Below, in pieces: positions 1 through 64,000 of a DNA stretch of 64,000 nt. Position numbers and translations under genes: made by a program. This DNA is from Actinomycetota bacterium (GTDB lineage Bacteria > Actinomycetota > Actinomycetes > S36-B12 > CAIYMF01). The notes beneath the pieces were generated by a model. It worked only from the letters and a program-made list of their open reading frames with translations, made no database searches and was not told where the DNA came from. The stretch is from the NCBI GenBank assembly GCA_026393115.1, contig JAPLAU010000008.1:186001-250000 (forward strand), read 5' to 3'. Position 1 is the first letter of the stretch. Each line of letters begins with the position of its first letter.

Positions 1-1570
1 TCAACACGTGCCCGATGTGCGATGACATCAACAAGCCAAACAGTGGCGTGAAGTAGAGGCCGTACAGACCCACCGTGTAGAGCAGCAACACGACAATGGG
101 GTTGGTGTAGAAACGTGCGAGTGGCGAGTGCAGAGCCCACACAATCAACTCGCGAGCACCGCGCGTTCCGTGAGGTGCAGGAGGAATAGCGCGCAGCGCC
201 AGAGTGAATGGCCCACCCAGCACCAGCAGAATCGGCGCCAGCATCGCCAGCGTCATGTGCTGCAGCATGTGCAGACTCATCGATATGGTCGCGTACGAGG
301 CGATTCCAGCGTTGGTAGCCCACATCATGGTGCCGATACCGAGAAGCCATGCGATGGTGCGGCCCGGGGGCCACTTGTCGCCGCGTGCGCGGAGCCGAAG
401 AACCGCAGCGATGTAGAAGGCGGCTGCAAGAATTCCAGCGATCAGGAAGAACGCATCGGGGTGCCAGCCCAACAGCACGGTGCTGTACGTCGGCGGAAGC
501 GGGAAGGGGTACCCCAGCACTTGCTCAGCGACCGTCGACAGATCGGCGACTGTTCGTGGCGAGGGAGTGCGTGCCAGTGACACCGCCAATCCCATCGCGA
601 TTGATAACAGCCCAACTTCGATGAGAAGGAGCTGACCCAGTGCAGCGCGCGATTGCTCAATGCGCGGAATGATGCGCTCGCGCAGGTTACGAGCAATCAG
701 CAGAAGTGCGACGAGTACGACGACCTTGGCAACGATCAGCAGTCCGTAGCCGCTAGTAAACAACTGCGTGAACGAGTCGAGATGTGTCGCGCTGCTGAGC
801 AGACCGCTCAACGCCAATACGGCAACCACCCAGACCGCGAGCGAACTAAAAACGCGCGCGCTGCGGGCAATCTTGGGATCACGCCGAATCGCTGCTCCGA
901 TGAGCGCGACCACTCCCGCCATCCAGAGTGTGGCCGCCACCTGATGCAAGATGTTGCTGGTGAGTGCAAGCGCGTGATCGCCTAGCCCGGCCGCATGTCC
1001 GCTCAGGCCGGGAAATGCCACGCCGATCAGCGCGATGATCAGCCACCCAAAGGATGCGGTGATCGACGACGTGAACAGCGCGCCGATTCCGATCAGGAAG
1101 GCCATGATGGCGGTGAGTAGCAGTGAGTGCGACGGTGACAGATCCCACGCGTAGGTCAGGAAGATGCGAGGGCTGAGCGCGTCGAGGAACGGAACCGCGA
1201 GCACCGACGACACGGTCAGCACTGCGGCCAACACGCTGACGCCGGCCCAGGCAAGGGCTGCCAACGATGTGCGCACGAGCGCCTGTCGACCCTGCGCCGA
1301 AATGACTCCGTCGCGACCCTGAGGCCCCATCACTGCGGCGTACAGCAATCCCGCCACCGTGATGACACCCAGCAGTAATTCCGCCAACCGCGCGATCGGA
1401 AGTGCCCAGCCAACGATGGGACCAGCATCGGGGAGTCCTTCAACCGGTGGCTGCCACGAACCGCCACCGAATAAGAGTCCGACAATGAGTGCGCCGAGTG
1501 AGGCCACCACGATGACAAGGGGAACCGTCCACGAGCGCGCACTACTGCGCGTCGTCGTGGTGCTGGTCAC
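1..1570 (-). CDS. CopD / CtaG fusion membrane protein (3' end beyond window)
   Basis: Polytopic membrane protein; at least 523 codons are visible and the 3' end runs off the left edge. The start is GTG at 1570, overlapping the copC stop as GTGA. The N-terminal ~310 residues are hydrophobic segments of the CopD copper-resistance type, with a His-containing segment (SNILHQVAATLW). From about residue 350 the sequence matches the CtaG/caa3 oxidase-assembly type, with conserved motifs TNAGIASY and SLHMLQHMTLAM, whose His residues are probable copper ligands. CopD imports copper with CopC and CtaG delivers it to cytochrome oxidase; fusions of the two are common in actinobacteria. Last gene of the MarR-MFS-CopC operon. 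Family assignment is firm, substrate is by family inference. Confidence 0.9.
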   Translation of the reverse strand, partial: MTSTTTTRSSARSWTVPLVIVVASLGALIVGLLFGGGSWQPPVEGLPDAGPIVGWALPIARLAELLLGVITVAGLLYAAVMGPQGRDGVISAQGRQALVRTSLAALAWAGVSVLAAVLTVSSVLAVPFLDALSPRIFLTYAWDLSPSHSLLLTAIMAFLIGIGALFTSSITASFGWLIIALIGVAFPGLSGHAAGLGDHALALTSNILHQVAATLWMAGVVALIGAAIRRDPKIARSARVFSSLAVWVVAVLALSGLLSSATHLDSFTQLFTSGYGLLIVAKVVVLVALLLIARNLRERIIPRIEQSRAALGQLLLIEVGLLSIAMGLAVSLARTPSPRTVADLSTVAEQVLGYPFPLPPTYSTVLLGWHPDAFFLIAGILAAAFYIAAVLRLRARGDKWPPGRTIAWLLGIGTMMWATNAGIASYATISMSLHMLQHMTLAMLAPILLVLGGPFTLALRAIPPAPHGTRGARELIVWALHSPLARFYTNPIVVLLLYTVGLYGLYFTPLFGLLMSSHIGHVL

Positions 1571-2154
1571 GAGCGTGTGCCGCGGCGTCGCAGCAGGGCG
1601 TAAACGACCAGCACGGCGAGCGCGGCGACGACGATGCCGCCGATCACCCAACCGACCAGACTTCCTGACTGCGTGGGGGTGGGTGCGGGGCTGGGTGCGG
1701 GGCTGGTCGTGGGGGTGGGGGCAGCCGGTGCGCTTGTCGAGGGACTCGCCGCTGTCGGCGAGGGTGTCACCACGCTGGGCGACGAACTCGCGGCCGTAAT
1801 CGAGAAGGCAATCTGACCGGTCACGGGGTGACCGTCGTCGGCAACAACTCGGTAGGAAATGGAGTATTCGCCGGAGTTCGCGGTAGCGGGCCACGTCACT
1901 GTGACGGTGGAACCTTTCAGCGTTGGCTTTCCGACCTCCACCTGCGGACCGTCGAGCGCGGCGACTTGCACGGCGAGACCCTCTGCGAGAGGCGGCTCGT
2001 TGAAAGTAAGTGAAATCGTCGACGGCGGGCCGTTCACCACCGCCCCATTCGCCGGGGTCGACGATGTGAGTTCGGTGTGTGCGGAGGCGGGTGAGGCGAC
2101 CAAGAACAGCAGTGTGATGAGCGCTGCAAGTACCGCGAGCGAGCGTCGAGTCAT
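1567..2154 (-). CDS. copC: CopC-domain copper-binding protein, membrane anchored
   Basis: Secreted copper-binding protein (195 aa). Residues 1-25 form a signal peptide ending ASPASA, so the mature protein starts with His (HTELTSS), the usual N-terminal copper ligand of CopC. The second ligand region is the DDGHPVTG motif near residue 120. A long Pro/Ser/Thr linker then leads to one C-terminal transmembrane helix and an RRRG tail, so the domain is tethered outside the membrane. The ATG at 2154 is chosen because the signal peptide begins there and it overlaps the stop of the upstream MFS gene (ATGA). The stop overlaps the GTG of the CopD-CtaG gene, so the two are translationally coupled. Confidence 0.93.
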   Translation of the reverse strand: MTRRSLAVLAALITLLFLVASPASAHTELTSSTPANGAVVNGPPSTISLTFNEPPLAEGLAVQVAALDGPQVEVGKPTLKGSTVTVTWPATANSGEYSISYRVVADDGHPVTGQIAFSITAASSSPSVVTPSPTAASPSTSAPAAPTPTTSPAPSPAPTPTQSGSLVGWVIGGIVVAALAVLVVYALLRRRGTRS

Positions 2155-3425
2155 GCCTCTGAGGGTACGCCCACGGAAGGTGCGCGGTGGGCTATGGGGT
2201 CGGCACTCTCCGGCTTGGCGACGGCGGTTAGCCGGCCACGCAGCACGGTAGCCGTGATGATGACGCACACGAGCACACAGAGTCCGCCGATGCCCAGTGT
2301 CCAGCGCGGGCCAGCGCTATCGGCCAGCATTCCGAGCAGCGGAGCACCAATGGGAGTTCCACCGAAGAACACCAGGGAGTAGAAGCCCAGTACTCGGCCG
2401 CGCATGTGAGGGGCGGTTCCTAATTGCAGAAAACTCTGCGCAGCATTACTGAAGGTAAGTGCCGCGATTCCGACGAAGGGTAGAAAGAGCCCGAAGGAAA
2501 TCGGGCTAGGCATCAGAGCGGCCACGATCTCAAGGAGCGCGAACACGGCCGCTGCTCCTGTGACGAGAATCAGACGGGGTGCTCCTCGTCGAGCGGCCAA
2601 CAGCGAACCAGCGAGGGCGCCAACGGCGAGGGCTGTAGAGAAGAGGCCGAATTCGCGCGCAGTTCCGCCGAACTCTTGTTGCGCCATCAGCGCGAGCGTG
2701 AGTTGGAAGTTGAAACCGAAGGTTCCGACGGCCGTGACGATCAGCAGCACCATGATGAGGTCGGGGCGTTTAAGCAGGTAGGTCAATCCATCGCGCAGTC
2801 GCACATTGGCTCGCTCGGCCGCCGTCATGGGGGCAACGAGATCACCGACGCGAATCAACGAAAGCGCGAGGATGGCCGCGGCAAAGGTGAATCCATTGAG
2901 AATGAAGACCCACCCGGTACCGATGGCAGCGATGAGTAGACCTGCAACCGACGGACCAATGATGCGGCCCACGTTGAAGGACGCACTGTTGAGTGCGACG
3001 GCATTGGAGATGTGGTCGCGGCCCACCATTTCGCTGACGAAGGCTTGACGTGCGGGTGTGTCAAGTGCGGAGATCACTCCGAGGGCGAGAGAGAAGGCAT
3101 ACACCTGCATGACGGTGACGTGACCGCTCAGTGTGAGCACGCCCAGCCCCACCGCGAGGAGTCCCATGAGGGCTTGGGTCACGAGCAAGAGCGAACGTCG
3201 CCGCAGCCGGTCGGCGAGAGTTCCGCCCCACAAACTAAACAGCAAGAACGGCAGGAACTGTAGACCGATGGTGATTCCGAGAGATGCTCCGGAGCCGGCA
3301 GTCAGGGTGAGGACGAGCCAGTCTTGGGCCATGCGCTGCATCCACGTTCCGGTATTGCTCGAGAGCATGCCGGCGAAGTAGAGGCGATAGTTGCGCACAC
3401 TGAGCGAGGAGAAGGTGGGGCTCAT
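2151..3425 (-). CDS. MFS transporter, EntS-like (MFS_3)
   Basis: 424-residue major facilitator protein with about 12 hydrophobic segments. The N-terminus (FSSLSVRNYRLYFAGMLSS) and the early WMQRMAQDWLVL segment are typical of the MFS_3/enterobactin-exporter-like group, as is the loop LADRLRRRSLLL between helices 2 and 3. Substrate is unknown. It sits between a MarR regulator (stop/start overlap at 3422-3425) and copC (overlap at 2151-2154), so the four genes form one operon. Efflux of a toxic compound sensed by the MarR protein is the simplest reading, but a link to copper is possible. Confidence 0.88.
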   Translation of the reverse strand: MSPTFSSLSVRNYRLYFAGMLSSNTGTWMQRMAQDWLVLTLTAGSGASLGITIGLQFLPFLLFSLWGGTLADRLRRRSLLLVTQALMGLLAVGLGVLTLSGHVTVMQVYAFSLALGVISALDTPARQAFVSEMVGRDHISNAVALNSASFNVGRIIGPSVAGLLIAAIGTGWVFILNGFTFAAAILALSLIRVGDLVAPMTAAERANVRLRDGLTYLLKRPDLIMVLLIVTAVGTFGFNFQLTLALMAQQEFGGTAREFGLFSTALAVGALAGSLLAARRGAPRLILVTGAAAVFALLEIVAALMPSPISFGLFLPFVGIAALTFSNAAQSFLQLGTAPHMRGRVLGFYSLVFFGGTPIGAPLLGMLADSAGPRWTLGIGGLCVLVCVIITATVLRGRLTAVAKPESADPIAHRAPSVGVPSEA

Positions 3426-3853
3426 AAGCCCGCCAAACGATCAAGTAGCGGTGAGGCCTGGGCGAGTACGCGACGTTCGTCGTCGCTGAGTTGATCAAGT
3501 AGATCGGCCAGCAAGGCATCGCGGCGGCGTCGGTCTTCGTGCAACAGGTCGCGAGCTGCGTCGGTAATGGAAATCACGGATTGGCGGCGGTCGGTTTCAG
3601 AGCATGCGCGCGTGATGAGCCCTAACTCGTCAAGACTGGCGAGAGTGCGAGTTGCTGACGGAGGTCGGATTCCTTCGTGCAGCGCCAGTTCTCCGGCGGT
3701 GAGTGGACCATGCCGATCGAGCGTGGCGAGCATCGACACCTGGCCGAGGGTGAGCCCATGATCGGCCCGCTCGGTGCGCAGCCGACGAGCCAACCGAGTG
3801 ACGCTGATGCGTAGGTCACTCGAGAGTTCGGTGCGGTGCTCGGTCGACGCCAT
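3422..3853 (-). CDS. MarR-family transcriptional regulator
   Basis: 143-residue winged-helix repressor-type protein. A helix-turn-helix spans about residues 45-75 (LTAGELALHEGIRPPSATRT), followed by the wing with the conserved DRRQSVISITDAAR segment and a C-terminal dimer helix. ATG at 3853 is chosen because the protein then begins at the usual MarR N-terminus; TTG (3889) and ATG (3865) further upstream would lengthen it and neither has a Shine-Dalgarno sequence. The transcript may be leaderless. It heads the operon MarR-MFS-CopC-CopD/CtaG, and an inverted repeat directly before the start suggests autorepression. Confidence 0.87.
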   Translation of the reverse strand: MASTEHRTELSSDLRISVTRLARRLRTERADHGLTLGQVSMLATLDRHGPLTAGELALHEGIRPPSATRTLASLDELGLITRACSETDRRQSVISITDAARDLLHEDRRRRDALLADLLDQLSDDERRVLAQASPLLDRLAGL

Positions 3854-3854
3854 G

Positions 3855-3871
3855 TTACTTAGCATAACTAA
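3855..3871. promoter_or_regulatory. Probable MarR operator
   Basis: Inverted repeat TTACTTA-gca-TAACTAA (6 of 7 pairs match) immediately upstream of the marR start. Size and placement fit autoregulatory MarR sites. No binding evidence; inferred from symmetry and position. Confidence 0.5.
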
Positions 3872-3925
3872 CGATCTACGATCAGGCAACCTGCTTCACG
3901 CTGACCGCAGGCTGCGGGCGACTTT

Positions 3926-6900
3926 CTACTTGCTTTGGGTGAAGGACTTCGTGGCGATGAGTCCCCACCCGGAGCCGTTCTTGGCGCGCACTTGCACCTG
4001 GTAGCCGCGGCCCTTGATGCGGTTGGTGAGGGTTGCCGTCTTCACTGAGGCTGCCTGTTGGGCCCAGGTGGTCCATTTCTTGGTGACGGTGTCGTACCAA
4101 CGCACCTGGTACGCGGTCACTGCGCCCGAGCCCACCGACGATGGCGCGATCCACGAGGCTTTGGCCGTCTTGACGGTTGAGGTGTTCACGGCCAACGAGC
4201 GAGGTGCGGTGGCGGTGCCGGCCACAATTGTGTTCGACGTGGGTGAAGCCGAAGACACCTTGCTCGCAGAGTTGGTGGCCTTCACGGTGAACGTGTACGG
4301 CTTGCCATTGGTGAGCCCGGAGACCGAGCACGACAACGCGGGCGCAGTAGAGCCCACCTTTGACGTTGAGCACGTTCGGGTCGCCGTGCCGACCTTCGGC
4401 GACGCCGTCACGGTGTAGCCGGTGATCGTGGCGCCACCGTTCTTGGTGGGTGCCTTCCACGTGACCAGAGCGCCCGCCGACTTCGGTGAAGCCATCGGTG
4501 CTGTGAGTCCTGTGGGCGCCACCGCGACGATGGTGAAGTTCTTACTGCCCGACGAACCGTTGTAGGTGCCATTGCCGAGGTAGTTATACGACGCTGACGC
4601 GGTACCGACGTTGAGGTTCGCCGAATACGTTGCTGGTGAAGGAGTGAGGTCGGAGGTACCGCTGCGAGTCACTCGCACCGTGCAGGGTTTGAGAGCGGCT
4701 CCGGTCCACGACACGCTGACCGGACACGTCACCGTCGTCGTTGAAGACAGCTTCTGCGCGGTAAATCCATCGACGAGTTCGCCGTATTGGGTGTCGGGGT
4801 TGGTGACTCTCGCCGTTACTGTGCCTGCGGTCATCGCGCCGGTGGTGCACGACAGTTCGGTGTCGTTGGTGTGCACCACGGAGGTGCACGCGATGCCGCC
4901 GATAGTCACTGTTGCTGCCGGGTCGAAGCCTGTTCCTGCGATGGTGACTGACGTGCCGCCAGCCGCTGTTCCAGAATTGGGAGTGATGGACGACACCGTG
5001 GGCGCAGCGCCCAACGGAGTGAAGGTGATGGTTCCATCGCCAGCATTTGTGAGTGAGCTGCCACCGTTGGCTGCGGTCGCAAACAACGCGACGGGTAGTC
5101 CGTCGTGGCTCGTCGCGAAGGAGCCAGCGGCCCCTCCTCCAGCGGCTGGTCCGCCGCCACCACCGCCACCACCGTAACCGCCGCCGCCACCACCAGCGCC
5201 CGCCGACAAGGGGCCGGATCCGCCCGCTCCTCCGCCGGCGTATCCGCCACCGTCACCACCGAATCCGCTCGGTGCTTGGCCGTGGCTGCCGTAGTTGCCA
5301 CCAAGCAGTGCTGCGACATCGCCGCCTGGGCTCAGGTAGTTGTACCCCGTGGCGGTGCCGCCAACTCCGCCAGCACTTGAATCCGTGCCACCGGCACCTC
5401 CGGGTACGGGCGTGACTGAATCAGTTCCGCCCGACCCGCCGGTGGCGAGATCGGAGGTGACGCCGGGGGATCCGACAGCTGTTCCGCCGCTGGAACCGGA
5501 GCCTCCGGCCGCGCTACCGCCACCGCCGCCACCACCGGCGACGACATACCCGCTAGCGGAATCTGCACTGGTCACGGTGCTCGCTGACCCGCCGCCACCG
5601 CCAATCACAGGCGCACTGCTGGTGCCGCTACGACCGCCGCCGCCAGGGATGGGCCACAACAACTGGCCGGGGGTCACGGGCATGAGCGCCGTGACGGTGG
5701 CTCCCGCTCCTCCTGCTGCAGTGCCGCCACCACCGCCTCCACCACCGGTGGCGTCGACACGAACGGTGGTGACGCCTGCGGGGACGGTGTACGTGGCGAG
5801 TGGAATGCGAGCAATCTTACGAACCAATTGACCATTGAGAGTTCTAAATGAGCCACCGACAACGAGTCGAGTGTCGGGTAGTTCGGTGACGGCGTATACG
5901 TCGGAACCAAACCCGGTGCCGAGGTTGGCCGTGAATGCGGTGTCCTGGCTGCCATCGGTGTTCAGCCTGATCAATCCGCCGTTGTTAAAGGAGGGGAACA
6001 CGATTTTCCCATCTGATTGCACGATGAGCGCGTAGTCACTCGCCGACACTGAGGGGTCGAAAGTGAAGTCGGGATCGGTGCTGCCGTCACTGAGCAGTCG
6101 AGTGACAGTGCCGGCTCCCAGCAGGGCGAGGATCTTCTGGTCAGATTGCACGGCGAGTTGATAGACATAGCCGAGTGCTACCGAGCCGCTCGTTCCGAAG
6201 GTGGTGTCAACGGCGCCGGTGGAGGTGAGCCGCCGAACCCCACCACTTCCGAAACTCGTCACCACAGCGCCGTCGGACTGCACGGCAACTTTATTTTGCG
6301 CATAACTGTGTGGCGGATCAAAGGTGGTATCGAGGGTGCCGTCGGCGTTGAGGCGCGCTAGCCCTTCGCGATTGTTGACAGAGGGGTAGTTGTTGGAGAT
6401 CTGTCCGGCAAGCACAATCTTTCCATCACTTTGCACGGCAATTGAACTGACGGTGCCGGTCATGGCGTCGACAGCTGGCGCTGCGGCGTTGGCGTTGAAC
6501 GTGGTGTCGGCGGTGCCATCAGGTAGTACGCGGCGCACGCCGGCGTCGCCGAATCCGAACACGATCTTGTCGTTCGCTTGAATCGCGATGGCCCTGACGG
6601 ATTTTGATCCGGTGAAGCCCGCATTTTCGACATTGGTGTTGAAGGCGGTATCACGTGAACCGTCCTCGTTAACGCGCGTCAACGGCGAAGTTTCATGGCT
6701 GGGGAAAAGCCATCCCACCACCACTTTGCCATCGCTTTGTGCAGCCAATGTGCTGACGTCGTCTGAATACGCTTGGTAATCGTGGTACCAGTCGTTCACG
6801 GTGCCGTTGAAGTCATCGACGTAGTTGAAGGTCTGCGGAAGAGGAGTGTCGGCCTGCGCGGGCGCAGACCCCGCTACCAGTGTGGCGGCTGCAATCGCTA

Positions 6901-6952
6901 GTGCGGCAGCGATCGAGGTCGTTCGGCGGGCGAGAGTCGATGCTGTCGGCAC
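3926..6952 (-). CDS. Large secreted delta-60 repeat / glycine-rich / TIG / fibronectin III protein
   Basis: 1008-residue exported protein. The N-terminus is a signal peptide (ALAIAAATLVAGSAPAQA, cleavage near residue 34). Residues ~55-395 carry about seven delta-60 (DUF5122) repeats with the core AVQSDGKIV and L..DG..D.TF, predicted to form a beta-propeller. Residues ~390-650 are extremely glycine-rich, then an IPT/TIG domain (PTVSSITPNSGTAAGGTSVT), an Ig-like segment and two fibronectin-III domains (~820-1005). No LPXTG or membrane anchor is visible, so it is probably secreted or loosely attached. GTG at 6952 is supported by AGGAG six bases upstream. Likely a surface or matrix protein; no catalytic motif seen. 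Confidence 0.85.
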   Translation of the reverse strand: MPTASTLARRTTSIAAALAIAAATLVAGSAPAQADTPLPQTFNYVDDFNGTVNDWYHDYQAYSDDVSTLAAQSDGKVVVGWLFPSHETSPLTRVNEDGSRDTAFNTNVENAGFTGSKSVRAIAIQANDKIVFGFGDAGVRRVLPDGTADTTFNANAAAPAVDAMTGTVSSIAVQSDGKIVLAGQISNNYPSVNNREGLARLNADGTLDTTFDPPHSYAQNKVAVQSDGAVVTSFGSGGVRRLTSTGAVDTTFGTSGSVALGYVYQLAVQSDQKILALLGAGTVTRLLSDGSTDPDFTFDPSVSASDYALIVQSDGKIVFPSFNNGGLIRLNTDGSQDTAFTANLGTGFGSDVYAVTELPDTRLVVGGSFRTLNGQLVRKIARIPLATYTVPAGVTTVRVDATGGGGGGGGTAAGGAGATVTALMPVTPGQLLWPIPGGGGRSGTSSAPVIGGGGGSASTVTSADSASGYVVAGGGGGGGSAAGGSGSSGGTAVGSPGVTSDLATGGSGGTDSVTPVPGGAGGTDSSAGGVGGTATGYNYLSPGGDVAALLGGNYGSHGQAPSGFGGDGGGYAGGGAGGSGPLSAGAGGGGGGYGGGGGGGGPAAGGGAAGSFATSHDGLPVALFATAANGGSSLTNAGDGTITFTPLGAAPTVSSITPNSGTAAGGTSVTIAGTGFDPAATVTIGGIACTSVVHTNDTELSCTTGAMTAGTVTARVTNPDTQYGELVDGFTAQKLSSTTTVTCPVSVSWTGAALKPCTVRVTRSGTSDLTPSPATYSANLNVGTASASYNYLGNGTYNGSSGSKNFTIVAVAPTGLTAPMASPKSAGALVTWKAPTKNGGATITGYTVTASPKVGTATRTCSTSKVGSTAPALSCSVSGLTNGKPYTFTVKATNSASKVSSASPTSNTIVAGTATAPRSLAVNTSTVKTAKASWIAPSSVGSGAVTAYQVRWYDTVTKKWTTWAQQAASVKTATLTNRIKGRGYQVQVRAKNGSGWGLIATKSFTQSK

Positions 6953-7023
6953 TGAGTGCTCCTACGTTGTGGAGCCACTGAGTGGCAGTTCAGTTTGACC
7001 ATGCGTGCCCGCAGCACAAAGCG

Positions 7024-7059
7024 CAACTACCACCTAGGGAAACCCCTAGGTGGTAGTTG
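7024..7059. terminator. Perfect 16-bp hairpin after the cupin gene
   Basis: Arms 7024-7039 and 7044-7059 are perfectly complementary around a 4-base loop, beginning about 20 bases after the stop of the leftward cupin gene. No clear T-run follows on the minus strand, so it may be an L-shaped terminator or an RNA-stabilising structure. It also lies upstream of the large secreted-protein gene, so an operator role cannot be excluded. Confidence 0.55.
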
Positions 7060-7078
7060 AACCAGCTTCTCGTCGTTG

Positions 7079-7462
7079 CTAGGCGAGTCCGAGTTTGTTG
7101 GCCATGTGCCCCATGACCTCAAGGTGTTCCTTCTGGGGGCTGAACAAGATGACCTCGGCGTCGTGATTCACGCGCACGGTGTGGCCAGCGGGCCAGTAAA
7201 AAACATCGCCGCCCGTGCAGTTGTCGGCAGATCCGTCGGCGTACGAGGCGACGAGGTCACCGGAGATCACGTAGCCCCAGTGGGGTGAGTGACACAGATC
7301 GCCCAAGAGACCCTCCAGCAAGGGTGTGATGTCAAGGCCGGCACCGAGGCTGAAGTACTCAACCCCGAGTTCACCGGAGGCCTTCCCGAAGTCGGAAAGC
7401 TGGCGGGCCTTGGCGCCGGGCACATCAAGCTTTGCAGGTATTGCTTCCTTGGAAATGCGCAT
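7079..7462 (-). CDS. Small cupin-domain protein
   Basis: 127-residue single-domain cupin. The first cupin motif is degenerate (CHSPHWGYVISGDL, one His retained after the G of the strand) and the second is GDVFYWPAGHTV with its His. No partner domain, no signal peptide. Cupins of this size bind a metal or small ligand; substrate unknown. ATG at 7462 has AGGA about nine bases upstream. Monocistronic, divergent from the TPR gene at 7625 and followed by a strong hairpin. Confidence 0.75.
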   Translation of the reverse strand: MRISKEAIPAKLDVPGAKARQLSDFGKASGELGVEYFSLGAGLDITPLLEGLLGDLCHSPHWGYVISGDLVASYADGSADNCTGGDVFYWPAGHTVRVNHDAEVILFSPQKEHLEVMGHMANKLGLA

Positions 7463-7624
7463 GGTAGTTGTCCTGTTCTCTGTGTTGTTTCACCGGGGAG
7501 AAACGCAGGAAATCGTTGGTTCACTGACATCTGGTAGGCGTAACAATTTGTGTCACAATGCGACAAGAGCCCTGTAACCACGACCACGTAGAGAACGGGA
7601 GAAACGGTCGAGTGAGTTGGATTG

Positions 7625-9697
7625 ATGAGTAATCCGGGTGGTCTCGACCAGGCTCGGGATGCTGTCGAACGCGGTGAATGGCAACAAGCACTCGACCTGC
7701 TGGCCGGTATCGCGTCACTCGACGTTTCATCTGACGTGCTCGAACTGCAGGCACAGGCCGCCTACGGCAATGGCGACTTTGAGGTGGCCCTGTCGACCTG
7801 GGAAGACCTCTACCGACTCAACATTGCCGATGGCGACAACCTCGAGGCCGCTCGGGCCGCCGCGATGCTCGCGATGTACCTGATGATCGATACCGGTCTC
7901 ATGTCGTCGGTGCGCGGCTGGATTCGGCGAACTGAAGCGCTCCTGGTGGGCGAGCCCGAGGCAGCACCTCATGCACTGATCGCGATGGTGCGCACCTACG
8001 AGCGGTTCATGTGTGGCGACATGAAGTCAGCCCGCGAGCAGGCGGAAATCGCGGTCGATCTCGGATCGCGGCTCGGAGTGCAGCCAGCGGTCGTTGTCGG
8101 CAGCGTGGCACTTGCTCGGCTCACACTTCTCGATGGTCACTTTGACGACGGACTTCGCCAGCTCGATGAGATGGCCGCCCTGCTGATGTCTGGTGAAGTC
8201 GACCCACTCACCACGGGAATGATGTACTGCGAACTGATCTGTGCGGCTCAGGGTCTTGCCCTGCACGATCTCGCGGTCGAGTGGACCAACATGATGGAAC
8301 GTTGGCGCCATGGCAACGCATTTGGCGGGCTCAATGGTCGGTGCCGGGTTCACCGAGCCGAACTACTCAGAGTTTCCGGCCCCTGCGATCAGGCCGAGGA
8401 AATGGCCCTGTTGGCCTGTGAAGAACTGCGCCCGTGGATGCGTCGCGAGTTCGGCTGGCCGCTGGTAGAACTCGGCAATATCCGCCTGCGCAAGGGAGAC
8501 CTCGCGGGGGCAGAGGCGGCATTCGTTTCGGCACACGCGCGCGCGTGGTCGGCTCAGCCAGGGTTGGCGATGGTGCGGTTGGCGCAGGGTGATGTTGCCG
8601 CTGCGTCGACCATGATCGACGAAGCTGTCACGAACCCCGATACATTGCCGTGGAAGGAATGTCCGCCGTTCGGCGACCTGCGCCTCGCACCGCTCCTTGA
8701 GGCACAAGCGGAGATCGCATCGGCAGCGGGAGACGCGGCTGCAGCGCGTCGAGCAGCCACAGCGCTCGAACACATCGCGGATAACTTTCCGAGCCCATCT
8801 CTTCGGGCGGGGGCACAACTCGCCGATGCGCGGGCCAAGCTACTGGTCGGCGATGTGCAGGGTGCCAAGGTTGGGGCAACGCACGCGGTGGTGTCGTGGA
8901 TCGACCTCGGTGCTCCGTTCGATGCTGCTGTTGCCCGCACGGTGTTAGCTGAAGTTCGTGAGCGTGAAGGTAATCTCGATGCAGCGACATTGGAATGGCA
9001 AGCGGCCCGCAGTGCCTTTGAATCCTTTGGAGCCAGTGGCTGGGTTCAGCGTTGTGATGAGAAGTTGTCTGGACGATCTGCACGCTCGGTACCTCCCCCA
9101 GCGAACGCCGCCGCAGATGCGGTGTTTCGTCGCGATGGAGACATGCGGATCGTGCGCTTGGGTGGAGTCGACACGGTCGTTCGAGATCTCAAAGGTTTTC
9201 GCTATATCGAGCGGCTACTGGCGCAGCCGGGCAGAGAGTTTCATGTGCTCGACCTCGTCGCCGTCGAGAATGGTGTGCTTCCCGCTCGATCGGCGGTGGC
9301 GGATGACCTCGAGGACGATGGCCGGTTGGCCACGCGGGGCCTGCCGGTGTTGGATGACCAGGCCCGTGAGGCGTACCGCCGACGTCTGGCAGAGGTCGAG
9401 GAAGACATCGACGAAGCGACGGTGATGAACGACATTGTTCGCTGCGAGTTGGCCCAAAGAGACCGCGACTACCTGATCGCAGAGTTACGAAGTGCCGTCG
9501 GTCTTGGAGGTACCCAGCGTTCGACGGGCGGAAGTGCCGAACGCGCCCGCTCAGCCGTGACGCGGTCGCTTCGGTATGCGCTCACGAGCTTGGCTAAACA
9601 ACACCCGCTCGCGGCGACACATCTTGATCAGCATGTGCGCACCGGAATCTACTGCAGTTACATGCCCGATGAGTTGGTGCCGATTCACTGGCAGTGA
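7625..9697 (+). CDS. TPR-rich protein with C-terminal domain of actinobacterial AAA/TPR regulators
   Basis: 690 residues. The N-terminal ~480 residues are helical TPR-like repeats (for example RGEWQQALDLLAGIASL and GNGDFEVALSTWEDLYRL). The last ~190 residues begin DAVFRRDGDMRIVRLGG and include RDLKGFRYIERLLAQPGREFHVLDLV, and the extreme end VRTGIYCSYMPDELVPIHW. From memory, this C-terminal module is seen in actinobacterial regulators and ATPases after TPR arrays. No AAA ATPase, cyclase or DNA-binding domain is present here. Function unknown; a signalling scaffold is possible. ATG 7625 is preferred over the adjacent TTG 7622; no clear Shine-Dalgarno. Confidence 0.7.
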   Translation: MSNPGGLDQARDAVERGEWQQALDLLAGIASLDVSSDVLELQAQAAYGNGDFEVALSTWEDLYRLNIADGDNLEAARAAAMLAMYLMIDTGLMSSVRGWIRRTEALLVGEPEAAPHALIAMVRTYERFMCGDMKSAREQAEIAVDLGSRLGVQPAVVVGSVALARLTLLDGHFDDGLRQLDEMAALLMSGEVDPLTTGMMYCELICAAQGLALHDLAVEWTNMMERWRHGNAFGGLNGRCRVHRAELLRVSGPCDQAEEMALLACEELRPWMRREFGWPLVELGNIRLRKGDLAGAEAAFVSAHARAWSAQPGLAMVRLAQGDVAAASTMIDEAVTNPDTLPWKECPPFGDLRLAPLLEAQAEIASAAGDAAAARRAATALEHIADNFPSPSLRAGAQLADARAKLLVGDVQGAKVGATHAVVSWIDLGAPFDAAVARTVLAEVREREGNLDAATLEWQAARSAFESFGASGWVQRCDEKLSGRSARSVPPPANAAADAVFRRDGDMRIVRLGGVDTVVRDLKGFRYIERLLAQPGREFHVLDLVAVENGVLPARSAVADDLEDDGRLATRGLPVLDDQAREAYRRRLAEVEEDIDEATVMNDIVRCELAQRDRDYLIAELRSAVGLGGTQRSTGGSAERARSAVTRSLRYALTSLAKQHPLAATHLDQHVRTGIYCSYMPDELVPIHWQ

Positions 9698-9713
9698 AAC
9701 CCGGTTCGGCAAA

Positions 9714-9756
9714 CGAAAGACCCCCCGCCTGCGAATGCAGGTCGACGGGTCTTTCG
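9714..9756. terminator. Bidirectional terminator between convergent genes
   Basis: Arms CGAAAGACCC (9714-9723) and GGGTCTTTCG (9747-9756) are perfectly complementary, with an inner CTGC/GCAG stem. A-rich and T-rich flanks on the two sides allow termination of both the TPR gene and the leftward acyl-CoA dehydrogenase gene. Confidence 0.8.
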
Positions 9757-9768
9757 CGTCGTTGGGAT

Positions 9769-11604
9769 TTAAAAAGCAGCCTCGTCGAGTTCCATGACCG
9801 ACAGGTCGGTTGCCTCGAGAATTCCGCGCTCAGCTGCCAGCAGCGGCAGACGGTTGCGGGTGAACCACGATGCCGAAGCGACCTTGCCTTCGTAGAAGGC
9901 CACATCGCGGTCGGAGGCACCAGCTTCCAAGGCTGCGATCGCCACCTCTGCCTGGCGCACGAGCAGCCAGGCGAGCGTGAGGTCGCCGACTGACATCAGC
10001 AAACGGGTCGAGTTCAGACCCACCTTGTAGATCTGCGAAATGTCGGTCTGCGACGCCATTGCCCACTCGCCGAGTTTGCCGATCATGCCCTGCACATCTT
10101 CGAGGCCCTTGCCAAGCAGCTCGCGCTCGACGGTGAGCTGGCCGCCGCCGCCATCTCCCTTGACCGTCTCGGTGATCTCGGCTGCCAGGTTGAACACGGC
10201 CTTGAATTGGTCGCGCACCATCTTGCGGAAGAAGAAGTCGAGACCCTGAATAGCAGTCGTGCCTTCATAGAGAGTGTCGATCTTGGCATCGCGGATGTAC
10301 TGCTCGATGGGGTAGTCCTGTAGGTAGCCGCTACCGCCAAGCGTCTGCAGTGATTGCGCGAGTACTTCGTACGCGCGCTCGGAACCGACACCCTTGACGA
10401 TGGGGAGTAGAAGATCGTTCATGCGCTCGGCCATGTCGAGATCGATCGACGTGTCACCACCGTGCGCGAGCATCACCTTGTCTTGCCAGCTCGCGGTGTA
10501 TTGCACGAGTGCACGCAAGCCTTCGGAGTACGACTTCTGCAGCATCAGTGAACGGCGTACGTCGGGGTGGTGCGTGATGGTGACGCGCGGTGCGGTCTTG
10601 TCTAGCATCTGCGAAAGGTCGGCGCCCTGAACGCGAGTCTTGGCGTAGTCGAGTGCGTTGAGGTAGCCGGTCGACAGTGCCGAGATTGCCTTGGTACCCA
10701 CCATCATGCGGGCGTACTCGATGACGAGGAACATCTGTGCGATGCCTTCGTGCACATCGCCGCAGAGCCAACCGATGGCGGGCTCGCGCTCACCGAACGT
10801 GAGTTCGCAGGTTGTGGACGCCTTGAGGCCCATCTTCTTTTCGACGTTGGTGGCGTATACGCCATTGCGCGCGCCGAGTTCACCGGTCTGGAAGTCGAAG
10901 TGGAACTTGGGCACCATGAACATCGACAGTCCCTTGGTGCCGGGTCCGGCACCTTCGGGGCGAGCGAGCACCAAGTGAATGATGTTTTCGGTCATGTCGT
11001 GCTCGGCACTGGAGATGAAGCGCTTGACACCTTCGATGCGCCAGGTGCCGTCACCGTTGTCGATCGCCTTGGCGCGACCGGCACCAACATCGGAGCCGGC
11101 ATCGGGCTCGGTGAGCACCATGGAGGCGCCCCACTGACGCTCGATCATGATCTGCGCGATGTGCTTTTGCACGTCGTTGCCCACGTGGTCGAGCACCGCG
11201 GCGAAGCCGGCGCCTGACATATACATGAAGGCTGCGGGGTTACTTCCGGTCATCATTTCGGCGCCGGCCCAGCGCAAACTGCTCGGGCAACCAACGCCAC
11301 CGAGGTGCACAGGAAGGTCAAGGTTCCAGAAGCCACTGTCCATGAGCGCCTTGTACGACTTCTTGAAGTCGTCGGGCATGGTGACCGTGTACTGAGCGGG
11401 GTCGTACACCGGAGGGTTGCGATCGGCACTGGTGAACGACTCAGCCAGCACGCCCGTCGAGAGGGTTTCGACCTCGCGCAGAATGCTGCGCGCCGTGTCG
11501 ATGTCCATCTCAGCGAAGGCACCGTCGCCGAACTGGTCCTGAATGCGAAAGACCTCGAAGAGATTGAATTCGATGTCGCGCAGGTTGCTCTTGTAGTGAC
11601 CCAT
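9769..11604 (-). CDS. Acyl-CoA dehydrogenase, long (FadE5-like) type
   Basis: 611-residue FAD enzyme of fatty-acid beta-oxidation, oxidising acyl-CoA to enoyl-CoA with ETF as acceptor. Visible are the middle-domain flavin-binding segment ([13 protein letters not shown]), the C-terminal helical domain and the catalytic-base motif [11 protein letters not shown]. The extra ~150 C-terminal residues are typical of the larger ~600-aa subgroup that acts on long or broad-range acyl chains. Electrons would pass through ETF to the EtfD protein encoded at 44.1-46.3 kb. The gene is monocistronic with a paired palindromic operator upstream, so it is probably induced by fatty acids or acyl-CoA. Confidence 0.92.
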
Positions 11605-11634
11605 GTCCCTGATCCCTCCGATGGGGAGCGCCGT

Positions 11635-11675
11635 GTTACTGGTGAGTAACTTCCATTGTGCTACTCATCAGTAAC
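11635..11675. promoter_or_regulatory. Two tandem palindromes, probable TetR-type operators
   Basis: Two copies of TACT-N4-AGTA, at 11635-11650 (GTTACT-GGTG-AGTAAC) and 11662-11675 (TACTCATCAGTAAC), lie just upstream of the acyl-CoA dehydrogenase start. Spacing and symmetry are those of TetR-family fatty-acid regulators. No regulator gene is adjacent, so the repressor must be encoded elsewhere. Confidence 0.6.
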
Positions 11676-11741
11676 TTTTGCAAGTGCTCCGGGAGTTCCA
11701 TGTCGCCCGACCGGACCAGCCGCCGTGAGTAGGCTGTCGGC

Positions 11742-12242
11742 GTGAGCCAGACAGCGACACACCCGCGCACTGTGTCCAGACCTGCGCCCTATGGCCGGGT
11801 GCTCATCACGGGCGTCGTATTTGGCTTTCTAGTCATGATTCCTACGGTGATTCTGTACTGGATTCTGCGGCTACTGGGTGTGCCCTTTGAGGTGTCTCGA
11901 GGGTCGGAGGAACCGACCCAGATCACCACCTGGCAGATAATTGCCGCGCCGATCGTCGCCGGTTTCCTCGCGGCGGTGCTGGCCGGCACCTTCCGCACGC
12001 TGTATCACGGGCCGCGGGTCGCCGCGATCGTTCTGGGCGCGCTCACACTCGCTTCGTGCGCGGCCCCGATTTTGCAACCCGACAGCGTTCCGCCTTCAAC
12101 GAAGGTCTCGCTGATCGTGCTGCACCTGCTGGTAGGTGGTGTGCTCACGTGGGCGCTCGCCCGTGCGATCACCAGCGAGGATCCCCCGCCCGGAGTCGTC
12201 GATGAACTCGACTCGCGACACCCGGGTGCCGGCGGGCGGTAG
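11742..12242 (+). CDS. Four-helix membrane protein, function unknown
   Basis: 166 residues, four predicted transmembrane helices (about residues 23-47, 68-85, 93-112 and 125-145) and no recognisable catalytic motif. It resembles the many small four-helix actinobacterial proteins of unknown function (DUF6069-like in layout, from memory). GTG at 11742 is the start. The 3' end overlaps the likely start of the downstream GNAT gene, so the two are probably co-transcribed. Nothing in the sequence indicates a specific role. Confidence 0.7.
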   Translation: MSQTATHPRTVSRPAPYGRVLITGVVFGFLVMIPTVILYWILRLLGVPFEVSRGSEEPTQITTWQIIAAPIVAGFLAAVLAGTFRTLYHGPRVAAIVLGALTLASCAAPILQPDSVPPSTKVSLIVLHLLVGGVLTWALARAITSEDPPPGVVDELDSRHPGAGGR

Positions 12243-13725
12243 CCTTCACCTCATGGTCACCGTGCGAGCAGATTCTGACGACTCGGGTATCGCTGTTATT
12301 TCGGCCGCTGCACGTGCGGCTGTCGCGGCATCGGGTGGCAATGGCGATGCGGCTGCGATGGCACTGCAACTGGCGGCCATGGATGCCCGCCGACGTTCCA
12401 ACGCATCGGCCGACTCGGTCGAACTTGAACTGATCGTCACCGATGACGGCACCGAGGTGCGGCTGACATTGCGTGATCACGGCGAGCCGCTGAGCGGTCC
12501 GGCCGCTGCTCTGGCCCCGCTGCTCGAACTTGAACTCATGAGTTCAAGTTCGGCTCGCGTTGATGGGCAGAGCAACCTCACCGAAATGTGGTTCCCGAAG
12601 CCAAGCCACGGAGTCACCCTTGACGAGTCTGAGATTGAACTCGTATCAGAGGATGCCGAACTCAGTTCCGAGGAAGTTGAACTGCGCGAACTGCGCCCGT
12701 CGGATGCAGCGGCGCTCACGCGCTCGATCTACCGTTCGTACGGCTGGACCTATCCGCACCCCGATCTCTACTACCCCGAGCAGGTTGCGGCGTCGATCGA
12801 GTCGGGCCGCCGCGTGGGTGAAGTCGCTGTCACGGCTGACGGTGAAGTGGTCGCGCACTGGGGTGCCATCTACCTCACGAACCGTGTGGTCGAGTCGGGT
12901 CTGGCGATCACTGACCCGCGGTTCCGTCGACGCGGAATTGCCGGCCAGCTCTTAGGCCGCCTAGAAGTACGGCTGCAAGCCAGTCACGCTTTCGGTCGGG
13001 TCGGCGAGCCGGTGTTGACGCACACAGCAACTCAAGACATGGCACTCAAAGCGGGCGGCGCCATCGTCGGTGCGTACTTGAGTTACGGCGTGCCGGTTGC
13101 GCAGGTAGGTATCACCGAAGGAATGCTGCGTGGCCGTCGATCGCTCACGGTTGCGTACTTCAACCTTGCGCCTCTCGCTGAAGAAACCCTCTACATTCCG
13201 CGTCCGTACGAAGCGATCGCACAGGCGGTCATTGCGAACACGACCTGGCCCCGAATCATCGGAAGTCCGCAACGAGTGCAGGACACCCCCGACGAGTCGG
13301 TGATTGCCACGAAGTTCGACTCGTTTAACCGGCGCGGTGAAATCGACGTCAAGGTACTGGGCCGCGATCTCGTTGATGTCGTTGACCAAGCGATGGAATC
13401 GGTACGCCGCTCAGGTGCCGAAGTCATTCACGTGCGACTTCCCGTCAACGACCCCGCGCTGTCCGTTTTGGGTGAAGGACTCACCGAGCTTGGGCTCGCG
13501 TACGCGGCGATCTTCCCGGAATTCACCGATGAAGGCGACGCGCTCGTCTTGCAGTGGCTCGCCGACCCCGACGTTGAGACATCGGCGTGGCATTACGCCA
13601 ACGACGACGTCGAGGCACTGGTGATGGCGATCCTGAGCCAGATTCGTGAACTCAATGAGCGAGGCGCCGAGCAACGGCGTCGGGCGGCCCGACGGGCCAC
13701 CCTGTTCGCCGCGCTCGAACGCTAA
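12202..13725 (+). CDS. GNAT acetyltransferase with HATPase-like N-terminal domain
   Basis: About 507 residues. Residues ~15-130 resemble an anti-sigma/HATPase_c fold: an Ala-rich helix where the N-box would be, then ELELIVTDDGTEVRLTLRDHGEPL, corresponding to the strand-turn-D.G part; the N-box Asn and G2 box are not clear. A GNAT domain follows (~190-340) with the acetyl-CoA loop DPRFRRRGIAGQLLGRLE. The C-terminal ~170 residues have a second alpha/beta region. ATG 12202 has GGAG six bases upstream and retains the first beta-strand; ATG 12253 is the alternative. Substrate unknown; possibly a protein acetyltransferase with a regulatory nucleotide-binding domain. It converges with the subtilase gene with no base between stops. 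Confidence 0.72.
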   Translation: MNSTRDTRVPAGGSLHLMVTVRADSDDSGIAVISAAARAAVAASGGNGDAAAMALQLAAMDARRRSNASADSVELELIVTDDGTEVRLTLRDHGEPLSGPAAALAPLLELELMSSSSARVDGQSNLTEMWFPKPSHGVTLDESEIELVSEDAELSSEEVELRELRPSDAAALTRSIYRSYGWTYPHPDLYYPEQVAASIESGRRVGEVAVTADGEVVAHWGAIYLTNRVVESGLAITDPRFRRRGIAGQLLGRLEVRLQASHAFGRVGEPVLTHTATQDMALKAGGAIVGAYLSYGVPVAQVGITEGMLRGRRSLTVAYFNLAPLAEETLYIPRPYEAIAQAVIANTTWPRIIGSPQRVQDTPDESVIATKFDSFNRRGEIDVKVLGRDLVDVVDQAMESVRRSGAEVIHVRLPVNDPALSVLGEGLTELGLAYAAIFPEFTDEGDALVLQWLADPDVETSAWHYANDDVEALVMAILSQIRELNERGAEQRRRAARRATLFAALER

Positions 13726-16700
13726 TCACCGATCTGCGCGAAGCAGATCTGCCTGACTCTCACCGGACCGGTTGTTGGACTCCGACACCATCCAGCCCAG
13801 CGAGTTGACCTCGCCCTTGGCTGCCTTGCGCGACGTGACCGGGATCGTGGCGCGGTCGCCAGGGTTGAGTTCGGCAAAGCCACCCGTCGAACGCTGCGGC
13901 GAGAACGGGTTGAACGTCGCGTTAGTGGCGTTGATGTCGGTACCGCCCTCGTTGAACAGCGGGTAGGCGTCAACTTCCACAATGCGCATTACTTGGTGAT
14001 CGCCGTCGAGCCCGAGATCACTCGCGAGCATCGGCAGGTAGAGCGAACTACCGTCGAGAGGCGCGCCGCCTTCGTAGCCGACCATTGTGGGCGCGTTGAG
14101 TCCGATCACGAACACACCGAGGTTTCCGTCGGATGCGCCCTCGGCGACCAGACCGTAGTCAAGTGCGGCAATCACGTAGTCGGCTACGCCGTCGCCGGTT
14201 GAGTCGACATATACGTCGTACTCATTCTCAGCGGCATTCCAGAACTTGCTGTAGCCGTTGAGTGCCAGCACCATGAAGCGGTCACCGGGCACCGGTGAAA
14301 CTCCCGTTGCATCGAACGACTGCGCGCCGAGTGAGGCGAAGTCGTACGCGGCGCCGCGGTCACGCTTGTCGTTGATGAGCCACTCGTACACATCGGCGGC
14401 GCCGAATGAGATGCCGCTGTTGCGCACCTGAATGGCCGACGTTGCGTGCTCGGAGCGGCTACTTGCTTGCACTGCGCTTCGACCGTGCTGAATCACCTGC
14501 ACCGGCATCGTGACGGTTGAGGCGCCGGGGGTCGTTGCTGTGATGCGGCCAACGACAATCGGAAGTTCACCGATGGGCTGTGCTGCCACGGCTGACTTCG
14601 TCATGCGAATGCGTACCTCGATTTCACGCGATCCGGGACGCACTCGAATGTGGCGAGGCGAGACGCTGAGCGAAACGCCGGAAGGCGCCGTCGCAGCGAG
14701 ATCGACTTCGGCGTCACCGGGGCCGAGGTTGATGATGCGCACCTCCGCGCTGCGCTCGAGGCTGTTGCCTTCCTGAACCCCGAAGCTGAGTCCCACGTCG
14801 CCCGCCTTGGTCGCTTGCAGCACGACCTTGGCGTTCAGTGCGGCGAGCGGCTGCACCATTCCGTTGCCCGCGAGAACCTGAGTAGATCCGGGAGCCAGAA
14901 CCGAGGGGTCGGCGGACGCGGTGCCAACAACGGCATCCTTGACCTGCTGCGCTGTCCACGTGGGGTGTGCGCCGCGCACGAGCGCGACGATTCCGGCAGC
15001 GTGTGGGCCCGCCATCGAGGTTCCCGACAGAGTGAGTGCTTGATCGCCGGTGCCCATGGCCGCTGAAATCAGCGAAACACCGGGTGCGATCACGTCGGGC
15101 TTGACGCCTCCGTCACCACTGCGCGGTCCGGCGGAGGTGAAGCTCGCCGGCAACTGGTAGCCGGGGTTGGTGAGGGTCGTGGCCGTGAGCGATGCGTTCT
15201 GCCCGTCGAGGCCCTGGAGTGTGGTTGCCGTACTTTCCAATGCACCGAGGAACGGAATCGTCACTCCCTCGATGTCGCCTTCGTAGGGCGGAAGCCCGTC
15301 GGTGTTGTTGACCATGATGACCGCGGCAGCGTTGGCACCCTGCCCGAACTTCGCGCGGTCGACTCGATCACAGTCGCCGCGTTTGGCGACCACAATGTGG
15401 CCGTCTGTGCCCGCGTAGTCTGCGGCGTCGCAGCCCAAACCGATGCCACCGTTTCCGTCGCTCAAGACGGTGACGGGGTAGCTGCCGCCGGGGATCGCGG
15501 CGCCGTTCGCGTCGATGAGTTCGAGCGAAGTGCCCCCTGAGGTGAGGGTGGCTCCGGGGAATTCAGGCACTGCGTCGGCGGCGGCAACGGAGATTGCGCC
15601 GGCAGCGGTGCTTGGTCCGCCAACGAGGTAGTTCGCAGAGCCGGAGTTTCCAGCAGAGGCAACGACACTCACGCCCGCCTTGACGGCGCGGCCGATTGCC
15701 GACTGCTCGACACCATCGGCGTGTCCGTAGCTTGAACCGAGTGACATGTTGATGACCTGGGCGCCGTCGGCGACAGCGCGGTCGATGGCGGCAACAATCA
15801 TTGACGAATCAGTCGAACCTGTACAGCCGAAAACCTTGTATGCCATGAGTGAGGCCTGAGGTGCCGAGCCTGGGTTCACGCGCAGGTTCGCGTTATTGAC
15901 GTCAGTCTGTGTGTAGGCACCGGTGTAGGTGGCGCCAGCGCTCGTCACACCAATTCCGGCTGCGGTGCCGGCCACGTGAGTTCCGTGGTCGAAGCAGTCG
16001 AGCGGGTCTGGGTCGGGCACCGGTGTGTTGATTGCGGGGTCAGTGCTTTCCGCGTCGTACGTGTCGCCCGCGAAGTCGTATCCGGCAATGACCTTCACCG
16101 TCGGGAACGGGTGCGATCCCTCAATCACTGTGTGGTCATTGGAGTTGTAGTACTCGGTCGTGCCAGGGCCAGCGAAATCTGTGTGACCGTAATCGATACC
16201 GGTGTCGATGATGGCGACCTTGACGCCGCTTCCTGTTGCACCGGGCGAGGTCCATGCCTGCGCGGCGCCGGTGTAGTTGTTCGAACGGCCGTTGTCGGGC
16301 TTGTAGAACACCACCGGTTGCACTGCGATGACGCCCGGAATCGCTGCGATTGCGGCGAGGTCGGATCGGCGCACGGTTGCCGAGACTCCGGAGACGGCAT
16401 CGGTGTAGCGGCGCTCAACCTTGGCGCCGGCCGCACCGAGCGCGCGAACCGTGGCGTCTTGGCTGGCGCGCACCGCAGCGCGATCACGAGTCTTCGTGGC
16501 GCTCGACACTGGTTGACCGGCCGCACGCGCGGCCTCAGTCTTGTCGACGACCGTAGAGCCGCTGAACTCAACAAGTACGCGCACGCGCTGTGCACCAGTG
16601 AGTGCGCGCGGGGTGTACCCGAGGTTGTTGATCGACATGGGCGTGCGCTTGGCCATGGCGGCCTTCGCAGCGGGGATGGTCGGCGACGGCGTGGCCGCGC

Positions 16701-16782
16701 TGGCTCCCATTCCGGCGGCGGCGAGTGCTGCTGCCGAGGCGATGGCGAGAGTGATGGTGAAGCGACGCGTGACAGGGGTCAT
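13726..16782 (-). CDS. Secreted subtilisin-like serine protease (S8) with PA domain
   Basis: 1018 residues. Signal peptide at residues 1-29 (ASAAALAAAGMGASA), inhibitor-I9-like propeptide (~60-155, VRVLVEFSG...), then the catalytic domain with Asp in VAIIDTGIDYGHTDF, His in FDHGTHVAGTAAG and Ser in LSGTSMAGPHAAGIVAL. A protease-associated domain is inserted before the Ser motif (CDRVDRAKFGQGANAAAVIMVNN). The C-terminal ~330 residues are beta-rich and may mediate surface binding. All catalytic residues are present, so an active extracellular protease is expected. The stop at 13726 directly abuts the convergent GNAT stop at 13725. Confidence 0.93.
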   Translation of the reverse strand: MTPVTRRFTITLAIASAAALAAAGMGASAATPSPTIPAAKAAMAKRTPMSINNLGYTPRALTGAQRVRVLVEFSGSTVVDKTEAARAAGQPVSSATKTRDRAAVRASQDATVRALGAAGAKVERRYTDAVSGVSATVRRSDLAAIAAIPGVIAVQPVVFYKPDNGRSNNYTGAAQAWTSPGATGSGVKVAIIDTGIDYGHTDFAGPGTTEYYNSNDHTVIEGSHPFPTVKVIAGYDFAGDTYDAESTDPAINTPVPDPDPLDCFDHGTHVAGTAAGIGVTSAGATYTGAYTQTDVNNANLRVNPGSAPQASLMAYKVFGCTGSTDSSMIVAAIDRAVADGAQVINMSLGSSYGHADGVEQSAIGRAVKAGVSVVASAGNSGSANYLVGGPSTAAGAISVAAADAVPEFPGATLTSGGTSLELIDANGAAIPGGSYPVTVLSDGNGGIGLGCDAADYAGTDGHIVVAKRGDCDRVDRAKFGQGANAAAVIMVNNTDGLPPYEGDIEGVTIPFLGALESTATTLQGLDGQNASLTATTLTNPGYQLPASFTSAGPRSGDGGVKPDVIAPGVSLISAAMGTGDQALTLSGTSMAGPHAAGIVALVRGAHPTWTAQQVKDAVVGTASADPSVLAPGSTQVLAGNGMVQPLAALNAKVVLQATKAGDVGLSFGVQEGNSLERSAEVRIINLGPGDAEVDLAATAPSGVSLSVSPRHIRVRPGSREIEVRIRMTKSAVAAQPIGELPIVVGRITATTPGASTVTMPVQVIQHGRSAVQASSRSEHATSAIQVRNSGISFGAADVYEWLINDKRDRGAAYDFASLGAQSFDATGVSPVPGDRFMVLALNGYSKFWNAAENEYDVYVDSTGDGVADYVIAALDYGLVAEGASDGNLGVFVIGLNAPTMVGYEGGAPLDGSSLYLPMLASDLGLDGDHQVMRIVEVDAYPLFNEGGTDINATNATFNPFSPQRSTGGFAELNPGDRATIPVTSRKAAKGEVNSLGWMVSESNNRSGESQADLLRADR

Positions 16783-16925
16783 GAAGTGAGTGTGCCCCCT
16801 AGAGCAGGCGTTGACCTAGGTTTCGCGTTCACCCGAACGTGTACGGCGGCCCGATGAGCGAGCGGCGGTGCGGATACGGCAGGGTCTTTGCGAGGGATTC
16901 AGCGGAAATTCAGGGAGTGAGCGCG

Positions 16926-17789
16926 ATGATCGAAATCACGTGGCGGTACGACCCGGCAAGTGACCACACGGAGAATGAGCCGGCCACGCCGGCCGAGGCA
17001 TTGGCGTTGCTCGATGAGGGCAAACGCGAATTCGCCAACCTCGATAGCGCTTCTGGAGTCGATCGGCACCTTGTCATCCCCGTCACGGCCGCCGATCTCG
17101 GTATCGGCGGTATTGAGGGAGAGGCACCGAGTCAGGAGCCGTTCGTCGCGCTGCTCGGTTGCGCCGACGCGCGCGTTCCACCGGAGTTGCTGTTCATGCA
17201 GTCAGCGAACGACGCCTTCGTGGTGCGCGTTGCGGGCAACGTGCTCGGGGCTGAATGTGTCGGCAGTCTGGATTACGCCATCACACACTTGCAGTCGTTG
17301 CGCTTGCTTACCGTGATGGGGCACACCGGGTGCGGCGCTGTTGCTGCAGCTGTCGACAGTTACTTGCGTCCGATCTTCTACCTAGGTTTGTCGTCTGAAC
17401 TTCCGCTGCGCGCAGTTGTCGACGCGATTATGGCGGCAGTGCGTGGCGCTGATGTGGCGTTGCGCCGCGGTCATGGCGACGAGGTTGTTGCACGTCCGGG
17501 TTACCGTCTGGCGCTGATCGATACCGCCGTAGTGCTCAACGCTGCCGTTGCGGCTGACGCGATTCGCACGATGTTTGCTGCACGACTCGGTGCCGATCTT
17601 GACGTCGTTTTCGGTGTGTACGAGTTAGTCAGTCGTCGGGTGGGGCTTCCGCTTGATTCCGATACGAGGTGGACGCCAGGATTGACGCATGCACCGCACG
17701 GCGACGAGTTCCTCGAGTTCGTGCGCGCCGTCGTGACGTCGGCGCACGTCACGCGATTGCTTGACCTCGAGCCGAGCGGGGCGCACTAG
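16926..17789 (+). CDS. Beta-class carbonic anhydrase
   Basis: 287 residues. Zinc-dependent interconversion of CO2 and bicarbonate in the cytoplasm. The beta-class signature is clear: ALLGCADARVPPEL supplies a zinc Cys and the catalytic Asp-Arg dyad, and VMGHTGCGAVAAA supplies the zinc His and Cys. ATG 16926 is chosen because GGGAG precedes it by eight bases and the extra upstream residues are not like the family; earlier in-frame starts exist at 16839 and 16854. The C-terminal ~110 residues carry an additional helical stretch. A partly matching copy of the last codons lies at 18703-18740. Confidence 0.9.
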   Translation: MIEITWRYDPASDHTENEPATPAEALALLDEGKREFANLDSASGVDRHLVIPVTAADLGIGGIEGEAPSQEPFVALLGCADARVPPELLFMQSANDAFVVRVAGNVLGAECVGSLDYAITHLQSLRLLTVMGHTGCGAVAAAVDSYLRPIFYLGLSSELPLRAVVDAIMAAVRGADVALRRGHGDEVVARPGYRLALIDTAVVLNAAVAADAIRTMFAARLGADLDVVFGVYELVSRRVGLPLDSDTRWTPGLTHAPHGDEFLEFVRAVVTSAHVTRLLDLEPSGAH

Positions 17790-17833
17790 CGGGGTTCAGT
17801 AGTTCGGCCCCACGTGGCGAGGTGGGACGGGTT

Positions 17834-18565
17834 CTAGAAAGCCCGAATCGGTCGGATCAATAGCTGAATGGTTTTGCCGTAGCTGGCGGAGTTGACCGGT
17901 GCGGGGTAATACGCGTTCCAGGCCAAAGTCGCACCGTTTTCCGATGAGCTCAGATAGCGGGCTGAACTCAAACTCAGTGCCGTCCCCCACGTGCCACCGA
18001 CGCGTTTGTCGGTATCTATTGCGTTCACCAACGTGGTGAGTTCGTCTTTTGACGGGACAAACCAGTCAGCGAGACCGGATTGTCCCCTGTAATCAATGGC
18101 GAGTTTGCTGGCCGCCGAGCAGGAGGGAATGAGCAACTCCCGATTCTGCCTCCCCGTCCCCACCGCGGTGCCGGTCCCGCGAGTGGGCATGGACGTGTCC
18201 GTGCAGGCGCCTTGACCGGGCAACCACCAGTAGGCCGTCGGTTCGACACTTCCATTCCACCCAGCAGGTGCGGCCTCAAGATATTTGCACGTTGCTGGCA
18301 CCGTGGTCGTCCCGCAGGCGAAAGGAGTGGAAGTCACGTAGAACACAGTTCCGCCGCCAGGGCCCGTGTCCCCGACCGCGCACGCAGTGCTGCAGAGGGC
18401 CCCTGATCTCGCACCGGTGGTTCTCACTCCCACGAGCACAGCGCCAGCGACCAGTACGAGGGCGAGTGCGCCGATGATGGTCAGGTTTCGGGTGCGACGG
18501 TGTGACCGGGTCGAGGTGATGGGCGCGTCGGGTCCCATGTCGTTGTCATGGGGTGTGGCGCTCAT
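17834..18565 (-). CDS. Membrane-anchored DUF1566-like extracellular protein
   Basis: 243 residues. A cytoplasmic Arg/His-rich N-terminus is followed by one transmembrane helix (IIGALALVLVAGAVLVGV, ~residues 30-48) and an extracellular domain with AVGDTGPGGGTVFYV, LEAAPAGWNG and the C-terminal GLADWFVPSKDELTTLVNAI. These match the DUF1566/Lcl C-terminal domain, a disulfide-stabilised module of surface proteins. ATG 18565 has GAGGAG six bases upstream. It lies convergent to the carbonic anhydrase gene and close to the AICE left end. Partner unknown. Confidence 0.8.
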   Translation of the reverse strand: MSATPHDNDMGPDAPITSTRSHRRTRNLTIIGALALVLVAGAVLVGVRTTGARSGALCSTACAVGDTGPGGGTVFYVTSTPFACGTTTVPATCKYLEAAPAGWNGSVEPTAYWWLPGQGACTDTSMPTRGTGTAVGTGRQNRELLIPSCSAASKLAIDYRGQSGLADWFVPSKDELTTLVNAIDTDKRVGGTWGTALSLSSARYLSSSENGATLAWNAYYPAPVNSASYGKTIQLLIRPIRAF

Positions 18566-18828
18566 CGGGTGCTCCTCAGGTGGGCTGGTGCTCAGGATTG
18601 CCACAGTAACCACGGCCTTCTCGACCACTGATGAAAACGTACTCGTGGCGAAACCCGCGGGTTGCGCTGTGCGGATGCGCCGACGGGCGGGTTCCTCCGG
18701 GGCTTGACCTTGCGCCGAGTGGGGCGCACTAGCGCGGTTCGCGGCCGAAAATCTGCCGTGGTTGCTATCTCGGAGTCCGTTATCGGCTCTGAGATCACCA
18801 ATGCGGCAGATTGTTGCTGCGTTCGTGT
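18566..18828. other. Intergenic region left of the AICE
   Basis: No gene supported. It holds the upstream region of the DUF1566-like gene and the carbonic-anhydrase 3'-end repeat at 18703-18740. Confidence 0.6.
18703..18740 (+). repeat. Imperfect copy of the carbonic anhydrase 3' end
   Basis: 38 bases matching 17760-17797 at 34 positions (by hand), including the last codons and the TAG of the carbonic anhydrase gene. The two copies bracket the DUF1566-like gene, as if a duplication or insertion separated them. Confidence 0.7.
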
Positions 18829-18874
18829 TGGAGCGGGTGACGGGAATCGAACCCGCACTGTCAGCTTGGGAAGC
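18829..18874 (-). other. attL: displaced 3' half of tRNA-Gly
   Basis: Read on the minus strand it runs from the anticodon loop (TTCCCAA) through a well-paired T-arm and acceptor 3' strand CACCCGC to an encoded CCA. The 5' half of a tRNA is missing. One T-stem pair is C-G here and G-C in the intact tRNA, a compensatory change, which indicates both were functional tRNA ends. The identical core shared with the right end is CAGCTTGGGAAGC (18862-18874). Confidence 0.85.
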
Positions 18875-18958
18875 GCATTTCGGTGAGCGTCGGCTGGGCG
18901 GTGGCGGGGACCGTGGGTGCTGTTCAGTGCCCTTGAGTCGCCGTGAATACCCGTGGCG

Positions 18959-18978
18959 AATAGCACGCTAATCGCACG
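18959..18978 (+). repeat. Candidate integrase arm-type sites, left end
   Basis: AATAGCACG (18959-18967) and AATCGCACG (18970-18978), 11 bp apart start to start. The same pair with the same spacing lies inside the right end (32959-32978). Arm-type binding sites for the integrase are the likely explanation. Confidence 0.6.
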
Positions 18979-19022
18979 GCGATCTTGGAATTCGTGGTCC
19001 GGCGCTGCGGGGCGTGAGGTGG

Positions 19023-19397
19023 TCAGGATTCGCGTCGGATTGGCAGGACCGTGACCCGGTGCCGGTCCTTAGTCACCGTCACGAGCGCGCCCGATACGAG
19101 GTAAGCGCTGGCGGCCTGGATCGCGGCGAGAAGCTGCTCGCCCATGTCGGACGGGCGCACTGCCTGGGCACGAAGCTGGATCACGCTCGGTGCGTCCAGC
19201 CCGCCGATGGCCAGGATGATCCCGAAGTCCAGGTCGTGCGTCAGGATTACGCACGAGTTCGTCTTGGCGTAACGAATGATCGTTTCATCGGGAGCGTCGC
19301 CTGGCCCGACTTCGCTCCAGTGCTGAGCCTCGTGGCCCTCGCCAGTAAGCCAGGGAACCCATTGGGGGTTCAGGTTCATGTCGATGATGAAGTTCAT
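19023..19397 (-). CDS. DUF5615 PIN-like toxin candidate
   Basis: 124 residues with the DUF5615 pattern: an N-terminal Asp (FIIDMNLNPQWV), then DETIIRYAKTNSCVILTHDLDFGIILA with the Asp pair near residue 55. The family has a PIN-like fold and is generally paired with a DUF433 partner, which is present here with an ATGA overlap. Nuclease activity is inferred from the family, not shown. It is the first gene inside the AICE left end, where it may stabilise the element. Confidence 0.85.
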   Translation of the reverse strand: MNFIIDMNLNPQWVPWLTGEGHEAQHWSEVGPGDAPDETIIRYAKTNSCVILTHDLDFGIILAIGGLDAPSVIQLRAQAVRPSDMGEQLLAAIQAASAYLVSGALVTVTKDRHRVTVLPIRRES

Positions 19398-19621
19398 GCC
19401 GAGATCGGTATCTCGATTTCCTCTACCCGCCAGGCTGCGTAGGCCAACGCCTGGGGAATGTCTTCGGCTTCCAGGTATGGATAGGCGTCAAGGATCTCGG
19501 CTGTCGACATGCCGGCGGCGACAAGTCCGACGACGAGGCCGACGGTGACGCGCAGTCCGCGGATGCACGGCTTGCCGCCCATGACGGCTACCGAGCGGGT
19601 GATTCTGTCAAAGTCGGCCAT
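19394..19621 (-). CDS. DUF433 antitoxin candidate
   Basis: 75 residues. The DUF433 motif is complete: GGKPCIRGLRVTVGLVVGLVAAG followed by EILDAYPYLEAEDIPQALAYAA, a short helix-turn-helix-like fold. ATG 19621 is chosen because the family begins with a short MADFDRIT-type N-terminus; no Shine-Dalgarno is visible, so translation may be leaderless. The stop overlaps the start of the DUF5615 gene. Together they form a compact toxin-antitoxin-type operon. Confidence 0.85.
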   Translation of the reverse strand: MADFDRITRSVAVMGGKPCIRGLRVTVGLVVGLVAAGMSTAEILDAYPYLEAEDIPQALAYAAWRVEEIEIPISA

Positions 19622-19927
19622 GGCTAGACGATAGCGCCAGTTTCGATATGCAGCTCGGGTGTAGCGGACTGGGCGGAGGGAACCGGAGCCCAGGGAGCGA
19701 GAACCCGAGAAGCCGGGCGGAGCCCGGCGCCTTGATCTACTAAAGGCAAATTCGGCAATTCGCGAGTGCCACGGGCGGGTGAGTGATGCCGTCGTTCGTG
19801 CGACGGTTGCGCCCGGGTCCCTTGGCATCCAGGTCGGACACCGCAGCAATTGACGCATCGGAGGTGAAATTAGGCGCGCACACCGGATCGTTGAGGGCCA
19901 GCCCAGCATCGGTGCCGACCTCCCTAT
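19622..19927. other. Intergenic region, no gene seen
   Basis: 306 bases with the presumed promoter of the DUF433/DUF5615 pair and GC-rich short inverted repeats (for example around 19715-19735). No convincing coding frame on either strand. Confidence 0.5.
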
Positions 19928-21052
19928 TCAGATTGCGGTGAAGGGGTCGTCGAAAGTGTCCCAGAGCGCGCGTCCGGCACCAAATTCATCCCGCGTCAGC
20001 AATGATGCGCGCATTCGCAATACAACGGCGACGTGGGGGTCGTTTCCAGCTGCCGTCTCGGTTGTCGTCACTACGAGGCGGGTTACGGGGGCTCGCTGGG
20101 TGCTGTCGTCTGACGTGATCTCCCAAGGCCCTCGGGGGTCGAGGCTGGCGATCCCGGCGGAGGCGTGCAGCCGGAACGCGAGTTCGCTTTGGCTGGCCAG
20201 CCATACGTCCCCGTCAATTCTGATCACGTGCCCGGCGACGGCGGTGATCTCGTCGAGCAGTCGCTGCGGGTGGATCGGAAGCTCTTCGTGGATGATGCTG
20301 GTTCGCACACCCGCGGCCGGTTCGCAGGGCTGCTTCAGGGCCGCGTACGGATCACGCCGAGTGGTAGGGCCGTTGCGGAAGGTGGCGGGGGATTCGTCGA
20401 ACTGCGGCGGGGCGAAGTGGAGCCGCGCTGCGGGGTTGAGGTGCTTGATCACGGCGATGGTCTCTGGTGCTGGGTAGTCACCGGAGATGAGTACTTGATC
20501 TGCGGTTGTGATGAGTCCGATGACTGCGTGGGCGACCCATCGTTGGTCGCCGTACCACGACACCATTTCGGTGTTGTCTAGATCATCGTTGCTGGCGAGG
20601 TCGGCCATGACGGTGTGTGCGTCGACCAAGGCGCGGACGTAGCGGGTGTGAGCGTGGGGCTGCCGGTCGACGGTCTGGGCCATGTGCGTGGCGTCTGTTC
20701 CGGGGGGAAGGATTGCGGCGAGCTGGCTGGTGTCGTTGTCCGCAGCGAAGCGGATGAGGTCCGCTCCGATCGCGCAGCCGATGCAGTCGGGGTTCTCTGC
20801 TATCAGGGTGACAGTCGGTGCCAGGCCCGCTAACCAGTGGCGCCGAAGCAGTGCATGCTGCTTGCTTGCGGTGGCGAAGACGTATTGCAGCACTGGTTCC
20901 AAGGTTTGGTTGCTCAGGGCCCGTGCGTGTTCGGCCAAGTCTGCAGACCGTGTCCCTGTGACGATTCCGACCCCGCAGGTGCGGACGTGCGGCTTTGGTT
21001 CAACTGGTGCAGCGGCTCCTGCCGCCGAGTGCTGGTCATCGTTTTTCCGCAT
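19928..21052 (-). CDS. COG0523/CobW-like zinc-homeostasis protein lacking a P-loop (MRF-like)
   Basis: 374 residues. The overall plan is that of COG0523 proteins, with a Cys motif (NPDCIGCAIGADLIR, ~residue 87) where CxCC normally lies and a C-terminal CobW_C-like domain. Where the Walker A motif should be, the sequence is GVGIVTGTRSADLAEHARAL, with no GxxGxGKT, so GTP hydrolysis of the classical kind is unlikely. It resembles the Zur-regulated mycobacterial MRF, which recruits the ribosome hibernation factor in zinc starvation. It lies directly downstream of zur with a perfect Zur box in between, so expression in zinc scarcity is expected. The MRF role is inference. Confidence 0.72.
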   Translation of the reverse strand: MRKNDDQHSAAGAAAPVEPKPHVRTCGVGIVTGTRSADLAEHARALSNQTLEPVLQYVFATASKQHALLRRHWLAGLAPTVTLIAENPDCIGCAIGADLIRFAADNDTSQLAAILPPGTDATHMAQTVDRQPHAHTRYVRALVDAHTVMADLASNDDLDNTEMVSWYGDQRWVAHAVIGLITTADQVLISGDYPAPETIAVIKHLNPAARLHFAPPQFDESPATFRNGPTTRRDPYAALKQPCEPAAGVRTSIIHEELPIHPQRLLDEITAVAGHVIRIDGDVWLASQSELAFRLHASAGIASLDPRGPWEITSDDSTQRAPVTRLVVTTTETAAGNDPHVAVVLRMRASLLTRDEFGAGRALWDTFDDPFTAI

Positions 21053-21067
21053 GTGATTGACCCTACC

Positions 21068-21090
21068 TTAATGACAAACATTGTCATTAA
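21068..21090. promoter_or_regulatory. Zur box upstream of the COG0523 gene
   Basis: Perfect inverted repeat TTAATGACA-N5-TGTCATTAA, 16 bases before the COG0523 start. It contains the ATGACA/TGTCAT half-sites of Fur-family zinc boxes. Confidence 0.8.
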
Positions 21091-21117
21091 GCCGCTCCGG
21101 GTGGGCGTCCCGAGCGG

Positions 21118-21549
21118 TCAGCGGCAGTTGGAGCAGGTGCCCGACAACTCGATGACGTGTTGGACATCGTTGAAGCCGAACTCGTCGGCTGTGCTCTGCG
21201 ACCATTTCTCTACCGAGGGAGGGCCGGCAAGTTCGATGGTGAGCTCGCAGCTGCGGCAGGTCAGATGGTGGTGGTGGCCGGTGCCGCATTTGCGGTAGAG
21301 CGCTTCGCCTGTGTCTGTGCGCAGTACGTCGACTTCGCCTGCATCTGCCAGCGCCTGCAGTGTCCGGTACACGGTGGTCAGGCCGACTGCATCGCCTTTT
21401 GCAGCGATTCCCTCGCGTACCTGCTGAGCGCTGACGAACGCAGCCGATGTGCCTAGCCATTCCCGGATCACCCGGCGCTGGCGTGTTCCACGCTGTCCTG
21501 GTGCCGAGAATGCGCTGTCGCCTAGAGCTTTGCCTGCAACAGCCGCCAT
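21118..21549 (-). CDS. zur: Zinc uptake regulator Zur (Fur family)
   Basis: 143 residues. N-terminal winged helix (VSAQQVREGIAAKGDAVGLTTVYRTLQALADAGEV) and C-terminal metal domain with YRKCGTGHHHHLTCRSC and ELSGTCSNCR: two CxxC pairs form the structural zinc site and the HHHH run is typical of Zur. Zinc-loaded Zur represses uptake genes. Start ATG 21549 is chosen for Fur-family length; AGGAGG lies four bases upstream, and the in-frame sequence further upstream is not family-like. Divergent from znuA with a shared Zur box, so autoregulation is likely. Confidence 0.93.
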   Translation of the reverse strand: MAAVAGKALGDSAFSAPGQRGTRQRRVIREWLGTSAAFVSAQQVREGIAAKGDAVGLTTVYRTLQALADAGEVDVLRTDTGEALYRKCGTGHHHHLTCRSCELTIELAGPPSVEKWSQSTADEFGFNDVQHVIELSGTCSNCR

Positions 21550-21640
21550 CATGCCTCCTACGCCCTTCGGCCCACGTGGGCCGGATCTATCTAACCAAGT
21601 TCCGGCCAGATAGCCCAGGGTATCCGGAGGGCCACCAGAA

Positions 21641-21669
21641 TTGACAATGACAACCGTTTTCACTTAGAG
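21641..21669 (+). promoter_or_regulatory. znuA promoter with embedded Zur box
   Basis: A consensus -35 TTGACA (21641-21646), exactly 17 bases of spacer, and -10 TTAGAG (21664-21669). The spacer contains TGACAACCGTTTTCA (21648-21662), an imperfect palindrome matching actinobacterial Zur boxes. Zur bound there would occlude RNA polymerase. Confidence 0.78.
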
Positions 21670-21712
21670 TCCGGTCGCAACGGTGTTCGACTAAATTCTT
21701 GGGGTCTAAGTG

Positions 21713-22630
21713 ATGAAGAAGTTTCTCAGTCTGTGTGCTGGGGCAGCACTCGTATTCAGCGCCGCCGCGTGCTCAGGCGCAACGTCGTCGGGGACATCGG
21801 ATAGCAGCGCCCCAGCTTGCCCGGCCGCCGCGATTCCGATCACCGTCAGCGTTAACCAGTGGGGCAATATCGTCTCCCAGCTCGCGGGCCAGTGCGGCAC
21901 GGTCTCGACCGTGGTGACGGCCTCAAGCGGTGATCCCCACGATTACGAACCCACGACCGGTGACATCGCCGAATTCACTAACGCGAAGTTGGTCGTAATC
22001 AACGGGGTGGGCTACGACGAGTGGGCTACCAAGGCTGTGTCGGCGAACAACAGCGGTGTGGAGGTCGTCAGCGCGGCGACGGTGAACGATGTTCAGGCTG
22101 GCGCTAACCCTCACCTTTGGTACAACCCCGAGTACGTGACGGCCATGTCCAAGGCCATCACCGATCAACTCAAGCAGCTGGTCCCAAATGCGAGCACCTA
22201 CTTCGACGATCAGCAGAGCGCATTCCAGACAGCAATGAAGCCGTACTTCGCCGAGATCGCGAAGATCAAAGCTGGTGCCAGCGGCAAGACGTATGGCGCG
22301 ACCGAGAGCGTGTTCGACTACATGGCCCAAGCCTGCGGCCTGAAGAATCTGACCCCGCAGGGCTACCAGAACTCGATCACGAATGAATCAGAACCCGCGC
22401 CCGGGGACATCGCAGCTTTCAACAAGGACTTGAGTTCCAAGCAGATGAACGTGCTGATCTTCAACACCCAGACCGAGGGTTCGGTGCCTAATCAGCTTGT
22501 GGCCACGGCCAAGACTGCCGCGGTTCCGGTGGTGAACGTCACCGAGACGATGCCCGAAGGTTCGGCATCGTTCGAGCAGTGGCAGATCTCCCAGCTGGAG
22601 CAGCTGGCGACTGCCCTCGGCCTCGGCTAG
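21713..22630 (+). CDS. znuA: Zinc ABC transporter substrate-binding lipoprotein
   Basis: 305 residues. Lipoprotein signal with lipobox SAAAC (Cys ~20). Cluster A-I solute-binding fold; metal-ligand regions GDPHDYEPT (His), NPHLWYNPEYV (His) and ATESVFDYMAQA (Glu in place of the usual third His) are visible. The long His-rich loop of Gram-negative ZnuA is absent. Captures Zn2+ outside the cell for ZnuCB. The Zur-box promoter and the operon with znuC and znuB argue for zinc rather than manganese. ATG 21713 is preferred over GTG 21710; GGGG lies upstream of both. Confidence 0.9.
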   Translation: MKKFLSLCAGAALVFSAAACSGATSSGTSDSSAPACPAAAIPITVSVNQWGNIVSQLAGQCGTVSTVVTASSGDPHDYEPTTGDIAEFTNAKLVVINGVGYDEWATKAVSANNSGVEVVSAATVNDVQAGANPHLWYNPEYVTAMSKAITDQLKQLVPNASTYFDDQQSAFQTAMKPYFAEIAKIKAGASGKTYGATESVFDYMAQACGLKNLTPQGYQNSITNESEPAPGDIAAFNKDLSSKQMNVLIFNTQTEGSVPNQLVATAKTAAVPVVNVTETMPEGSASFEQWQISQLEQLATALGLG

Positions 22631-22634
22631 ACGA

Positions 22635-23387
22635 ATGCTGGAATTCACAGATGTCAGTGCCGTGCGCGGTAACACCACGGTCTGGTCCGAGGGCACCTTC
22701 ACGGTGCCCACGGGCGCGATCGTCGGAGTCATCGGCCCGAACGGCTCGGGTAAAACGACGTTGCTGACGATGATCCTGGGGCTGCTGCGCCCAGGCAGCG
22801 GCGAGCTGAAAGTACTCGGGGAGACCCCTCATCGCGGCGATGACCGCATTGGGTATGTGCCGCAGAACTATGCCTCGATCGCGGGGGACTCAATCCGTGC
22901 ACGCGACCTCGTTCTGCTCGGCCTGACCGGAACTCAGTACGGACTGCGCCGGACAACATCTGCGCAGCGGGCCCGCGTCGATGAGGTGCTGACCGAGGTG
23001 GGCGCTGCCGACTTCGCCAAACGGCGCATGTCTCAGCTTTCGGGCGGCCAGCAGCAGCGGATCGCGATCGCCCAGGCCCTTGTCGGCAAGCCGCAACTTC
23101 TTCTTCTTGATGAGCCGCTGGCAAACTTGGATATTCGCAACCAGCAGGACATTGTCACGCTGCTGGAAAGGATCAACAGCGAGCGCGGCATCGGCATCCT
23201 TCTTGTGGTCCACGACCTGAACCCGCTGCTGTCCGTTCTCGACGGCGCGATCTATCTGCTCGATGGCCACCCCCACTACGACAACGTCGACGAAATCGTG
23301 AGCGAGGAACTGCTCACGCACCTATATGGAACGGCGATCAAGGTCGTCAGGACACCGCAGGGCGACCTGTTCACGCGGAGCGCCTGA
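22635..23387 (+). CDS. znuC: Zinc ABC transporter ATPase
   Basis: 250 residues. Walker A GPNGSGKTT, Q-loop YVPQNYASI, signature LSGGQQQR, Walker B LLLLDEPLANLD and H-loop VVHDLN are all intact. Powers ZnuB-mediated zinc import. It starts four bases after znuA and its stop overlaps the znuB ATG (TGATG), so znuACB is one translationally coupled operon. Confidence 0.93.
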   Translation: MLEFTDVSAVRGNTTVWSEGTFTVPTGAIVGVIGPNGSGKTTLLTMILGLLRPGSGELKVLGETPHRGDDRIGYVPQNYASIAGDSIRARDLVLLGLTGTQYGLRRTTSAQRARVDEVLTEVGAADFAKRRMSQLSGGQQQRIAIAQALVGKPQLLLLDEPLANLDIRNQQDIVTLLERINSERGIGILLVVHDLNPLLSVLDGAIYLLDGHPHYDNVDEIVSEELLTHLYGTAIKVVRTPQGDLFTRSA

Positions 23388-24250
23388 TGGACATCATCGC
23401 GGTCGTGAAATTCCAATCCAACTGGATGGAAATCCTCGCTTCGCCGTTCATGCGCACCGCCCTGATCGCCGGAATCCTCGTCGCGATTGCCTCCGGGCTG
23501 ATCGGCTACTTCGTCATCGTCCGGGGGAGCATGTTCGCCTCGCACGCCCTTGCCCATATCGGCTTCCCCGGTGCCACCGGCGCTGCGCTCGTGGGCACCT
23601 CGGTGCTCACAGGCCTCGTCGTATTCACTGTGGTCGGAGCTCTCGCAATCGGACTGCTCGGCAAGAAGGCCAATGACCGGGAGATCGCCACGGGAACGGT
23701 TCTGGCGTTCGCCACCGGCCTCGGCGTGCTTTTCGCGTCCTTGGCCAGCGAGAACACATCAACGGTGACCAATATTTTGTTCGGCAATTTGCTCGCGATT
23801 CCGTCGTCGCAGTTGGTCGTGTTCGCTGGATTCCTGGCAGTGCTGATCGTGGTGCTGCTGGTCATCTTCCGCCCGCTGCTCTTCGCATCAATCGATCCGC
23901 CTGTCGCAGAGGCGAAGGGCGTGCCGGTCAAGGGCCTCGGGATCACATTCATGATCCTGCTGGCGCTGGTAGTGAGCATGGCGGTCACCGTCGTCGGGGT
24001 CCTGCTGATCTTCGCCCTGCTGGTAACGCCGGCTGCAGCGGCACTGCGCTTCACAGCCCGCCCCGGCTGGGTGATCTTCTGGAGTTCCGCAATCGGCGTG
24101 GCATCAGTCGCCGTCGGGCTGACAATCGCAGCGATGATCAACCTACCGCCGAGCTTCTTCATCGTCAGCACCGTCTTCGTGATCTGGCTCGTTGCCGTAG
24201 CCACTCGCCGCGAAGGCCGTGTGCAAGTGCCGGTGGGTGGCCACGGGTGA
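23387..24250 (+). CDS. znuB: Zinc ABC transporter permease
   Basis: 287 residues of the ABC-3 (ZnuB/MntB) family, with about eight hydrophobic helices. The family-typical AHIGFPGATGAALVG segment near residue 55 and VVGVLLIFALLVTPAAAALRF near residue 205 are visible. Forms the membrane channel with ZnuC. The start overlaps the znuC stop. No transmembrane segment appears truncated. Confidence 0.93.
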   Translation: MDIIAVVKFQSNWMEILASPFMRTALIAGILVAIASGLIGYFVIVRGSMFASHALAHIGFPGATGAALVGTSVLTGLVVFTVVGALAIGLLGKKANDREIATGTVLAFATGLGVLFASLASENTSTVTNILFGNLLAIPSSQLVVFAGFLAVLIVVLLVIFRPLLFASIDPPVAEAKGVPVKGLGITFMILLALVVSMAVTVVGVLLIFALLVTPAAAALRFTARPGWVIFWSSAIGVASVAVGLTIAAMINLPPSFFIVSTVFVIWLVAVATRREGRVQVPVGGHG

Positions 24251-24271
24251 GTCTCCCCGCACGCTGTTGCG

Positions 24272-24290
24272 ACTGATTATCGTTTTCAGT
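24272..24290 (+). promoter_or_regulatory. Zur-box-like palindrome before the His-rich gene
   Basis: ACTGA-N9-TCAGT enclosing TGATTATCGTTTTCA, which keeps the TTTTCA half-site of the znuA box. It suggests separate Zur control of the downstream His-rich gene. Confidence 0.55.
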
Positions 24291-24343
24291 AGGCTTTCTG
24301 CCTAGACGGTAATCAGGCCGTTGATGACGACAGGAGCAATCTG

Positions 24344-24595
24344 GTGACAGACCGGCATCCGGCAAGCGATCACGAACACCTCCCTGGCGACGGCCACGAA
24401 ACCGTCGAGCACGAGGGCCACGTCGATCACATTCATGATGGTGAACGCCACACCGAAGAAGTGATTCACAAGGACCACGAGGGCGTTCACACCGAGGGCG
24501 ACGGCCACGAAACCGTCGAGCACGACGGGCACGTCGATCACATTCACGACGGCCACCGCCACCACCAGCACGGGGATCACGTGCACGAGCACTAA
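24344..24595 (+). CDS. Small histidine-rich zinc-binding protein
   Basis: 83 residues, of which 24 are His by hand count, with many Asp and Glu. It is built from two near-identical units (GDGHETVEHEGHVDHIHDG and GDGHETVEHDGHVDHIHDG) separated by a spacer and followed by a His-dense tail. No signal peptide, so cytoplasmic. GTG 24344 has AGGAG seven bases upstream. Position after znuACB and a Zur-like box suggest a zinc buffer, chaperone or store used with the importer. No named family recognised; function is inferred from composition and context. Confidence 0.8.
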   Translation: MTDRHPASDHEHLPGDGHETVEHEGHVDHIHDGERHTEEVIHKDHEGVHTEGDGHETVEHDGHVDHIHDGHRHHQHGDHVHEH

Positions 24596-24605
24596 TCCCT
24601 TGCAA

Positions 24606-24650
24606 TCCGGCTCCGTGATGCCTTCACTGCGAAGGTGACGCGGAGCCGGA
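24606..24650 (+). terminator. Terminator of the zinc-uptake cluster
   Basis: Perfect 10-bp stem TCCGGCTCCG / CGGAGCCGGA with an inner CCTTC/GAAGG stem, followed by CTCTTTT. Typical intrinsic terminator about ten bases after the His-rich gene. Confidence 0.8.
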
Positions 24651-24716
24651 CTCTTTTCGGGACTTAGCCTTCGATGATCGAAGTCTGGCTGGGCGCGCAA
24701 CGCCGCACCGCCTTCG

Positions 24717-26012
24717 TCAGATCGTGATGCTGCGTGGAAGCGAATCCCCGGCATCCGGTTCGACCGTGCTGGGCTGGCTGGGCGGGGAAGCTTGGCCGTT
24801 CCGGGCCGCACGGCTGAGCAGGACCCCGACCAGGGTGGTCAGCGGCACCGCGAGAACGAGGCCGATCGAGCCGACGAGGGTGCGGACGATCTCTTCGGCA
24901 AGTTCTTCGCTGTTGAGCACGTCTTGCAGCGGTCGTGTGTACAGGGCGATGAGCAGAAACACTGGAAGCGCCGCCCCGGCGTATACGAACACGATTGTGT
25001 ACACACTGGATGCGATGTGATCACGCCCGATCTTCATTGCACGGCGGAATATCTCCCAGCTCGTGGCGTCAGGTGCGAGGGCGCGAAGCTCCCACACGGC
25101 GGAGGCTTGAGTGACTGTGACGTCGTTGAGGACTCCGAGCCCGGCGATCACCATGCCGCACAAGATGATGTCGGAAAGGCGGACGTTGCGGGCGACGGCA
25201 TCGAGCTGGAAGGTGTCGTCGCTGCTGAACCCGGTCAGGTGAGCGGCCCCGGTGGCCCACACCGCCAGCAGCGCTGTGATGCCCAGTCCGGCAAGGGTTC
25301 CGATCAGCGCCGTGTGGGTTCTGATCGTGAAACCGTGCGCGAGGTAGAGGACGACGAAGAGGATCGCTGATGAAGTCACAAGCGCAACGGCCAGCGGAGA
25401 GTGGCCTTGCAGCAGCGAGGGAGTCATAAACTTGATCATCATTGCGAATGAGATAACGAGACCTATGAGCGCGGCCAGCCCCCGCAATCGCGCGACGGCG
25501 ACGACAACGATGATGAACAAAATAGCCAGGGCCAGCATCGGCGGAGTCCGCACATAATCGTAGAACCCGTAAAAGGGATCAGACCCGTCTTGCCCTGGGG
25601 TAACAATCAGTTTCACCTGAGTGCCGGGTTCTGCTCCGCTATCGGTCAGCTGAGGCGGCAGATCGACTTTCACCTTTGACCCGTCATCCAATGACACCGT
25701 CAGGCGGGAGCAAGAGCCAGTCATCGGTACCGGGGCTCCGGTCGGCGAGGCCTGATCGATGTAGCTCTGCTGGCAGGTGAATCGTTCAACCGAATCGACT
25801 GTCCCGACTGGGAAAGTCGTTCCCGCCACGGCGTAACTCTGCTGCGGCGGCTGGGCAGTTGCGTCACCCGGCCACAGCGCCGCGATTCCGGCGGCAGTAG
25901 CAATCGCGATCGGCGCAAGAATTAGAGCGATGGCCGAGTAGAGCCACAGCTTCCGTCGCCGGTCCATCGTCGCCAGCGCAGCCTCGTCGCGATGTGAGCC
26001 GTGAGCATGCAT
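24717..26012 (-). CDS. YibE/F family membrane protein
   Basis: 431 residues. One N-terminal helix (~25-50), an extracellular domain of about 100 residues with two Cys (FTCQQSY, GSCSRLTV), then seven to eight helices with the YibE/F-typical segments ARLRGLAALIGLVISF, LSDIILCGMVIAGLGVLNDVTVTQASAVWEL and GRDHIASSVYTIVFVYAGAALP. The family's function is unsettled. The N-terminus starts MHAHGSH. It converges with the zinc cluster and sits on the same element; a role in metal or envelope homeostasis is only a guess. Confidence 0.85.
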   Translation of the reverse strand: MHAHGSHRDEAALATMDRRRKLWLYSAIALILAPIAIATAAGIAALWPGDATAQPPQQSYAVAGTTFPVGTVDSVERFTCQQSYIDQASPTGAPVPMTGSCSRLTVSLDDGSKVKVDLPPQLTDSGAEPGTQVKLIVTPGQDGSDPFYGFYDYVRTPPMLALAILFIIVVVAVARLRGLAALIGLVISFAMMIKFMTPSLLQGHSPLAVALVTSSAILFVVLYLAHGFTIRTHTALIGTLAGLGITALLAVWATGAAHLTGFSSDDTFQLDAVARNVRLSDIILCGMVIAGLGVLNDVTVTQASAVWELRALAPDATSWEIFRRAMKIGRDHIASSVYTIVFVYAGAALPVFLLIALYTRPLQDVLNSEELAEEIVRTLVGSIGLVLAVPLTTLVGVLLSRAARNGQASPPSQPSTVEPDAGDSLPRSITI

Positions 26013-26097
26013 ACGGCGATCCTCGCGCTACATCGCCATACGCGTTGGCTAGCTCGCCGGTCATTCGCACGCAATTCTCTACCGCGCCGCGACCGTC

Positions 26098-26274
26098 CTA
26101 ATTACCAAACGCCCCAACGGTGAGTACTCGCCGGGTGACGGTCCATGGAGCGGATGCGGCCAGTTGAGCGAACGGCGTCGCCCACTCCGGGTAGCAGAGC
26201 GAGCCGGTGCCTAGTGGGGGTGCGATGATCATGACCTCCCGGCCATTTTCAGTTTGAACGCGACGATTCGTCAT
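26098..26274 (-). CDS. Possible 58-residue small protein
   Basis: An open frame from ATG 26274 to TAG 26098 in the gap between the YibE/F and HD genes. The protein begins MTNRRVQTENGREVMIIAPP and is not recognised. No clear ribosome-binding site. It may be a remnant of a longer gene or noncoding; included because it is the only frame filling an otherwise empty 300-base gap. Confidence 0.25.
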   Translation of the reverse strand: MTNRRVQTENGREVMIIAPPLGTGSLCYPEWATPFAQLAASAPWTVTRRVLTVGAFGN

Positions 26275-26315
26275 ACGCCAGCCCTAGACTGCGGGTATCG
26301 GAACAGGGAGTGAAC

Positions 26316-26903
26316 GTGCCTACAGAACGGCCTGACGCGGCCTTGGATATCACCGTGCAGCTTGCGGGACTCCCCGATCGACTTGAGCACTCACGGGTCG
26401 TCGAGAGTGCTGCGAAAGACTTGGTGGCAAGAGATTCGACGCTCGGCCCTGAGATTCGCGTAGCGGCTCGCCTTCACGACATCGGGTACGCAGTTTCCAG
26501 TTCCGGTCTGCATCAACTCGACGGAGCCGCATATCTGCAGTCGCACGGTGTGGATGCGCTAACCGTCGGCTTGGTCGCCTTTCATACCGGCGCGGAATTC
26601 GAGGCCGTCGAGCGAGGTCTCAGCGATCCGCTCTCATGCTTCGTCAGGCCACCGCAGCACCTGATCGATGCGATCACCCTGTGCGATCTCACTACCGGCC
26701 CGACGGGGGTGCGAGTCTCTCCAACCCAAAGACTCGCCGAAATCTTGATCCGCTACCCAGCGGACCACGTGGTGCACCGTTCGATCTCTAGGGCTTCGCG
26801 ATACCTGTTGGAATGCTGCGAACGCGCGCGAGCTAGGAGTTCACTACCCGATGTATGGCTGGGTGCGCCCCTCAAGGCAATGGGCGATCCGCAGTCGCAT
26901 TGA
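26316..26903 (+). CDS. HD-domain phosphohydrolase
   Basis: 195 residues. The HD-superfamily metal ligands are present: RLEHSRVV (first His), RLHDIGYA (HD pair), AFHTGAEFEA (His) and ITLCDLTTGP (Asp). Such proteins hydrolyse phosphoester bonds of nucleotides or small phosphates; substrate unknown. GTG 26316 is chosen because GGGAG lies five bases upstream; GTG 26310 is an alternative. Its last 60 bases overlap the convergent Nudix gene. It belongs to the AICE cargo. Confidence 0.85.
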   Translation: MPTERPDAALDITVQLAGLPDRLEHSRVVESAAKDLVARDSTLGPEIRVAARLHDIGYAVSSSGLHQLDGAAYLQSHGVDALTVGLVAFHTGAEFEAVERGLSDPLSCFVRPPQHLIDAITLCDLTTGPTGVRVSPTQRLAEILIRYPADHVVHRSISRASRYLLECCERARARSSLPDVWLGAPLKAMGDPQSH

Positions 26904-27314
26904 CGGGTGGATCTCCAGCGCCGCGAGGCCGGCTGGCTTTATCCACTCGACCTCTTTGCTCTCGCTACTAGTCTTAAGCTCGCCGCCTAGCAGCCTGGCC
27001 GAGAAGCAGATCGAGAATTGCTGGCGGACCTCGCCGTCGTCGTACGCCATGACGTGGTTCGGGTTTGTGTAGAGACCGGTGACCCCAGATACTTCGACGT
27101 CGTACCCAGTCTCTTCCTTGACCTCCCGAATGACAGTGTCCGAGATTGATTCGCCGACGTCATGCCCGCCACCAGGCAATGCCCAGAGGTTGTTATCAGT
27201 CTTGTGGATCAGCAGGATCTCCCCGGCGTCGTTTTGAACTACCGCGACAACCGAGGGGACGACGCTGTTCGCTTTCGGAGCGTTGGGGTCGTCGATGTAG
27301 TCAATCCGCGCCAC
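26844..27314 (-). CDS. Nudix hydrolase, candidate AICE immunity factor (Pif-like)
   Basis: 156 residues with a complete Nudix box: GGGHDVGESISDTVIREV then KEETGYDV. It starts at GTG 27314, one base after the stop of the upstream XRE-type regulator, giving the N-terminus ARIDYIDDPNAPKANSVVPS that is usual in this subgroup. In the AICE pSAM2, the Nudix protein Pif provides transfer immunity. The position beside the element's regulator suggests an equivalent role, but a housekeeping nucleotide hydrolase carried as cargo remains possible. The end overlaps the convergent HD gene by 60 bases. Confidence 0.85.
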   Translation of the reverse strand: MARIDYIDDPNAPKANSVVPSVVAVVQNDAGEILLIHKTDNNLWALPGGGHDVGESISDTVIREVKEETGYDVEVSGVTGLYTNPNHVMAYDDGEVRQQFSICFSARLLGGELKTSSESKEVEWIKPAGLAALEIHPSMRLRIAHCLEGRTQPYIG

Positions 27315-27315
27315 G

Positions 27316-28119
27316 TCAGCGCCCAGCCAATTGCGGTTCGCGCACATCGGCAACATCGCTGCTGTCCGATGACCGCGCCAACTTCCAAGTCCGCTCAAAC
27401 CCGTCCATGAAGCCGCTGAACACGGTGCCATCGTCCATCCGGCGCAGGTGGATTATTGGGTTATGACTGGCTGGCGAACCATAGACGTGCGTATTTGCGA
27501 GCAGATCATCGTCGAATCGAAAGATCGAGTTGTAGAGCGTCGCGCCATGCTGAGCAACAGTGACGTTGGCCTCGTCTAGCAGCGGCGAGAACTGCTGCCA
27601 CGTGTGCTCGCAGCGGGATCGCATCATTCCTCGGATCTTCTCCTCTTGTCCGCGCAGTGCGACTGCAGCGCTTTCCGGATCACCGAGAAGCAGTCGGATC
27701 TCGACGCCCTGCGATGCACGCGAGCGCAGAAGCTCGACGCAGTTCGGCACGCTGTCATGCAAGAAAGAAGCCCCGTAAGCGAGCACGTCGATGTGCTGCT
27801 GCGCTTGGGAAATCAGGCTCATCCAGGTCTCCGGTGCGACTGCTGTGCGGCTCGGGTAGAACTCGACGAATTCAGCCTTCCCCGCTCGTTTGACCTGCGC
27901 TTCGCTGGCAGCGCCGGGCCAGAGAAAGTTGGCGTCCGGCTGGACGAGTGCCGCCACGCTGAGACGGAACCGGCGGTGAGGCTGGCGGCCTGTCGTGACC
28001 CAGCGTTCAACGGTCTTCTCGTCGACCTGGACCTCCTGGGCAAGCAGCTCGTACGTGATGCCCTTTGCGGACAGCGCAGCTCGAAGCCGCTCGTTCGGAC
28101 CAGATTCTTTCGTGCTCAT
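27316..28119 (-). CDS. XRE-type regulator with DUF5919-like C-terminal domain
   Basis: 267 residues. The N-terminal helix-turn-helix (NERLRAALSAKGITYELLAQEV then DEKTVERWVTTGRQPHRR) is of the actinobacterial AICE regulator type. The C-terminal ~165 residues (LISQAQQHIDVLAYGASFLHD, GVEIRLLLGDPES) resemble DUF5919 or a PLD-like fold without the HKD motif. ATG 28119 is chosen as the first Met before the HTH; no strong ribosome-binding site. Divergent from the pra-tra-rep operon with palindromes in between, so it is the likely transfer/replication repressor (KorSA analogue). Confidence 0.83.
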   Translation of the reverse strand: MSTKESGPNERLRAALSAKGITYELLAQEVQVDEKTVERWVTTGRQPHRRFRLSVAALVQPDANFLWPGAASEAQVKRAGKAEFVEFYPSRTAVAPETWMSLISQAQQHIDVLAYGASFLHDSVPNCVELLRSRASQGVEIRLLLGDPESAAVALRGQEEKIRGMMRSRCEHTWQQFSPLLDEANVTVAQHGATLYNSIFRFDDDLLANTHVYGSPASHNPIIHLRRMDDGTVFSGFMDGFERTWKLARSSDSSDVADVREPQLAGR

Positions 28120-28152
28120 CGCGGTGCGACCTCTCAGTGGTGTCCTGCACTC

Positions 28153-28193
28153 AGGGACGTTTCTATCAGATCGAGACGTCTTGAAACGTCCCT
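28153..28193. promoter_or_regulatory. Operator between the XRE regulator and pra
   Basis: AGGGACGTTTC (28153-28163) and GAAACGTCCCT (28183-28193) form a perfect 11-bp inverted repeat, with a further GAGACGTCTT palindrome between. Three related half-sites in a divergent promoter region suggest cooperative binding of the element's regulator. Confidence 0.65.
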
Positions 28194-28200
28194 CAGCGCA

Positions 28201-28260
28201 GTGTTGGCGTCCCCGTCTTTCGCGATCACATGAGTGCAGCCCCAAACGGGGCACCAACAC
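28201..28260 (+). other. Structured leader of pra
   Basis: GTGTTGG (28201-28207) can pair with CCAACAC (28254-28260). The inner arm CCCCG competes with a small GCCCC-AAAC-GGGGC hairpin (28239-28252). The structure ends two bases before the AGGGAG ribosome-binding site of pra. Confidence 0.45.
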
Positions 28261-28272
28261 AGGGAGAAACTC

Positions 28273-28662
28273 ATGCCGAACTACGCAGTGGAATCAAACA
28301 AGCAGCCGATGATCGCGACCGGGATCGTCGAGGAAATCAAGGAATGGGAGGACAAGCCGGGTGGCGGTCGTCGGCCTTCAGACCGTCAGGCTCGCGACGA
28401 AGCGACGGGGATGCCGCTGTGGGGCGTGGAAGTGCTGTACCAGCAGTCCGCCTTTGGCCGGATCTCCGCGGTGACGGCCAAGGTCGAGATCGGCGCTCAA
28501 GACCTCCCTCACGTTGCTCCGCTCACGCCGGTGACCTTCATCAACCTCTCCGTTGATGTGCGGGCAAACAAGACAGGGAACCTCATCGAGAACTGGCGGG
28601 CGGACTCACTCGTCGATTCGACCTCGAAGGTCTCCGCCGGCACGACCAAGGCAGCAGCGTGA
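28273..28662 (+). CDS. AICE replication/excision activator (Pra-like)
   Basis: 129 residues. The DEATGMPLWGVEVLY segment followed by VTAKVEIGAQDLPHVAPLTPVTF matches the small actinobacterial proteins annotated as plasmid replication, integration and excision activator (Pra of pSAM2). In pSAM2, Pra activates rep-xis-int. ATG 28273 follows AGGGAG by six bases. First gene of the pra-tra-rep-xis-int operon; its TGA overlaps the next ATG. Assignment is from memory of the family pattern. Confidence 0.72.
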   Translation: MPNYAVESNKQPMIATGIVEEIKEWEDKPGGGRRPSDRQARDEATGMPLWGVEVLYQQSAFGRISAVTAKVEIGAQDLPHVAPLTPVTFINLSVDVRANKTGNLIENWRADSLVDSTSKVSAGTTKAAA

Positions 28663-30092
28663 TGCGCGCGCTGACCGTCGCAGGTAAGACGGCGAAAACG
28701 ACCGCACGGGAACTCTGGTGGCTGACGCGGGGATCTGCGCGAGTGCTTTGGCGGTACCCAAAGACAGCAATGGTGGTCTGGCTTGTTCTTGGTACGGCGT
28801 GGATTCAGGGCAATTGGAGCGCGATCACGTTCGCGGTGATCGTGGCTGTGAGCTTCACGGCTTGGTGCCGGCTCGATGAAGCGTCGTTCAGGCGCACGAT
28901 CTCGACCCCTCTGTGGCGGCGTCGGCGCAAGAAGTGGATCAAAAGGAATTGGGCGCATATCGCTTCGAGCTGCAGCCTTTCGAGCACGAGTGAACGGCAT
29001 TCCATTTGGACCGGCCAGACATCCAAGATGACCTACGTCCCGCGCCTTCGCCGGATGCGCTGGACTGGCCTTCGCCTTGAAATCGATCTGGGACTCGTCA
29101 TGGGTCAGACGGTCGACGATGTCGCCGTCGCAAGCGACCGTCTCGGACATGCGGTCGATGCCGAACGCGTCCAGGTCCAAGCCGTGGGCCGCTCAGCCCG
29201 GGTGATCTTCTCGTTCGCAAACCTGCTCGGCACGCCCTTTGATGCGCGAGTCCCTGCCGTCAATGAATCGGCTGATCCTCGCCGGATCTACATGGGTATT
29301 GCTGAGGACGGATCGCCTTGGACCGTTTCGCTTGGAGCTTCGACGCTGGTCGCCGGTTCGTCTGGTGCGGGCAAGGCATCGCTGATCTGGGGCCTGATGT
29401 TCGGCCTCGGGCCGTCGATCAAGGCACAGACGGTCACCGTTTACGGAATCGACCTCAAGGGCGGCATGGAACTCACGATGGGCGAAGCGCTATTCACCCG
29501 ATTCGCGACACGGCCTGCAGATGCCGTCGAACTCCTGGAGCAAGCCGCCGCTGAGATGAGCGAACGCGCACTGCGCCTTGGCGGCCATACGCGCCAGCAC
29601 TATCCGTCCGTCGCTGACCCGCTCGTGGTGGTCTTGATCGACGAGCTTGCAGCGATCACCGCCTATCTGAATGATCGCCCGCTCAGGCTGCGAGCCGAGG
29701 CCGCAATCAGCCTGCTGTGCTCTCAGGGACGTGCCGTGGGATACACGGTCTTCGCGTGCTTGCAGGACCCGCGCAAGGAGGTCGTGCCGAATCGCGGTCT
29801 TTTCACTCAGATGATCGCGCTGAGGCTCAAGGACACGTCGGAAACGGTGATGGTCTTGGGGGAGGGTGCCTTGGCTGCTGGGGCGCGCTGCCACCAGATC
29901 CCGCGCTCGCAGCCAGGTGTCGGATTCGCGATTCCCGAAGAGGGCGGGTCGCCAGTTCGCGTGCGCGCGGGATTCGTATCCGACGACGCGATTCGCCTCG
30001 CGGCTGCGCGCTTCCCAGCACATCGGGTGATCACGCTTCCTCAGGAGGACTACACGAGCACTGTCGAGACGGAAACGAAGTCCGCGAAATGA
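28662..30092 (+). CDS. FtsK/SpoIIIE-like conjugative DNA translocase (TraSA-type)
   Basis: 476 residues. Two N-terminal hydrophobic helices (~35-75), then an FtsK-type ATPase with Walker A AGSSGAGKASL and Walker B LVVVLIDELAAI. The residue after the P-loop Lys is Ala followed by Ser, a variant also met in AICE translocases (GKGS). In AICEs this single protein moves double-stranded DNA between mycelial cells. The start ATG overlaps the pra stop, and the stop overlaps the rep start. Confidence 0.87.
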   Translation: MRALTVAGKTAKTTARELWWLTRGSARVLWRYPKTAMVVWLVLGTAWIQGNWSAITFAVIVAVSFTAWCRLDEASFRRTISTPLWRRRRKKWIKRNWAHIASSCSLSSTSERHSIWTGQTSKMTYVPRLRRMRWTGLRLEIDLGLVMGQTVDDVAVASDRLGHAVDAERVQVQAVGRSARVIFSFANLLGTPFDARVPAVNESADPRRIYMGIAEDGSPWTVSLGASTLVAGSSGAGKASLIWGLMFGLGPSIKAQTVTVYGIDLKGGMELTMGEALFTRFATRPADAVELLEQAAAEMSERALRLGGHTRQHYPSVADPLVVVLIDELAAITAYLNDRPLRLRAEAAISLLCSQGRAVGYTVFACLQDPRKEVVPNRGLFTQMIALRLKDTSETVMVLGEGALAAGARCHQIPRSQPGVGFAIPEEGGSPVRVRAGFVSDDAIRLAAARFPAHRVITLPQEDYTSTVETETKSAK

Positions 30093-31579
30093 AAGCGGAC
30101 ATGGTCACTGACGCTGACGTCGCCGGACTCGCTGAGTCTCACGGCGTGTGCACGCGGCCAGTCCTCACCCGAGCGACCGACATCGCCACTCACCGGGAAC
30201 GGGTGGTGATGCTCGCGTGCGGATCGACGTTGGAGAGCAAGTGCGTCCCGTGCGCCCGCAAGGCCCGTCGCCTGAGGATGGTGCAGTGCCGGGAAGGCTG
30301 GCATCTGGTGGATGACCCGGTCCGCGTCGCTCAGTCCGCCGATGATGACGACGCCGATCGGGGCGAAGGGGAGCATGCCGATCGGAGGGTTCGCTCGACT
30401 CGTCGCCGTCAGGACGTGCCTCAGCTCCCAAAGATCCCGATGGATCAGCGCACGACTGGGCAGACCTTCGTGGGGAATGACGGCAAGACCTACCGCCCGT
30501 CGATGTTCTTGACGGTGACCCTTCCGTCGTACGGAAAAGTGCTGCCGGATGGAACTCCCGAAAACCCGGAGAACTACGACTATCGACGTGCAGCTCTCGA
30601 TGCGCTGACGTTCTCCGACCTGGTTGACCGGCTCATGCAGAACCTGCGTCGCTGCGCCGGTTACAAGGTGCAGTATTTTGCGACCGTTGAGCCGCAGCGC
30701 AGGCTCGCGCCGCACCTCCACGCAGCGATTCGAGGGGTGCTGCCGAGGGAGGTCATTCGCCAGGTCGTGGCTGCCACTTACTTCCAGCTGTGGTGGCCAC
30801 CGCTGGACTCGTCGGCTGCGCTGCCGGTCTGGTCCGCGTCGGCGGGCGCATTCGTCGAGCCGCTCTCGGGCTCACCCCTGCCGACCTGGGCTCAGGCCCT
30901 CGATCAGCTTGGCAATGATCGTTTCGCGACGCCGATCCATGTGGCGCGATTCGGCAAGCAGCAGGACATGCAAGGAGTGATTGCGGGCTCGCCCGACGCG
31001 GAAAAGCGCATCGGTTACCTGACCAAGTACCTGGCCAAGTCGATGACCGAACCAATCAACTCCGGATCAGACGAGGACCGTCAGCGCGCACACGCTGAGC
31101 GCCTGCACGAGCACGTCCGCATTCTTCCCTGTTCCGAGACCTGCGCGAATTGGCTGCGCTACGGAGTCCAGCCGACCAACTGCGACGCTTCAATGATTCC
31201 CGGCAATTGCAGGCGGAAAGCTCACCAAGCCGAGCATCTCGGCTACGGGGGCCGTCGGGTCCTGGTCTCCCGCCAGTGGACCGGGAAGGCCCTGGCAGTC
31301 CACCGTGCTGACCGAGCCGAAGTCGTGCGCCAGACGCTCGAAGCTGCGGGCATCGAGATGGACGCTCATGGCATCCCGGCCACGAGTGAAATCGGAAATG
31401 GCGATCCGCGTAACGTCGTCTGGTCGCTGGTAAAGGCAGGCGAGATCGGGCGACGCTCTTACCGCACGCTGCTCTTGGGTGAAGTCGCGCGAGCAGTGCG
31501 TTGGCGGTCCGACTACGAGCGGGCCAAACGCGCTGGGCCTCTTGATCAATTTTCGTCTGGTCCGGTCGCGGCGGCGTGA
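30089..31579 (+). CDS. AICE replication initiator (RepSA-like, HUH type)
   Basis: 496 residues. N-terminal CxxC motif (ESKCVPCARKARR) and C-terminal Cys region. The HUH motif is PHLHAAIRG, and the candidate catalytic Tyr lies in RIGYLTKYLAKSM. This is the plan of rolling-circle initiators used by pSAM2-class elements to replicate after excision. ATG 30089 overlaps the translocase stop (ATGA); ATG 30101 is an alternative. It lies upstream of xis and int in the same operon. Confidence 0.85.
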   Translation: MKADMVTDADVAGLAESHGVCTRPVLTRATDIATHRERVVMLACGSTLESKCVPCARKARRLRMVQCREGWHLVDDPVRVAQSADDDDADRGEGEHADRRVRSTRRRQDVPQLPKIPMDQRTTGQTFVGNDGKTYRPSMFLTVTLPSYGKVLPDGTPENPENYDYRRAALDALTFSDLVDRLMQNLRRCAGYKVQYFATVEPQRRLAPHLHAAIRGVLPREVIRQVVAATYFQLWWPPLDSSAALPVWSASAGAFVEPLSGSPLPTWAQALDQLGNDRFATPIHVARFGKQQDMQGVIAGSPDAEKRIGYLTKYLAKSMTEPINSGSDEDRQRAHAERLHEHVRILPCSETCANWLRYGVQPTNCDASMIPGNCRRKAHQAEHLGYGGRRVLVSRQWTGKALAVHRADRAEVVRQTLEAAGIEMDAHGIPATSEIGNGDPRNVVWSLVKAGEIGRRSYRTLLLGEVARAVRWRSDYERAKRAGPLDQFSSGPVAAA

Positions 31580-31589
31580 GGTGCCCACG

Positions 31590-31793
31590 ATGGAACGCCT
31601 TCTGAATATCGACGAAGCCGCCACCGCTCTGGGCACCAGCCCGCGCTTCCCTCGCCGCCTCATCAGTGAGCGCCGCATCAGGTTCGTTCGCGTCGGTCGG
31701 CACGTGCGAATCCCCGAAAGCGCGATCGTCGAATACACCGAAGCTCAGACCGTCCTGCCGCTTCAACGATCACGTCGTGGGCGGGTGGCGTAG
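31590..31793 (+). CDS. xis: Excisionase, helix-turn-helix (HTH_17/MerR-like)
   Basis: 67 residues: MERLLNIDEAATALGTSPRF, then RRLISERRIRFVRVGRHVRIPESAIVEYTE. This is the standard small AICE/phage excisionase fold, which bends att DNA to favour excision. ATG 31590 is preferred to GTG 31581. The TAG overlaps the integrase GTG. Confidence 0.88.
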   Translation: MERLLNIDEAATALGTSPRFPRRLISERRIRFVRVGRHVRIPESAIVEYTEAQTVLPLQRSRRGRVA

Positions 31794-32923
31794 TGGCGAA
31801 CCGATCCGGCAAACGCGCCTTTGGCCACCTTCGCAAGTTGCCATCCGGGCGCTTCCAAGCCAGCTACATCAACCCAGCGGGTTTGCGTCAGCGGGCACCC
31901 GACACCTTTGAATCTCGGGCAGCGGCGGGGGACTGGCTGACCGTCCAAGAATCCACGATCTTGCAGCAGACCTGGACCGATCCGACCCTGCGCAACATCG
32001 CCTTCGGCCCGTACGCTGAGCGGTGGATCAAAGAGCGAGCCGGCCTGCGGCCCCGCACCATCCAGCTCTACGAGTGGATGTTCGAGCGATACCTGAAATC
32101 AACGCTCGGTCCGATGAATCTTTCGGCAATCGATCCGGCAGTCATCCGAAGTTGGCGGCTCAACCTCCTGACGCTCGGCAACTCCGAGACCATGGTGGCG
32201 AAGGCCTATCGACTCCTGCGTGCCATCTTCAACACCGCAGTCGAGGACGAGCTGATCCGCCGAAATCCCTGTCGCATAACGGGCGGAGGCACAGAGAAGC
32301 CCAGTGAACGGCCAGTTCTCGAACTACCTCAAGTGGTCGCCTTAGCCGCCCTCATACCCCAGCGGCAGAGGTCAATGATCCTTCTCGCGACCTTCGCCAG
32401 TCTGCGCTACGGCGAAGTGACCGCGCTGCAACGAGCCGACGTCGACTTTGAGGCCGGAACGGTCTCGATCAATCACGCATTCACAGAAGTCCCCGGAAGA
32501 GGGTTGGTTCTCGGACCGCCCAAGTCTCGCGCTGGAGTCCGAACAATCGCCGTTCCCTCGACGGTCATGGCCGCGCTGAAAGATCACTTCCAGCGTTACG
32601 TCAGCGACTCCCCGGACGCGTTTGTCTTCACTGGGGTCAAGGGCAAGCCGATCCGCCGCTCGCACTTCAACGGCCTGGTCGACTGGAAAGCCGCTGTTGC
32701 CGAGATCGGTGTGCCGCAGCTCCACTTCCACGACCTTCGTCACACGGGCAACACGCTCGCCGCGTCGTCCGGCGTTTCTACCCGTGACCTCATGGCTCGG
32801 ATGGGCCACGACAGCATGAACGCCGCGCTCATCTATCAGCACGCGACGAAGCAAGCGGACAAGAAGATTTCGGACTCGCTCGACGCCCGGTTGCGTGCCG
32901 CAGACGGCGAATCGGGCAGCTGA
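31793..32923 (+). CDS. int: Tyrosine-recombinase integrase
   Basis: 376 residues. N-terminal arm-binding region and SAM-like core-binding domain (~60-150), then the catalytic domain with Arg in FASLRYGEVTALQRAD, HxxR in LHFHDLRHTGNTLAA, the second His in MARMGHDSMNAA and Tyr in LIYQHATK. All catalytic residues are present. It lies 125 bases from the tRNA-Gly gene that serves as the attachment site. The GTG start overlaps the xis stop. Confidence 0.95.
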   Translation: MANRSGKRAFGHLRKLPSGRFQASYINPAGLRQRAPDTFESRAAAGDWLTVQESTILQQTWTDPTLRNIAFGPYAERWIKERAGLRPRTIQLYEWMFERYLKSTLGPMNLSAIDPAVIRSWRLNLLTLGNSETMVAKAYRLLRAIFNTAVEDELIRRNPCRITGGGTEKPSERPVLELPQVVALAALIPQRQRSMILLATFASLRYGEVTALQRADVDFEAGTVSINHAFTEVPGRGLVLGPPKSRAGVRTIAVPSTVMAALKDHFQRYVSDSPDAFVFTGVKGKPIRRSHFNGLVDWKAAVAEIGVPQLHFHDLRHTGNTLAASSGVSTRDLMARMGHDSMNAALIYQHATKQADKKISDSLDARLRAADGESGS

Positions 32924-32958
32924 GCTACTCGTCTCGCTGCGGGTCGGACTCGACTCCT

Positions 32959-32978
32959 AATCGCACGCAAATCGCACG
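32959..32978 (+). repeat. Candidate integrase arm-type sites, right end
   Basis: AATCGCACG at 32959-32967 and again at 32970-32978, 11 bp apart as at the left end (18959-18978). Confidence 0.6.
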
Positions 32979-33048
32979 AACGGGCACCGACCTAGGACTT
33001 CGACCTTCACAAATCAGCCATTCTGGCCGCTGACCTGCGCAAACTCTG

Positions 33049-33094
33049 TGGAGCGGGTGAGGGGAATCGAACCCCCGTATACAGCTTGGGAAGC
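33049..33094 (-). other. attR: element-supplied 3' half of tRNA-Gly
   Basis: The 3' half of the intact tRNA-Gly gene, matching the left copy at 18829-18874 at 39 of 46 positions, with the identical core CAGCTTGGGAAGC at 33082-33094 over the anticodon loop. Integration restored a complete tRNA gene. Confidence 0.82.
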
Positions 33095-33122
33095 TGATGT
33101 TCTGCCATTGAACTACACCCGC
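33049..33122 (-). tRNA. tRNA-Gly (CCC)
   Basis: 74 bases with encoded CCA. Acceptor GCGGGTG pairs with CACCCGC, the D-arm GTTC/GAAC closes, the anticodon stem CAGC/GCTG holds the loop TTCCCAA giving anticodon CCC, and the T-arm loop is TTCGATT. Discriminator base is U. It is the AICE insertion site; its 3' half derives from the element. Confidence 0.95.
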
Positions 33123-33190
33123 GTGCGCAGCCCTTGAGCCTCGACTCTGACGATTATGCCGGGCTCGGTCGCTGACCAGGGCTCGGATCC

Positions 33191-33263
33191 GCCTTCACCC
33201 GCCTTCACCCGCCTTCACCCCGGCCCCCACACCCCCTTCACCCGGCCCCCACACCCCCTTCCG
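33191..33263 (+). repeat. C-rich tandem repeats
   Basis: Three copies of the 10-mer GCCTTCACCC (33191-33220) run into two copies of a 22-bp unit starting CCGGCCCCCACACCCCCTTC. Simple-sequence slippage is the likely origin. Confidence 0.85.
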
Positions 33264-33340
33264 CATCGGGGGCACCCAAGCACCTACCTAGCGCGCTCAG
33301 GCGCCCCAGCCGGTGGTGCTTGCGGAAACGCTGGGGTAGA

Positions 33341-33377
33341 AAAACTGCGCCTATGCGTGCTTAATGTCCCCCCATGC
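33341..33377 (+). repeat. Dispersed intergenic repeat, copy 1
   Basis: 37 bases matching 47750-47786 with one mismatch. Each copy ends in a C6 run able to pair with a nearby G run (here 33368-33373 with 33385-33390), and each is followed by G-rich sequence. Confidence 0.8.
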
Positions 33378-33430
33378 AAGATGAGGGGGGCGACGGGGGG
33401 AAACGGGGCGACGGGGGGACCGGGGGAGGG

Positions 33431-34540
33431 TTAGCGGGAGATCATTTCGGTCGAAAGCGTGAACTTCTCGAGCACTTCAGGAATGGGGTCGACGCCGATA
33501 CCCGGTCCGGTCGGAACCCGCACGTAGCCGTCCTCAAGCACGAACGGCGTTGTGAGGTCCTCGGCAAAGTAACGACTCGACGCGGACGTATCACCGGGCA
33601 GCAAGAAATTCGGAAGCGCTGCAAGGGCAACGTTCGCTGCCCGTCCGATTCCGGTCTCAAGCATGCCGCCACACCACACCGGAATTGCGCGCTCGGCGCA
33701 CACGTCGTGAATGCGCACGCCTTCGAGGTATCCGCCGACGCGACCTGGCTTGATGTTGATGATGGTGGTCGCGCCCAGCTCAATCGCATCCACTGCAATC
33801 GACGACGACACGATCGACTCGTCGAGGCAGATCGGTGTTTGCACCTGCGTGGCAAGAATCGCGTGACCGAGGATGTCTTCTTCATCAAGTGGCTGCTCAA
33901 TCAGCAACAGATCAAACTCGTCGAGCTGCGCCAGATGCGCGCCATCGGTGCGCGTGTACGCGGTGTTGGCATCGACCTGCAGCAACATGTCCGGACCGAA
34001 CGTCTCGCGCACCATGCGCACGGGCTCGGTGTCCCATCCCGGCTCGATCTTGAGCTTGATGCGCAGGTAGCCCTCGTCGAGGTAGCCGCCAACAGCCGCC
34101 TCAAGTTCGGCGAGTGAATCCATGATGCCCACGGAAACTCCTGCGGGCACGCGGTCTTTCACCGCGCCGAGGTACGACGCGAGCGATACACCGGCACCTC
34201 GCAACTGCGCATCGAGCACGGCCGTTTCAAGGGAAGCCTTCGCCATGCGATGTCCCTTGGCCCACTTGAGCGTGGGCGCAACACCTTCGGCGGTGAGGTC
34301 GTCGCCGAGCGCAAAGAGATCGGGAAGGAAGAACGAGCGAACAACGTCGATCGCACCGTTGAAGTACTCGCTGGAATAAGCAGGGCGGTCCATTGCAACG
34401 CATTCGGACCAGCCTTCGCCGACGTCAGTGATGACGTGGACGAGCAAGACTTCGTGGCGAGTGTCGGTTCCGAATGACGTACGGAACGGCGACACCAGCG
34501 GGACGTTCACCATACGCAGTTCAACGTGTTCAAGTCTCAC
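33431..34540 (-). CDS. menC: o-Succinylbenzoate synthase-like enolase-superfamily enzyme
   Basis: 369 residues of the muconate-lactonizing/OSBS subgroup. The catalytic Lys pair is RIKLKIEP, the metal ligands are Asp in QVDANTAY, Glu in LLIEQPLDEED and Asp in CLDESI, and the opposing Lys is in INIKPGRVGG. MenC dehydrates SHCHC to o-succinylbenzoate in menaquinone synthesis; related enzymes racemise N-acyl amino acids, and no other men gene is nearby, so promiscuous activity is possible. GTG 34540 has GGAGG seven bases upstream. It starts three bases after the stop of the upstream membrane-protein gene. Confidence 0.85.
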   Translation of the reverse strand: MRLEHVELRMVNVPLVSPFRTSFGTDTRHEVLLVHVITDVGEGWSECVAMDRPAYSSEYFNGAIDVVRSFFLPDLFALGDDLTAEGVAPTLKWAKGHRMAKASLETAVLDAQLRGAGVSLASYLGAVKDRVPAGVSVGIMDSLAELEAAVGGYLDEGYLRIKLKIEPGWDTEPVRMVRETFGPDMLLQVDANTAYTRTDGAHLAQLDEFDLLLIEQPLDEEDILGHAILATQVQTPICLDESIVSSSIAVDAIELGATTIINIKPGRVGGYLEGVRIHDVCAERAIPVWCGGMLETGIGRAANVALAALPNFLLPGDTSASSRYFAEDLTTPFVLEDGYVRVPTGPGIGVDPIPEVLEKFTLSTEMISR

Positions 34541-34543
34541 GGC

Positions 34544-36520
34544 TCAGCCTCCACTTGCCACGATGACACGAAGCCGGTCGGCTCCGAATTCGTTCACTGC
34601 CGGTGCGAGTGTGTCAGCCGTTGCTTGGTCGGGAACGACGAGGGTCAGCTTCAACTCAGGCGCCGAGCGCATCACAAACTGCAGGCTGGCGACGGGGTCC
34701 TTCGTACGCAAGATGGTGTCGACGGTCATGTTGTAGCGCTCGAAGCCCATTGTTGCGAAATTCCGCAGCCCATGTGCGGTGCGTCCGGCGAAAAGGTTGA
34801 CGTACTCACCGCGAATTCCAGTCACAGATCGATCGACCGGAATCCAGGTGACGGTGGTGAACCCGTCGACGGTCGGAGCGTTGACCGTCGCCACCACAAC
34901 GTCGCCCCCGACGGGGTCACGCGTGGTGGCATCGCTGCGTGCTTGCAGGGCAACGATTCCAGCCGGCAGAGAGAGCTTTCCACCACCCACACCCGGCCGT
35001 ATGGTGAGTGTTGATACCTCGGCCACGGCGATGAGCGCCACAACCCCTGCCATCACGATCGCGAGCGTGCGGCGCTGCGAGTCAGCGGCGGGCATGCGTT
35101 GCGCCGCCCATCCGGCAGCGAGCGCTGATGCAAGTGGCACGACCGCCAGAAGCAGTGAGTACACCATCTTGTTGGTGTAGTAGGAGTTACCGAACTCCAA
35201 TCCGCTGCGTACCGACTCGACGCCAAACATGAGCGCCATCCCTGCGGCGGCGAGCAGTGGTCCGACCATTCCGATTGACACCAAGCGACCCGGAACGCGC
35301 CAGCGCAACGTCACGGTGATCAACACGATTGCGGTCATCACGACTGCCGGCCAATATTCAAATGCGGGCAACCCACCAGTGAGAGTTCCCCAGGGTCCTG
35401 GCGTGGTGGAGTCGGTGACGGCACGCAACGCCGGCCATGCCAACGCACCGCACACCACGGTGAGTGCAATGAAGGCAATTACCATGCGGCGACGCCAGCG
35501 CGCGAGCGCGAGCACGACGACAACACCAGGAAGTACGAGGCCGGCGGCCAGCGTCGGATAGATGTACGCCACCGATAGTCCCGCGAGTGGAAGAGTGAAC
35601 CAGCCGATACGCCGCAGCGCAGCGCGCGATCGCACGCTGACGGTGACGGCACCGATCGCGAGTGCGGCAGCTGCGAGGTAGCCGCCCGCGGCAAAGTCGA
35701 CCATGGAACCCATCGACCCCAGCAAGCACCACAGCCCGGTCGCAGAGGCGGCGAGCACTGCGGCCAGTGCGACCACCGATCGGTCAGCGCGCTTTCCAGC
35801 GAAGGCACGCGCTGCGAGTCCGGCGCTCCACGTGAGAATCGCTGCGGCGAGGGCGGCGGTCAGAGCGGTCCACGCCACGTACGGGCGCACGAGGTCGAGT
35901 CCGGGAGTGAGCGGGTCGACTCCGGCAGCCCATTCACCCACTGACCACAGACTGACGTGCAGCATCGGATACACCGTGAACAGCAGGTCGGGGGAGAGTG
36001 CGCTGAAGTCCCAACTCTGGGCGGCCATCACTTGGTGAAACATCGGCAGATGGCTGCTGTGGTCGTGGGGAACTTCGCCGTGTGCCCACCACGCGAGTAG
36101 TCCATTCAGCGTGTGCTCGGTGTCTGCGAACGCGTACACGCCGTAGTAGATGAGTAGGAAGGCCGTTCCCGCGACGAGTCCTACGGCATCGTCGCTGCGC
36201 ACGACGGGCCACACCGGGGCGCCGCGGCGGGTAAACAGCGCGGCGATCTCTGCGAGCAGGAGAACGGTGATGAGTGCGCGCCAGCCAAGGGGAGGGAGTG
36301 TCCATCCGGTGGCGGTCATGGTGACGAAGAGTGCGGCGACGAGGGCGCTTGCGGCCAGCACCGAGAGGATAACACGTTCGCCGAGGCGACGGCCCCAGGG
36401 AGCGAGGACGACCCCGAGCCCGGCGGCCAACACCATGCCAAGGGGAGGAAGCAGCCAGAGCGCAACCGCGGCGACGATCAGGGAGGCGATCGCTATGCGC
36501 GAACTTCGCCCCGTTAACAC
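34544..36520 (-). CDS. Large polytopic membrane protein, possible GT-C-like
   Basis: 658 residues with roughly 14-16 hydrophobic helices over the first ~490 residues and an extracytoplasmic C-terminal domain of about 160 residues. A loop with HDHSSHLPMFHQ after the third or fourth helix and a DAEH-like FADTEHTLNG segment are the only polar motifs. The layout (many helices then a soluble outer domain) resembles GT-C glycosyltransferases of actinobacterial envelopes, but no firm motif is seen. GTG 36520. Coupled to the menC-like gene downstream. Function unknown. Confidence 0.65.
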   Translation of the reverse strand: MLTGRSSRIAIASLIVAAVALWLLPPLGMVLAAGLGVVLAPWGRRLGERVILSVLAASALVAALFVTMTATGWTLPPLGWRALITVLLLAEIAALFTRRGAPVWPVVRSDDAVGLVAGTAFLLIYYGVYAFADTEHTLNGLLAWWAHGEVPHDHSSHLPMFHQVMAAQSWDFSALSPDLLFTVYPMLHVSLWSVGEWAAGVDPLTPGLDLVRPYVAWTALTAALAAAILTWSAGLAARAFAGKRADRSVVALAAVLAASATGLWCLLGSMGSMVDFAAGGYLAAAALAIGAVTVSVRSRAALRRIGWFTLPLAGLSVAYIYPTLAAGLVLPGVVVVLALARWRRRMVIAFIALTVVCGALAWPALRAVTDSTTPGPWGTLTGGLPAFEYWPAVVMTAIVLITVTLRWRVPGRLVSIGMVGPLLAAAGMALMFGVESVRSGLEFGNSYYTNKMVYSLLLAVVPLASALAAGWAAQRMPAADSQRRTLAIVMAGVVALIAVAEVSTLTIRPGVGGGKLSLPAGIVALQARSDATTRDPVGGDVVVATVNAPTVDGFTTVTWIPVDRSVTGIRGEYVNLFAGRTAHGLRNFATMGFERYNMTVDTILRTKDPVASLQFVMRSAPELKLTLVVPDQATADTLAPAVNEFGADRLRVIVASGG

Positions 36521-36625
36521 TCAGTCATCCTATGCGGCGGGTGACGTGGAGATGGGTCCCAGCAGGTACCCTCGACATACAGGCGGGCCCCGCGGTGGGT
36601 AGCCCGCGACGTCGGAGGTATTCCC

Positions 36626-37204
36626 GTGCTGTTGAGTGACCGCGACCTGCGTGCTGAGATCGCTGCTTCGCGTGTGCAACTTGAGCCGTACGACGACTCG
36701 ATGATTCAGCCGTCGAGTATTGATGTGCGGCTCGACCGCCTCTTCCGCACCTTTGAGAACCACCGATATCCGCACATCGATCCGTCGGTTGAGCAGGCGG
36801 ACCTCACGCGCTTGGTCGAGACCGAGCCGGGAGAACCGTTCGTGTTGCACCCCGGTGAGTTCGTGTTGGCGTCGACGTACGAAGTCATCACCCTTCCCGA
36901 CGACATCGCCGGGCGACTTGAGGGAAAGTCATCACTTGGCCGCCTCGGTCTTCTCACGCACTCAACAGCGGGGTTTATCGATCCCGGCTTCTCCGGTCAC
37001 GTCACACTTGAGCTTTCCAACGTGGCGACTCTGCCGATCATGCTGTGGCCCGGAATGAAGATCGGCCAGTTGTGTCTGTTCCAATTGTCATCGCCAGCTG
37101 AGCACCCGTACGGATCATCGGTGTACGGCTCGCGTTACCAAGGACAGCGCGGACCCACGCCGAGTAAGTCCTACCTCAACTTCCACCGCTCGGAGATCGA
37201 CTGA
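36626..37204 (+). CDS. dcd: dCTP deaminase, probably bifunctional (dUMP-forming)
   Basis: 192 residues, very close to the M. tuberculosis Dcd:Dut enzyme. Start [12 protein letters not shown] and core [35 protein letters not shown] and [10 protein letters not shown] are all present; the catalytic Glu lies in HVTLELSN. The bifunctional form converts dCTP directly to dUMP for thymidylate synthesis. The [11 protein letters not shown] version of the active-site loop is that of the bifunctional enzymes. GTG 36626 with GGAGGT six bases upstream. Monocistronic or loosely linked to the following SGNH genes. Confidence 0.95.
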
Positions 37205-37209
37205 TTGTC

Positions 37210-38205
37210 ATGCCACAAATTGCGCGAACCCGTTTGGTTCTCGCGGCGGCCCTCGCGGTAGCGGCCCTCGTGTCGGTGACGCCTCCGGCGGCGCAGGCGT
37301 TTGTGCCCACGGCAACAACGTGGAAGCCACTGCCCGCAGACGCGCTCTACGATCTTCCGAGTACGTACAACCAATGCCATGCGCGCGTGCCAGACACCGA
37401 TCCTGTGGCATGTGTTGTGGGTGACACCAAGTCGGAGAAGACGGTCGTGTTGATCGGCGACTCGCACGCTGCGAACTGGATTCCGGGATTAATGCTGGCG
37501 GCCACCAAGGCGCATTGGCGACTGGTGCTCTATACGAAGACGACGTGCCCTGCGATGCCGGTGAACGTCACGCTGACTGTCAGTCTCGTTGCCAAAGCCA
37601 CGCCCTACTACGACTGCCGCCGGTGGCGCGCCAATGTGTTGGCGAAGGTCGCTTCGTGGAAGCCCACCGTGGTGCTTGTTGGGGGCTCGCACACCACCCG
37701 CATCATCGGACTCGACGGCGTCGTTTTCCGAACTACACCAGCAGCACGTCTACAGCGTGATGCGGCATGGCAGAAAGCGACCGCGCAGTTACTCAGTCGG
37801 TTGAAGAAGGATGTGCCGAAGGCAGTGGTGCTGGTGCTGCACGACATTCCCATCGCGCGACAGAACGTCGTTCCGTGTGTCGCGCGTGCCGTGTACGCGA
37901 CGGCCGGAGACACGTGTTCGTACCCGGTTGCCAGTGCTGTGCGCCGGACTATTCGCGCGGCCGAGGTCGCGGCGATTGCGGCGAATCCGAACGCGCGCGT
38001 GGTCGATGCGTTTCACACCGTGTGTCCGACCACTCGGTGTATTCAGGCGAGTAAGGGAATACTGCGGTATCGCAACGCAGGTCATCTGACGGCGACGTTC
38101 TCGCGCACGCTCTGGCCGATGTGGGTTGAGGTATTGAAGCGCGCAGAATTGCCGCTCACCCCTGACCCGTATCTGTACCGCGCGCCCACCTCTCTCACCG
38201 CATGA
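37210..38205 (+). CDS. Secreted SGNH-domain protein
   Basis: 331 residues. Signal peptide (~1-29, AALVSVTPPAAQA) then an SGNH fold: block I VVLIGDSHAANWIPG (GDSH), block III region LVGGSHT and the C-terminal catalytic pair in YRNAGHLTATFS (H in GHLT). Four Cys residues suggest disulfides. This is the same domain found at the C-terminus of the next protein, which it overlaps by ATGA. It probably transfers or removes acyl groups on an envelope polysaccharide together with the membrane acyltransferase. Confidence 0.85.
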   Translation: MPQIARTRLVLAAALAVAALVSVTPPAAQAFVPTATTWKPLPADALYDLPSTYNQCHARVPDTDPVACVVGDTKSEKTVVLIGDSHAANWIPGLMLAATKAHWRLVLYTKTTCPAMPVNVTLTVSLVAKATPYYDCRRWRANVLAKVASWKPTVVLVGGSHTTRIIGLDGVVFRTTPAARLQRDAAWQKATAQLLSRLKKDVPKAVVLVLHDIPIARQNVVPCVARAVYATAGDTCSYPVASAVRRTIRAAEVAAIAANPNARVVDAFHTVCPTTRCIQASKGILRYRNAGHLTATFSRTLWPMWVEVLKRAELPLTPDPYLYRAPTSLTA

Positions 38206-40352
38206 GTGCCGTCTCCGGCGTTGGAGTGAGTGCTGGCGCGACCGGTACGCCGCACCTGGCATTCCGTCCCGATGTCGAGGGTTTGCGCGCGATCGCGATT
38301 CTCTTGGTCGTCGGCTACCACGCGGGTTTGCCGTTCATCCCGGGCGGATTCATCGGCGTTGATGTTTTCTTTGTGATCTCCGGATTCCTCATCACCGGGC
38401 TCTTGGTAGCCGAGGCGCATCGATCCGGACACGTGGCGCTTGCTTCGTTCTGGGCACGCCGCGCACGGCGGCTACTTCCGGCGGCCGTGTTGGTGCTGGT
38501 CGTCGTCGCATTGGTGTCGTGGTTCGTCATTCCGGCGATCGACCACGAGCTTGTGGGTGGCGACATCGTCGCGGCGAGTTTGTACGTGTCGAACATTCGA
38601 TTTGCCGCGCAAGCTACTGACTACCTCGGAGCTGGTCGCGCCGAGAGTCCTGTTCTGCATTTCTGGTCGCTCGGTGTCGAGGAGCAGTTCTATCTCGTGT
38701 GGCCGCTGTTGGTGCTTGCCGTTGCCGCGTACCTTGTGAAACGCGCGGCTCGCGGTGAGCGCCTATTCCGAACGTTGGCGATCGTGCTGGCGGTCATCGG
38801 CGTGCTGTCGTTCATTGCATCGCTGCGTTTGACCACGACGGCCGAACCGTGGGCTTTCTTCGGAACACCTACGCGCGCATGGGAATTCGCCGTCGGTGGT
38901 CTGATCGCCATTGGTGCGGCGAGCGGTTTTGCGCTGGGGCGTCAGGTGCGTGCTGTTGTCGGAATCGTCGGGGTCGTCGTACTGTTGGCCGCGGCTGTGC
39001 GCATCAACGCCGACATGCCGTACCCCGGAACCGCTGCGATCTGGCCGGTACTCGGAACCGGTTTGCTGCTCGTAGCTGGAACCCGGCGTCCTGACGATGC
39101 ACCCGTCGCGACCGACACCATGTTGGGTGCCTGGCCAATGCGGTCGATCGGCCGGTTGTCGTATTCGTGGTACCTCTGGCACTGGCCGGTGCTGGTGCTG
39201 GTTGCAGCGTGGTTGGGTCCGCAGAGTGTGCTCGCGCGAACGGCTCTTGTCATCCTCGCGCTGATTCCAGCCGCACTCGCATTCCGATTCATTGAGAAGC
39301 CGATTCACCATGCGCCGTCGCTGATGGCATCGCCGCGCAAGTCGCTCGTGCTCGGTGGTGTGTTGTCGCTGTTCGGTGTCGTTGCCGGGCTCATGCTGTG
39401 GTCGTTGCAAGGTGGTGGTGCATTCGCATCAACGGCAGTCGTGGCGACAGCTTCCGAAAGTGACACGGTGCGTACGCCGACGTCGACGGCATCGGCGTCG
39501 CCGGTGCCTCAGCCGTCCAAGGCGGTGGCATTAGCGCCACCCAAGACAGGCAGCGCGATTACGCCTGCTCCGTCGAAGGCGCGCGCCGACCTTCCGAGTA
39601 TCTACGGCGATGACTGTCACCTTCCGATTACCGCCACTGCTGGTGGCGCGTGCGTCTTTGGCGATACGACGTCGAAAACGACGATCGCCCTCATCGGCGA
39701 TTCGCATGCCGCGCAATGGTTCCCGGCGCTCGATGCTGCGGGTAAGCGCAATCACTGGAAGATTGTGGCGCGTACCAAGAGTGGATGTGCGGCGCCTGAC
39801 GTCACGTTCTACCTGCGTTCACAGGAACGGCCGTACACCGAGTGCGATGAATTCCGCGCGGCGATGCACGCCGACCTGACCGGACCCAACAAGCCCGATC
39901 TTGTGTTGGCAACGAGTACCCAGACTGAGTCATTGGTTGATCGCGCGAGCGGTGAGCGATTGTCAGGTGCGGCCGCGCAGCAAGAGTGGAAGGACGGATG
40001 GAAGCGCACGCTCGCGACGTTCTCGAAAGCGGGAGTTCCAGTCGTAGTGCTGCGCGATACGCCCTGGCCCGGAACCGACATGGCCAAGTGTGTGTCGCAG
40101 CATCTCGACGATCCGAGTGCGTGCGATCTCTCAACGAGTACGTTGTCGCCGACGAGTTTCGACATCGACTTAGTGACGGGATTCGCCGGGGTCACGGCGA
40201 TTGATCTGACCGACGCGCTGTGTAGCGGCACGACGTGTCCGGCAGTGATCGGCAAGTACCTCGTGTACCGCGACGACAGTCACTTGACGGCGACCTATGC
40301 GACGGCGTTAGCGACTCGCTTGGCCGAAGCGCTCAAGCCGCTGTTGGGCTAA
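38202..40352 (+). CDS. Acyltransferase 3 (OafA/YrhL type) fused to SGNH domain
   Basis: 716 residues. The N-terminal ~390 residues are an AT3 membrane domain with FRPDVEGLRAIAILLVVGYH (conserved R...H), GGFIGVDVFFVISGFLITG, FWARRARRLLPAA and LHFWSLGVEEQFYLVWPLL. A Ser/Thr/Pro linker leads to an outer SGNH domain with TIALIGDSHAAQWFP and YRDDSHLTATYA. Such proteins move acetyl from cytoplasmic acetyl-CoA across the membrane and attach it to a polysaccharide or peptidoglycan. Coupled to the separate SGNH gene upstream. Confidence 0.92.
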   Translation: MSAVSGVGVSAGATGTPHLAFRPDVEGLRAIAILLVVGYHAGLPFIPGGFIGVDVFFVISGFLITGLLVAEAHRSGHVALASFWARRARRLLPAAVLVLVVVALVSWFVIPAIDHELVGGDIVAASLYVSNIRFAAQATDYLGAGRAESPVLHFWSLGVEEQFYLVWPLLVLAVAAYLVKRAARGERLFRTLAIVLAVIGVLSFIASLRLTTTAEPWAFFGTPTRAWEFAVGGLIAIGAASGFALGRQVRAVVGIVGVVVLLAAAVRINADMPYPGTAAIWPVLGTGLLLVAGTRRPDDAPVATDTMLGAWPMRSIGRLSYSWYLWHWPVLVLVAAWLGPQSVLARTALVILALIPAALAFRFIEKPIHHAPSLMASPRKSLVLGGVLSLFGVVAGLMLWSLQGGGAFASTAVVATASESDTVRTPTSTASASPVPQPSKAVALAPPKTGSAITPAPSKARADLPSIYGDDCHLPITATAGGACVFGDTTSKTTIALIGDSHAAQWFPALDAAGKRNHWKIVARTKSGCAAPDVTFYLRSQERPYTECDEFRAAMHADLTGPNKPDLVLATSTQTESLVDRASGERLSGAAAQQEWKDGWKRTLATFSKAGVPVVVLRDTPWPGTDMAKCVSQHLDDPSACDLSTSTLSPTSFDIDLVTGFAGVTAIDLTDALCSGTTCPAVIGKYLVYRDDSHLTATYATALATRLAEALKPLLG

Positions 40353-40368
40353 GGGTTTCTTGCTGGAC

Positions 40369-40386
40369 GTTATACCTAGTTATACT
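40369..40386 (+). promoter_or_regulatory. Probable promoter/operator of the MazEF-like pair
   Basis: GTTATAC occurs twice (40369-40375 and 40379-40385), the second overlapping a -10-like TATACT (40381-40386), eight bases before the antitoxin ATG. Autoregulation by the RHH antitoxin is likely. Confidence 0.55.
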
Positions 40387-40393
40387 GGCGCTT

Positions 40394-40639
40394 ATGAAGA
40401 CCGCTATCTCGATTCCAGATGACACCTTCAACGCCGCGGAACGGCGCGCGGCGGAGTTAGGCATCAGTCGTTCGGAGTTCTTCACCACCGCTGCGCGGAG
40501 GTATCTCGTTGAACTCGATTACGGGTCGCTCACCGCGCGGATTGACGACGCTCTCGAGCGGATCGAGCCAGACGGCTCTGCGGATTTCGCGGTCGAACTC
40601 TCCGGCGCCACTCTTGCCGCGGGCGACGACGAGTGGTGA
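40394..40639 (+). CDS. RHH-type antitoxin (MazE/CopG-like)
   Basis: 81 residues. The ribbon-helix-helix domain (KTAISIPDDTFNAAERRAAELGISRSEFFTTAARRYL) is N-terminal and an acidic C-terminus probably wraps the toxin. ATG 40394 is chosen because the RHH strand starts there. Overlaps the toxin start (GTGA). Confidence 0.88.
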   Translation: MKTAISIPDDTFNAAERRAAELGISRSEFFTTAARRYLVELDYGSLTARIDDALERIEPDGSADFAVELSGATLAAGDDEW

Positions 40640-40977
40640 TCACGCGCGGTAGCGTCCACTGGGTCGATCTCGGCGAACCGCGAGGAGGTGAGCCTGCCAA
40701 GCGGCGGCCCGTTGTGGTGGTGCAGTCAGATGCGCTCAATTCAAGTCGCTTGGCAACCGTGGTTGTCGCAGTTCTGACATCGAATACGGCGCTCGCGGCG
40801 GTGCCAGGGAACGTGTTCGTCCCGGCGGAACTGAGCGGACTATCCAAGGACTCGGTTGTGAATGTCAGCGCTCTTGCCACGGTCGATAAGAAGGCGCTGA
40901 CGAAACAGGCAGGTCTAGTGCCAGGGCATTTGCTGGATCAGGTTGATCAAGGTTTGCGGCTCACCCTGGGGGTGTGA
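40636..40977 (+). CDS. MazF/PemK-type endoribonuclease toxin
   Basis: 113 residues. Typical MazF core: GSVHWVDLGEPRGGEPAKRRPVVVVQSD with the conserved RRPVVVVQ strand, VPGNVFVPAELSGLSKDSVVNVSAL, and ATVDKK in the C-terminal helix region. Sequence-specific mRNA cleavage is the family activity. GTG 40636 (or 40633) overlaps the antitoxin stop. Confidence 0.9.
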   Translation: MITRGSVHWVDLGEPRGGEPAKRRPVVVVQSDALNSSRLATVVVAVLTSNTALAAVPGNVFVPAELSGLSKDSVVNVSALATVDKKALTKQAGLVPGHLLDQVDQGLRLTLGV

Positions 40978-40990
40978 CGGCACCCCCTGC

Positions 40991-42367
40991 CTAGAGCGCT
41001 GGTGCGTGAGGCGGTGGCGGGCCGACGGGCGGCGGGCCACCAGCACCGGGCGGAAGGCACGGACCAGCGAATGTGGCGGTGTGCACTTCTCCGTCGTCGA
41101 TGTGACCAACTGTGCGGAACGGGTCGCTTCCATCGACGGTCGCGTCGATGCAGAACAGAGCTTGCGAACTATCGGCAATTGCCCACAGCGAGTGACCGAT
41201 TGAACCAGCCGTGTTGGGGAGCGGCGTCGTTACCGTCGGGTCGTCGGGCAAGCCATCCTGCGCGCCGATTCCGGTGAGCGCGCTCGAGCCGATGATCGTT
41301 GCGAGGTAGGTCGCGCCATCGTCCAGCGCCGTTGCCACTGCGTCGGGTGCGGCCACAGGAATGAAGTTGGTGGCGCACTTTCCAGTCGTGATGAGGTGTC
41401 CGTTGAACACACCCTCGCGCGGTCCGCTATGACCTTCGCGCGGCTCGAGTCGCAACTTGAAGTACGTGGTGCCGTCAACGGTTCCGTCGACGCAACCGTG
41501 CGTCACCGCGTGGCCTTCGTGATCGCCGATGAACCAGGTGACGTCCTTGACGAGGTCAGAGACGGGAGCCGTTCCAACGCTCGGTGCGTCGGGAAGTGTC
41601 GTCTGGCCGCCGCTGCCGGTGATGTCGCCGGCGTCAACGCCCTGCTTGAGGTACGTCCCGGCAGCCACGAGAGCATCGACGAGCGCTGGGTCGACCACAG
41701 CGTGTTCGCTGTCGTCGCTCACGTTGTCAGCGGAATCGCTGGCGTCATTGGAATCGGAACCGTCGCTGTGCAGCCAGTCCGAGCCGTCGCCACCGTCGAG
41801 TGAGTCTGCGCCCTCGTTACCGTCGAGGTCATCGGTGCCGGTACCGCCGTTGAGGGTGTCGTTGCCTAGGCCACCGTCGAGGGTGTCGTTGCCGGGGTCA
41901 CCGGTTTCAGTGTCGTTGCCGGCGCCTCCAACTTCGGTGTCGTTGCCAGCGTTTCCGTGTTGAACGTCGCTGCCGTTACCGCCGGTGAGAGTGTCGTTGC
42001 CAGCTCCGCCATTCTGAACGTCGTTGCCGGTGCCGCCGTCGAGTACGTCGTTACCGTTTTGACCGTTCTCAACGTCGTTACCGCCGCCGCCGTAGACGCG
42101 GTCGTTGCCCGCGCCGGCGAAAACCACGTCGCGGCCGCTCGATCCGCAAATGAGGTCGTTGCCGCCGAGGGCATGAACTACTGAGGGGCCGGTGAGCACG
42201 ATCACGTCGCGATGGTTGGTTCCGCGCACGTTGCCGTGACCCACGATGGTGGCGCGCACCCCGTGACAGGTGGCCGTCGTACTGGCGTTGGCCGGTGCGG
42301 TGAACCCGGCCAATCCGACGACGAACACTGCTCCGGCAGTGCCAGCGATCAGTCGACTCGTGCGCAT
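40991..42367 (-). CDS. Secreted RTX calcium-repeat protein
   Basis: 458 residues. Signal peptide (~1-28, VGLAGFTAPANA), then about fourteen RTX nonapeptide-like units between residues ~65 and 200 (GGNDLICG, GAGNDRVYGGGGNDVENG, GGAGNDTLTGGNGSD), which bind Ca2+ as a beta-roll. An acidic DSND/DSAD linker follows, then two related globular repeats of about 100 residues (DVTWFIGDHEGHAVTHGCVDGTVDG and SLWAIADSSQALFCIDATVDGS) and a Pro-rich tail. ATG 42367 has GGAGG five bases upstream. Function unknown; extracellular. Confidence 0.87.
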   Translation of the reverse strand: MRTSRLIAGTAGAVFVVGLAGFTAPANASTTATCHGVRATIVGHGNVRGTNHRDVIVLTGPSVVHALGGNDLICGSSGRDVVFAGAGNDRVYGGGGNDVENGQNGNDVLDGGTGNDVQNGGAGNDTLTGGNGSDVQHGNAGNDTEVGGAGNDTETGDPGNDTLDGGLGNDTLNGGTGTDDLDGNEGADSLDGGDGSDWLHSDGSDSNDASDSADNVSDDSEHAVVDPALVDALVAAGTYLKQGVDAGDITGSGGQTTLPDAPSVGTAPVSDLVKDVTWFIGDHEGHAVTHGCVDGTVDGTTYFKLRLEPREGHSGPREGVFNGHLITTGKCATNFIPVAAPDAVATALDDGATYLATIIGSSALTGIGAQDGLPDDPTVTTPLPNTAGSIGHSLWAIADSSQALFCIDATVDGSDPFRTVGHIDDGEVHTATFAGPCLPPGAGGPPPVGPPPPHAPAL

Positions 42368-42466
42368 TGCGACCTCCAAGGGCGACCCCTTGGTCGCGAT
42401 GGAAGGTGTATCGGCGAGTAGTTCCCGTGACTGGACGCGTCTGAGCCAAATGGGTGAGGGCAACCT

Positions 42467-43903
42467 TCAACTCGCCGTAGCCAGGGTGATGGTCGGGGGC
42501 TGCCAGAGCGAACCGTCGAGGATTCCGTTGATGGACTGCGGCGTCGGAGCGAACAGCCGCCATGTCACTTCGAATCCTTGGCCAGCGACAGTCGGCAGCC
42601 AGTTGGCCTGCTGTGTGGCAGTGGCGGGCGTTGTTGACTGCATCAGAAAGTCGATCGAGCCGTCGGAGTTGCGGGTGAGTGGCGACGTGTTGGTGAAGGA
42701 ATACCGTCCCAACGAGTTGGGCATCAGGGCGCCTTGCAGCGAGTAGACCGTGAGCGACCAGCCCTCATCCGTCGGTGGCGCATTCGTGAGGTGAAGCACG
42801 TAGGCGGACGACCCACTTAATGGTGTTTTCGCACTGTCACTCCAGCTCATCGCGTAGATCGCCTGATGTGCAACGAAGGCGCCGAGCCCGATCTGTGAGA
42901 GCACCGCACGCTCGGCGTAGTTCGTGCCGTAGGTGCCGAACCCACCGAGCAGATACCCATTGTGAATGTCGAAATCCTGAGCGAAAAGCGTCTGTGTCTC
43001 CTGGTGAATCTGCGCTGGCCCCGCCGCGACAGCGTCGGTCAAACCTTGCTGGGTGGCGGCGCTCAATGAGGTGTCGGTTGACGGCGATTTTCCTGGTCCG
43101 ATACCCACGGTGGCGAAGCGCGCGAGAGCGGGCGCGTCAGCGGTGGGTGGGGGAAAGCGCGAAAGTTGTCCACCCAATTCGTCGAAGAACGCTAACCCGG
43201 TTGAGGGCGTGTATTTGGTGACGGTCGAATTGGTCGGCGTCGGCGTCGGGGTTGTCGGTACGTCGACGGTTCCGTATTTCGCTAGCGGAGTCAACGTGTA
43301 CTGGTCTTGAATCGCGTTGACCGCGGCGACATCTGAAGGGCCGGTGAGTTGCGTGCTGCCGATAATCCACATCCGCCAGTAGTCGACCGGCAGCGCATGA
43401 GTGCCAGCAGGAAGCGTGAGGGAACGCTGTTGCGGACCTTCGATCACGTAGTCGCCGGGTGCGGTGCTGCTTGCCGTTCCAAGATTCACGGTGTTGTTTG
43501 TGTAGGGGTCGATGAAAGCCAAGACGAAGTAGTGACCAGTAACTTGTGGAACGTGCAGTACTAACGGACCATCCCGCAGGTCGAGCCACGCGATTGAGGA
43601 CAGGCTCGTCGATCCGGGTGCCACGACGGCCGTACTGCTCGACGTGTTCGCCGAGCGCACGTTGTTGAATTGGTTGACCGGCCCGTAGGCGCCTTGCGAG
43701 ACATTCACGCTGGTCATCGTTCGGAATGTCGCGTCGGTTGTGAGGAGCGGAAGACCGTAGGTGTAAGCCTCGAGACCGATCTGATAACCGCGTTGGTAGT
43801 CAGCCGATGGGGTCGAGACACCCGATAGTGGGGCGGTTGAACACGCTGCGCTCGTAAGTAACACCATGCCGACAAGCGCAGCGTGTGCGCCGAACTTCAG
43901 CAT
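42467..43903 (-). CDS. DUF1254/DUF1214 lipoprotein
   Basis: 478 residues. Lipobox LTSAAC (Cys ~21). The N-terminal half is DUF1254 (IGLEAYTYGLPLLTTDATFRTMTSVN, then FNNVRSANTSSS and VLHVPQVTGHYFVLAFIDPYTNN) and the C-terminal ~120 residues are DUF1214 (SAYVLHLTNAPPTDEGWSLTVY). The pairing is common, usually around 450 residues, and its function is unknown. Secreted and membrane-tethered. No catalytic residues recognised. Confidence 0.88.
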   Translation of the reverse strand: MLKFGAHAALVGMVLLTSAACSTAPLSGVSTPSADYQRGYQIGLEAYTYGLPLLTTDATFRTMTSVNVSQGAYGPVNQFNNVRSANTSSSTAVVAPGSTSLSSIAWLDLRDGPLVLHVPQVTGHYFVLAFIDPYTNNTVNLGTASSTAPGDYVIEGPQQRSLTLPAGTHALPVDYWRMWIIGSTQLTGPSDVAAVNAIQDQYTLTPLAKYGTVDVPTTPTPTPTNSTVTKYTPSTGLAFFDELGGQLSRFPPPTADAPALARFATVGIGPGKSPSTDTSLSAATQQGLTDAVAAGPAQIHQETQTLFAQDFDIHNGYLLGGFGTYGTNYAERAVLSQIGLGAFVAHQAIYAMSWSDSAKTPLSGSSAYVLHLTNAPPTDEGWSLTVYSLQGALMPNSLGRYSFTNTSPLTRNSDGSIDFLMQSTTPATATQQANWLPTVAGQGFEVTWRLFAPTPQSINGILDGSLWQPPTITLATAS

Positions 43904-44024
43904 GTCGACTCCCTGTGTGGTGCCCTTTCCAGGCTACGGCCAGAGCCGAGGCGGCACAGGGGGCCTAAGGCCCGCACACGCTTGAATCCGGCAGACCCTG
44001 CCGAGTTGCGTGAGGTCTCCCCAA

Positions 44025-44095
44025 TTTCCGCGAGTCCATCACTTACGCGGGCTAAAACCCCGCTTTAAGCCGCGTAAGTGATGGACTCGCGGAAA
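44025..44095. terminator. Perfect 26-bp inverted repeat downstream of etfD
   Basis: Arms 44025-44050 and 44070-44095 match perfectly around a 19-base loop, 18 bases after the etfD stop. It can act as a terminator, but the stem is far longer than needed and no T-run follows, so a mobile palindromic repeat is also possible. Confidence 0.6.
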
Positions 44096-44112
44096 GGCAA
44101 GAAGGGCAACCG

Positions 44113-46320
44113 CTACTCCGACTTCACCGTCTCGAGCAGCAGCGATGCAAGGTCGAGAACCTCAACCTCTTCACGTGCGGCACCTTCCTGCTTGCGTGAG
44201 GTGACGCCGTCGTTGAGCATCACGTTGCAGAACGGGCAGGCGACGGCAACCTTGGTGGCGCCCGTGGCGATCGCCTCATCACTGCGGTTGAGGTTCACTC
44301 GGGTACCAAGCTTCTCTTCCATCCACATGCGCGCACCACCGGCACCGCAGCAGAACGATGTGGTCCCGCTGCGTTCCATCTCGATGTACTTCATGCCCGG
44401 CAGTGCCTTGACGATCTCGCGGGGCGGCACGTACACCTTGTTGTGACGACCGAGGTAGCACGGGTCGTGATAGGTGACGGTCTCGTCGATCGGCTTGACC
44501 GGCTTGAGTCGGCCGTCCGTGACGAGAGTGGCGAGCAGCTGCGAGTGGTGCACCACCTCGTAGTTGCCGCCGAGCTGCGGGTATTCGCGGCCGATGGTGT
44601 TGAGGCAGTGCGGGCAGGTGACCACGATCTTCTTGGCCTTGATCTCGTTGAGCACCTCGACGTTCTGCATCGCTTGCATCTGGAAGAGGAACTCGTTACC
44701 GGCGCGACGCGCGGGGTCACCCGTGCACGTCTCGCCCTCACCCAGCACCATGAACTCGACGCCTGCGACATTGAGCAACTCGGCGACAGCCTTGGTGGTG
44801 CGCTTCGCGCGATCTTCGAACGCACCTGCGCAACCGACCCAGAACAGGTAGTCGACGTCGTCAGGAATGACGTCCTCGTCGTTCATTCCGAATACGCGCA
44901 CGTCGAAGTCGACTTCCTCGATCCACGAATTGCGGTTGCTGGCGTTCATACCCCACGGGTTGCCCTTGTTCTCAATGTTCTTGAACAAGCCGTTGAGTTC
45001 AGACGGGAAGTTGGTTTCGATCATCACTTGGTTGCGACGCATGTCGATGAAGTGGTCGATGTGCTCGATGTCGACGGGGCACTGCTGCACGCACGCGCCA
45101 CACGTGGTGCACGACCACAGCGCTTCCTCGTCGATAACGGCGCCCTCGTGCGAGCGGTGTCCATCGGCGGTGTAGCCATCGGTGTCGCGGTGAGGATCGT
45201 CTTCGCGCGATCCGACGAGTGGGCGATCAAGTTCGGCCAAAGCAGTTGCCGGAAGCGCGGCGCGCGTCTCGTCGCTCATCTCATCGCCGCCGGCCAGGAT
45301 GTACGGCGCCTTCGCCCAGAGGTGATCGCGCATGTTCATGATCATCAACTTGGGCGACAGTGGCTTGCCGGTATTCCATGCCGGGCACTGCGACTGGCAT
45401 CGACCGCACTCGGTGCAACTGGCGAAGTCGAGGTTGCCCTTCCAGGTGAAGTCCTCGATGCGTCCTCGGCCGAAGATGGCGTCGTCGGCGGGGTCTTCGA
45501 AGTCGATCTTCTCGGTGCCCGAGTACATCGGAAGCAGCGGGCCGAGAGCGTTCGGGCGGCGCGACGTTGCAACGTTGATGGGCGCAAGACCGATGTGCAA
45601 GTGCTTGCTGTGCAGCACGATGATCAGGAAGACGAGCACGACGCCGATCTGCAGCAAGATGCCGATGGTCGCGAGCCACTGGTCGGTGACAAGGCCGAGC
45701 GGTACGAGCAGGTTGCCGACCCATTCCGAAACGAACGCGCCGCCGTTGACGAACGGGAATTCCTCGGGGCCGCCGTTCTTCCAGACTGCGTACTGCGCGC
45801 CGCGGTAGAGGAACAGGGTCCACACCACGTTGAAGATCATGAACAGCACGAGCCACGCGGCGCCGAGGTGCGAGCCGAAGAAGCGTGACTCGCGGCCCTG
45901 CTTCGACGGGTTGGTGCGCAAGCGAATGATCGCGAACATGATGATGCCGACGAGTACGAGCACGCCGAAGAGGTCTTCGAGGAATCCGACGAGTGACCAA
46001 TGTCCGATGATCGGAATGGAGAAAGTCGAACTGAAGAGTGCGCCGTAGGCCTCGAGAATCGTCAGGCCCAGCACAAGGAATCCCCAGAAGGCGAACACGT
46101 GGGCGGTTCCGGGAACGACCCACTGCAGCAGCTTCTTCTGCCCGAGCACCTCAACGGCCTCGGCCTCAGCGACCACCGTGGGGCTCTCGATGCGACCGAC
46201 CGCGGGCTGGCCGCTTCCGATGATCTTCTTGAGCCACAGCGCGCGGCGCGCGGCAAGTGCCAAGCACACAATTGTGATCAGCAGGCCGAGAACAAGACGG
46301 ACCATCAGGTACGGCTCCAC
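44113..46320 (-). CDS. etfD: Membrane Fe-S oxidoreductase, EtfD-like (ETF:menaquinone oxidoreductase)
   Basis: 735 residues. About six N-terminal helices (residues ~1-265) resembling a haem-b-binding NarI-like domain (GTAHVFAFWGFLVLGL, GHWSLVGFLEDLFG), then two ferredoxin clusters (CTECGRCQSQCPAW and CTTCGACVQQCPVDIEHID) and two CCG cysteine-rich domains (GCAGAFEDR, TCPHCLNTIG, HDPCYLGRHN, SFCCGAGGARMW). This is the plan of mycobacterial Rv0338c/EtfD, which passes electrons from beta-oxidation via EtfBA to menaquinone. GTG 46320 with AGGAG eight bases upstream. It is the partner expected for the acyl-CoA dehydrogenase at 9.8 kb. Confidence 0.88.
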   Translation of the reverse strand: MEPYLMVRLVLGLLITIVCLALAARRALWLKKIIGSGQPAVGRIESPTVVAEAEAVEVLGQKKLLQWVVPGTAHVFAFWGFLVLGLTILEAYGALFSSTFSIPIIGHWSLVGFLEDLFGVLVLVGIIMFAIIRLRTNPSKQGRESRFFGSHLGAAWLVLFMIFNVVWTLFLYRGAQYAVWKNGGPEEFPFVNGGAFVSEWVGNLLVPLGLVTDQWLATIGILLQIGVVLVFLIIVLHSKHLHIGLAPINVATSRRPNALGPLLPMYSGTEKIDFEDPADDAIFGRGRIEDFTWKGNLDFASCTECGRCQSQCPAWNTGKPLSPKLMIMNMRDHLWAKAPYILAGGDEMSDETRAALPATALAELDRPLVGSREDDPHRDTDGYTADGHRSHEGAVIDEEALWSCTTCGACVQQCPVDIEHIDHFIDMRRNQVMIETNFPSELNGLFKNIENKGNPWGMNASNRNSWIEEVDFDVRVFGMNDEDVIPDDVDYLFWVGCAGAFEDRAKRTTKAVAELLNVAGVEFMVLGEGETCTGDPARRAGNEFLFQMQAMQNVEVLNEIKAKKIVVTCPHCLNTIGREYPQLGGNYEVVHHSQLLATLVTDGRLKPVKPIDETVTYHDPCYLGRHNKVYVPPREIVKALPGMKYIEMERSGTTSFCCGAGGARMWMEEKLGTRVNLNRSDEAIATGATKVAVACPFCNVMLNDGVTSRKQEGAAREEVEVLDLASLLLETVKSE

Positions 46321-46384
46321 GGGAATTTCTCCTCCGGGCGGCGAGCGGGAAAAGCGTCTTGCTGATCGTATCTGGCGGCGTTAC

Positions 46385-46404
46385 CTCGTTAGGAGTGCCT
46401 CGGC
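46385..46404 (+). repeat. 20-bp direct repeat left of the COQ4-like gene
   Basis: CTCGTTAGGAGTGCCTCGGC, matching 47660-47679 at 18 of 20 bases. The pair brackets a GC-rich gene. Confidence 0.65.
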
Positions 46405-46569
46405 TTTCGCGAGGGACGGCGCGGCGTCGGTGGTTTGCGATGACGGAAGGCGTGGCCGAGGTCCTCAACAGTGCGCCGGTGTGGCAACGGTGGATTATTG
46501 CGCGCCCGCTGGCAATACGCTTGCTGGATGCCACTCCTTGTCACGGGCCCCCCCTCGGCCCGGCGCGCC

Positions 46570-47583
46570 ATGATCCTCGGAATGCGCGCTGTCGCGACGG
46601 CGCGAGAGACGCGCCCCTTCGTAGGAGAGGAGGCCGATCTCGTCCGGTCGATGGCAGAGGTGGTGGGGCTTGCCCACTCGGGAATGGAGGCGGTCGACCT
46701 CGCCGACGTGCTCTCCCCCGACGTCACGTGGGACGACCACGCACTGAGGGCGGAGTTGGCCACCGCGCTGCCCGACCCCACGCAGCGAAGCGATGCCGCG
46801 CACTGCGCCATGATGGTGGCCCTGATGCCGGTCGCCCCGGATGAGCCGGGCCTTCACGCGGCACGTTGGGTGGCTCAGGTGCTCGGGGCAGACGACCTCA
46901 CCGTCGAGGAGGTTGAGGCGACGGTCAGCGCCCACGCCCAGTTGGCCGAGGCCGACCTCTTCCGCCGGTTCCTGTCGTGGAAGACGGGCGAGCGGGTTGA
47001 GGTCGTGGCAGCACGCCTCGCGCGCCACGAGCCCGCGGTGGCCACTCCGCCGGAGCAGGTCGATCGTGTGTGCCGACTCCTCGACACCGCGCCCGAGGGC
47101 TCGGTGGGCCAGGAACTGGCGCGCTACTACGCCGACACCGGGTTCGATGTGCCGGGCAGTCCTGGGACCATGCCCCTTGCCGTCCTGGGCAGTCACGACG
47201 CGCATCACGTGCTCGCCGCGTACGACGCGAGCCCCGAGGACGAGGTCTACCTGGCGGCATTCACCGCTGCCAACGCTGGCACCGGAGGCGCGGAGTTTCT
47301 CGCGTTCAACATGCTCCAGTTCCACCAGGGCATCAAGCTCGGAGTCTTCGATCCGGCCCAGGTCGCCCTTGACCCTCACGCGTTGGCCCTGGCGGCCGAG
47401 CGCGGCGCCCAGACGCCGGTCGATCTGTCCAGTCGGACGTGGGACTGGCAGTCGCTGCTGCACCGTTCGCTGGACGAGGTTCGCGCGCAGTTGTGCATCC
47501 CTGGCGGGGGCTCGGTGCTCATGGGCGGTCCGTGGGACATCGACCATCACCGCCAGTGGTCTGCGGCGGGTGCGAAGGACTAG
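46570..47583 (+). CDS. COQ4-like protein with intact zinc motif
   Basis: About 337 residues. The N-terminal ~190 are helical and unrecognised, apart from similarity in size to a TerB-like or all-helical domain. The C-terminal part has YYADTGFDVPGSPGTMPLAV, then SHDAHHVLAAYDASPEDEVY, which fits the HDxxH-x11-E signature of COQ4 zinc ligands exactly, and FLAFNMLQFHQGIKLG. COQ4 acts in ubiquinone ring modification; a menaquinone-type actinobacterium makes this role doubtful, so the real substrate is unknown. Start uncertain (ATG 46570, 46528 or 46582). The gene is visibly GC-richer than its neighbours and bracketed by direct repeats. Confidence 0.7.
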   Translation: MILGMRAVATARETRPFVGEEADLVRSMAEVVGLAHSGMEAVDLADVLSPDVTWDDHALRAELATALPDPTQRSDAAHCAMMVALMPVAPDEPGLHAARWVAQVLGADDLTVEEVEATVSAHAQLAEADLFRRFLSWKTGERVEVVAARLARHEPAVATPPEQVDRVCRLLDTAPEGSVGQELARYYADTGFDVPGSPGTMPLAVLGSHDAHHVLAAYDASPEDEVYLAAFTAANAGTGGAEFLAFNMLQFHQGIKLGVFDPAQVALDPHALALAAERGAQTPVDLSSRTWDWQSLLHRSLDEVRAQLCIPGGGSVLMGGPWDIDHHRQWSAAGAKD

Positions 47584-47659
47584 TGCGCCGCGCAGGGAGT
47601 CGATTGGGCACCACGATCAGTGCGGGATCTTGACCCAAGACTGACTGGTACGGCGGTCC

Positions 47660-47679
47660 CTCGGTAGGAGTACCTCGGC
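47660..47679 (+). repeat. 20-bp direct repeat right of the COQ4-like gene
   Basis: CTCGGTAGGAGTACCTCGGC; partner of 46385-46404, 18 of 20 identical. Confidence 0.65.
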
Positions 47680-47749
47680 GTGAGTGGAGGCGTGGATTTC
47701 CGTGCATGCCCCTGACCCGACGGAGTCGGCCGACCTTGCTTGGGTACCG

Positions 47750-47786
47750 AAAACTGCGCCTATGCGTGCTCAATGTCCCCCCATGC
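47750..47786 (+). repeat. Dispersed intergenic repeat, copy 2
   Basis: 37 bases with one mismatch to 33341-33377, again followed by G-rich sequence able to pair with its C6 run. Confidence 0.8.
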
Positions 47787-47842
47787 GGAAAGTGGTGGGG
47801 AAATTAGGGGTGCGGGTGGGAATGCAGGGGTGCTATGAGCGG

Positions 47843-47877
47843 TTGGACATCATAGACATGAGTCTGGTAGGCTCAAT
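47843..47877 (+). promoter_or_regulatory. dnaK promoter with HAIR operator
   Basis: -35-like TTGGAC (47843-47848) and -10-like TAGGCT (47867-47872) with an 18-base spacer. CATGAGT-N7-GCTCAAT (47857-47877) matches the HspR inverted repeat CTTGAGT-N7-ACTCAAG at 11 of 14 positions and covers the -10. Repression by HspR with DnaK as corepressor is the known mechanism. Confidence 0.75.
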
Positions 47878-47976
47878 CTATCTGCGCCAGAGTTGCGACC
47901 CTGTTGTGACCGAGTCAGACTCTATTCATGCTCCACCCGCTTGTAACAACCGCAAAGATCCGCTGAATATCCAGTT

Positions 47977-48015
47977 CCAACACTGATCCAACACTGATCC
48001 AACACTGATCCAACA
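47977..48015 (+). repeat. 11-bp tandem repeats in the dnaK leader
   Basis: Three perfect units CCAACACTGAT followed by a partial CCAACA, ending just before the AAGGAG ribosome-binding site. Confidence 0.9.
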
Positions 48016-48032
48016 AATAAGGAGAACTCCCC

Positions 48033-49873
<1,841 letters not shown>

Positions 49874-49877
<4 letters not shown>

Positions 49878-50491
49878 GTACGCCGCACGTCGAGCAACCG
49901 GAAGGTCCCCAAGAGGCGGGATTCACGGTGACCGACAAGCGGCGCATCGATCCGGAAACCGGTGAGGTGCGGGCCGCAAGTCCCGCACCCGCCGATTCCG
50001 ATGCGCAGGCCGAAGCCGAACTCGTTGAGGCTGACGTCACTGCCGCTGAGTTAGCCGTCGCCGAACTCACTGCTGATCTGCAGCGAGTGCACGCCGAGTA
50101 CGCCAACTACCGCAAGCGCGTCGATCGCGACCGTGAGGTTTCGCGCGACACGGCTACAGCGGGTGCGCTCACCGAGCTGCTTCCGATTCTCGATGACATC
50201 AATCGGGCGCGTGAGCATGATGAACTCGAAGGTGCATTCCGCAGTGTGGGTGAAGCACTCGAAGCTGTCGCCGCGCGCCTCGGGCTCACCACCTTCGGTG
50301 CAGTGGGCGAGGAGTTCGACCCCACGCATCACGAGGCCTTGACTCACGAGGCCGATGAGTCCGGCGACGCACCCACCGTCACGGTCGTCACCGCGGTGTA
50401 TCAGTCCGGCTACGCACTCGGTAGCCGCGTGCTGCGACCCGCACGGGTCGGCGTTGCCGACCAACCAGCTACTGCATTGCCCGATCACTGA
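49874..50491 (+). CDS. grpE: Nucleotide exchange factor GrpE
   Basis: 205 residues. N-terminal disordered region, coiled coil ([25 protein letters not shown]) and the C-terminal beta domain signature [17 protein letters not shown] through [22 protein letters not shown]. Releases ADP from DnaK. GTG 49874 overlaps the dnaK stop. The ribosome-binding site of dnaJ lies right after its stop. Confidence 0.96.
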
Positions 50492-50506
50492 GAGGAGGAG
50501 CATCCG

Positions 50507-51688
50507 TTGAGTACTAAGGACTGGATTGAGAAGGACTACTACAAGGTCCTCGGCGTTTCAAAGGATGCTCCCGCCGACCAGATCAAGAAGTCGTACCGCA
50601 CGCTCGCCAAGCAGTTCCACCCTGACGCCAATGCCAACAATGCTGCGGCCGAAGCGAAGTTCAAGGAAGTCGGCGAGGCTTACGAGGTTCTCTCCGACGA
50701 CAAGAAGCGCAAGGAGTACGACGAGGCGCGATCCCTCTTCGGCTCCGGCGGTTTCCGCTTCCCCGGCAGCGGTGGCGGCGGCGGTGGTTCTCGCGGCGGC
50801 GGCGCACAGTCGTTCAACATGGACGACCTACTCGGTCGTGGTGCGGGCGCCCAGGGCGGCGGCATGGGCGATGTGTTCGGTGGCCTGTTCAATCGTGGCG
50901 GTCGTCAGCAGCAACGTGCTGCCCGTCGCGGAGCCGACGCCGAAAGCGAAGTCACCCTGTCATTCAGCGAGGCGCTCGACGGAGTCACATTGCCGTTGCG
51001 TTTGTCGGGTGAGGGTCCGTGTGACGCGTGTCGTGGAACTGGGGCGAAGGCGGGCACGATGCCGCGGATGTGTCCCACGTGCCAGGGCACTGGTTCTGAA
51101 TCACGTAATGCGGGTGGGTTCGCCTTCGCCGAGCCCTGTCGCGAATGTCGTGGTCGCGGTCTCGTGGTCGATGACCCCTGCGCTGTGTGTCACGGAAATG
51201 GACGCGCGCGATCGAGCCGCACGGTGCAGGCGCGAATTCCTGCCGGGGTCAAAGACCTCAGTCGTATTCGGCTCAAGGGCAAGGGAACACCGGGAGAGAA
51301 CGGCGGTCCCGCGGGTGACCTCTTCATCACCGTGCACGTCACTCCGCACGCGTTGTTTGGGCGCGCGGGAGACAACCTGACACTTGCGTTGCCCGTGACA
51401 TTCGAAGAAGCAGCGTTGGGCTCCGAGGTCAAGGTGCCCACGGTTGGCGGTGGCTCGGTCACTCTCAAGGTGCCGCCGGGTACGCAGAACGGCCGCACCT
51501 TCCGTGTGAAGGGCAAGGGCGTCACGCGCAAAGACGGCACACGCGGCGATCAGTTGGTCACAGTTGAAGTTGCTGTTCCGCAGAAACTCAGTAGCGAGGC
51601 ACGCGAAGCGCTTGAGGCGTATCGCGCGGCCATGGGATCGCAGGATCCGCGTGGTGACTTGATGGCACGGGCAGGAGGTAAGTCATGA
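50507..51688 (+). CDS. dnaJ: DnaJ co-chaperone
   Basis: 393 residues, type I DnaJ. J-domain ([23 protein letters not shown] in FHPDAN), Gly-rich linker (~80-130), four zinc motifs ([32 protein letters not shown]) and the C-terminal substrate domain. Stimulates DnaK ATPase and delivers clients. TTG start at 50507 is supported by GAGGAGGAG six bases upstream. Overlaps hspR (ATGA). Confidence 0.97.
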
Positions 51689-52056
51689 GTGTGAGTAGCA
51701 ACCGTCCCGTTGGCAATCCGTATGAACATGACGAAGACAGTCCGGTCTACGTCATTTCGGTCGCGGCACAACTATCTGGCATGCATCCACAAACGTTGCG
51801 TCAGTACGACCGCCTCGGTCTTGTGTCCCCCGACCGCACACTTGGTCGCAACCGGCTCTATTCACTACGTGATATTGCGCGCTTGCGCGAGGTGCAGCAG
51901 CTCTCCTCTCAGGGCGTCAACCTCGCAGGCATTCAGCGCATCCTCGACTTGCAGGCTCAGGTGCACGACATGCGTCGTCGCCTTGAGCAGTTGCAGGGCG
52001 AACGCAACTCCACCGCGCTGGTTGTGTGGCGCCCCGATCGCACCCGACGCGCCTGA
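51685..52056 (+). CDS. hspR: Heat-shock repressor HspR (MerR family)
   Basis: 123 residues. MerR-type [23 protein letters not shown] then [20 protein letters not shown], and a coiled-coil dimer helix ([20 protein letters not shown]). Represses the dnaK operon and often clpB by binding HAIR repeats when DnaK is free. A HAIR match lies at 47857-47877. Confidence 0.95.
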
Positions 52057-52069
52057 GTCTCTGACTCGG
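52053..52069 (+). promoter_or_regulatory. Weak HAIR-like repeat before clpB
   Basis: CTGAGT-ctctg-ACTCGG across the hspR stop has HAIR half-sites but a 5-base instead of 7-base spacer. Possible HspR site for clpB; weak. Confidence 0.25.
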
Positions 52070-52110
52070 CAGCGCGCTAGACATTCGCACGCGACAGAAC
52101 GGATAGTGCT

Positions 52111-54693
52111 ATGGATCTACAACTCACCACTCGCTCACAAGAGGTCGTCTCTTCTGCGGTACGTCGTGCAGCAACGCGTGGTAACGCCCAGGTCGAGCCC
52201 ATACATCTGCTCGGTGGTCTGCTCGAAGACCGCGAGGGAATTGCGACTGCGCTACTCGACAACGTTCGCGTCGATCACGAGGCGCTTATTCGCTCGGTGA
52301 ACTCCGAGATCGATGCACTGCCCGCAGCCTCGGGTACCACCGTGTCGCAGCCCTCACTGTCGAACGCGTCGTACAAGGTGTTGGGCGCGGCACAGGAAGC
52401 GGCGCGTGAGCGCGGCGATGACTATGTGTCGACCGAGCACTTGCTGTTGGCGATTGCCGCGCAACCGAGCCCTGCCGGTGACCTCCTGCGCCGCAACGGT
52501 GCAGGACCCATCGAGCTCGTCGATGCCTTCACCGCTGTACGCGGTTCGCGTCGTGTGACATCGGCTGATCCCGAGGGATCGTTTCAGGCGCTCGAAAAGT
52601 ACAGCGTCGACCTCACCGCGCGTGCACGCGAAGGCAAGATCGATCCGGTCATTGGGCGTGACGCCGAAATTCGTCGCGTCGTACAGGTGCTCTCGCGTCG
52701 CACCAAGAACAATCCGGTTCTCATTGGCGAGCCCGGTGTCGGAAAGACCGCGGTTGTTGAAGGCTTGGCACAGCGCATCGTCGATGGCGACGTTCCTGAT
52801 TCATTGCGCGGCAAGAAGTTGGTGTCCCTCGATCTCGCGGCCATGGTGGCAGGTGCGAAGTACCGCGGTGAATTCGAAGAGCGGCTCAAGGCGGTACTAG
52901 AAGAGATCTCGCAAAGCGAGGGTCGTGTCGTCACGTTCATCGATGAACTGCACACTGTCGTTGGCGCGGGCGCTTCCGGTGATTCGGCCATGGACGCCGG
53001 CAACATGCTCAAGCCGATGTTGGCACGCGGTGAGCTGCGGCTCGTTGGCGCTACAACGCTCGACGAATACCGCGAACACATTGAGAAAGATGCCGCCCTC
53101 GAGCGGCGGTTCCAGCAGGTGTTCGTTGGCGAGCCGAGTGTCGAAGACACCATTGGAATTCTGCGCGGCATCAAAGAGAAGTACGAGTCGCACCACAAGG
53201 TGGCGATTTCCGATGCTGCTCTCGTCGCGGCGGCGACGCTTTCCGACCGTTACATCACCTCGCGCTTCCTGCCTGACAAGGCCATCGACCTCGTCGATGA
53301 GGCGGCATCGCGTCTGCGCATGGAGATCGACTCGTCGCCCGTCGAGATCGACATCCTGCGTCGTGCAGTCGACCGACTCAAGATGGAAGAGCTCGCGCTG
53401 TCGAAGGCAACCGATGAGGCGAGCAAGTCACGCCTTGAGAAACTGCGTTCCGATCTTGCCGACAAGGAAGAGGAACTCTCTGCACTGCAGGCACGCTGGG
53501 AAACCGAGAAGCGCGGGCTCGATCGCATCGGTGAGATCAAGGTCGGCATCGATGAGATGCGGTCAGTTGCCGAGCGTGCCCAACGTGACGGTGATTTCGA
53601 AGAAGCGTCGCGCATTGTGTACGCCGACATTCCTGCGCTCGAGGAAGAACTTGAGCGAGTCACAGCCGAGACCAATACGCGCACCGCGATGGTCAAGGAA
53701 GAAGTCGACCCCGACGATGTCGCCGAGGTCGTGTCGGCGTGGACCGGTATTCCTGCCGGCCGACTGCTCGAGGGCGAGAGCGCCAAGTTGTTGCGCATGG
53801 AGCAGGTGATCGGCGAGCGCGTCGTTGGCCAGGAGAAGGCAGTGCAAGCGGTGGCCGACGCGGTGCGTCGTTCGCGCGCGGGTGTGGCCGATCCCAACCG
53901 TCCGACCGGTTCGTTCCTGTTCCTCGGCCCGACCGGTGTGGGCAAGACTGAACTTGCCAAGGCGCTTGCCGATTTCCTCTTCGACGATGAACGGTCAATG
54001 ACACGTATCGACATGAGCGAGTACGGCGAGAAGCACTCGGTGGCGCGCCTTGTCGGTGCGCCTCCTGGTTACGTCGGTTACGAAGAAGGCGGTCAACTCA
54101 CCGAAGCTGTACGCCGTCGTCCTTACACCGTGGTGCTGCTCGATGAGGTTGAGAAGGCGCACCCCCAGGTGTTCGACATCTTGCTGCAGGTACTCGACGA
54201 TGGTCGGCTCACCGACGGGCAAGGTCGCACGGTCGATTTCCGCAACGCGATTCTAATCTTGACGTCAAACCTTGGCTCGACCTTCTTGGTTGACCCCACA
54301 CTCGACGACGAGGCAAAGCGTGACGCCGTGATGGCAGTGGTGCGATCGAGTTTCAAGCCGGAGTTCCTCAACCGACTCGACGACGTGGTGATGTTCAACC
54401 CACTCGGAACCGAGCAACTCACTTACATCGTCGACTTGCAACTTGCCGCACTGCAGACGCGACTCGTCGATCGGCGTCTCACCCTTGAGGTGTCAGAGGC
54501 CGCGAAGCAGTGGTTGGTACTGCGTGGCTTCGACCCGATCTACGGTGCACGACCACTACGTCGTCTCGTGCAGACCGCGGTGGGCGACTTGCTGGCCAAG
54601 CGAATCCTGGCCGGCGATGTGCACGATGGCGACACGGTCGCGGTCGAACTTGATTCCGACACCGACACCCTGACCGTCACGCCGCGGCGCTAG
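52111..54693 (+). CDS. clpB: Disaggregase ClpB
   Basis: 860 residues. N domain with two Clp_N repeats (~1-145), AAA1 Walker [11 protein letters not shown], long coiled-coil middle domain (~400-520), AAA2 Walker [15 protein letters not shown], and sensor GARPLRRL near the C-terminus. ATP-driven rescue of aggregates with DnaK-DnaJ-GrpE. No strong ribosome-binding site before ATG 52111; likely co-transcribed with, or regulated like, hspR. Confidence 0.97.
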
Positions 54694-54710
54694 TCGTCTC
54701 GAATCGCGTC

Positions 54711-54770
54711 TTCTGTGGGCATTTCTGTGGGCAATTCTGTGGGCAATTCTGTGGGCAATTCTGTGGGCAA
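54711..54770 (+). repeat. Five 12-bp tandem repeats after clpB
   Basis: Units of TTCTGTGGGCAA (first ends in AT). The last unit is also part of the 5' arm of the hairpin at 54758-54806. Confidence 0.95.
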
Positions 54771-54806
54771 TACGGTGCGTTTTACGCACCGTATTGCCCA
54801 CAGAAT
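54758..54806. terminator. Perfect 23-bp hairpin after clpB
   Basis: Arms 54758-54780 and 54784-54806 around a TTT loop. Probable terminator for clpB and for the opposing small gene. Upstream repeat units can replace part of the 5' arm, giving alternative pairings. Confidence 0.75.
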
Positions 54807-54808
54807 CG

Positions 54809-55039
54809 TCATTCGTCGGGCTTCACCGTGAAGTGCTCGGCGATCATCGCCTGAAGTTCGAGCGCGTCATCAACGACGAAACATCCACCCACCGCGGCTG
54901 GGCAGCGCTGCTCGAAGCGGGTTGAGTGGATGTCGGTCACAAAGACGGTGCCCAGTGCTTCGAGGAGCGCCCGGTGGTCTCTCGGTTGAAGTTCGGTGGC
55001 ATGACACATGCTCCCGTCGCTGCACAGACGGCATCCCAC
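54809..55039 (-). CDS. Possible 76-residue small protein
   Basis: GTG 55039 to the stop at 54809. Starts CRLCSDGSMCHATE and ends DDALELQAMIAEHFTVKPDE. The clustered Cys/His at the N-terminus could bind metal. No ribosome-binding site and no family recognised. It lies between the clpB terminator and the ubiquitin locus; could be spurious. Confidence 0.4.
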   Translation of the reverse strand: MGCRLCSDGSMCHATELQPRDHRALLEALGTVFVTDIHSTRFEQRCPAAVGGCFVVDDALELQAMIAEHFTVKPDE

Positions 55040-55106
55040 ACATAGATCTGGTGGAGTTCATCCGTTCGTGCATTAGCCCTAACGGATTTGCTTGATATCT
55101 TTCACT

Positions 55107-55322
55107 GTGACCACTTCACGCCGACAGTTCCTCGTCGGTGCCCTTGCGCTCGGATCAGTGATTGCCGTGGGTGCGGCGGGGGTGGGAGCCGCCGAGGCGG
55201 CGACCCTCACGAAGCCTGTCGCCAAGCGCAACTACATCGAGAACGGCTCCTTTGAAGAAGGACCTCTCGGAGTGCCGCGGATTGATGACTGGGTCGTCGT
55301 GACGGCGGTGGTGCCCGTATGA
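55107..55322 (+). CDS. Tat-signal N-terminal fragment of an interrupted secreted protein
   Basis: 71 residues. Twin-arginine signal ([15 protein letters not shown]) through a cleavage region GAAEAA, then [26 protein letters not shown], the first strands of a beta-sandwich (choice-of-anchor/DUF642-like NGSFE..W pattern). It stops at 55322 just as the ubiquitin-like frame begins (ATGA overlap, -1 frame). GTG 55107 is preferred; a -10-like TATCTT ends five bases before it, so translation may be leaderless. Most simply it is the 5' part of a gene split by the inserted ubiquitin-like segment. Confidence 0.7.
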
Positions 55323-55567
55323 GTGGCATGCAGATCTTCGTCAAACCGCTGACAGGAAAGACAATTACCCTTGATGTTGAGTCGTCGGACTCCATCGAAA
55401 ACGTCAAGCAAAAGATTTACGACAAGGAAGGCATCCCGGTCGCGGAGCAACAGCTCATCTTCGCGGACCAGGTACTTCTCAACGGTAAGACACTCGCCGA
55501 TTACAGCATTGTGAAGGAATCAACGCTGAACCTGATTCGCCTCGTGCGCCAGACAGGCATCGTGACG
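55297..55567. repeat. 8-bp direct repeat bracketing the ubiquitin-like segment
   Basis: TCGTGACG at 55297-55304 and again at 55560-55567, 263 bp apart. Removing one copy and the 255 bases between restores a single reading frame from the Tat-signal gene into the beta-sandwich half (GACTGGGTCGTCGTGACG joined to TACACAGAGGCC). Confidence 0.6.
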
Positions 55568-55906
55568 TACACAGAGGCCGGGCTCACTGCGCCCAAGTCG
55601 GGTGGTGGTCGCTTGGCATCTCTCGGTCACAACACCACCATGGGCCAACATGTGCGCGAGTTGACTGCGGGTTCGTACACACTCGGGTTCTACGCTCAAG
55701 GGTCACTGTCTTTCGTCGTACAATTTTTCAACAAGAAGGGCGCCTCAACTGCGCGCTACACCGGCAGTTTCACCGCCATCACCCTTGATCCGTTCAAGCT
55801 GCCCTGTGCGGCACCCAAGGGAAGTGTCTCGGCAAACATCACGTTCTCGACGCTGGCTGACGGTGAGGCGGCCCTGATTGATGTCGTCAGCCTGACGCGT
55901 AACTGA
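55319..55906 (+). CDS. Ubiquitin domain fused to C-terminal half of a beta-sandwich domain
   Basis: 195 residues. After MSG, residues 4-79 (55328-55555) align with eukaryotic ubiquitin without gaps: [57 protein letters not shown]. By hand 50 of 76 residues are identical to human ubiquitin. Lys 6, 11, 27, 29, 33 and 63 and the Leu8/Ile44 patch (Ile at 70) are kept; Lys48 is Gln and the terminal GlyGly is GlnThr, so normal conjugation is impossible. The remaining ~116 residues continue the beta-sandwich begun in the upstream frame ([15 protein letters not shown]). No signal peptide of its own; ATGA coupling to the Tat gene. GC of the ubiquitin segment is 51% by count, lower than surroundings. 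Confidence 0.85.
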
Positions 55907-55923
55907 GTTCAAAGCAGCCTGGC

Positions 55924-55978
55924 TGCAGATCTTCGTTGCGTTCAGCTCATCGACGTCGTCAGCCTCACTAGCGACTAG
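55924..55978 (+). pseudogene. Vestige of a second ubiquitin/beta-sandwich gene copy
   Basis: TGCAGATCTTCGT (55924-55936) repeats the ubiquitin start at 55329-55341. A few bases later a frame reads [11 protein letters not shown] then stop, a near copy of the end [11 protein letters not shown] of the intact gene (19 of 23 bases identical over the core). Only the two ends of a copy appear to remain, as after an internal deletion. Confidence 0.5.
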
Positions 55979-57147
55979 TTAAATGTCTTCTGCAGCCGCG
56001 AGATAGCGGCGTCGAGCACCTCGTACTTCTTGCAAAACGTCCAGCGCACGAAATGGTCGGCTTCACCCCGGTGTTGGCAGAAAGCGTCCACCGGAATGCA
56101 GGCCACACCTGCCTTCTCGGGAAGTCCCCACGCGAAATCTCCACCGTCGTCGTATCCGAGCGGCCGCATATCGCTGACGATGAAGTAGGTACCTTGTGGA
56201 GTAATCGGATCAAGTCCGATCGAGCGCAGCCCGTCGAGCAGGTAGTCGCGTTTGCCCTGCAAATCGGCGGCAAAGCCGGCGAAGTAGTCGCGCGGTAGTT
56301 CAAGTCCGGCAGCGATGGCTTGCTGGAAGGGGCCGCCGCTGACGTAGGACAGGTGCTGACGCACTACGCGCACGGCCGCCATGAGGTCGCGCGGTGCGCA
56401 AGCCCACCCCACCTTCCAACCGGTGAACGAGAAGGATTTTCCACCGCTGCCGAATGTGATCGTGCGCTCGCGCATGCCAGGAAGGGTGGCGATCGACAGG
56501 TGGGTGACTCCGTCGAACAGTAGGTGTTCGTACACCTCGTCACTGAGCACGATGAGATCGTGTTCGATGGCCAGCTTCGCTATGCCGTCAAGCTCGGCCC
56601 GTGTGTATACGGCACCCGTCGGATTATGGGGAGTGTTGATCAGCAGCAGACGCGTTCGCGGCGTAATAGCGGCAGCGAGTGCTTCAAGATCAGGTCGGAA
56701 TCCGGGCCCAAGCGCAACGGTTCGGTAGAGGCCACCTGCAAGGGCCGTCTGCGCCGCGTAAATATCGAATGCCGGCTCGAATGCCAGTAGCTCGTCGCCT
56801 TCATTGAGTAGTCCGAGCAGGGCCGACGCGATGACCTCACTGGCACCTGTGCCGACAACCACCTCGTCCGCTGGGTCGTATTCCAACCCGTACCACTCGA
56901 GCTGGTGTGTGCTGATCGCTGCGCGAAGCGCGGGCTGGCCGTGAGCCGGCGGGTACTGGTTTCCGCGGCCTGAGGTGATCTCGTCAATGGCGATGCGTTG
57001 AAGTTCAACCGGCCCGTCAGTGTCAGGGAAACCTTGACCGAGGTTGACCGAAGAGGTGCGCTGAGCGAGCACGCCCATGTTGCCGAAGATGGATTGTGCG
57101 TAGGGTCGCATCCGCGGCACGAGCCGCTGCAGCTGGTCGTCGCTCAT
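55975..57147 (-). CDS. PLP-dependent aminotransferase class I (DapC-like)
   Basis: 390 residues. Fold-type I with substrate loop NLGQGFPDTDGP, NTPHNPTGAVY, SDEVYEHLLFDG and PLP Lys in SGGKSFSFTGWKVGW; C-terminal Arg in FVRWTFCKK. It is close to the actinobacterial N-succinyldiaminopimelate aminotransferase / kynurenine-aminotransferase-like group; substrate cannot be fixed from sequence. ATG 57147. Stands alone, convergent with the ubiquitin locus. Confidence 0.87.
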   Translation of the reverse strand: MSDDQLQRLVPRMRPYAQSIFGNMGVLAQRTSSVNLGQGFPDTDGPVELQRIAIDEITSGRGNQYPPAHGQPALRAAISTHQLEWYGLEYDPADEVVVGTGASEVIASALLGLLNEGDELLAFEPAFDIYAAQTALAGGLYRTVALGPGFRPDLEALAAAITPRTRLLLINTPHNPTGAVYTRAELDGIAKLAIEHDLIVLSDEVYEHLLFDGVTHLSIATLPGMRERTITFGSGGKSFSFTGWKVGWACAPRDLMAAVRVVRQHLSYVSGGPFQQAIAAGLELPRDYFAGFAADLQGKRDYLLDGLRSIGLDPITPQGTYFIVSDMRPLGYDDGGDFAWGLPEKAGVACIPVDAFCQHRGEADHFVRWTFCKKYEVLDAAISRLQKTFN

Positions 57148-57195
57148 GAGGGAACCCTACGGGTTTGCCCCGCAGATGACAGATGCGGCCGACAA

Positions 57196-58860
57196 CTAGG
57201 CGCGCAGCGCTTGCAGAGTGCGCCACGCCCGGCATGCCAACTGCAGGTTGAAGTTGACGTCGGGTTCGCCAAGTGCCAGTCCCGACACTTCGCGAATGCG
57301 CTGAAGCCGGTATTTCAGCGTGCTGCGGTGAATCGACAGTGAGGCTGCGGTTTCGTCGTAGCGGCCGCCGCATTCGAGGTATTGATGCAAGGTGAGTACC
57401 AGCTCGGCGTGACGGTGTTCGTCGTAGTCGAGGAGCGTGCCGAGCCAGTCGCGCACGAAGCGCTCGACCTCGCGAGGATCTTCAGCCGCTGCGAGCAGGC
57501 GGTACACGCCAAGTTGATCGAACACCGTGACGTTCAGAGATCGCGCGTTTCCGCGTTGCAACTGCAGTGCCAGCAATGCTTCGCGGTGCGAGTTCGGAAA
57601 GTCTTCAACTCCGCGTGTCTGGCCGCCAACACCGATACGACATTGACCGCCCGCGAGTTCACGCATTACTCCCGCATGCAAGTCGTCCCAGTTGATGTCG
57701 CGGTCAGTGAGCAGCACGACGGTTCCTGCTCGTGACACCAACAGCGTTCCGAGGTTGAGATCACGTGCTGCTCGTCGCACCGAGGTGAAGAACTGGTCGT
57801 CGTCGCGCACTCGGCCGCGACCTTCAAACACGACAACTCGGTGTGGTGCCGTGAGGTCACGTTGGAATGCTTCACCGCGCGGCAGCACGGTCTCAGCACT
57901 CGCGCCCGACAGCAGATCCTCGACGAGGTCACGGCGAATGCGCACCTCCGTGTCGGCGACACTGCGCTGGCGGGCGAGTTCCATCGACAAAATGGTGGCG
58001 CCGTATTCGAGCGCTGCCAGGTCTTCATCGCGTGCGTGATCGTCGGGGTCGAGCAACGCGAGAACGGCAACGGAGTCTGGTCGCGGAGAGGCAGCAACCA
58101 TGACGCGACCTGACTCGCGCAGTGGACGTCCTTCGCGCAATAGCCGGCGCAGCAACTGTTCGCGACGCGCTGGCGGATCTTTCGCATACACCGCTGGTTG
58201 CCCGGGGCCGGCCCACGCCCGCAGATTTCCGTAGCGATCTTCGATGATGGTGGGCAAGCCGGTGACTTCATGTACCGCTCGAGCAAGGCTTTCCATGCCT
58301 TCGCCAGAAACTGCGGCGCGCGTGAGTCGATGGTGAATGTCGATGCGCTGCTGCAGCGCTTCCACTGTGTTTTCTAGTTGTTGATTAACGGAGGCCAATT
58401 CGTTAGCGGCGGCGCGCTCAGCTTGGTGCAGTCGACTGTTACGAACCGCCGAGCCGATCTGCTGCGAAAGCACACGTAGCAGGAAGTGCTCATCGTTTTC
58501 GAGTTCGCGTGCAGAGGCGACCACCATGTGGCCGGAGGTAGCAGAGGCACTTCCGAGCGCGTACGCCCATCCCCATTCCTCGTCTGGCAATTCAAGTGAG
58601 CCACCGCCGATTGCTACGTCATCGAGTGTGGGTGGCTGGGTATCGCCCTTCTCACCCGGTGTCCACTGGCGTGATGTTCCGTCAACCGTGCGAACGCCGA
58701 CGAGCCGACATGACGCGAACGAGGGTGCAGCGCTGGCACCCATCCGAAGGATTTGCTGCTCGTCGGTGCTTTCGGTCATGAGCATTGCGAGGACGAGCAA
58801 CGCGTTGAGGCGGGAGAGGTGGTCGCGGGCTGCGAGGCCGACCGCCATCTCCGTGGTCAT
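57196..58860 (-). CDS. PucR-type transcriptional regulator with GAF-like domain
   Basis: 554 residues. N-terminal GAF-like region (~15-150), a short coiled coil (ERAAANELASVNQQLENTVEALQQRID), a second sensor segment, a GGDEF-like degenerate region (CdaR type), and the C-terminal PucR HTH (ETAASLSIHRSTLKYRLQRIREVSGLAL). Such proteins activate catabolic genes. Its ATG overlaps the stop of the MEDS gene upstream, so the two are coupled. Candidate regulator of the nearby oxidoreductase and aldehyde-dehydrogenase genes. Confidence 0.85.
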   Translation of the reverse strand: MTTEMAVGLAARDHLSRLNALLVLAMLMTESTDEQQILRMGASAAPSFASCRLVGVRTVDGTSRQWTPGEKGDTQPPTLDDVAIGGGSLELPDEEWGWAYALGSASATSGHMVVASARELENDEHFLLRVLSQQIGSAVRNSRLHQAERAAANELASVNQQLENTVEALQQRIDIHHRLTRAAVSGEGMESLARAVHEVTGLPTIIEDRYGNLRAWAGPGQPAVYAKDPPARREQLLRRLLREGRPLRESGRVMVAASPRPDSVAVLALLDPDDHARDEDLAALEYGATILSMELARQRSVADTEVRIRRDLVEDLLSGASAETVLPRGEAFQRDLTAPHRVVVFEGRGRVRDDDQFFTSVRRAARDLNLGTLLVSRAGTVVLLTDRDINWDDLHAGVMRELAGGQCRIGVGGQTRGVEDFPNSHREALLALQLQRGNARSLNVTVFDQLGVYRLLAAAEDPREVERFVRDWLGTLLDYDEHRHAELVLTLHQYLECGGRYDETAASLSIHRSTLKYRLQRIREVSGLALGEPDVNFNLQLACRAWRTLQALRA

Positions 58861-59483
58861 GTCGGTTGTGACCCGGCGTATGACGCGAGGAACTCGTCGG
58901 GCTCGAGGTAGTACGGGTTATCGAGGAGACTTCCGCACAAGAGCAACTTGGGGTGCGTGCGCAGTAGGTCAACCACGACGCGACCGTCGAACTTGTCGAG
59001 GTCGTAGAGGCACAAGATCACCTGCGGGTACTGAGGAAGGAAGCGGTTGAGCTCGGATTCGTACTCGACGAGTCCTTCAACGCCGGGAAGTTGACGCAGC
59101 GCCCACGTCATTTCGCCCAGGCTGCGGGCGAAGGTGTAGTCGCCGCTATCGAGGGGGCCGCTGATCGCGGTGTTCCAGAAGTCGATCATCGATTCTTTCG
59201 AGAAGGCACCATCGCGCAGGTAGGTCTCGGTCGAACGCATCAGGTCGACCTGATGGCTGTCGTGGGCGTGCCCCGTTGCATCGTCGGATCCCAATTCGGC
59301 CCACAGGTCGTCGGGCTCGATCTGATCGAGAACGGCGATGCACTTGTCGCCCGCGTCGATGCCGGCGCGTAGATACGGCAGCAGCACCTCGTCGCGCCCG
59401 ACCGAACCACGGTAGAACGCGCAGATGTGGTCACCGGGGGTCATGGTCAATCCGGGCAGACCGAGTTCGATCGTTGCAGTCAC
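58857..59483 (-). CDS. MEDS-domain (DcmR sensory) protein
   Basis: 208 residues. MEDS domain: PGDHICAFYRGSVGRDEVLLPYLRAG, AGDKCIAVLD, SKESMIDFW and the C-terminal LCLYDLDKFDGRVVVDLLRTHP. The domain was described in methanogen and methylotroph regulators such as DcmR (dichloromethane response) and binds an unknown ligand. No DNA-binding or kinase domain is attached; the coupled PucR-type regulator downstream may be its output. Divergent from the quinone-reductase-like gene. Confidence 0.85.
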   Translation of the reverse strand: MTATIELGLPGLTMTPGDHICAFYRGSVGRDEVLLPYLRAGIDAGDKCIAVLDQIEPDDLWAELGSDDATGHAHDSHQVDLMRSTETYLRDGAFSKESMIDFWNTAISGPLDSGDYTFARSLGEMTWALRQLPGVEGLVEYESELNRFLPQYPQVILCLYDLDKFDGRVVVDLLRTHPKLLLCGSLLDNPYYLEPDEFLASYAGSQPT

Positions 59484-59637
59484 ACGTGCCTCCTTGGCCA
59501 GGGCCTTGGGCTCAGGCTAGGGCGTCAGCGGGGCCTAAAACAGACCCACGTGGATACAATTATGCATTCTTCTGGTCACCCGAGGATGAAAATCCGAGAT
59601 CGGGCTCGCCACTAGGCTCGGATTGGAGGTGGCGCAC

Positions 59638-60612
59638 GTGCGTGCAGCGGTGTATTCAGACAAAGGTCCGGCCCATGAAGTGCTCTCGGTGGTGGAGTTA
59701 CCCGACCCTGAGCCGGGGCCAGGTGAGGTGCGAGTACGCGTGAGTGTGTCAGGAGTGAACCCCACTGACTGGAAATCGCGTACGTCTCCCGCGCCGATGG
59801 TGGGCCCGGTGCAGATTCCGAATCAGGATGGTGCCGGAGTCATCGATGCAGTCGGTGACGGCGTCGACCCTGTCCGCGTTGGTGAAAGAGTGTGGGTTTT
59901 CCATGCCGCGCGCGAGCGCGTGAGTGGCACGGCCGCGACCTACTCGGTGGTGCCTGCCGACCAGGCAGTTTCGTTGCCTGCAGACGTCAGCTTCGATCAG
60001 GGCGCGGGCTTGGGCATTCCGTTCATCACGGCGCACGGGTGTCTGTTCTCGGATGGAGCGATCGCTGGTCGCACGGTTCTCATTGCGGGTGGGGCTGGCG
60101 CGGTCGGTCACGCGGCGATTCAGCTTGCGTTGCGTGCAGGAGCAACCGTGATCACCACGGTGAGTTCAGAGGCGAAGGCCGATATCGCGCGCACCGCGGG
60201 TGCCGTGCACATCGTCAACTACCGCGATGCTGATGCCGCCGAGCAGATTCGCGCGATCGCACCGAATGGCGTTGATCGCATCGTTGAGTTGGCGCTGAAG
60301 ACCAACCTTGATCTTGATCTCGCGGTGCTCGCACCGCATGGTGTCATTGTCACGTACGCGACGGAAGTTGCTGGCGACCCGGTCATTCCGGTGCGATCGC
60401 TGATGTCGCCGAATATCACGTTGCGGTTTGCGCTGGTCTACAACTTCACCGACCGGCAGATTTCCGATGCGGTGGCCGATATTAGTGACGCGCTCGCTCA
60501 GGGACAGTTGGTCGCTATGCCCGACCACCACTTCACTCTCGACCAGATTGCCGACGCGCATGACGCAGTCGAAGCTAACGCTGTCGGAAAAGTGCTCGTC
60601 GACATCGGTTGA
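59638..60612 (+). CDS. NADPH:quinone reductase-like zinc-independent MDR enzyme
   Basis: 324 residues of the zeta-crystallin/QOR group: VSVSGVNPTDWKSR, dinucleotide motif VLIAGGAGAVGHAAIQLA, and no zinc ligands. It would reduce quinones or enones with NADPH. GTG 59638 has GGAGGT seven bases upstream. It lies divergent from the MEDS-PucR pair and may be its target. Confidence 0.88.
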   Translation: MRAAVYSDKGPAHEVLSVVELPDPEPGPGEVRVRVSVSGVNPTDWKSRTSPAPMVGPVQIPNQDGAGVIDAVGDGVDPVRVGERVWVFHAARERVSGTAATYSVVPADQAVSLPADVSFDQGAGLGIPFITAHGCLFSDGAIAGRTVLIAGGAGAVGHAAIQLALRAGATVITTVSSEAKADIARTAGAVHIVNYRDADAAEQIRAIAPNGVDRIVELALKTNLDLDLAVLAPHGVIVTYATEVAGDPVIPVRSLMSPNITLRFALVYNFTDRQISDAVADISDALAQGQLVAMPDHHFTLDQIADAHDAVEANAVGKVLVDIG

Positions 60613-60640
60613 TGGCCACGATGTCGACGAGCACGTCTGG

Positions 60641-62068
60641 CTAGATTCCGTACTTCTCCCAGTGCTCACCGAAGAGGTCCTGCTCGGTGAACGTCTTGGG
60701 TGCGATGGTGCGCGACACCCAGGTGAGGTTGAGGAAGTGCTTGGCGTTGACGTTCTCGGTGGTGATGTTGCCACCCCACGAACCGCAACTCAGGCTCAAC
60801 GTAAACGGCAAACCGTTGCGTGCACTTCCGGCGCCCTCATTGAGGTTCTGGTTGACCATGACGCGCGCAGTGCGGGTTCCGAATGCAATCGCATCGACAT
60901 GCGCATCAACGCTGGTGTGGATTCCGCAGGTGTGACCAAGACCCTGGTAGGCCGTGATGTCGTTGATGATCTGCACTGCCTCGTTGATGTCGCTGCCGTA
61001 GCGGTACACGGCCAGAACGACCGAGAGCTTCTCGCCCGAGAAGGGATGCTCGGGGCCGGCACCGTCTTCTTCAACCATGATGAACGACGTGCCAGCAGGG
61101 ATGTCAATGCCTGCGAGCTCGGCGATGGTGGCGGCCGGCTTGGCAATGACGTCGAGGCTGGGAATGTGTCCGCCGTCGGGCCACATGGCCTTCTGCAGCT
61201 TCGCCTTCTCTTCGGCGTTGCACAGGTAGCCACCCAATGCCTGCAGGCGACCAAGGAGGTCGTCGTACACCGCATCAGCGATGACCAGTGAGTTGTCGGC
61301 GAGGCAACTGGTTGCGAGGTCGAATGTCTTGCCGGCGACGATCATCGCTGCGGCATCTTCAAGGTCGCCGGTCTCATCAATGACGTGTACTGAGTTACCG
61401 ACACCGACTCCGTAAGCCGGGGTGCCCGAGCTGTAAGCCGCCTTCACCATTGCAGCGCCACCCGTGGCGACGACGACGTCGGCCTGCTTCATGAGCTCGC
61501 GCGTCTTGTCGATCGAGGGCGACGTGAGGCTGATGATGAGGTCTTCGGGGGCACCGACCTGTGCGCATGCCGCGCGCATCAGTTCGACCGACATCTCGCT
61601 GGTCTTCTTGGTGCGGGGGTGCGGTGCCACGACGATCGCGTTGCGACCCTTGAGCGCCATGAGCGCCTTCATGGGCGGAGTCGCGTCGGGGCCGGTGGTG
61701 GGAATCAGTGCGGCGACGACGCCGACGGGCTTGGCGATCTTCACCAGTCCGCGCGCGGGGTCTTCCTCAACGATGCCCACGGTACGCATGTCGCGCATGT
61801 CGGCGAGCAGACCGTTCACTCGGCGGCCGATTTTGGTGAGCTTGTCGGCGTAGGTGCCAAAGCCACCCTCGTCGACAGCGAGCTGGGCGAGGGCCTCAGC
61901 GTTGTCCTTGCGGACGATGGCCCAACCCACGGCGGTGACAAGGGCGTCAACCTGAGCCTGATCCCAGTCGGCTATTGCCTCCTGGGCGGCCCGGGCGCGC
62001 GCGACGATGGCGCGAACCTCGGCGGCGGGGTCGGGAGCGGATGTGTCAGAGGGGGAGTCAGTGGCCAT
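60641..62068 (-). CDS. CoA-acylating aldehyde dehydrogenase, sulfoacetaldehyde dehydrogenase (SauS)-like
   Basis: 475 residues. Acylating ALDH with catalytic Cys in DLATSCLADNSLVI and conserved AALIPTTGPDATPPMKALMALK, GGYLCNAEEKAKLQKAMWPDG, HPFSGEKLSVVLAVYRY, HTCGIHTSVDAHVDAIA and CGSWGGNITTENVNAKHFLN. From memory these match bacterial sulfoacetaldehyde dehydrogenases (acylating) more than EutE/PduP. Expected reaction: aldehyde + CoA + NAD(P)+ to acyl-CoA. ATG 62068 with GAGGG upstream. Divergent from the 2-KPCC-like gene, which supports a sulfonate or coenzyme M context; substrate is inference. Confidence 0.82.
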   Translation of the reverse strand: MATDSPSDTSAPDPAAEVRAIVARARAAQEAIADWDQAQVDALVTAVGWAIVRKDNAEALAQLAVDEGGFGTYADKLTKIGRRVNGLLADMRDMRTVGIVEEDPARGLVKIAKPVGVVAALIPTTGPDATPPMKALMALKGRNAIVVAPHPRTKKTSEMSVELMRAACAQVGAPEDLIISLTSPSIDKTRELMKQADVVVATGGAAMVKAAYSSGTPAYGVGVGNSVHVIDETGDLEDAAAMIVAGKTFDLATSCLADNSLVIADAVYDDLLGRLQALGGYLCNAEEKAKLQKAMWPDGGHIPSLDVIAKPAATIAELAGIDIPAGTSFIMVEEDGAGPEHPFSGEKLSVVLAVYRYGSDINEAVQIINDITAYQGLGHTCGIHTSVDAHVDAIAFGTRTARVMVNQNLNEGAGSARNGLPFTLSLSCGSWGGNITTENVNAKHFLNLTWVSRTIAPKTFTEQDLFGEHWEKYGI

Positions 62069-62186
62069 GCCCTCAGGTTGGCCGAAGAGCGCACGAGTGC
62101 AATCGGCCCACCCGGGCAAAGGTTAGGCCCAACATGGGCCTGAGAGGACATGGGCTTCCGGAGGCGCAATCGCGAGGGTTGCACCC

Positions 62187-63767
62187 ATGACCACAGACGG
62201 TATGGACATCCGAGACATCAGCATCAGTAACGCCGAGTGGCGCGTCATCATTGATGACTTCGAGGCGGGCGTGAAGGACGGCCCGATTCTCAATATCGAC
62301 CCCGATGATGACCGTGAATACGACGCGATCTTCATCGGCGGCGGCGCAGGTGGTCGCTTCGGGTCGGCGTATATGAAGGCGGCGGGCGGTCGGCAGTTGA
62401 CGATCGACCGCTGGCCCTTCTTGGGCGGATCGTGCCCTCACCTGGCCTGTGTGCCTCACCACCTCTTCTCTGAGGCAGCGCGTGAGCTCGACTTGGCCCG
62501 CACGTTCTCGGGTCGCTTCTGGTACCCCGAGTTCGACGAGAGCAAGGCCTCCATTCTCGAAATGGTCGAACTGTTCCTGAGCGGCCGCAATAGTGCGCAC
62601 TCGTTTATGAACTACCAGAGCAAGGAGCAGTTGGGGATGGAATACATCCTCAACGCCTCGGCGACCGTCATTGACGCCAACACGGTCGAGGTAGCAGGCC
62701 GTACCTTCAAAGCGAAGAACCTCGTGATCGGCACCGGAGCGACCACGCGGGTGCCGGAGGTTCCGGGTATCGACCTCAAGGGTGTGTACGACTACGCGAC
62801 GTTGATCGAGGAACTCGACTACGACCCGCGCTCCTGCGTGATCATCGGCGGCTCGAAGGTCGCGATCGAATACGGTTCGTTCTTCCAGGCCGCCGGTTGT
62901 CAGACCACGATTTTGGCGCGTAGCCCACTCATGGCGGGCAAGGGCTTGCACCACGTTGACGACGACCTGCGTGAATACGTGGTGTGGGGCATGCGTGAGC
63001 GCGGAATTGTGATTCACGACGGAACCGAGACTCTCGAAGTACTCGGAGACGACCGCGTCACCGGTGTTCGCGTCCGCCTATCCGATGGCACGGTGACCGA
63101 TATTCCGTGCGAAATGGTGTTCATCGGAACTGGTGAGCGGGCCAACTCTGATGAATATGTCAAGACGCTCGGAGTCGCTGTCGACGACCGCGACTCGATC
63201 ATCGTCGACGCGCACATGCGCACCAACGTTCCTGGCGTCTATGCGATTGGCGACATCATTGGCCCGCCGATGGAAATGTTCAAGGCGCGCAAGTGTGGAG
63301 TGACGGCTGCACGCAACATCATGGGCGAGGACTACACCTTCGACTTCAGTGAGTACCCCGACTTCTTGCACTCCACCTACGAAATCACCTGGGTGGGATT
63401 GTCTGAACGCGAGGCGCGTGAGAAGTACGACAACGTCATTGTGTTGCAGATGCCGCCACCCGGAGTTCCCTACGGTGACATCCCGCTGCCCTGTGCCGAC
63501 GGAACGATGTTGCTTGCGTTCACGCATCCCGAGCGCACCGGATTCCAGAAGGCGGTCTTCGACGCCACCTCACGCAAGTTGGTGGGTGCTCACCACGTCG
63601 GATACGGAGCCAAGGATGGCTTCCAGTACCTCGACTACCTGATTCACAACGGCGATGGAGTGACCATTGACCAAATGGCAGAGATGAACGAATTGTTCCT
63701 CAACCCCAGCCACTTCATCCAGTTGTCTCGGCTGCGTGCGGGCGCGAAGGACTTGAAGTCGCTGTAG
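62187..63767 (+). CDS. 2-Ketopropyl-CoM carboxylase/oxidoreductase homologue (XecC-like)
   Basis: 526-residue FAD disulfide oxidoreductase. FAD motif AIFIGGGAGGRFGS, redox-active FLGGSCPHLACVPHHLFS (Cys-x4-Cys with the VPHHLF continuation), NAD(P) motif CVIIGGSKVAIEYG, and C-terminal ELFLNPSHFIQLSRLRAG. The Phe and His of FLNPSH correspond to Phe501 and His506 of Xanthobacter 2-KPCC, which replace the usual His-Glu dyad and favour carboxylation. ARTFSGRFWYPEF, SKEQLGMEYILN and YPDFLHSTYE are also shared from memory. Known reaction: reductive cleavage and carboxylation of 2-ketopropyl-CoM to acetoacetate. ATG 62187 with GAGGG eight bases upstream. Actual substrate unproven. Confidence 0.85.
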   Translation: MTTDGMDIRDISISNAEWRVIIDDFEAGVKDGPILNIDPDDDREYDAIFIGGGAGGRFGSAYMKAAGGRQLTIDRWPFLGGSCPHLACVPHHLFSEAARELDLARTFSGRFWYPEFDESKASILEMVELFLSGRNSAHSFMNYQSKEQLGMEYILNASATVIDANTVEVAGRTFKAKNLVIGTGATTRVPEVPGIDLKGVYDYATLIEELDYDPRSCVIIGGSKVAIEYGSFFQAAGCQTTILARSPLMAGKGLHHVDDDLREYVVWGMRERGIVIHDGTETLEVLGDDRVTGVRVRLSDGTVTDIPCEMVFIGTGERANSDEYVKTLGVAVDDRDSIIVDAHMRTNVPGVYAIGDIIGPPMEMFKARKCGVTAARNIMGEDYTFDFSEYPDFLHSTYEITWVGLSEREAREKYDNVIVLQMPPPGVPYGDIPLPCADGTMLLAFTHPERTGFQKAVFDATSRKLVGAHHVGYGAKDGFQYLDYLIHNGDGVTIDQMAEMNELFLNPSHFIQLSRLRAGAKDLKSL

Positions 63768-63770
63768 CCG

Positions 63771-64000
63771 TTATTTTGCAGCAAGGCTGGCGGCGCGTTC
63801 ACGCAATTGCGTGAGCGCGCCGTTGCCCTTCGCCGCACGTTCGACGAACCACGTGCGTTGTGCTGCCACGATCGGCCGGAGTGTCGCGATTTCGTCGCGT
63901 ACGAGATCAGGCCCGCAACCACCGGGTTCGCTGCGTGATGCCACGAGAGTGACCGGGTCGAGAATGGCTGCGAGATCGAGGGTGCGGGCTGCTTCAGGCA
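63771..64000 (-). CDS. C-terminus of an aspartase/fumarase-superfamily lyase (5' part beyond window)
   Basis: 76 codons are visible on the minus strand, from the right edge to TAA at 63771. The sequence LDPVTLVASRSEPGGCGPDL, VRDEIATLRPIVAAQR and the basic helical end match the C-terminal segment of argininosuccinate-lyase/cycloisomerase-type proteins (SR..PGG..P..V). The catalytic loop is outside the window. Convergent with the 2-KPCC-like gene, three bases apart. In bacterial CoM biosynthesis an enzyme of this superfamily eliminates phosphate from phosphosulfolactate; identity with that enzyme is speculative. Confidence 0.6.
   Translation of the reverse strand, partial: PEAARTLDLAAILDPVTLVASRSEPGGCGPDLVRDEIATLRPIVAAQRTWFVERAAKGNGALTQLRERAASLAAK

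Follow-up and report, generated by a model that had tools for sequence, protein, structure and literature searches.

A eukaryotic-type ubiquitin in an actinobacterial operon with a separate Tat-signal gene: a candidate for two-chain export

The window (the whole 64,000-nt stretch analyzed here) contains a ubiquitin of eukaryotic origin that, in our reading, is part of a two-chain protein assembled in the cytoplasm and exported through the Tat pathway; we assign this reading, which extends from the genes to assembly and export, a probability of about 0.5. Gene 1, hereafter the N-half (55107..55322, + strand, 71 aa, GTG start), encodes a twin-arginine signal followed by the first segment of a beta-sandwich, and gene 2 (55319..55906, + strand, 195 aa) encodes ubiquitin followed by the remainder of the sandwich, with no visible signal peptide. 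Gene 1 supplies the opening part that the sandwich of gene 2 lacks, hence the two genes resemble a single protein divided into two pieces. All relatives examined share this two-gene split, which suggests a so far unreported route for the export of folded ubiquitin. Few bacteria have a eukaryotic-type ubiquitin; BfUbb, the only case studied, proved to be a secreted antagonist. No published description of an actinobacterial ubiquitin–sandwich/Tat operon was found in the literature searched (most subscription journals were outside its scope), in line with the novelty supposed in a preliminary description of this DNA.

The ubiquitin domain comprises residues 4–77 of gene 2 (55328..55549, + strand), which lies between a dnaK-grpE-dnaJ-hspR-clpB cluster and an aminotransferase gene. 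In a pairwise alignment, residues 4–79 share 50 of 76 positions with human ubiquitin without gaps. PF00240 matches gene 2 with E=1.4e-20 and 73.2 bits (curated cut-off 25.4 bits), ubiquitins from PDB match at approximately 1e-25, and the predicted structure of the domain has the beta-grasp ubiquitin fold, 0.7–1.5 Å rmsd from solved ubiquitins. The segment is a true ubiquitin, with similarity far beyond chance; membership in a common bacterial beta-grasp family, left as an alternative in the preliminary description, is excluded by the PF00240 match and the structure. The gap-free 76-residue segment, six of the seven lysines, Leu8 and Ile44, and GlnThr in place of the C-terminal GlyGly, all reported there, are seen in the sequence as well; the missing lysine is K48, replaced by Gln, while His68 and Val70 have become Asn and Ile, respectively. 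Just downstream of clpB, at 54711-54771, the 12-base repeat TTCTGTGGGCAA occurs five times, adjoining a hairpin-like inverted repeat.

The only GlyGly in the family is that of the L031/L142 chain, which retains LRLRGG, with further protein after it. As all other chains lack GlyGly, and as no E2 (PF00179) scored over the cut-off in any of 19 carriers, conjugation by the family appears very unlikely, which agrees with the earlier statement that the window protein cannot be conjugated by the usual chemistry. The E2 result likewise excludes a conjugation system as an explanation of the operon. No PADLOC defense model matched the ubiquitin gene (P0001), and a methyltransferase found in many of the operons matches PADLOC mad2 over the shared methyltransferase region only. 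A sub-threshold E2-like match (L094, G001:C293:1783-2010; 1.6e-4) was observed in the sister species of the window genome, and is absent from the window genome itself.

At least 25 genomes, one of them the IMCC26207 strain record, carry relatives of the ubiquitin, and the pair of N-half and ubiquitin-chain genes has been identified in 23 genomes with 26 N-half genes. The preliminary description had noted a Tat-signal gene ahead of the ubiquitin gene, and the upstream ORF at 55107-55322 is indeed present; it had recognized neither that gene 1 carries the opening of the same sandwich nor that the pair is one of a conserved family of operons, in which the halves are often separated by a methyltransferase gene. 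The signal of gene 1, whose start codon is ATG in the sister species (genome G001), matches TAT_signal PF10518 at 0.0033, under the cut-off, and TIGR01409 at 0.025. Its twin-arginine codons (55119..55124, + strand) have counterparts in all 26 N-half genes, and in none of these 26 genes is the N-half fused in frame to ubiquitin. In the window, the start of gene 2 and the stop of gene 1 share an ATGA overlap (55319..55322, + strand) with a frame change of –1, and an identical overlap is found in L004, L005, L008 (twice), L010 (twice), L013, and L138/L040. In 14 loci the methyltransferase gene intervenes, usually with overlaps such as GTGA. This protein has an MTS fold, with the nearest matches, under cut-off, to HemK2/PrmC-type protein methyltransferases, and among the 19 carriers tested it is confined to genomes having it in the ubiquitin operon.

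The halves share one operon in all loci with sufficient upstream sequence, and where a locus encodes two or three ubiquitin chains, it often has just one N-half. In L136 the two genes share a reading frame, with a single TGA between them, and in L006 the N-half stops two codons early. An unsplit parent gene was found neither among 395 sampled Acidimicrobiia nor in 12 carriers. In IMCC26207 the signal of the N-half terminates in LASGC, hence its complex may be a lipoprotein.

The N-terminal sandwich segment of gene 1 (55230..55319, + strand) ends around DDWVVV, and its E and W are invariant in 18 aligned members. The C-half, GIVTY...IDVVSLTRN (55556..55903, + strand), hits the tailspike domain 5w6h when used as a profile, which agrees with the earlier claim that ubiquitin is fused to a part of an extracytoplasmic-type beta-sandwich. 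The profile of the N-half matches the start of the sandwich domain in 9fli (668–677, E=0.0047), and that of the C-half matches 9fli 701–724 at 0.39, so that the two matches are in the correct order; joined, the halves match 9fli 668–742 at 6.8e-5, better than either half. Similarly, the match to 5w6h improves from 1.6e-5 with the C-half alone to 6.7e-7 with the halves joined, and a DUF642 match arises only with joined halves (0.0028, 17.9 bits vs. the cut-off of 27). All these joined-domain matches, of the DUF642/CenC-like kind, are under curated cut-offs, individually weak and mutually consistent, and the two halves probably make up one carbohydrate-binding-type beta-sandwich domain. Foldseek comparison with PDB was dominated by ubiquitin matches, and the sandwich kin surfaced with a viral library. 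When gene 2 is folded alone, residues 76–97, including the conserved GIVTY, are predicted to be disordered. In methyltransferase-linked loci (e.g., L009, L011, L127, L136) gene 2 proteins end in a conserved PNFTG or PTYTG.

The family is distributed unevenly. A scan of the genome collection yielded ten loci, among them that of strain IMCC26207, which is covered in a paper on class Acidimicrobiia. In the class of this strain a match was found in 11 of 395 sampled genomes (including G580), in the family of G777 in 17 of 37 genomes, and in the class of the window genome (G000) in just two of 395, namely G000 and G001. The latter, a congener, has a syntenic copy (89% identity) between clpB and the aminotransferase gene. 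To the earlier question whether related genomes carry the segment, the answer is this copy and many independent assemblies including IMCC26207, and together they exclude an assembly chimera. In the tree, the window group branches next to a methyltransferase-free clade; given this position and the two carriers out of 395 genomes, the operon was likely transferred into the genus of the window genome. No phage or viral carriage was found. Two loci in MAG records titled Bifidobacterium breve (L007, L013) are near-identical to that of IMCC26207, and the titles are probably wrong. The match in G580 looks like eukaryotic contamination: its L043 and L049 are long eukaryotic- or retroelement-like ORFs with a weak ubiquitin domain, and the MAG may be contaminated.

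The ubiquitin has been acquired from eukaryotes by a small group of actinobacteria, mostly freshwater ones, as judged by record titles. Identity to eukaryotic ubiquitin over residues 1–72 reaches 93% (L031 and copy 2 of L035). The sequences fit descent from eukaryotic ubiquitin with subsequent loss of the tail, and the L031/L142 chain agrees with this order. Domain architectures vary: L012 has ubiquitin–sandwich–fn3–Ig-like, with fn3 also present in L031; L041 (322-1344, – strand) has ubiquitin–fn3–LPHTG anchor, and L032 (1492-1965, + strand) has ubiquitin, a T/P-rich linker and a TM helix, both lacking a visible signal peptide and an N-half; L042 combines a signal-anchor with ubiquitin. As predicted from sequence, the fn3, Ig-like, and LPXTG/TM variants point to the cell surface. 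Downstream of gene 2, a second ubiquitin–sandwich gene (55903..55982, + strand) is reduced to two stubs, one from the 5' end and the other from the final 11 codons; approximately 530 bases present between the two stubs in G001 (L004) are absent, and comparison of the two genomes indicates that the second copy has been lost from the window genome.

All three parts of the protein are under purifying selection: in the comparison of the window with G001, dN/dS is 0.117 for the N-half, 0.112 for ubiquitin, and 0.062 for the C-half. Between most genera, synonymous sites of the ubiquitin are near or at saturation. Within the ubiquitin, the core is conserved best (entropy 0.26), followed by the helix-and-loop surface 16–40, with the charged surface residues D21, K27, K29, D32, and K33 nearly invariant across the family. 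Conservation is lower in the Ile44 and Ile36 patches than on other surfaces, and it is lower in the tail as well; K48 is often lost.

Under two-chain export, the overlaps would couple translation of the two genes, the N-half would bind the chain of gene 2 in the cytoplasm so that the two chains complete one sandwich, and Tat, which transports complexes already folded, would carry this one out via the signal of gene 1, that is, by hitchhiker export; in IMCC26207 the N-half partner would be a probable lipoprotein. Outside the cell, the glycan-binding-type domain would then display a folded ubiquitin that has a near-native N-terminus and lacks the conjugation tail. There it would most likely bind a target, whether in the role of a secreted effector or of a surface domain, and would not serve as a conjugated modifier. 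The features expected of a hitchhiker are present: a Tat signal on one partner, one operon, and TatC in the genome, the latter in 18 of the 21 carriers tested (G000 and 17 others). This reading is favored by the twin arginine in every N-half gene together with the lack of fusions to ubiquitin and the methyltransferase between the halves in 14 loci; by L136, where the halves share a frame and are still kept apart by one TGA; by constraint on all three parts; by the ordered match of both halves to one solved domain, better when they are joined; by the disorder of GIVTY in gene 2 folded alone; by the presence of TatC; by the fn3, Ig-like, LPXTG, or TM parts joined to ubiquitin in relatives; and by the precedent of HybOC and PaoABC, for which hitchhiker export is established (PMC4273604). 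A read-through model of L136 (code 4) left the N-half undocked (pLDDT of about 50) and gave a confident sandwich from the C-half by itself; as the underlying alignment was partly out of register, with the first ubiquitin strand shifted in most rows, the undocked N-half weighs neither for nor against assembly. The sub-cut-off scores of the joined domain, the single N-half at many multi-chain loci, the early stop in L006, and the extracellular-type parts of L041 and L032, which have neither signal nor N-half, speak against two-chain export. The preliminary description spoke of ubiquitin embedded in a Tat-secreted sandwich; the fusion and the Tat gene are there, while the embedding holds only if the chains assemble as proposed. 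We also suggest, more tentatively and at less than even odds, that the sandwich has been cut genetically, strands of the Tat chain capturing the signal-less chain by strand complementation and exporting ubiquitin folded, with the methyltransferase modifying the complex in a part of the family.

Two other explanations dispense with the assembly of two chains. Programmed –1 frameshifting or stop readthrough at the overlap would yield a single polypeptide with ubiquitin in a loop of a Tat-exported sandwich, and would account for the export with one signal as well as for the ATGA overlap and frame change conserved in methyltransferase-free loci. However, there is no shared slippery sequence ahead of the overlap, L136 has a plain in-frame TGA, L006 has an earlier stop, and at 14 loci the halves are separated by an entire methyltransferase gene; the methyltransferase-separated loci and L136 exclude frameshift fusion as a general rule, and we consider it quite improbable overall. 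Alternatively, the gene may have undergone fission without reassembly, so that only the N-half leaves the cell and the ubiquitin–sandwich chain functions in the cytoplasm. The signal-less chain, the C-half predicted to fold confidently alone in L136, and the similar start at ubiquitin in L041 and L032 are compatible with it, but the N-half would then hardly be expected to preserve E and W, which are invariant at the beginning of the sandwich, or to show dN/dS of 0.117, the halves would not need to stay in one operon, and extracellular-type domains would not be expected after ubiquitin in relatives, making this explanation unlikely.

Several roles can be considered for the exported ubiquitin. 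By analogy with BfUbb, which is secreted, lacks the terminal glycine and inhibits other B. fragilis strains (PMC5705921), it may be a secreted antagonist of related bacteria, a role compatible with two-chain export; the family likewise lacks GlyGly, is under purifying selection and occurs patchily, but it is fused to the sandwich and in part to anchors, and no immunity gene has been recognized, so that we regard this role as possible without favoring it. A comparably tentative option is that ubiquitin serves a surface protein as an inert and very stable spacer or cap, which fits the best-conserved core and the adjacent Ig-like, fn3, and anchor parts; the near-invariance of D21, K27, K29, D32, and K33 exceeds the needs of a spacer. 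Mimicry, in which the ingested protein engages the ubiquitin-binding proteins of protist grazers, would agree with the high identity to eukaryotic ubiquitin and the mostly freshwater sources, yet the relaxed Ile44 patch disfavors canonical mimicry as a shared function, the Ile36 patch is relaxed too, K48 is often lost, and no delivery system has been recognized; this role seems doubtful. The earlier proposal that it could interfere with the ubiquitin pathways of a host or protist thus finds no specific support, the Ile44 patch being among the less conserved surfaces and BfUbb targeting B. fragilis strains.

The conserved multi-species family, with approximately 30 genes and a named strain record (IMCC26207), makes the question of captured ubiquitin testable outside Bacteroides. 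If split-domain export is true, it would be a natural case of Tat export by domain complementation, informative about the Tat folding check.

Among known systems, BfUbb of B. fragilis (PMC5705921; also described in PMC3352274) is likewise a eukaryotic-type ubiquitin without terminal glycines in a bacterium; BfUbb is exported, while export is inferred here. In BfUbb the cleaved signal is on the same chain and nothing follows the ubiquitin, whereas in the window no signal directly precedes Met1, the signal being on a separate gene, and ubiquitin runs into the sandwich within an operon that in relatives often includes a methyltransferase. Secreted-type proteins of the Ruminococcus albus 7 plasmid pRUMAL01 (L052:4929-5669) and a Pseudoalteromonas replicon (L053:3950 onward) resemble the present family in that the mature protein begins with ubiquitin and continues into extracellular parts, but there the ubiquitin immediately follows a signal peptide on the same chain, and the downstream parts are unrelated. 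The B. fragilis, R. albus, and Pseudoalteromonas ubiquitins appear to get a near-native N-terminus via signal cleavage. HybOC and PaoABC also have a Tat signal on one partner only, but they are enzyme subunits, while here we deal with two apparent pieces of one domain, with their export predicted. The joined halves resemble DUF642/CenC-like sandwiches in sequence pattern and predicted fold, differing in scores under curated cut-offs and in the split of the domain, with ubiquitin at the cut. Finally, some of Pup, YukD, ThiS/MoaD, and the Bil/CBASS conjugation systems share the beta-grasp fold, while the protein studied here is by sequence ubiquitin itself, with no E2 over cut-off and no defense model.
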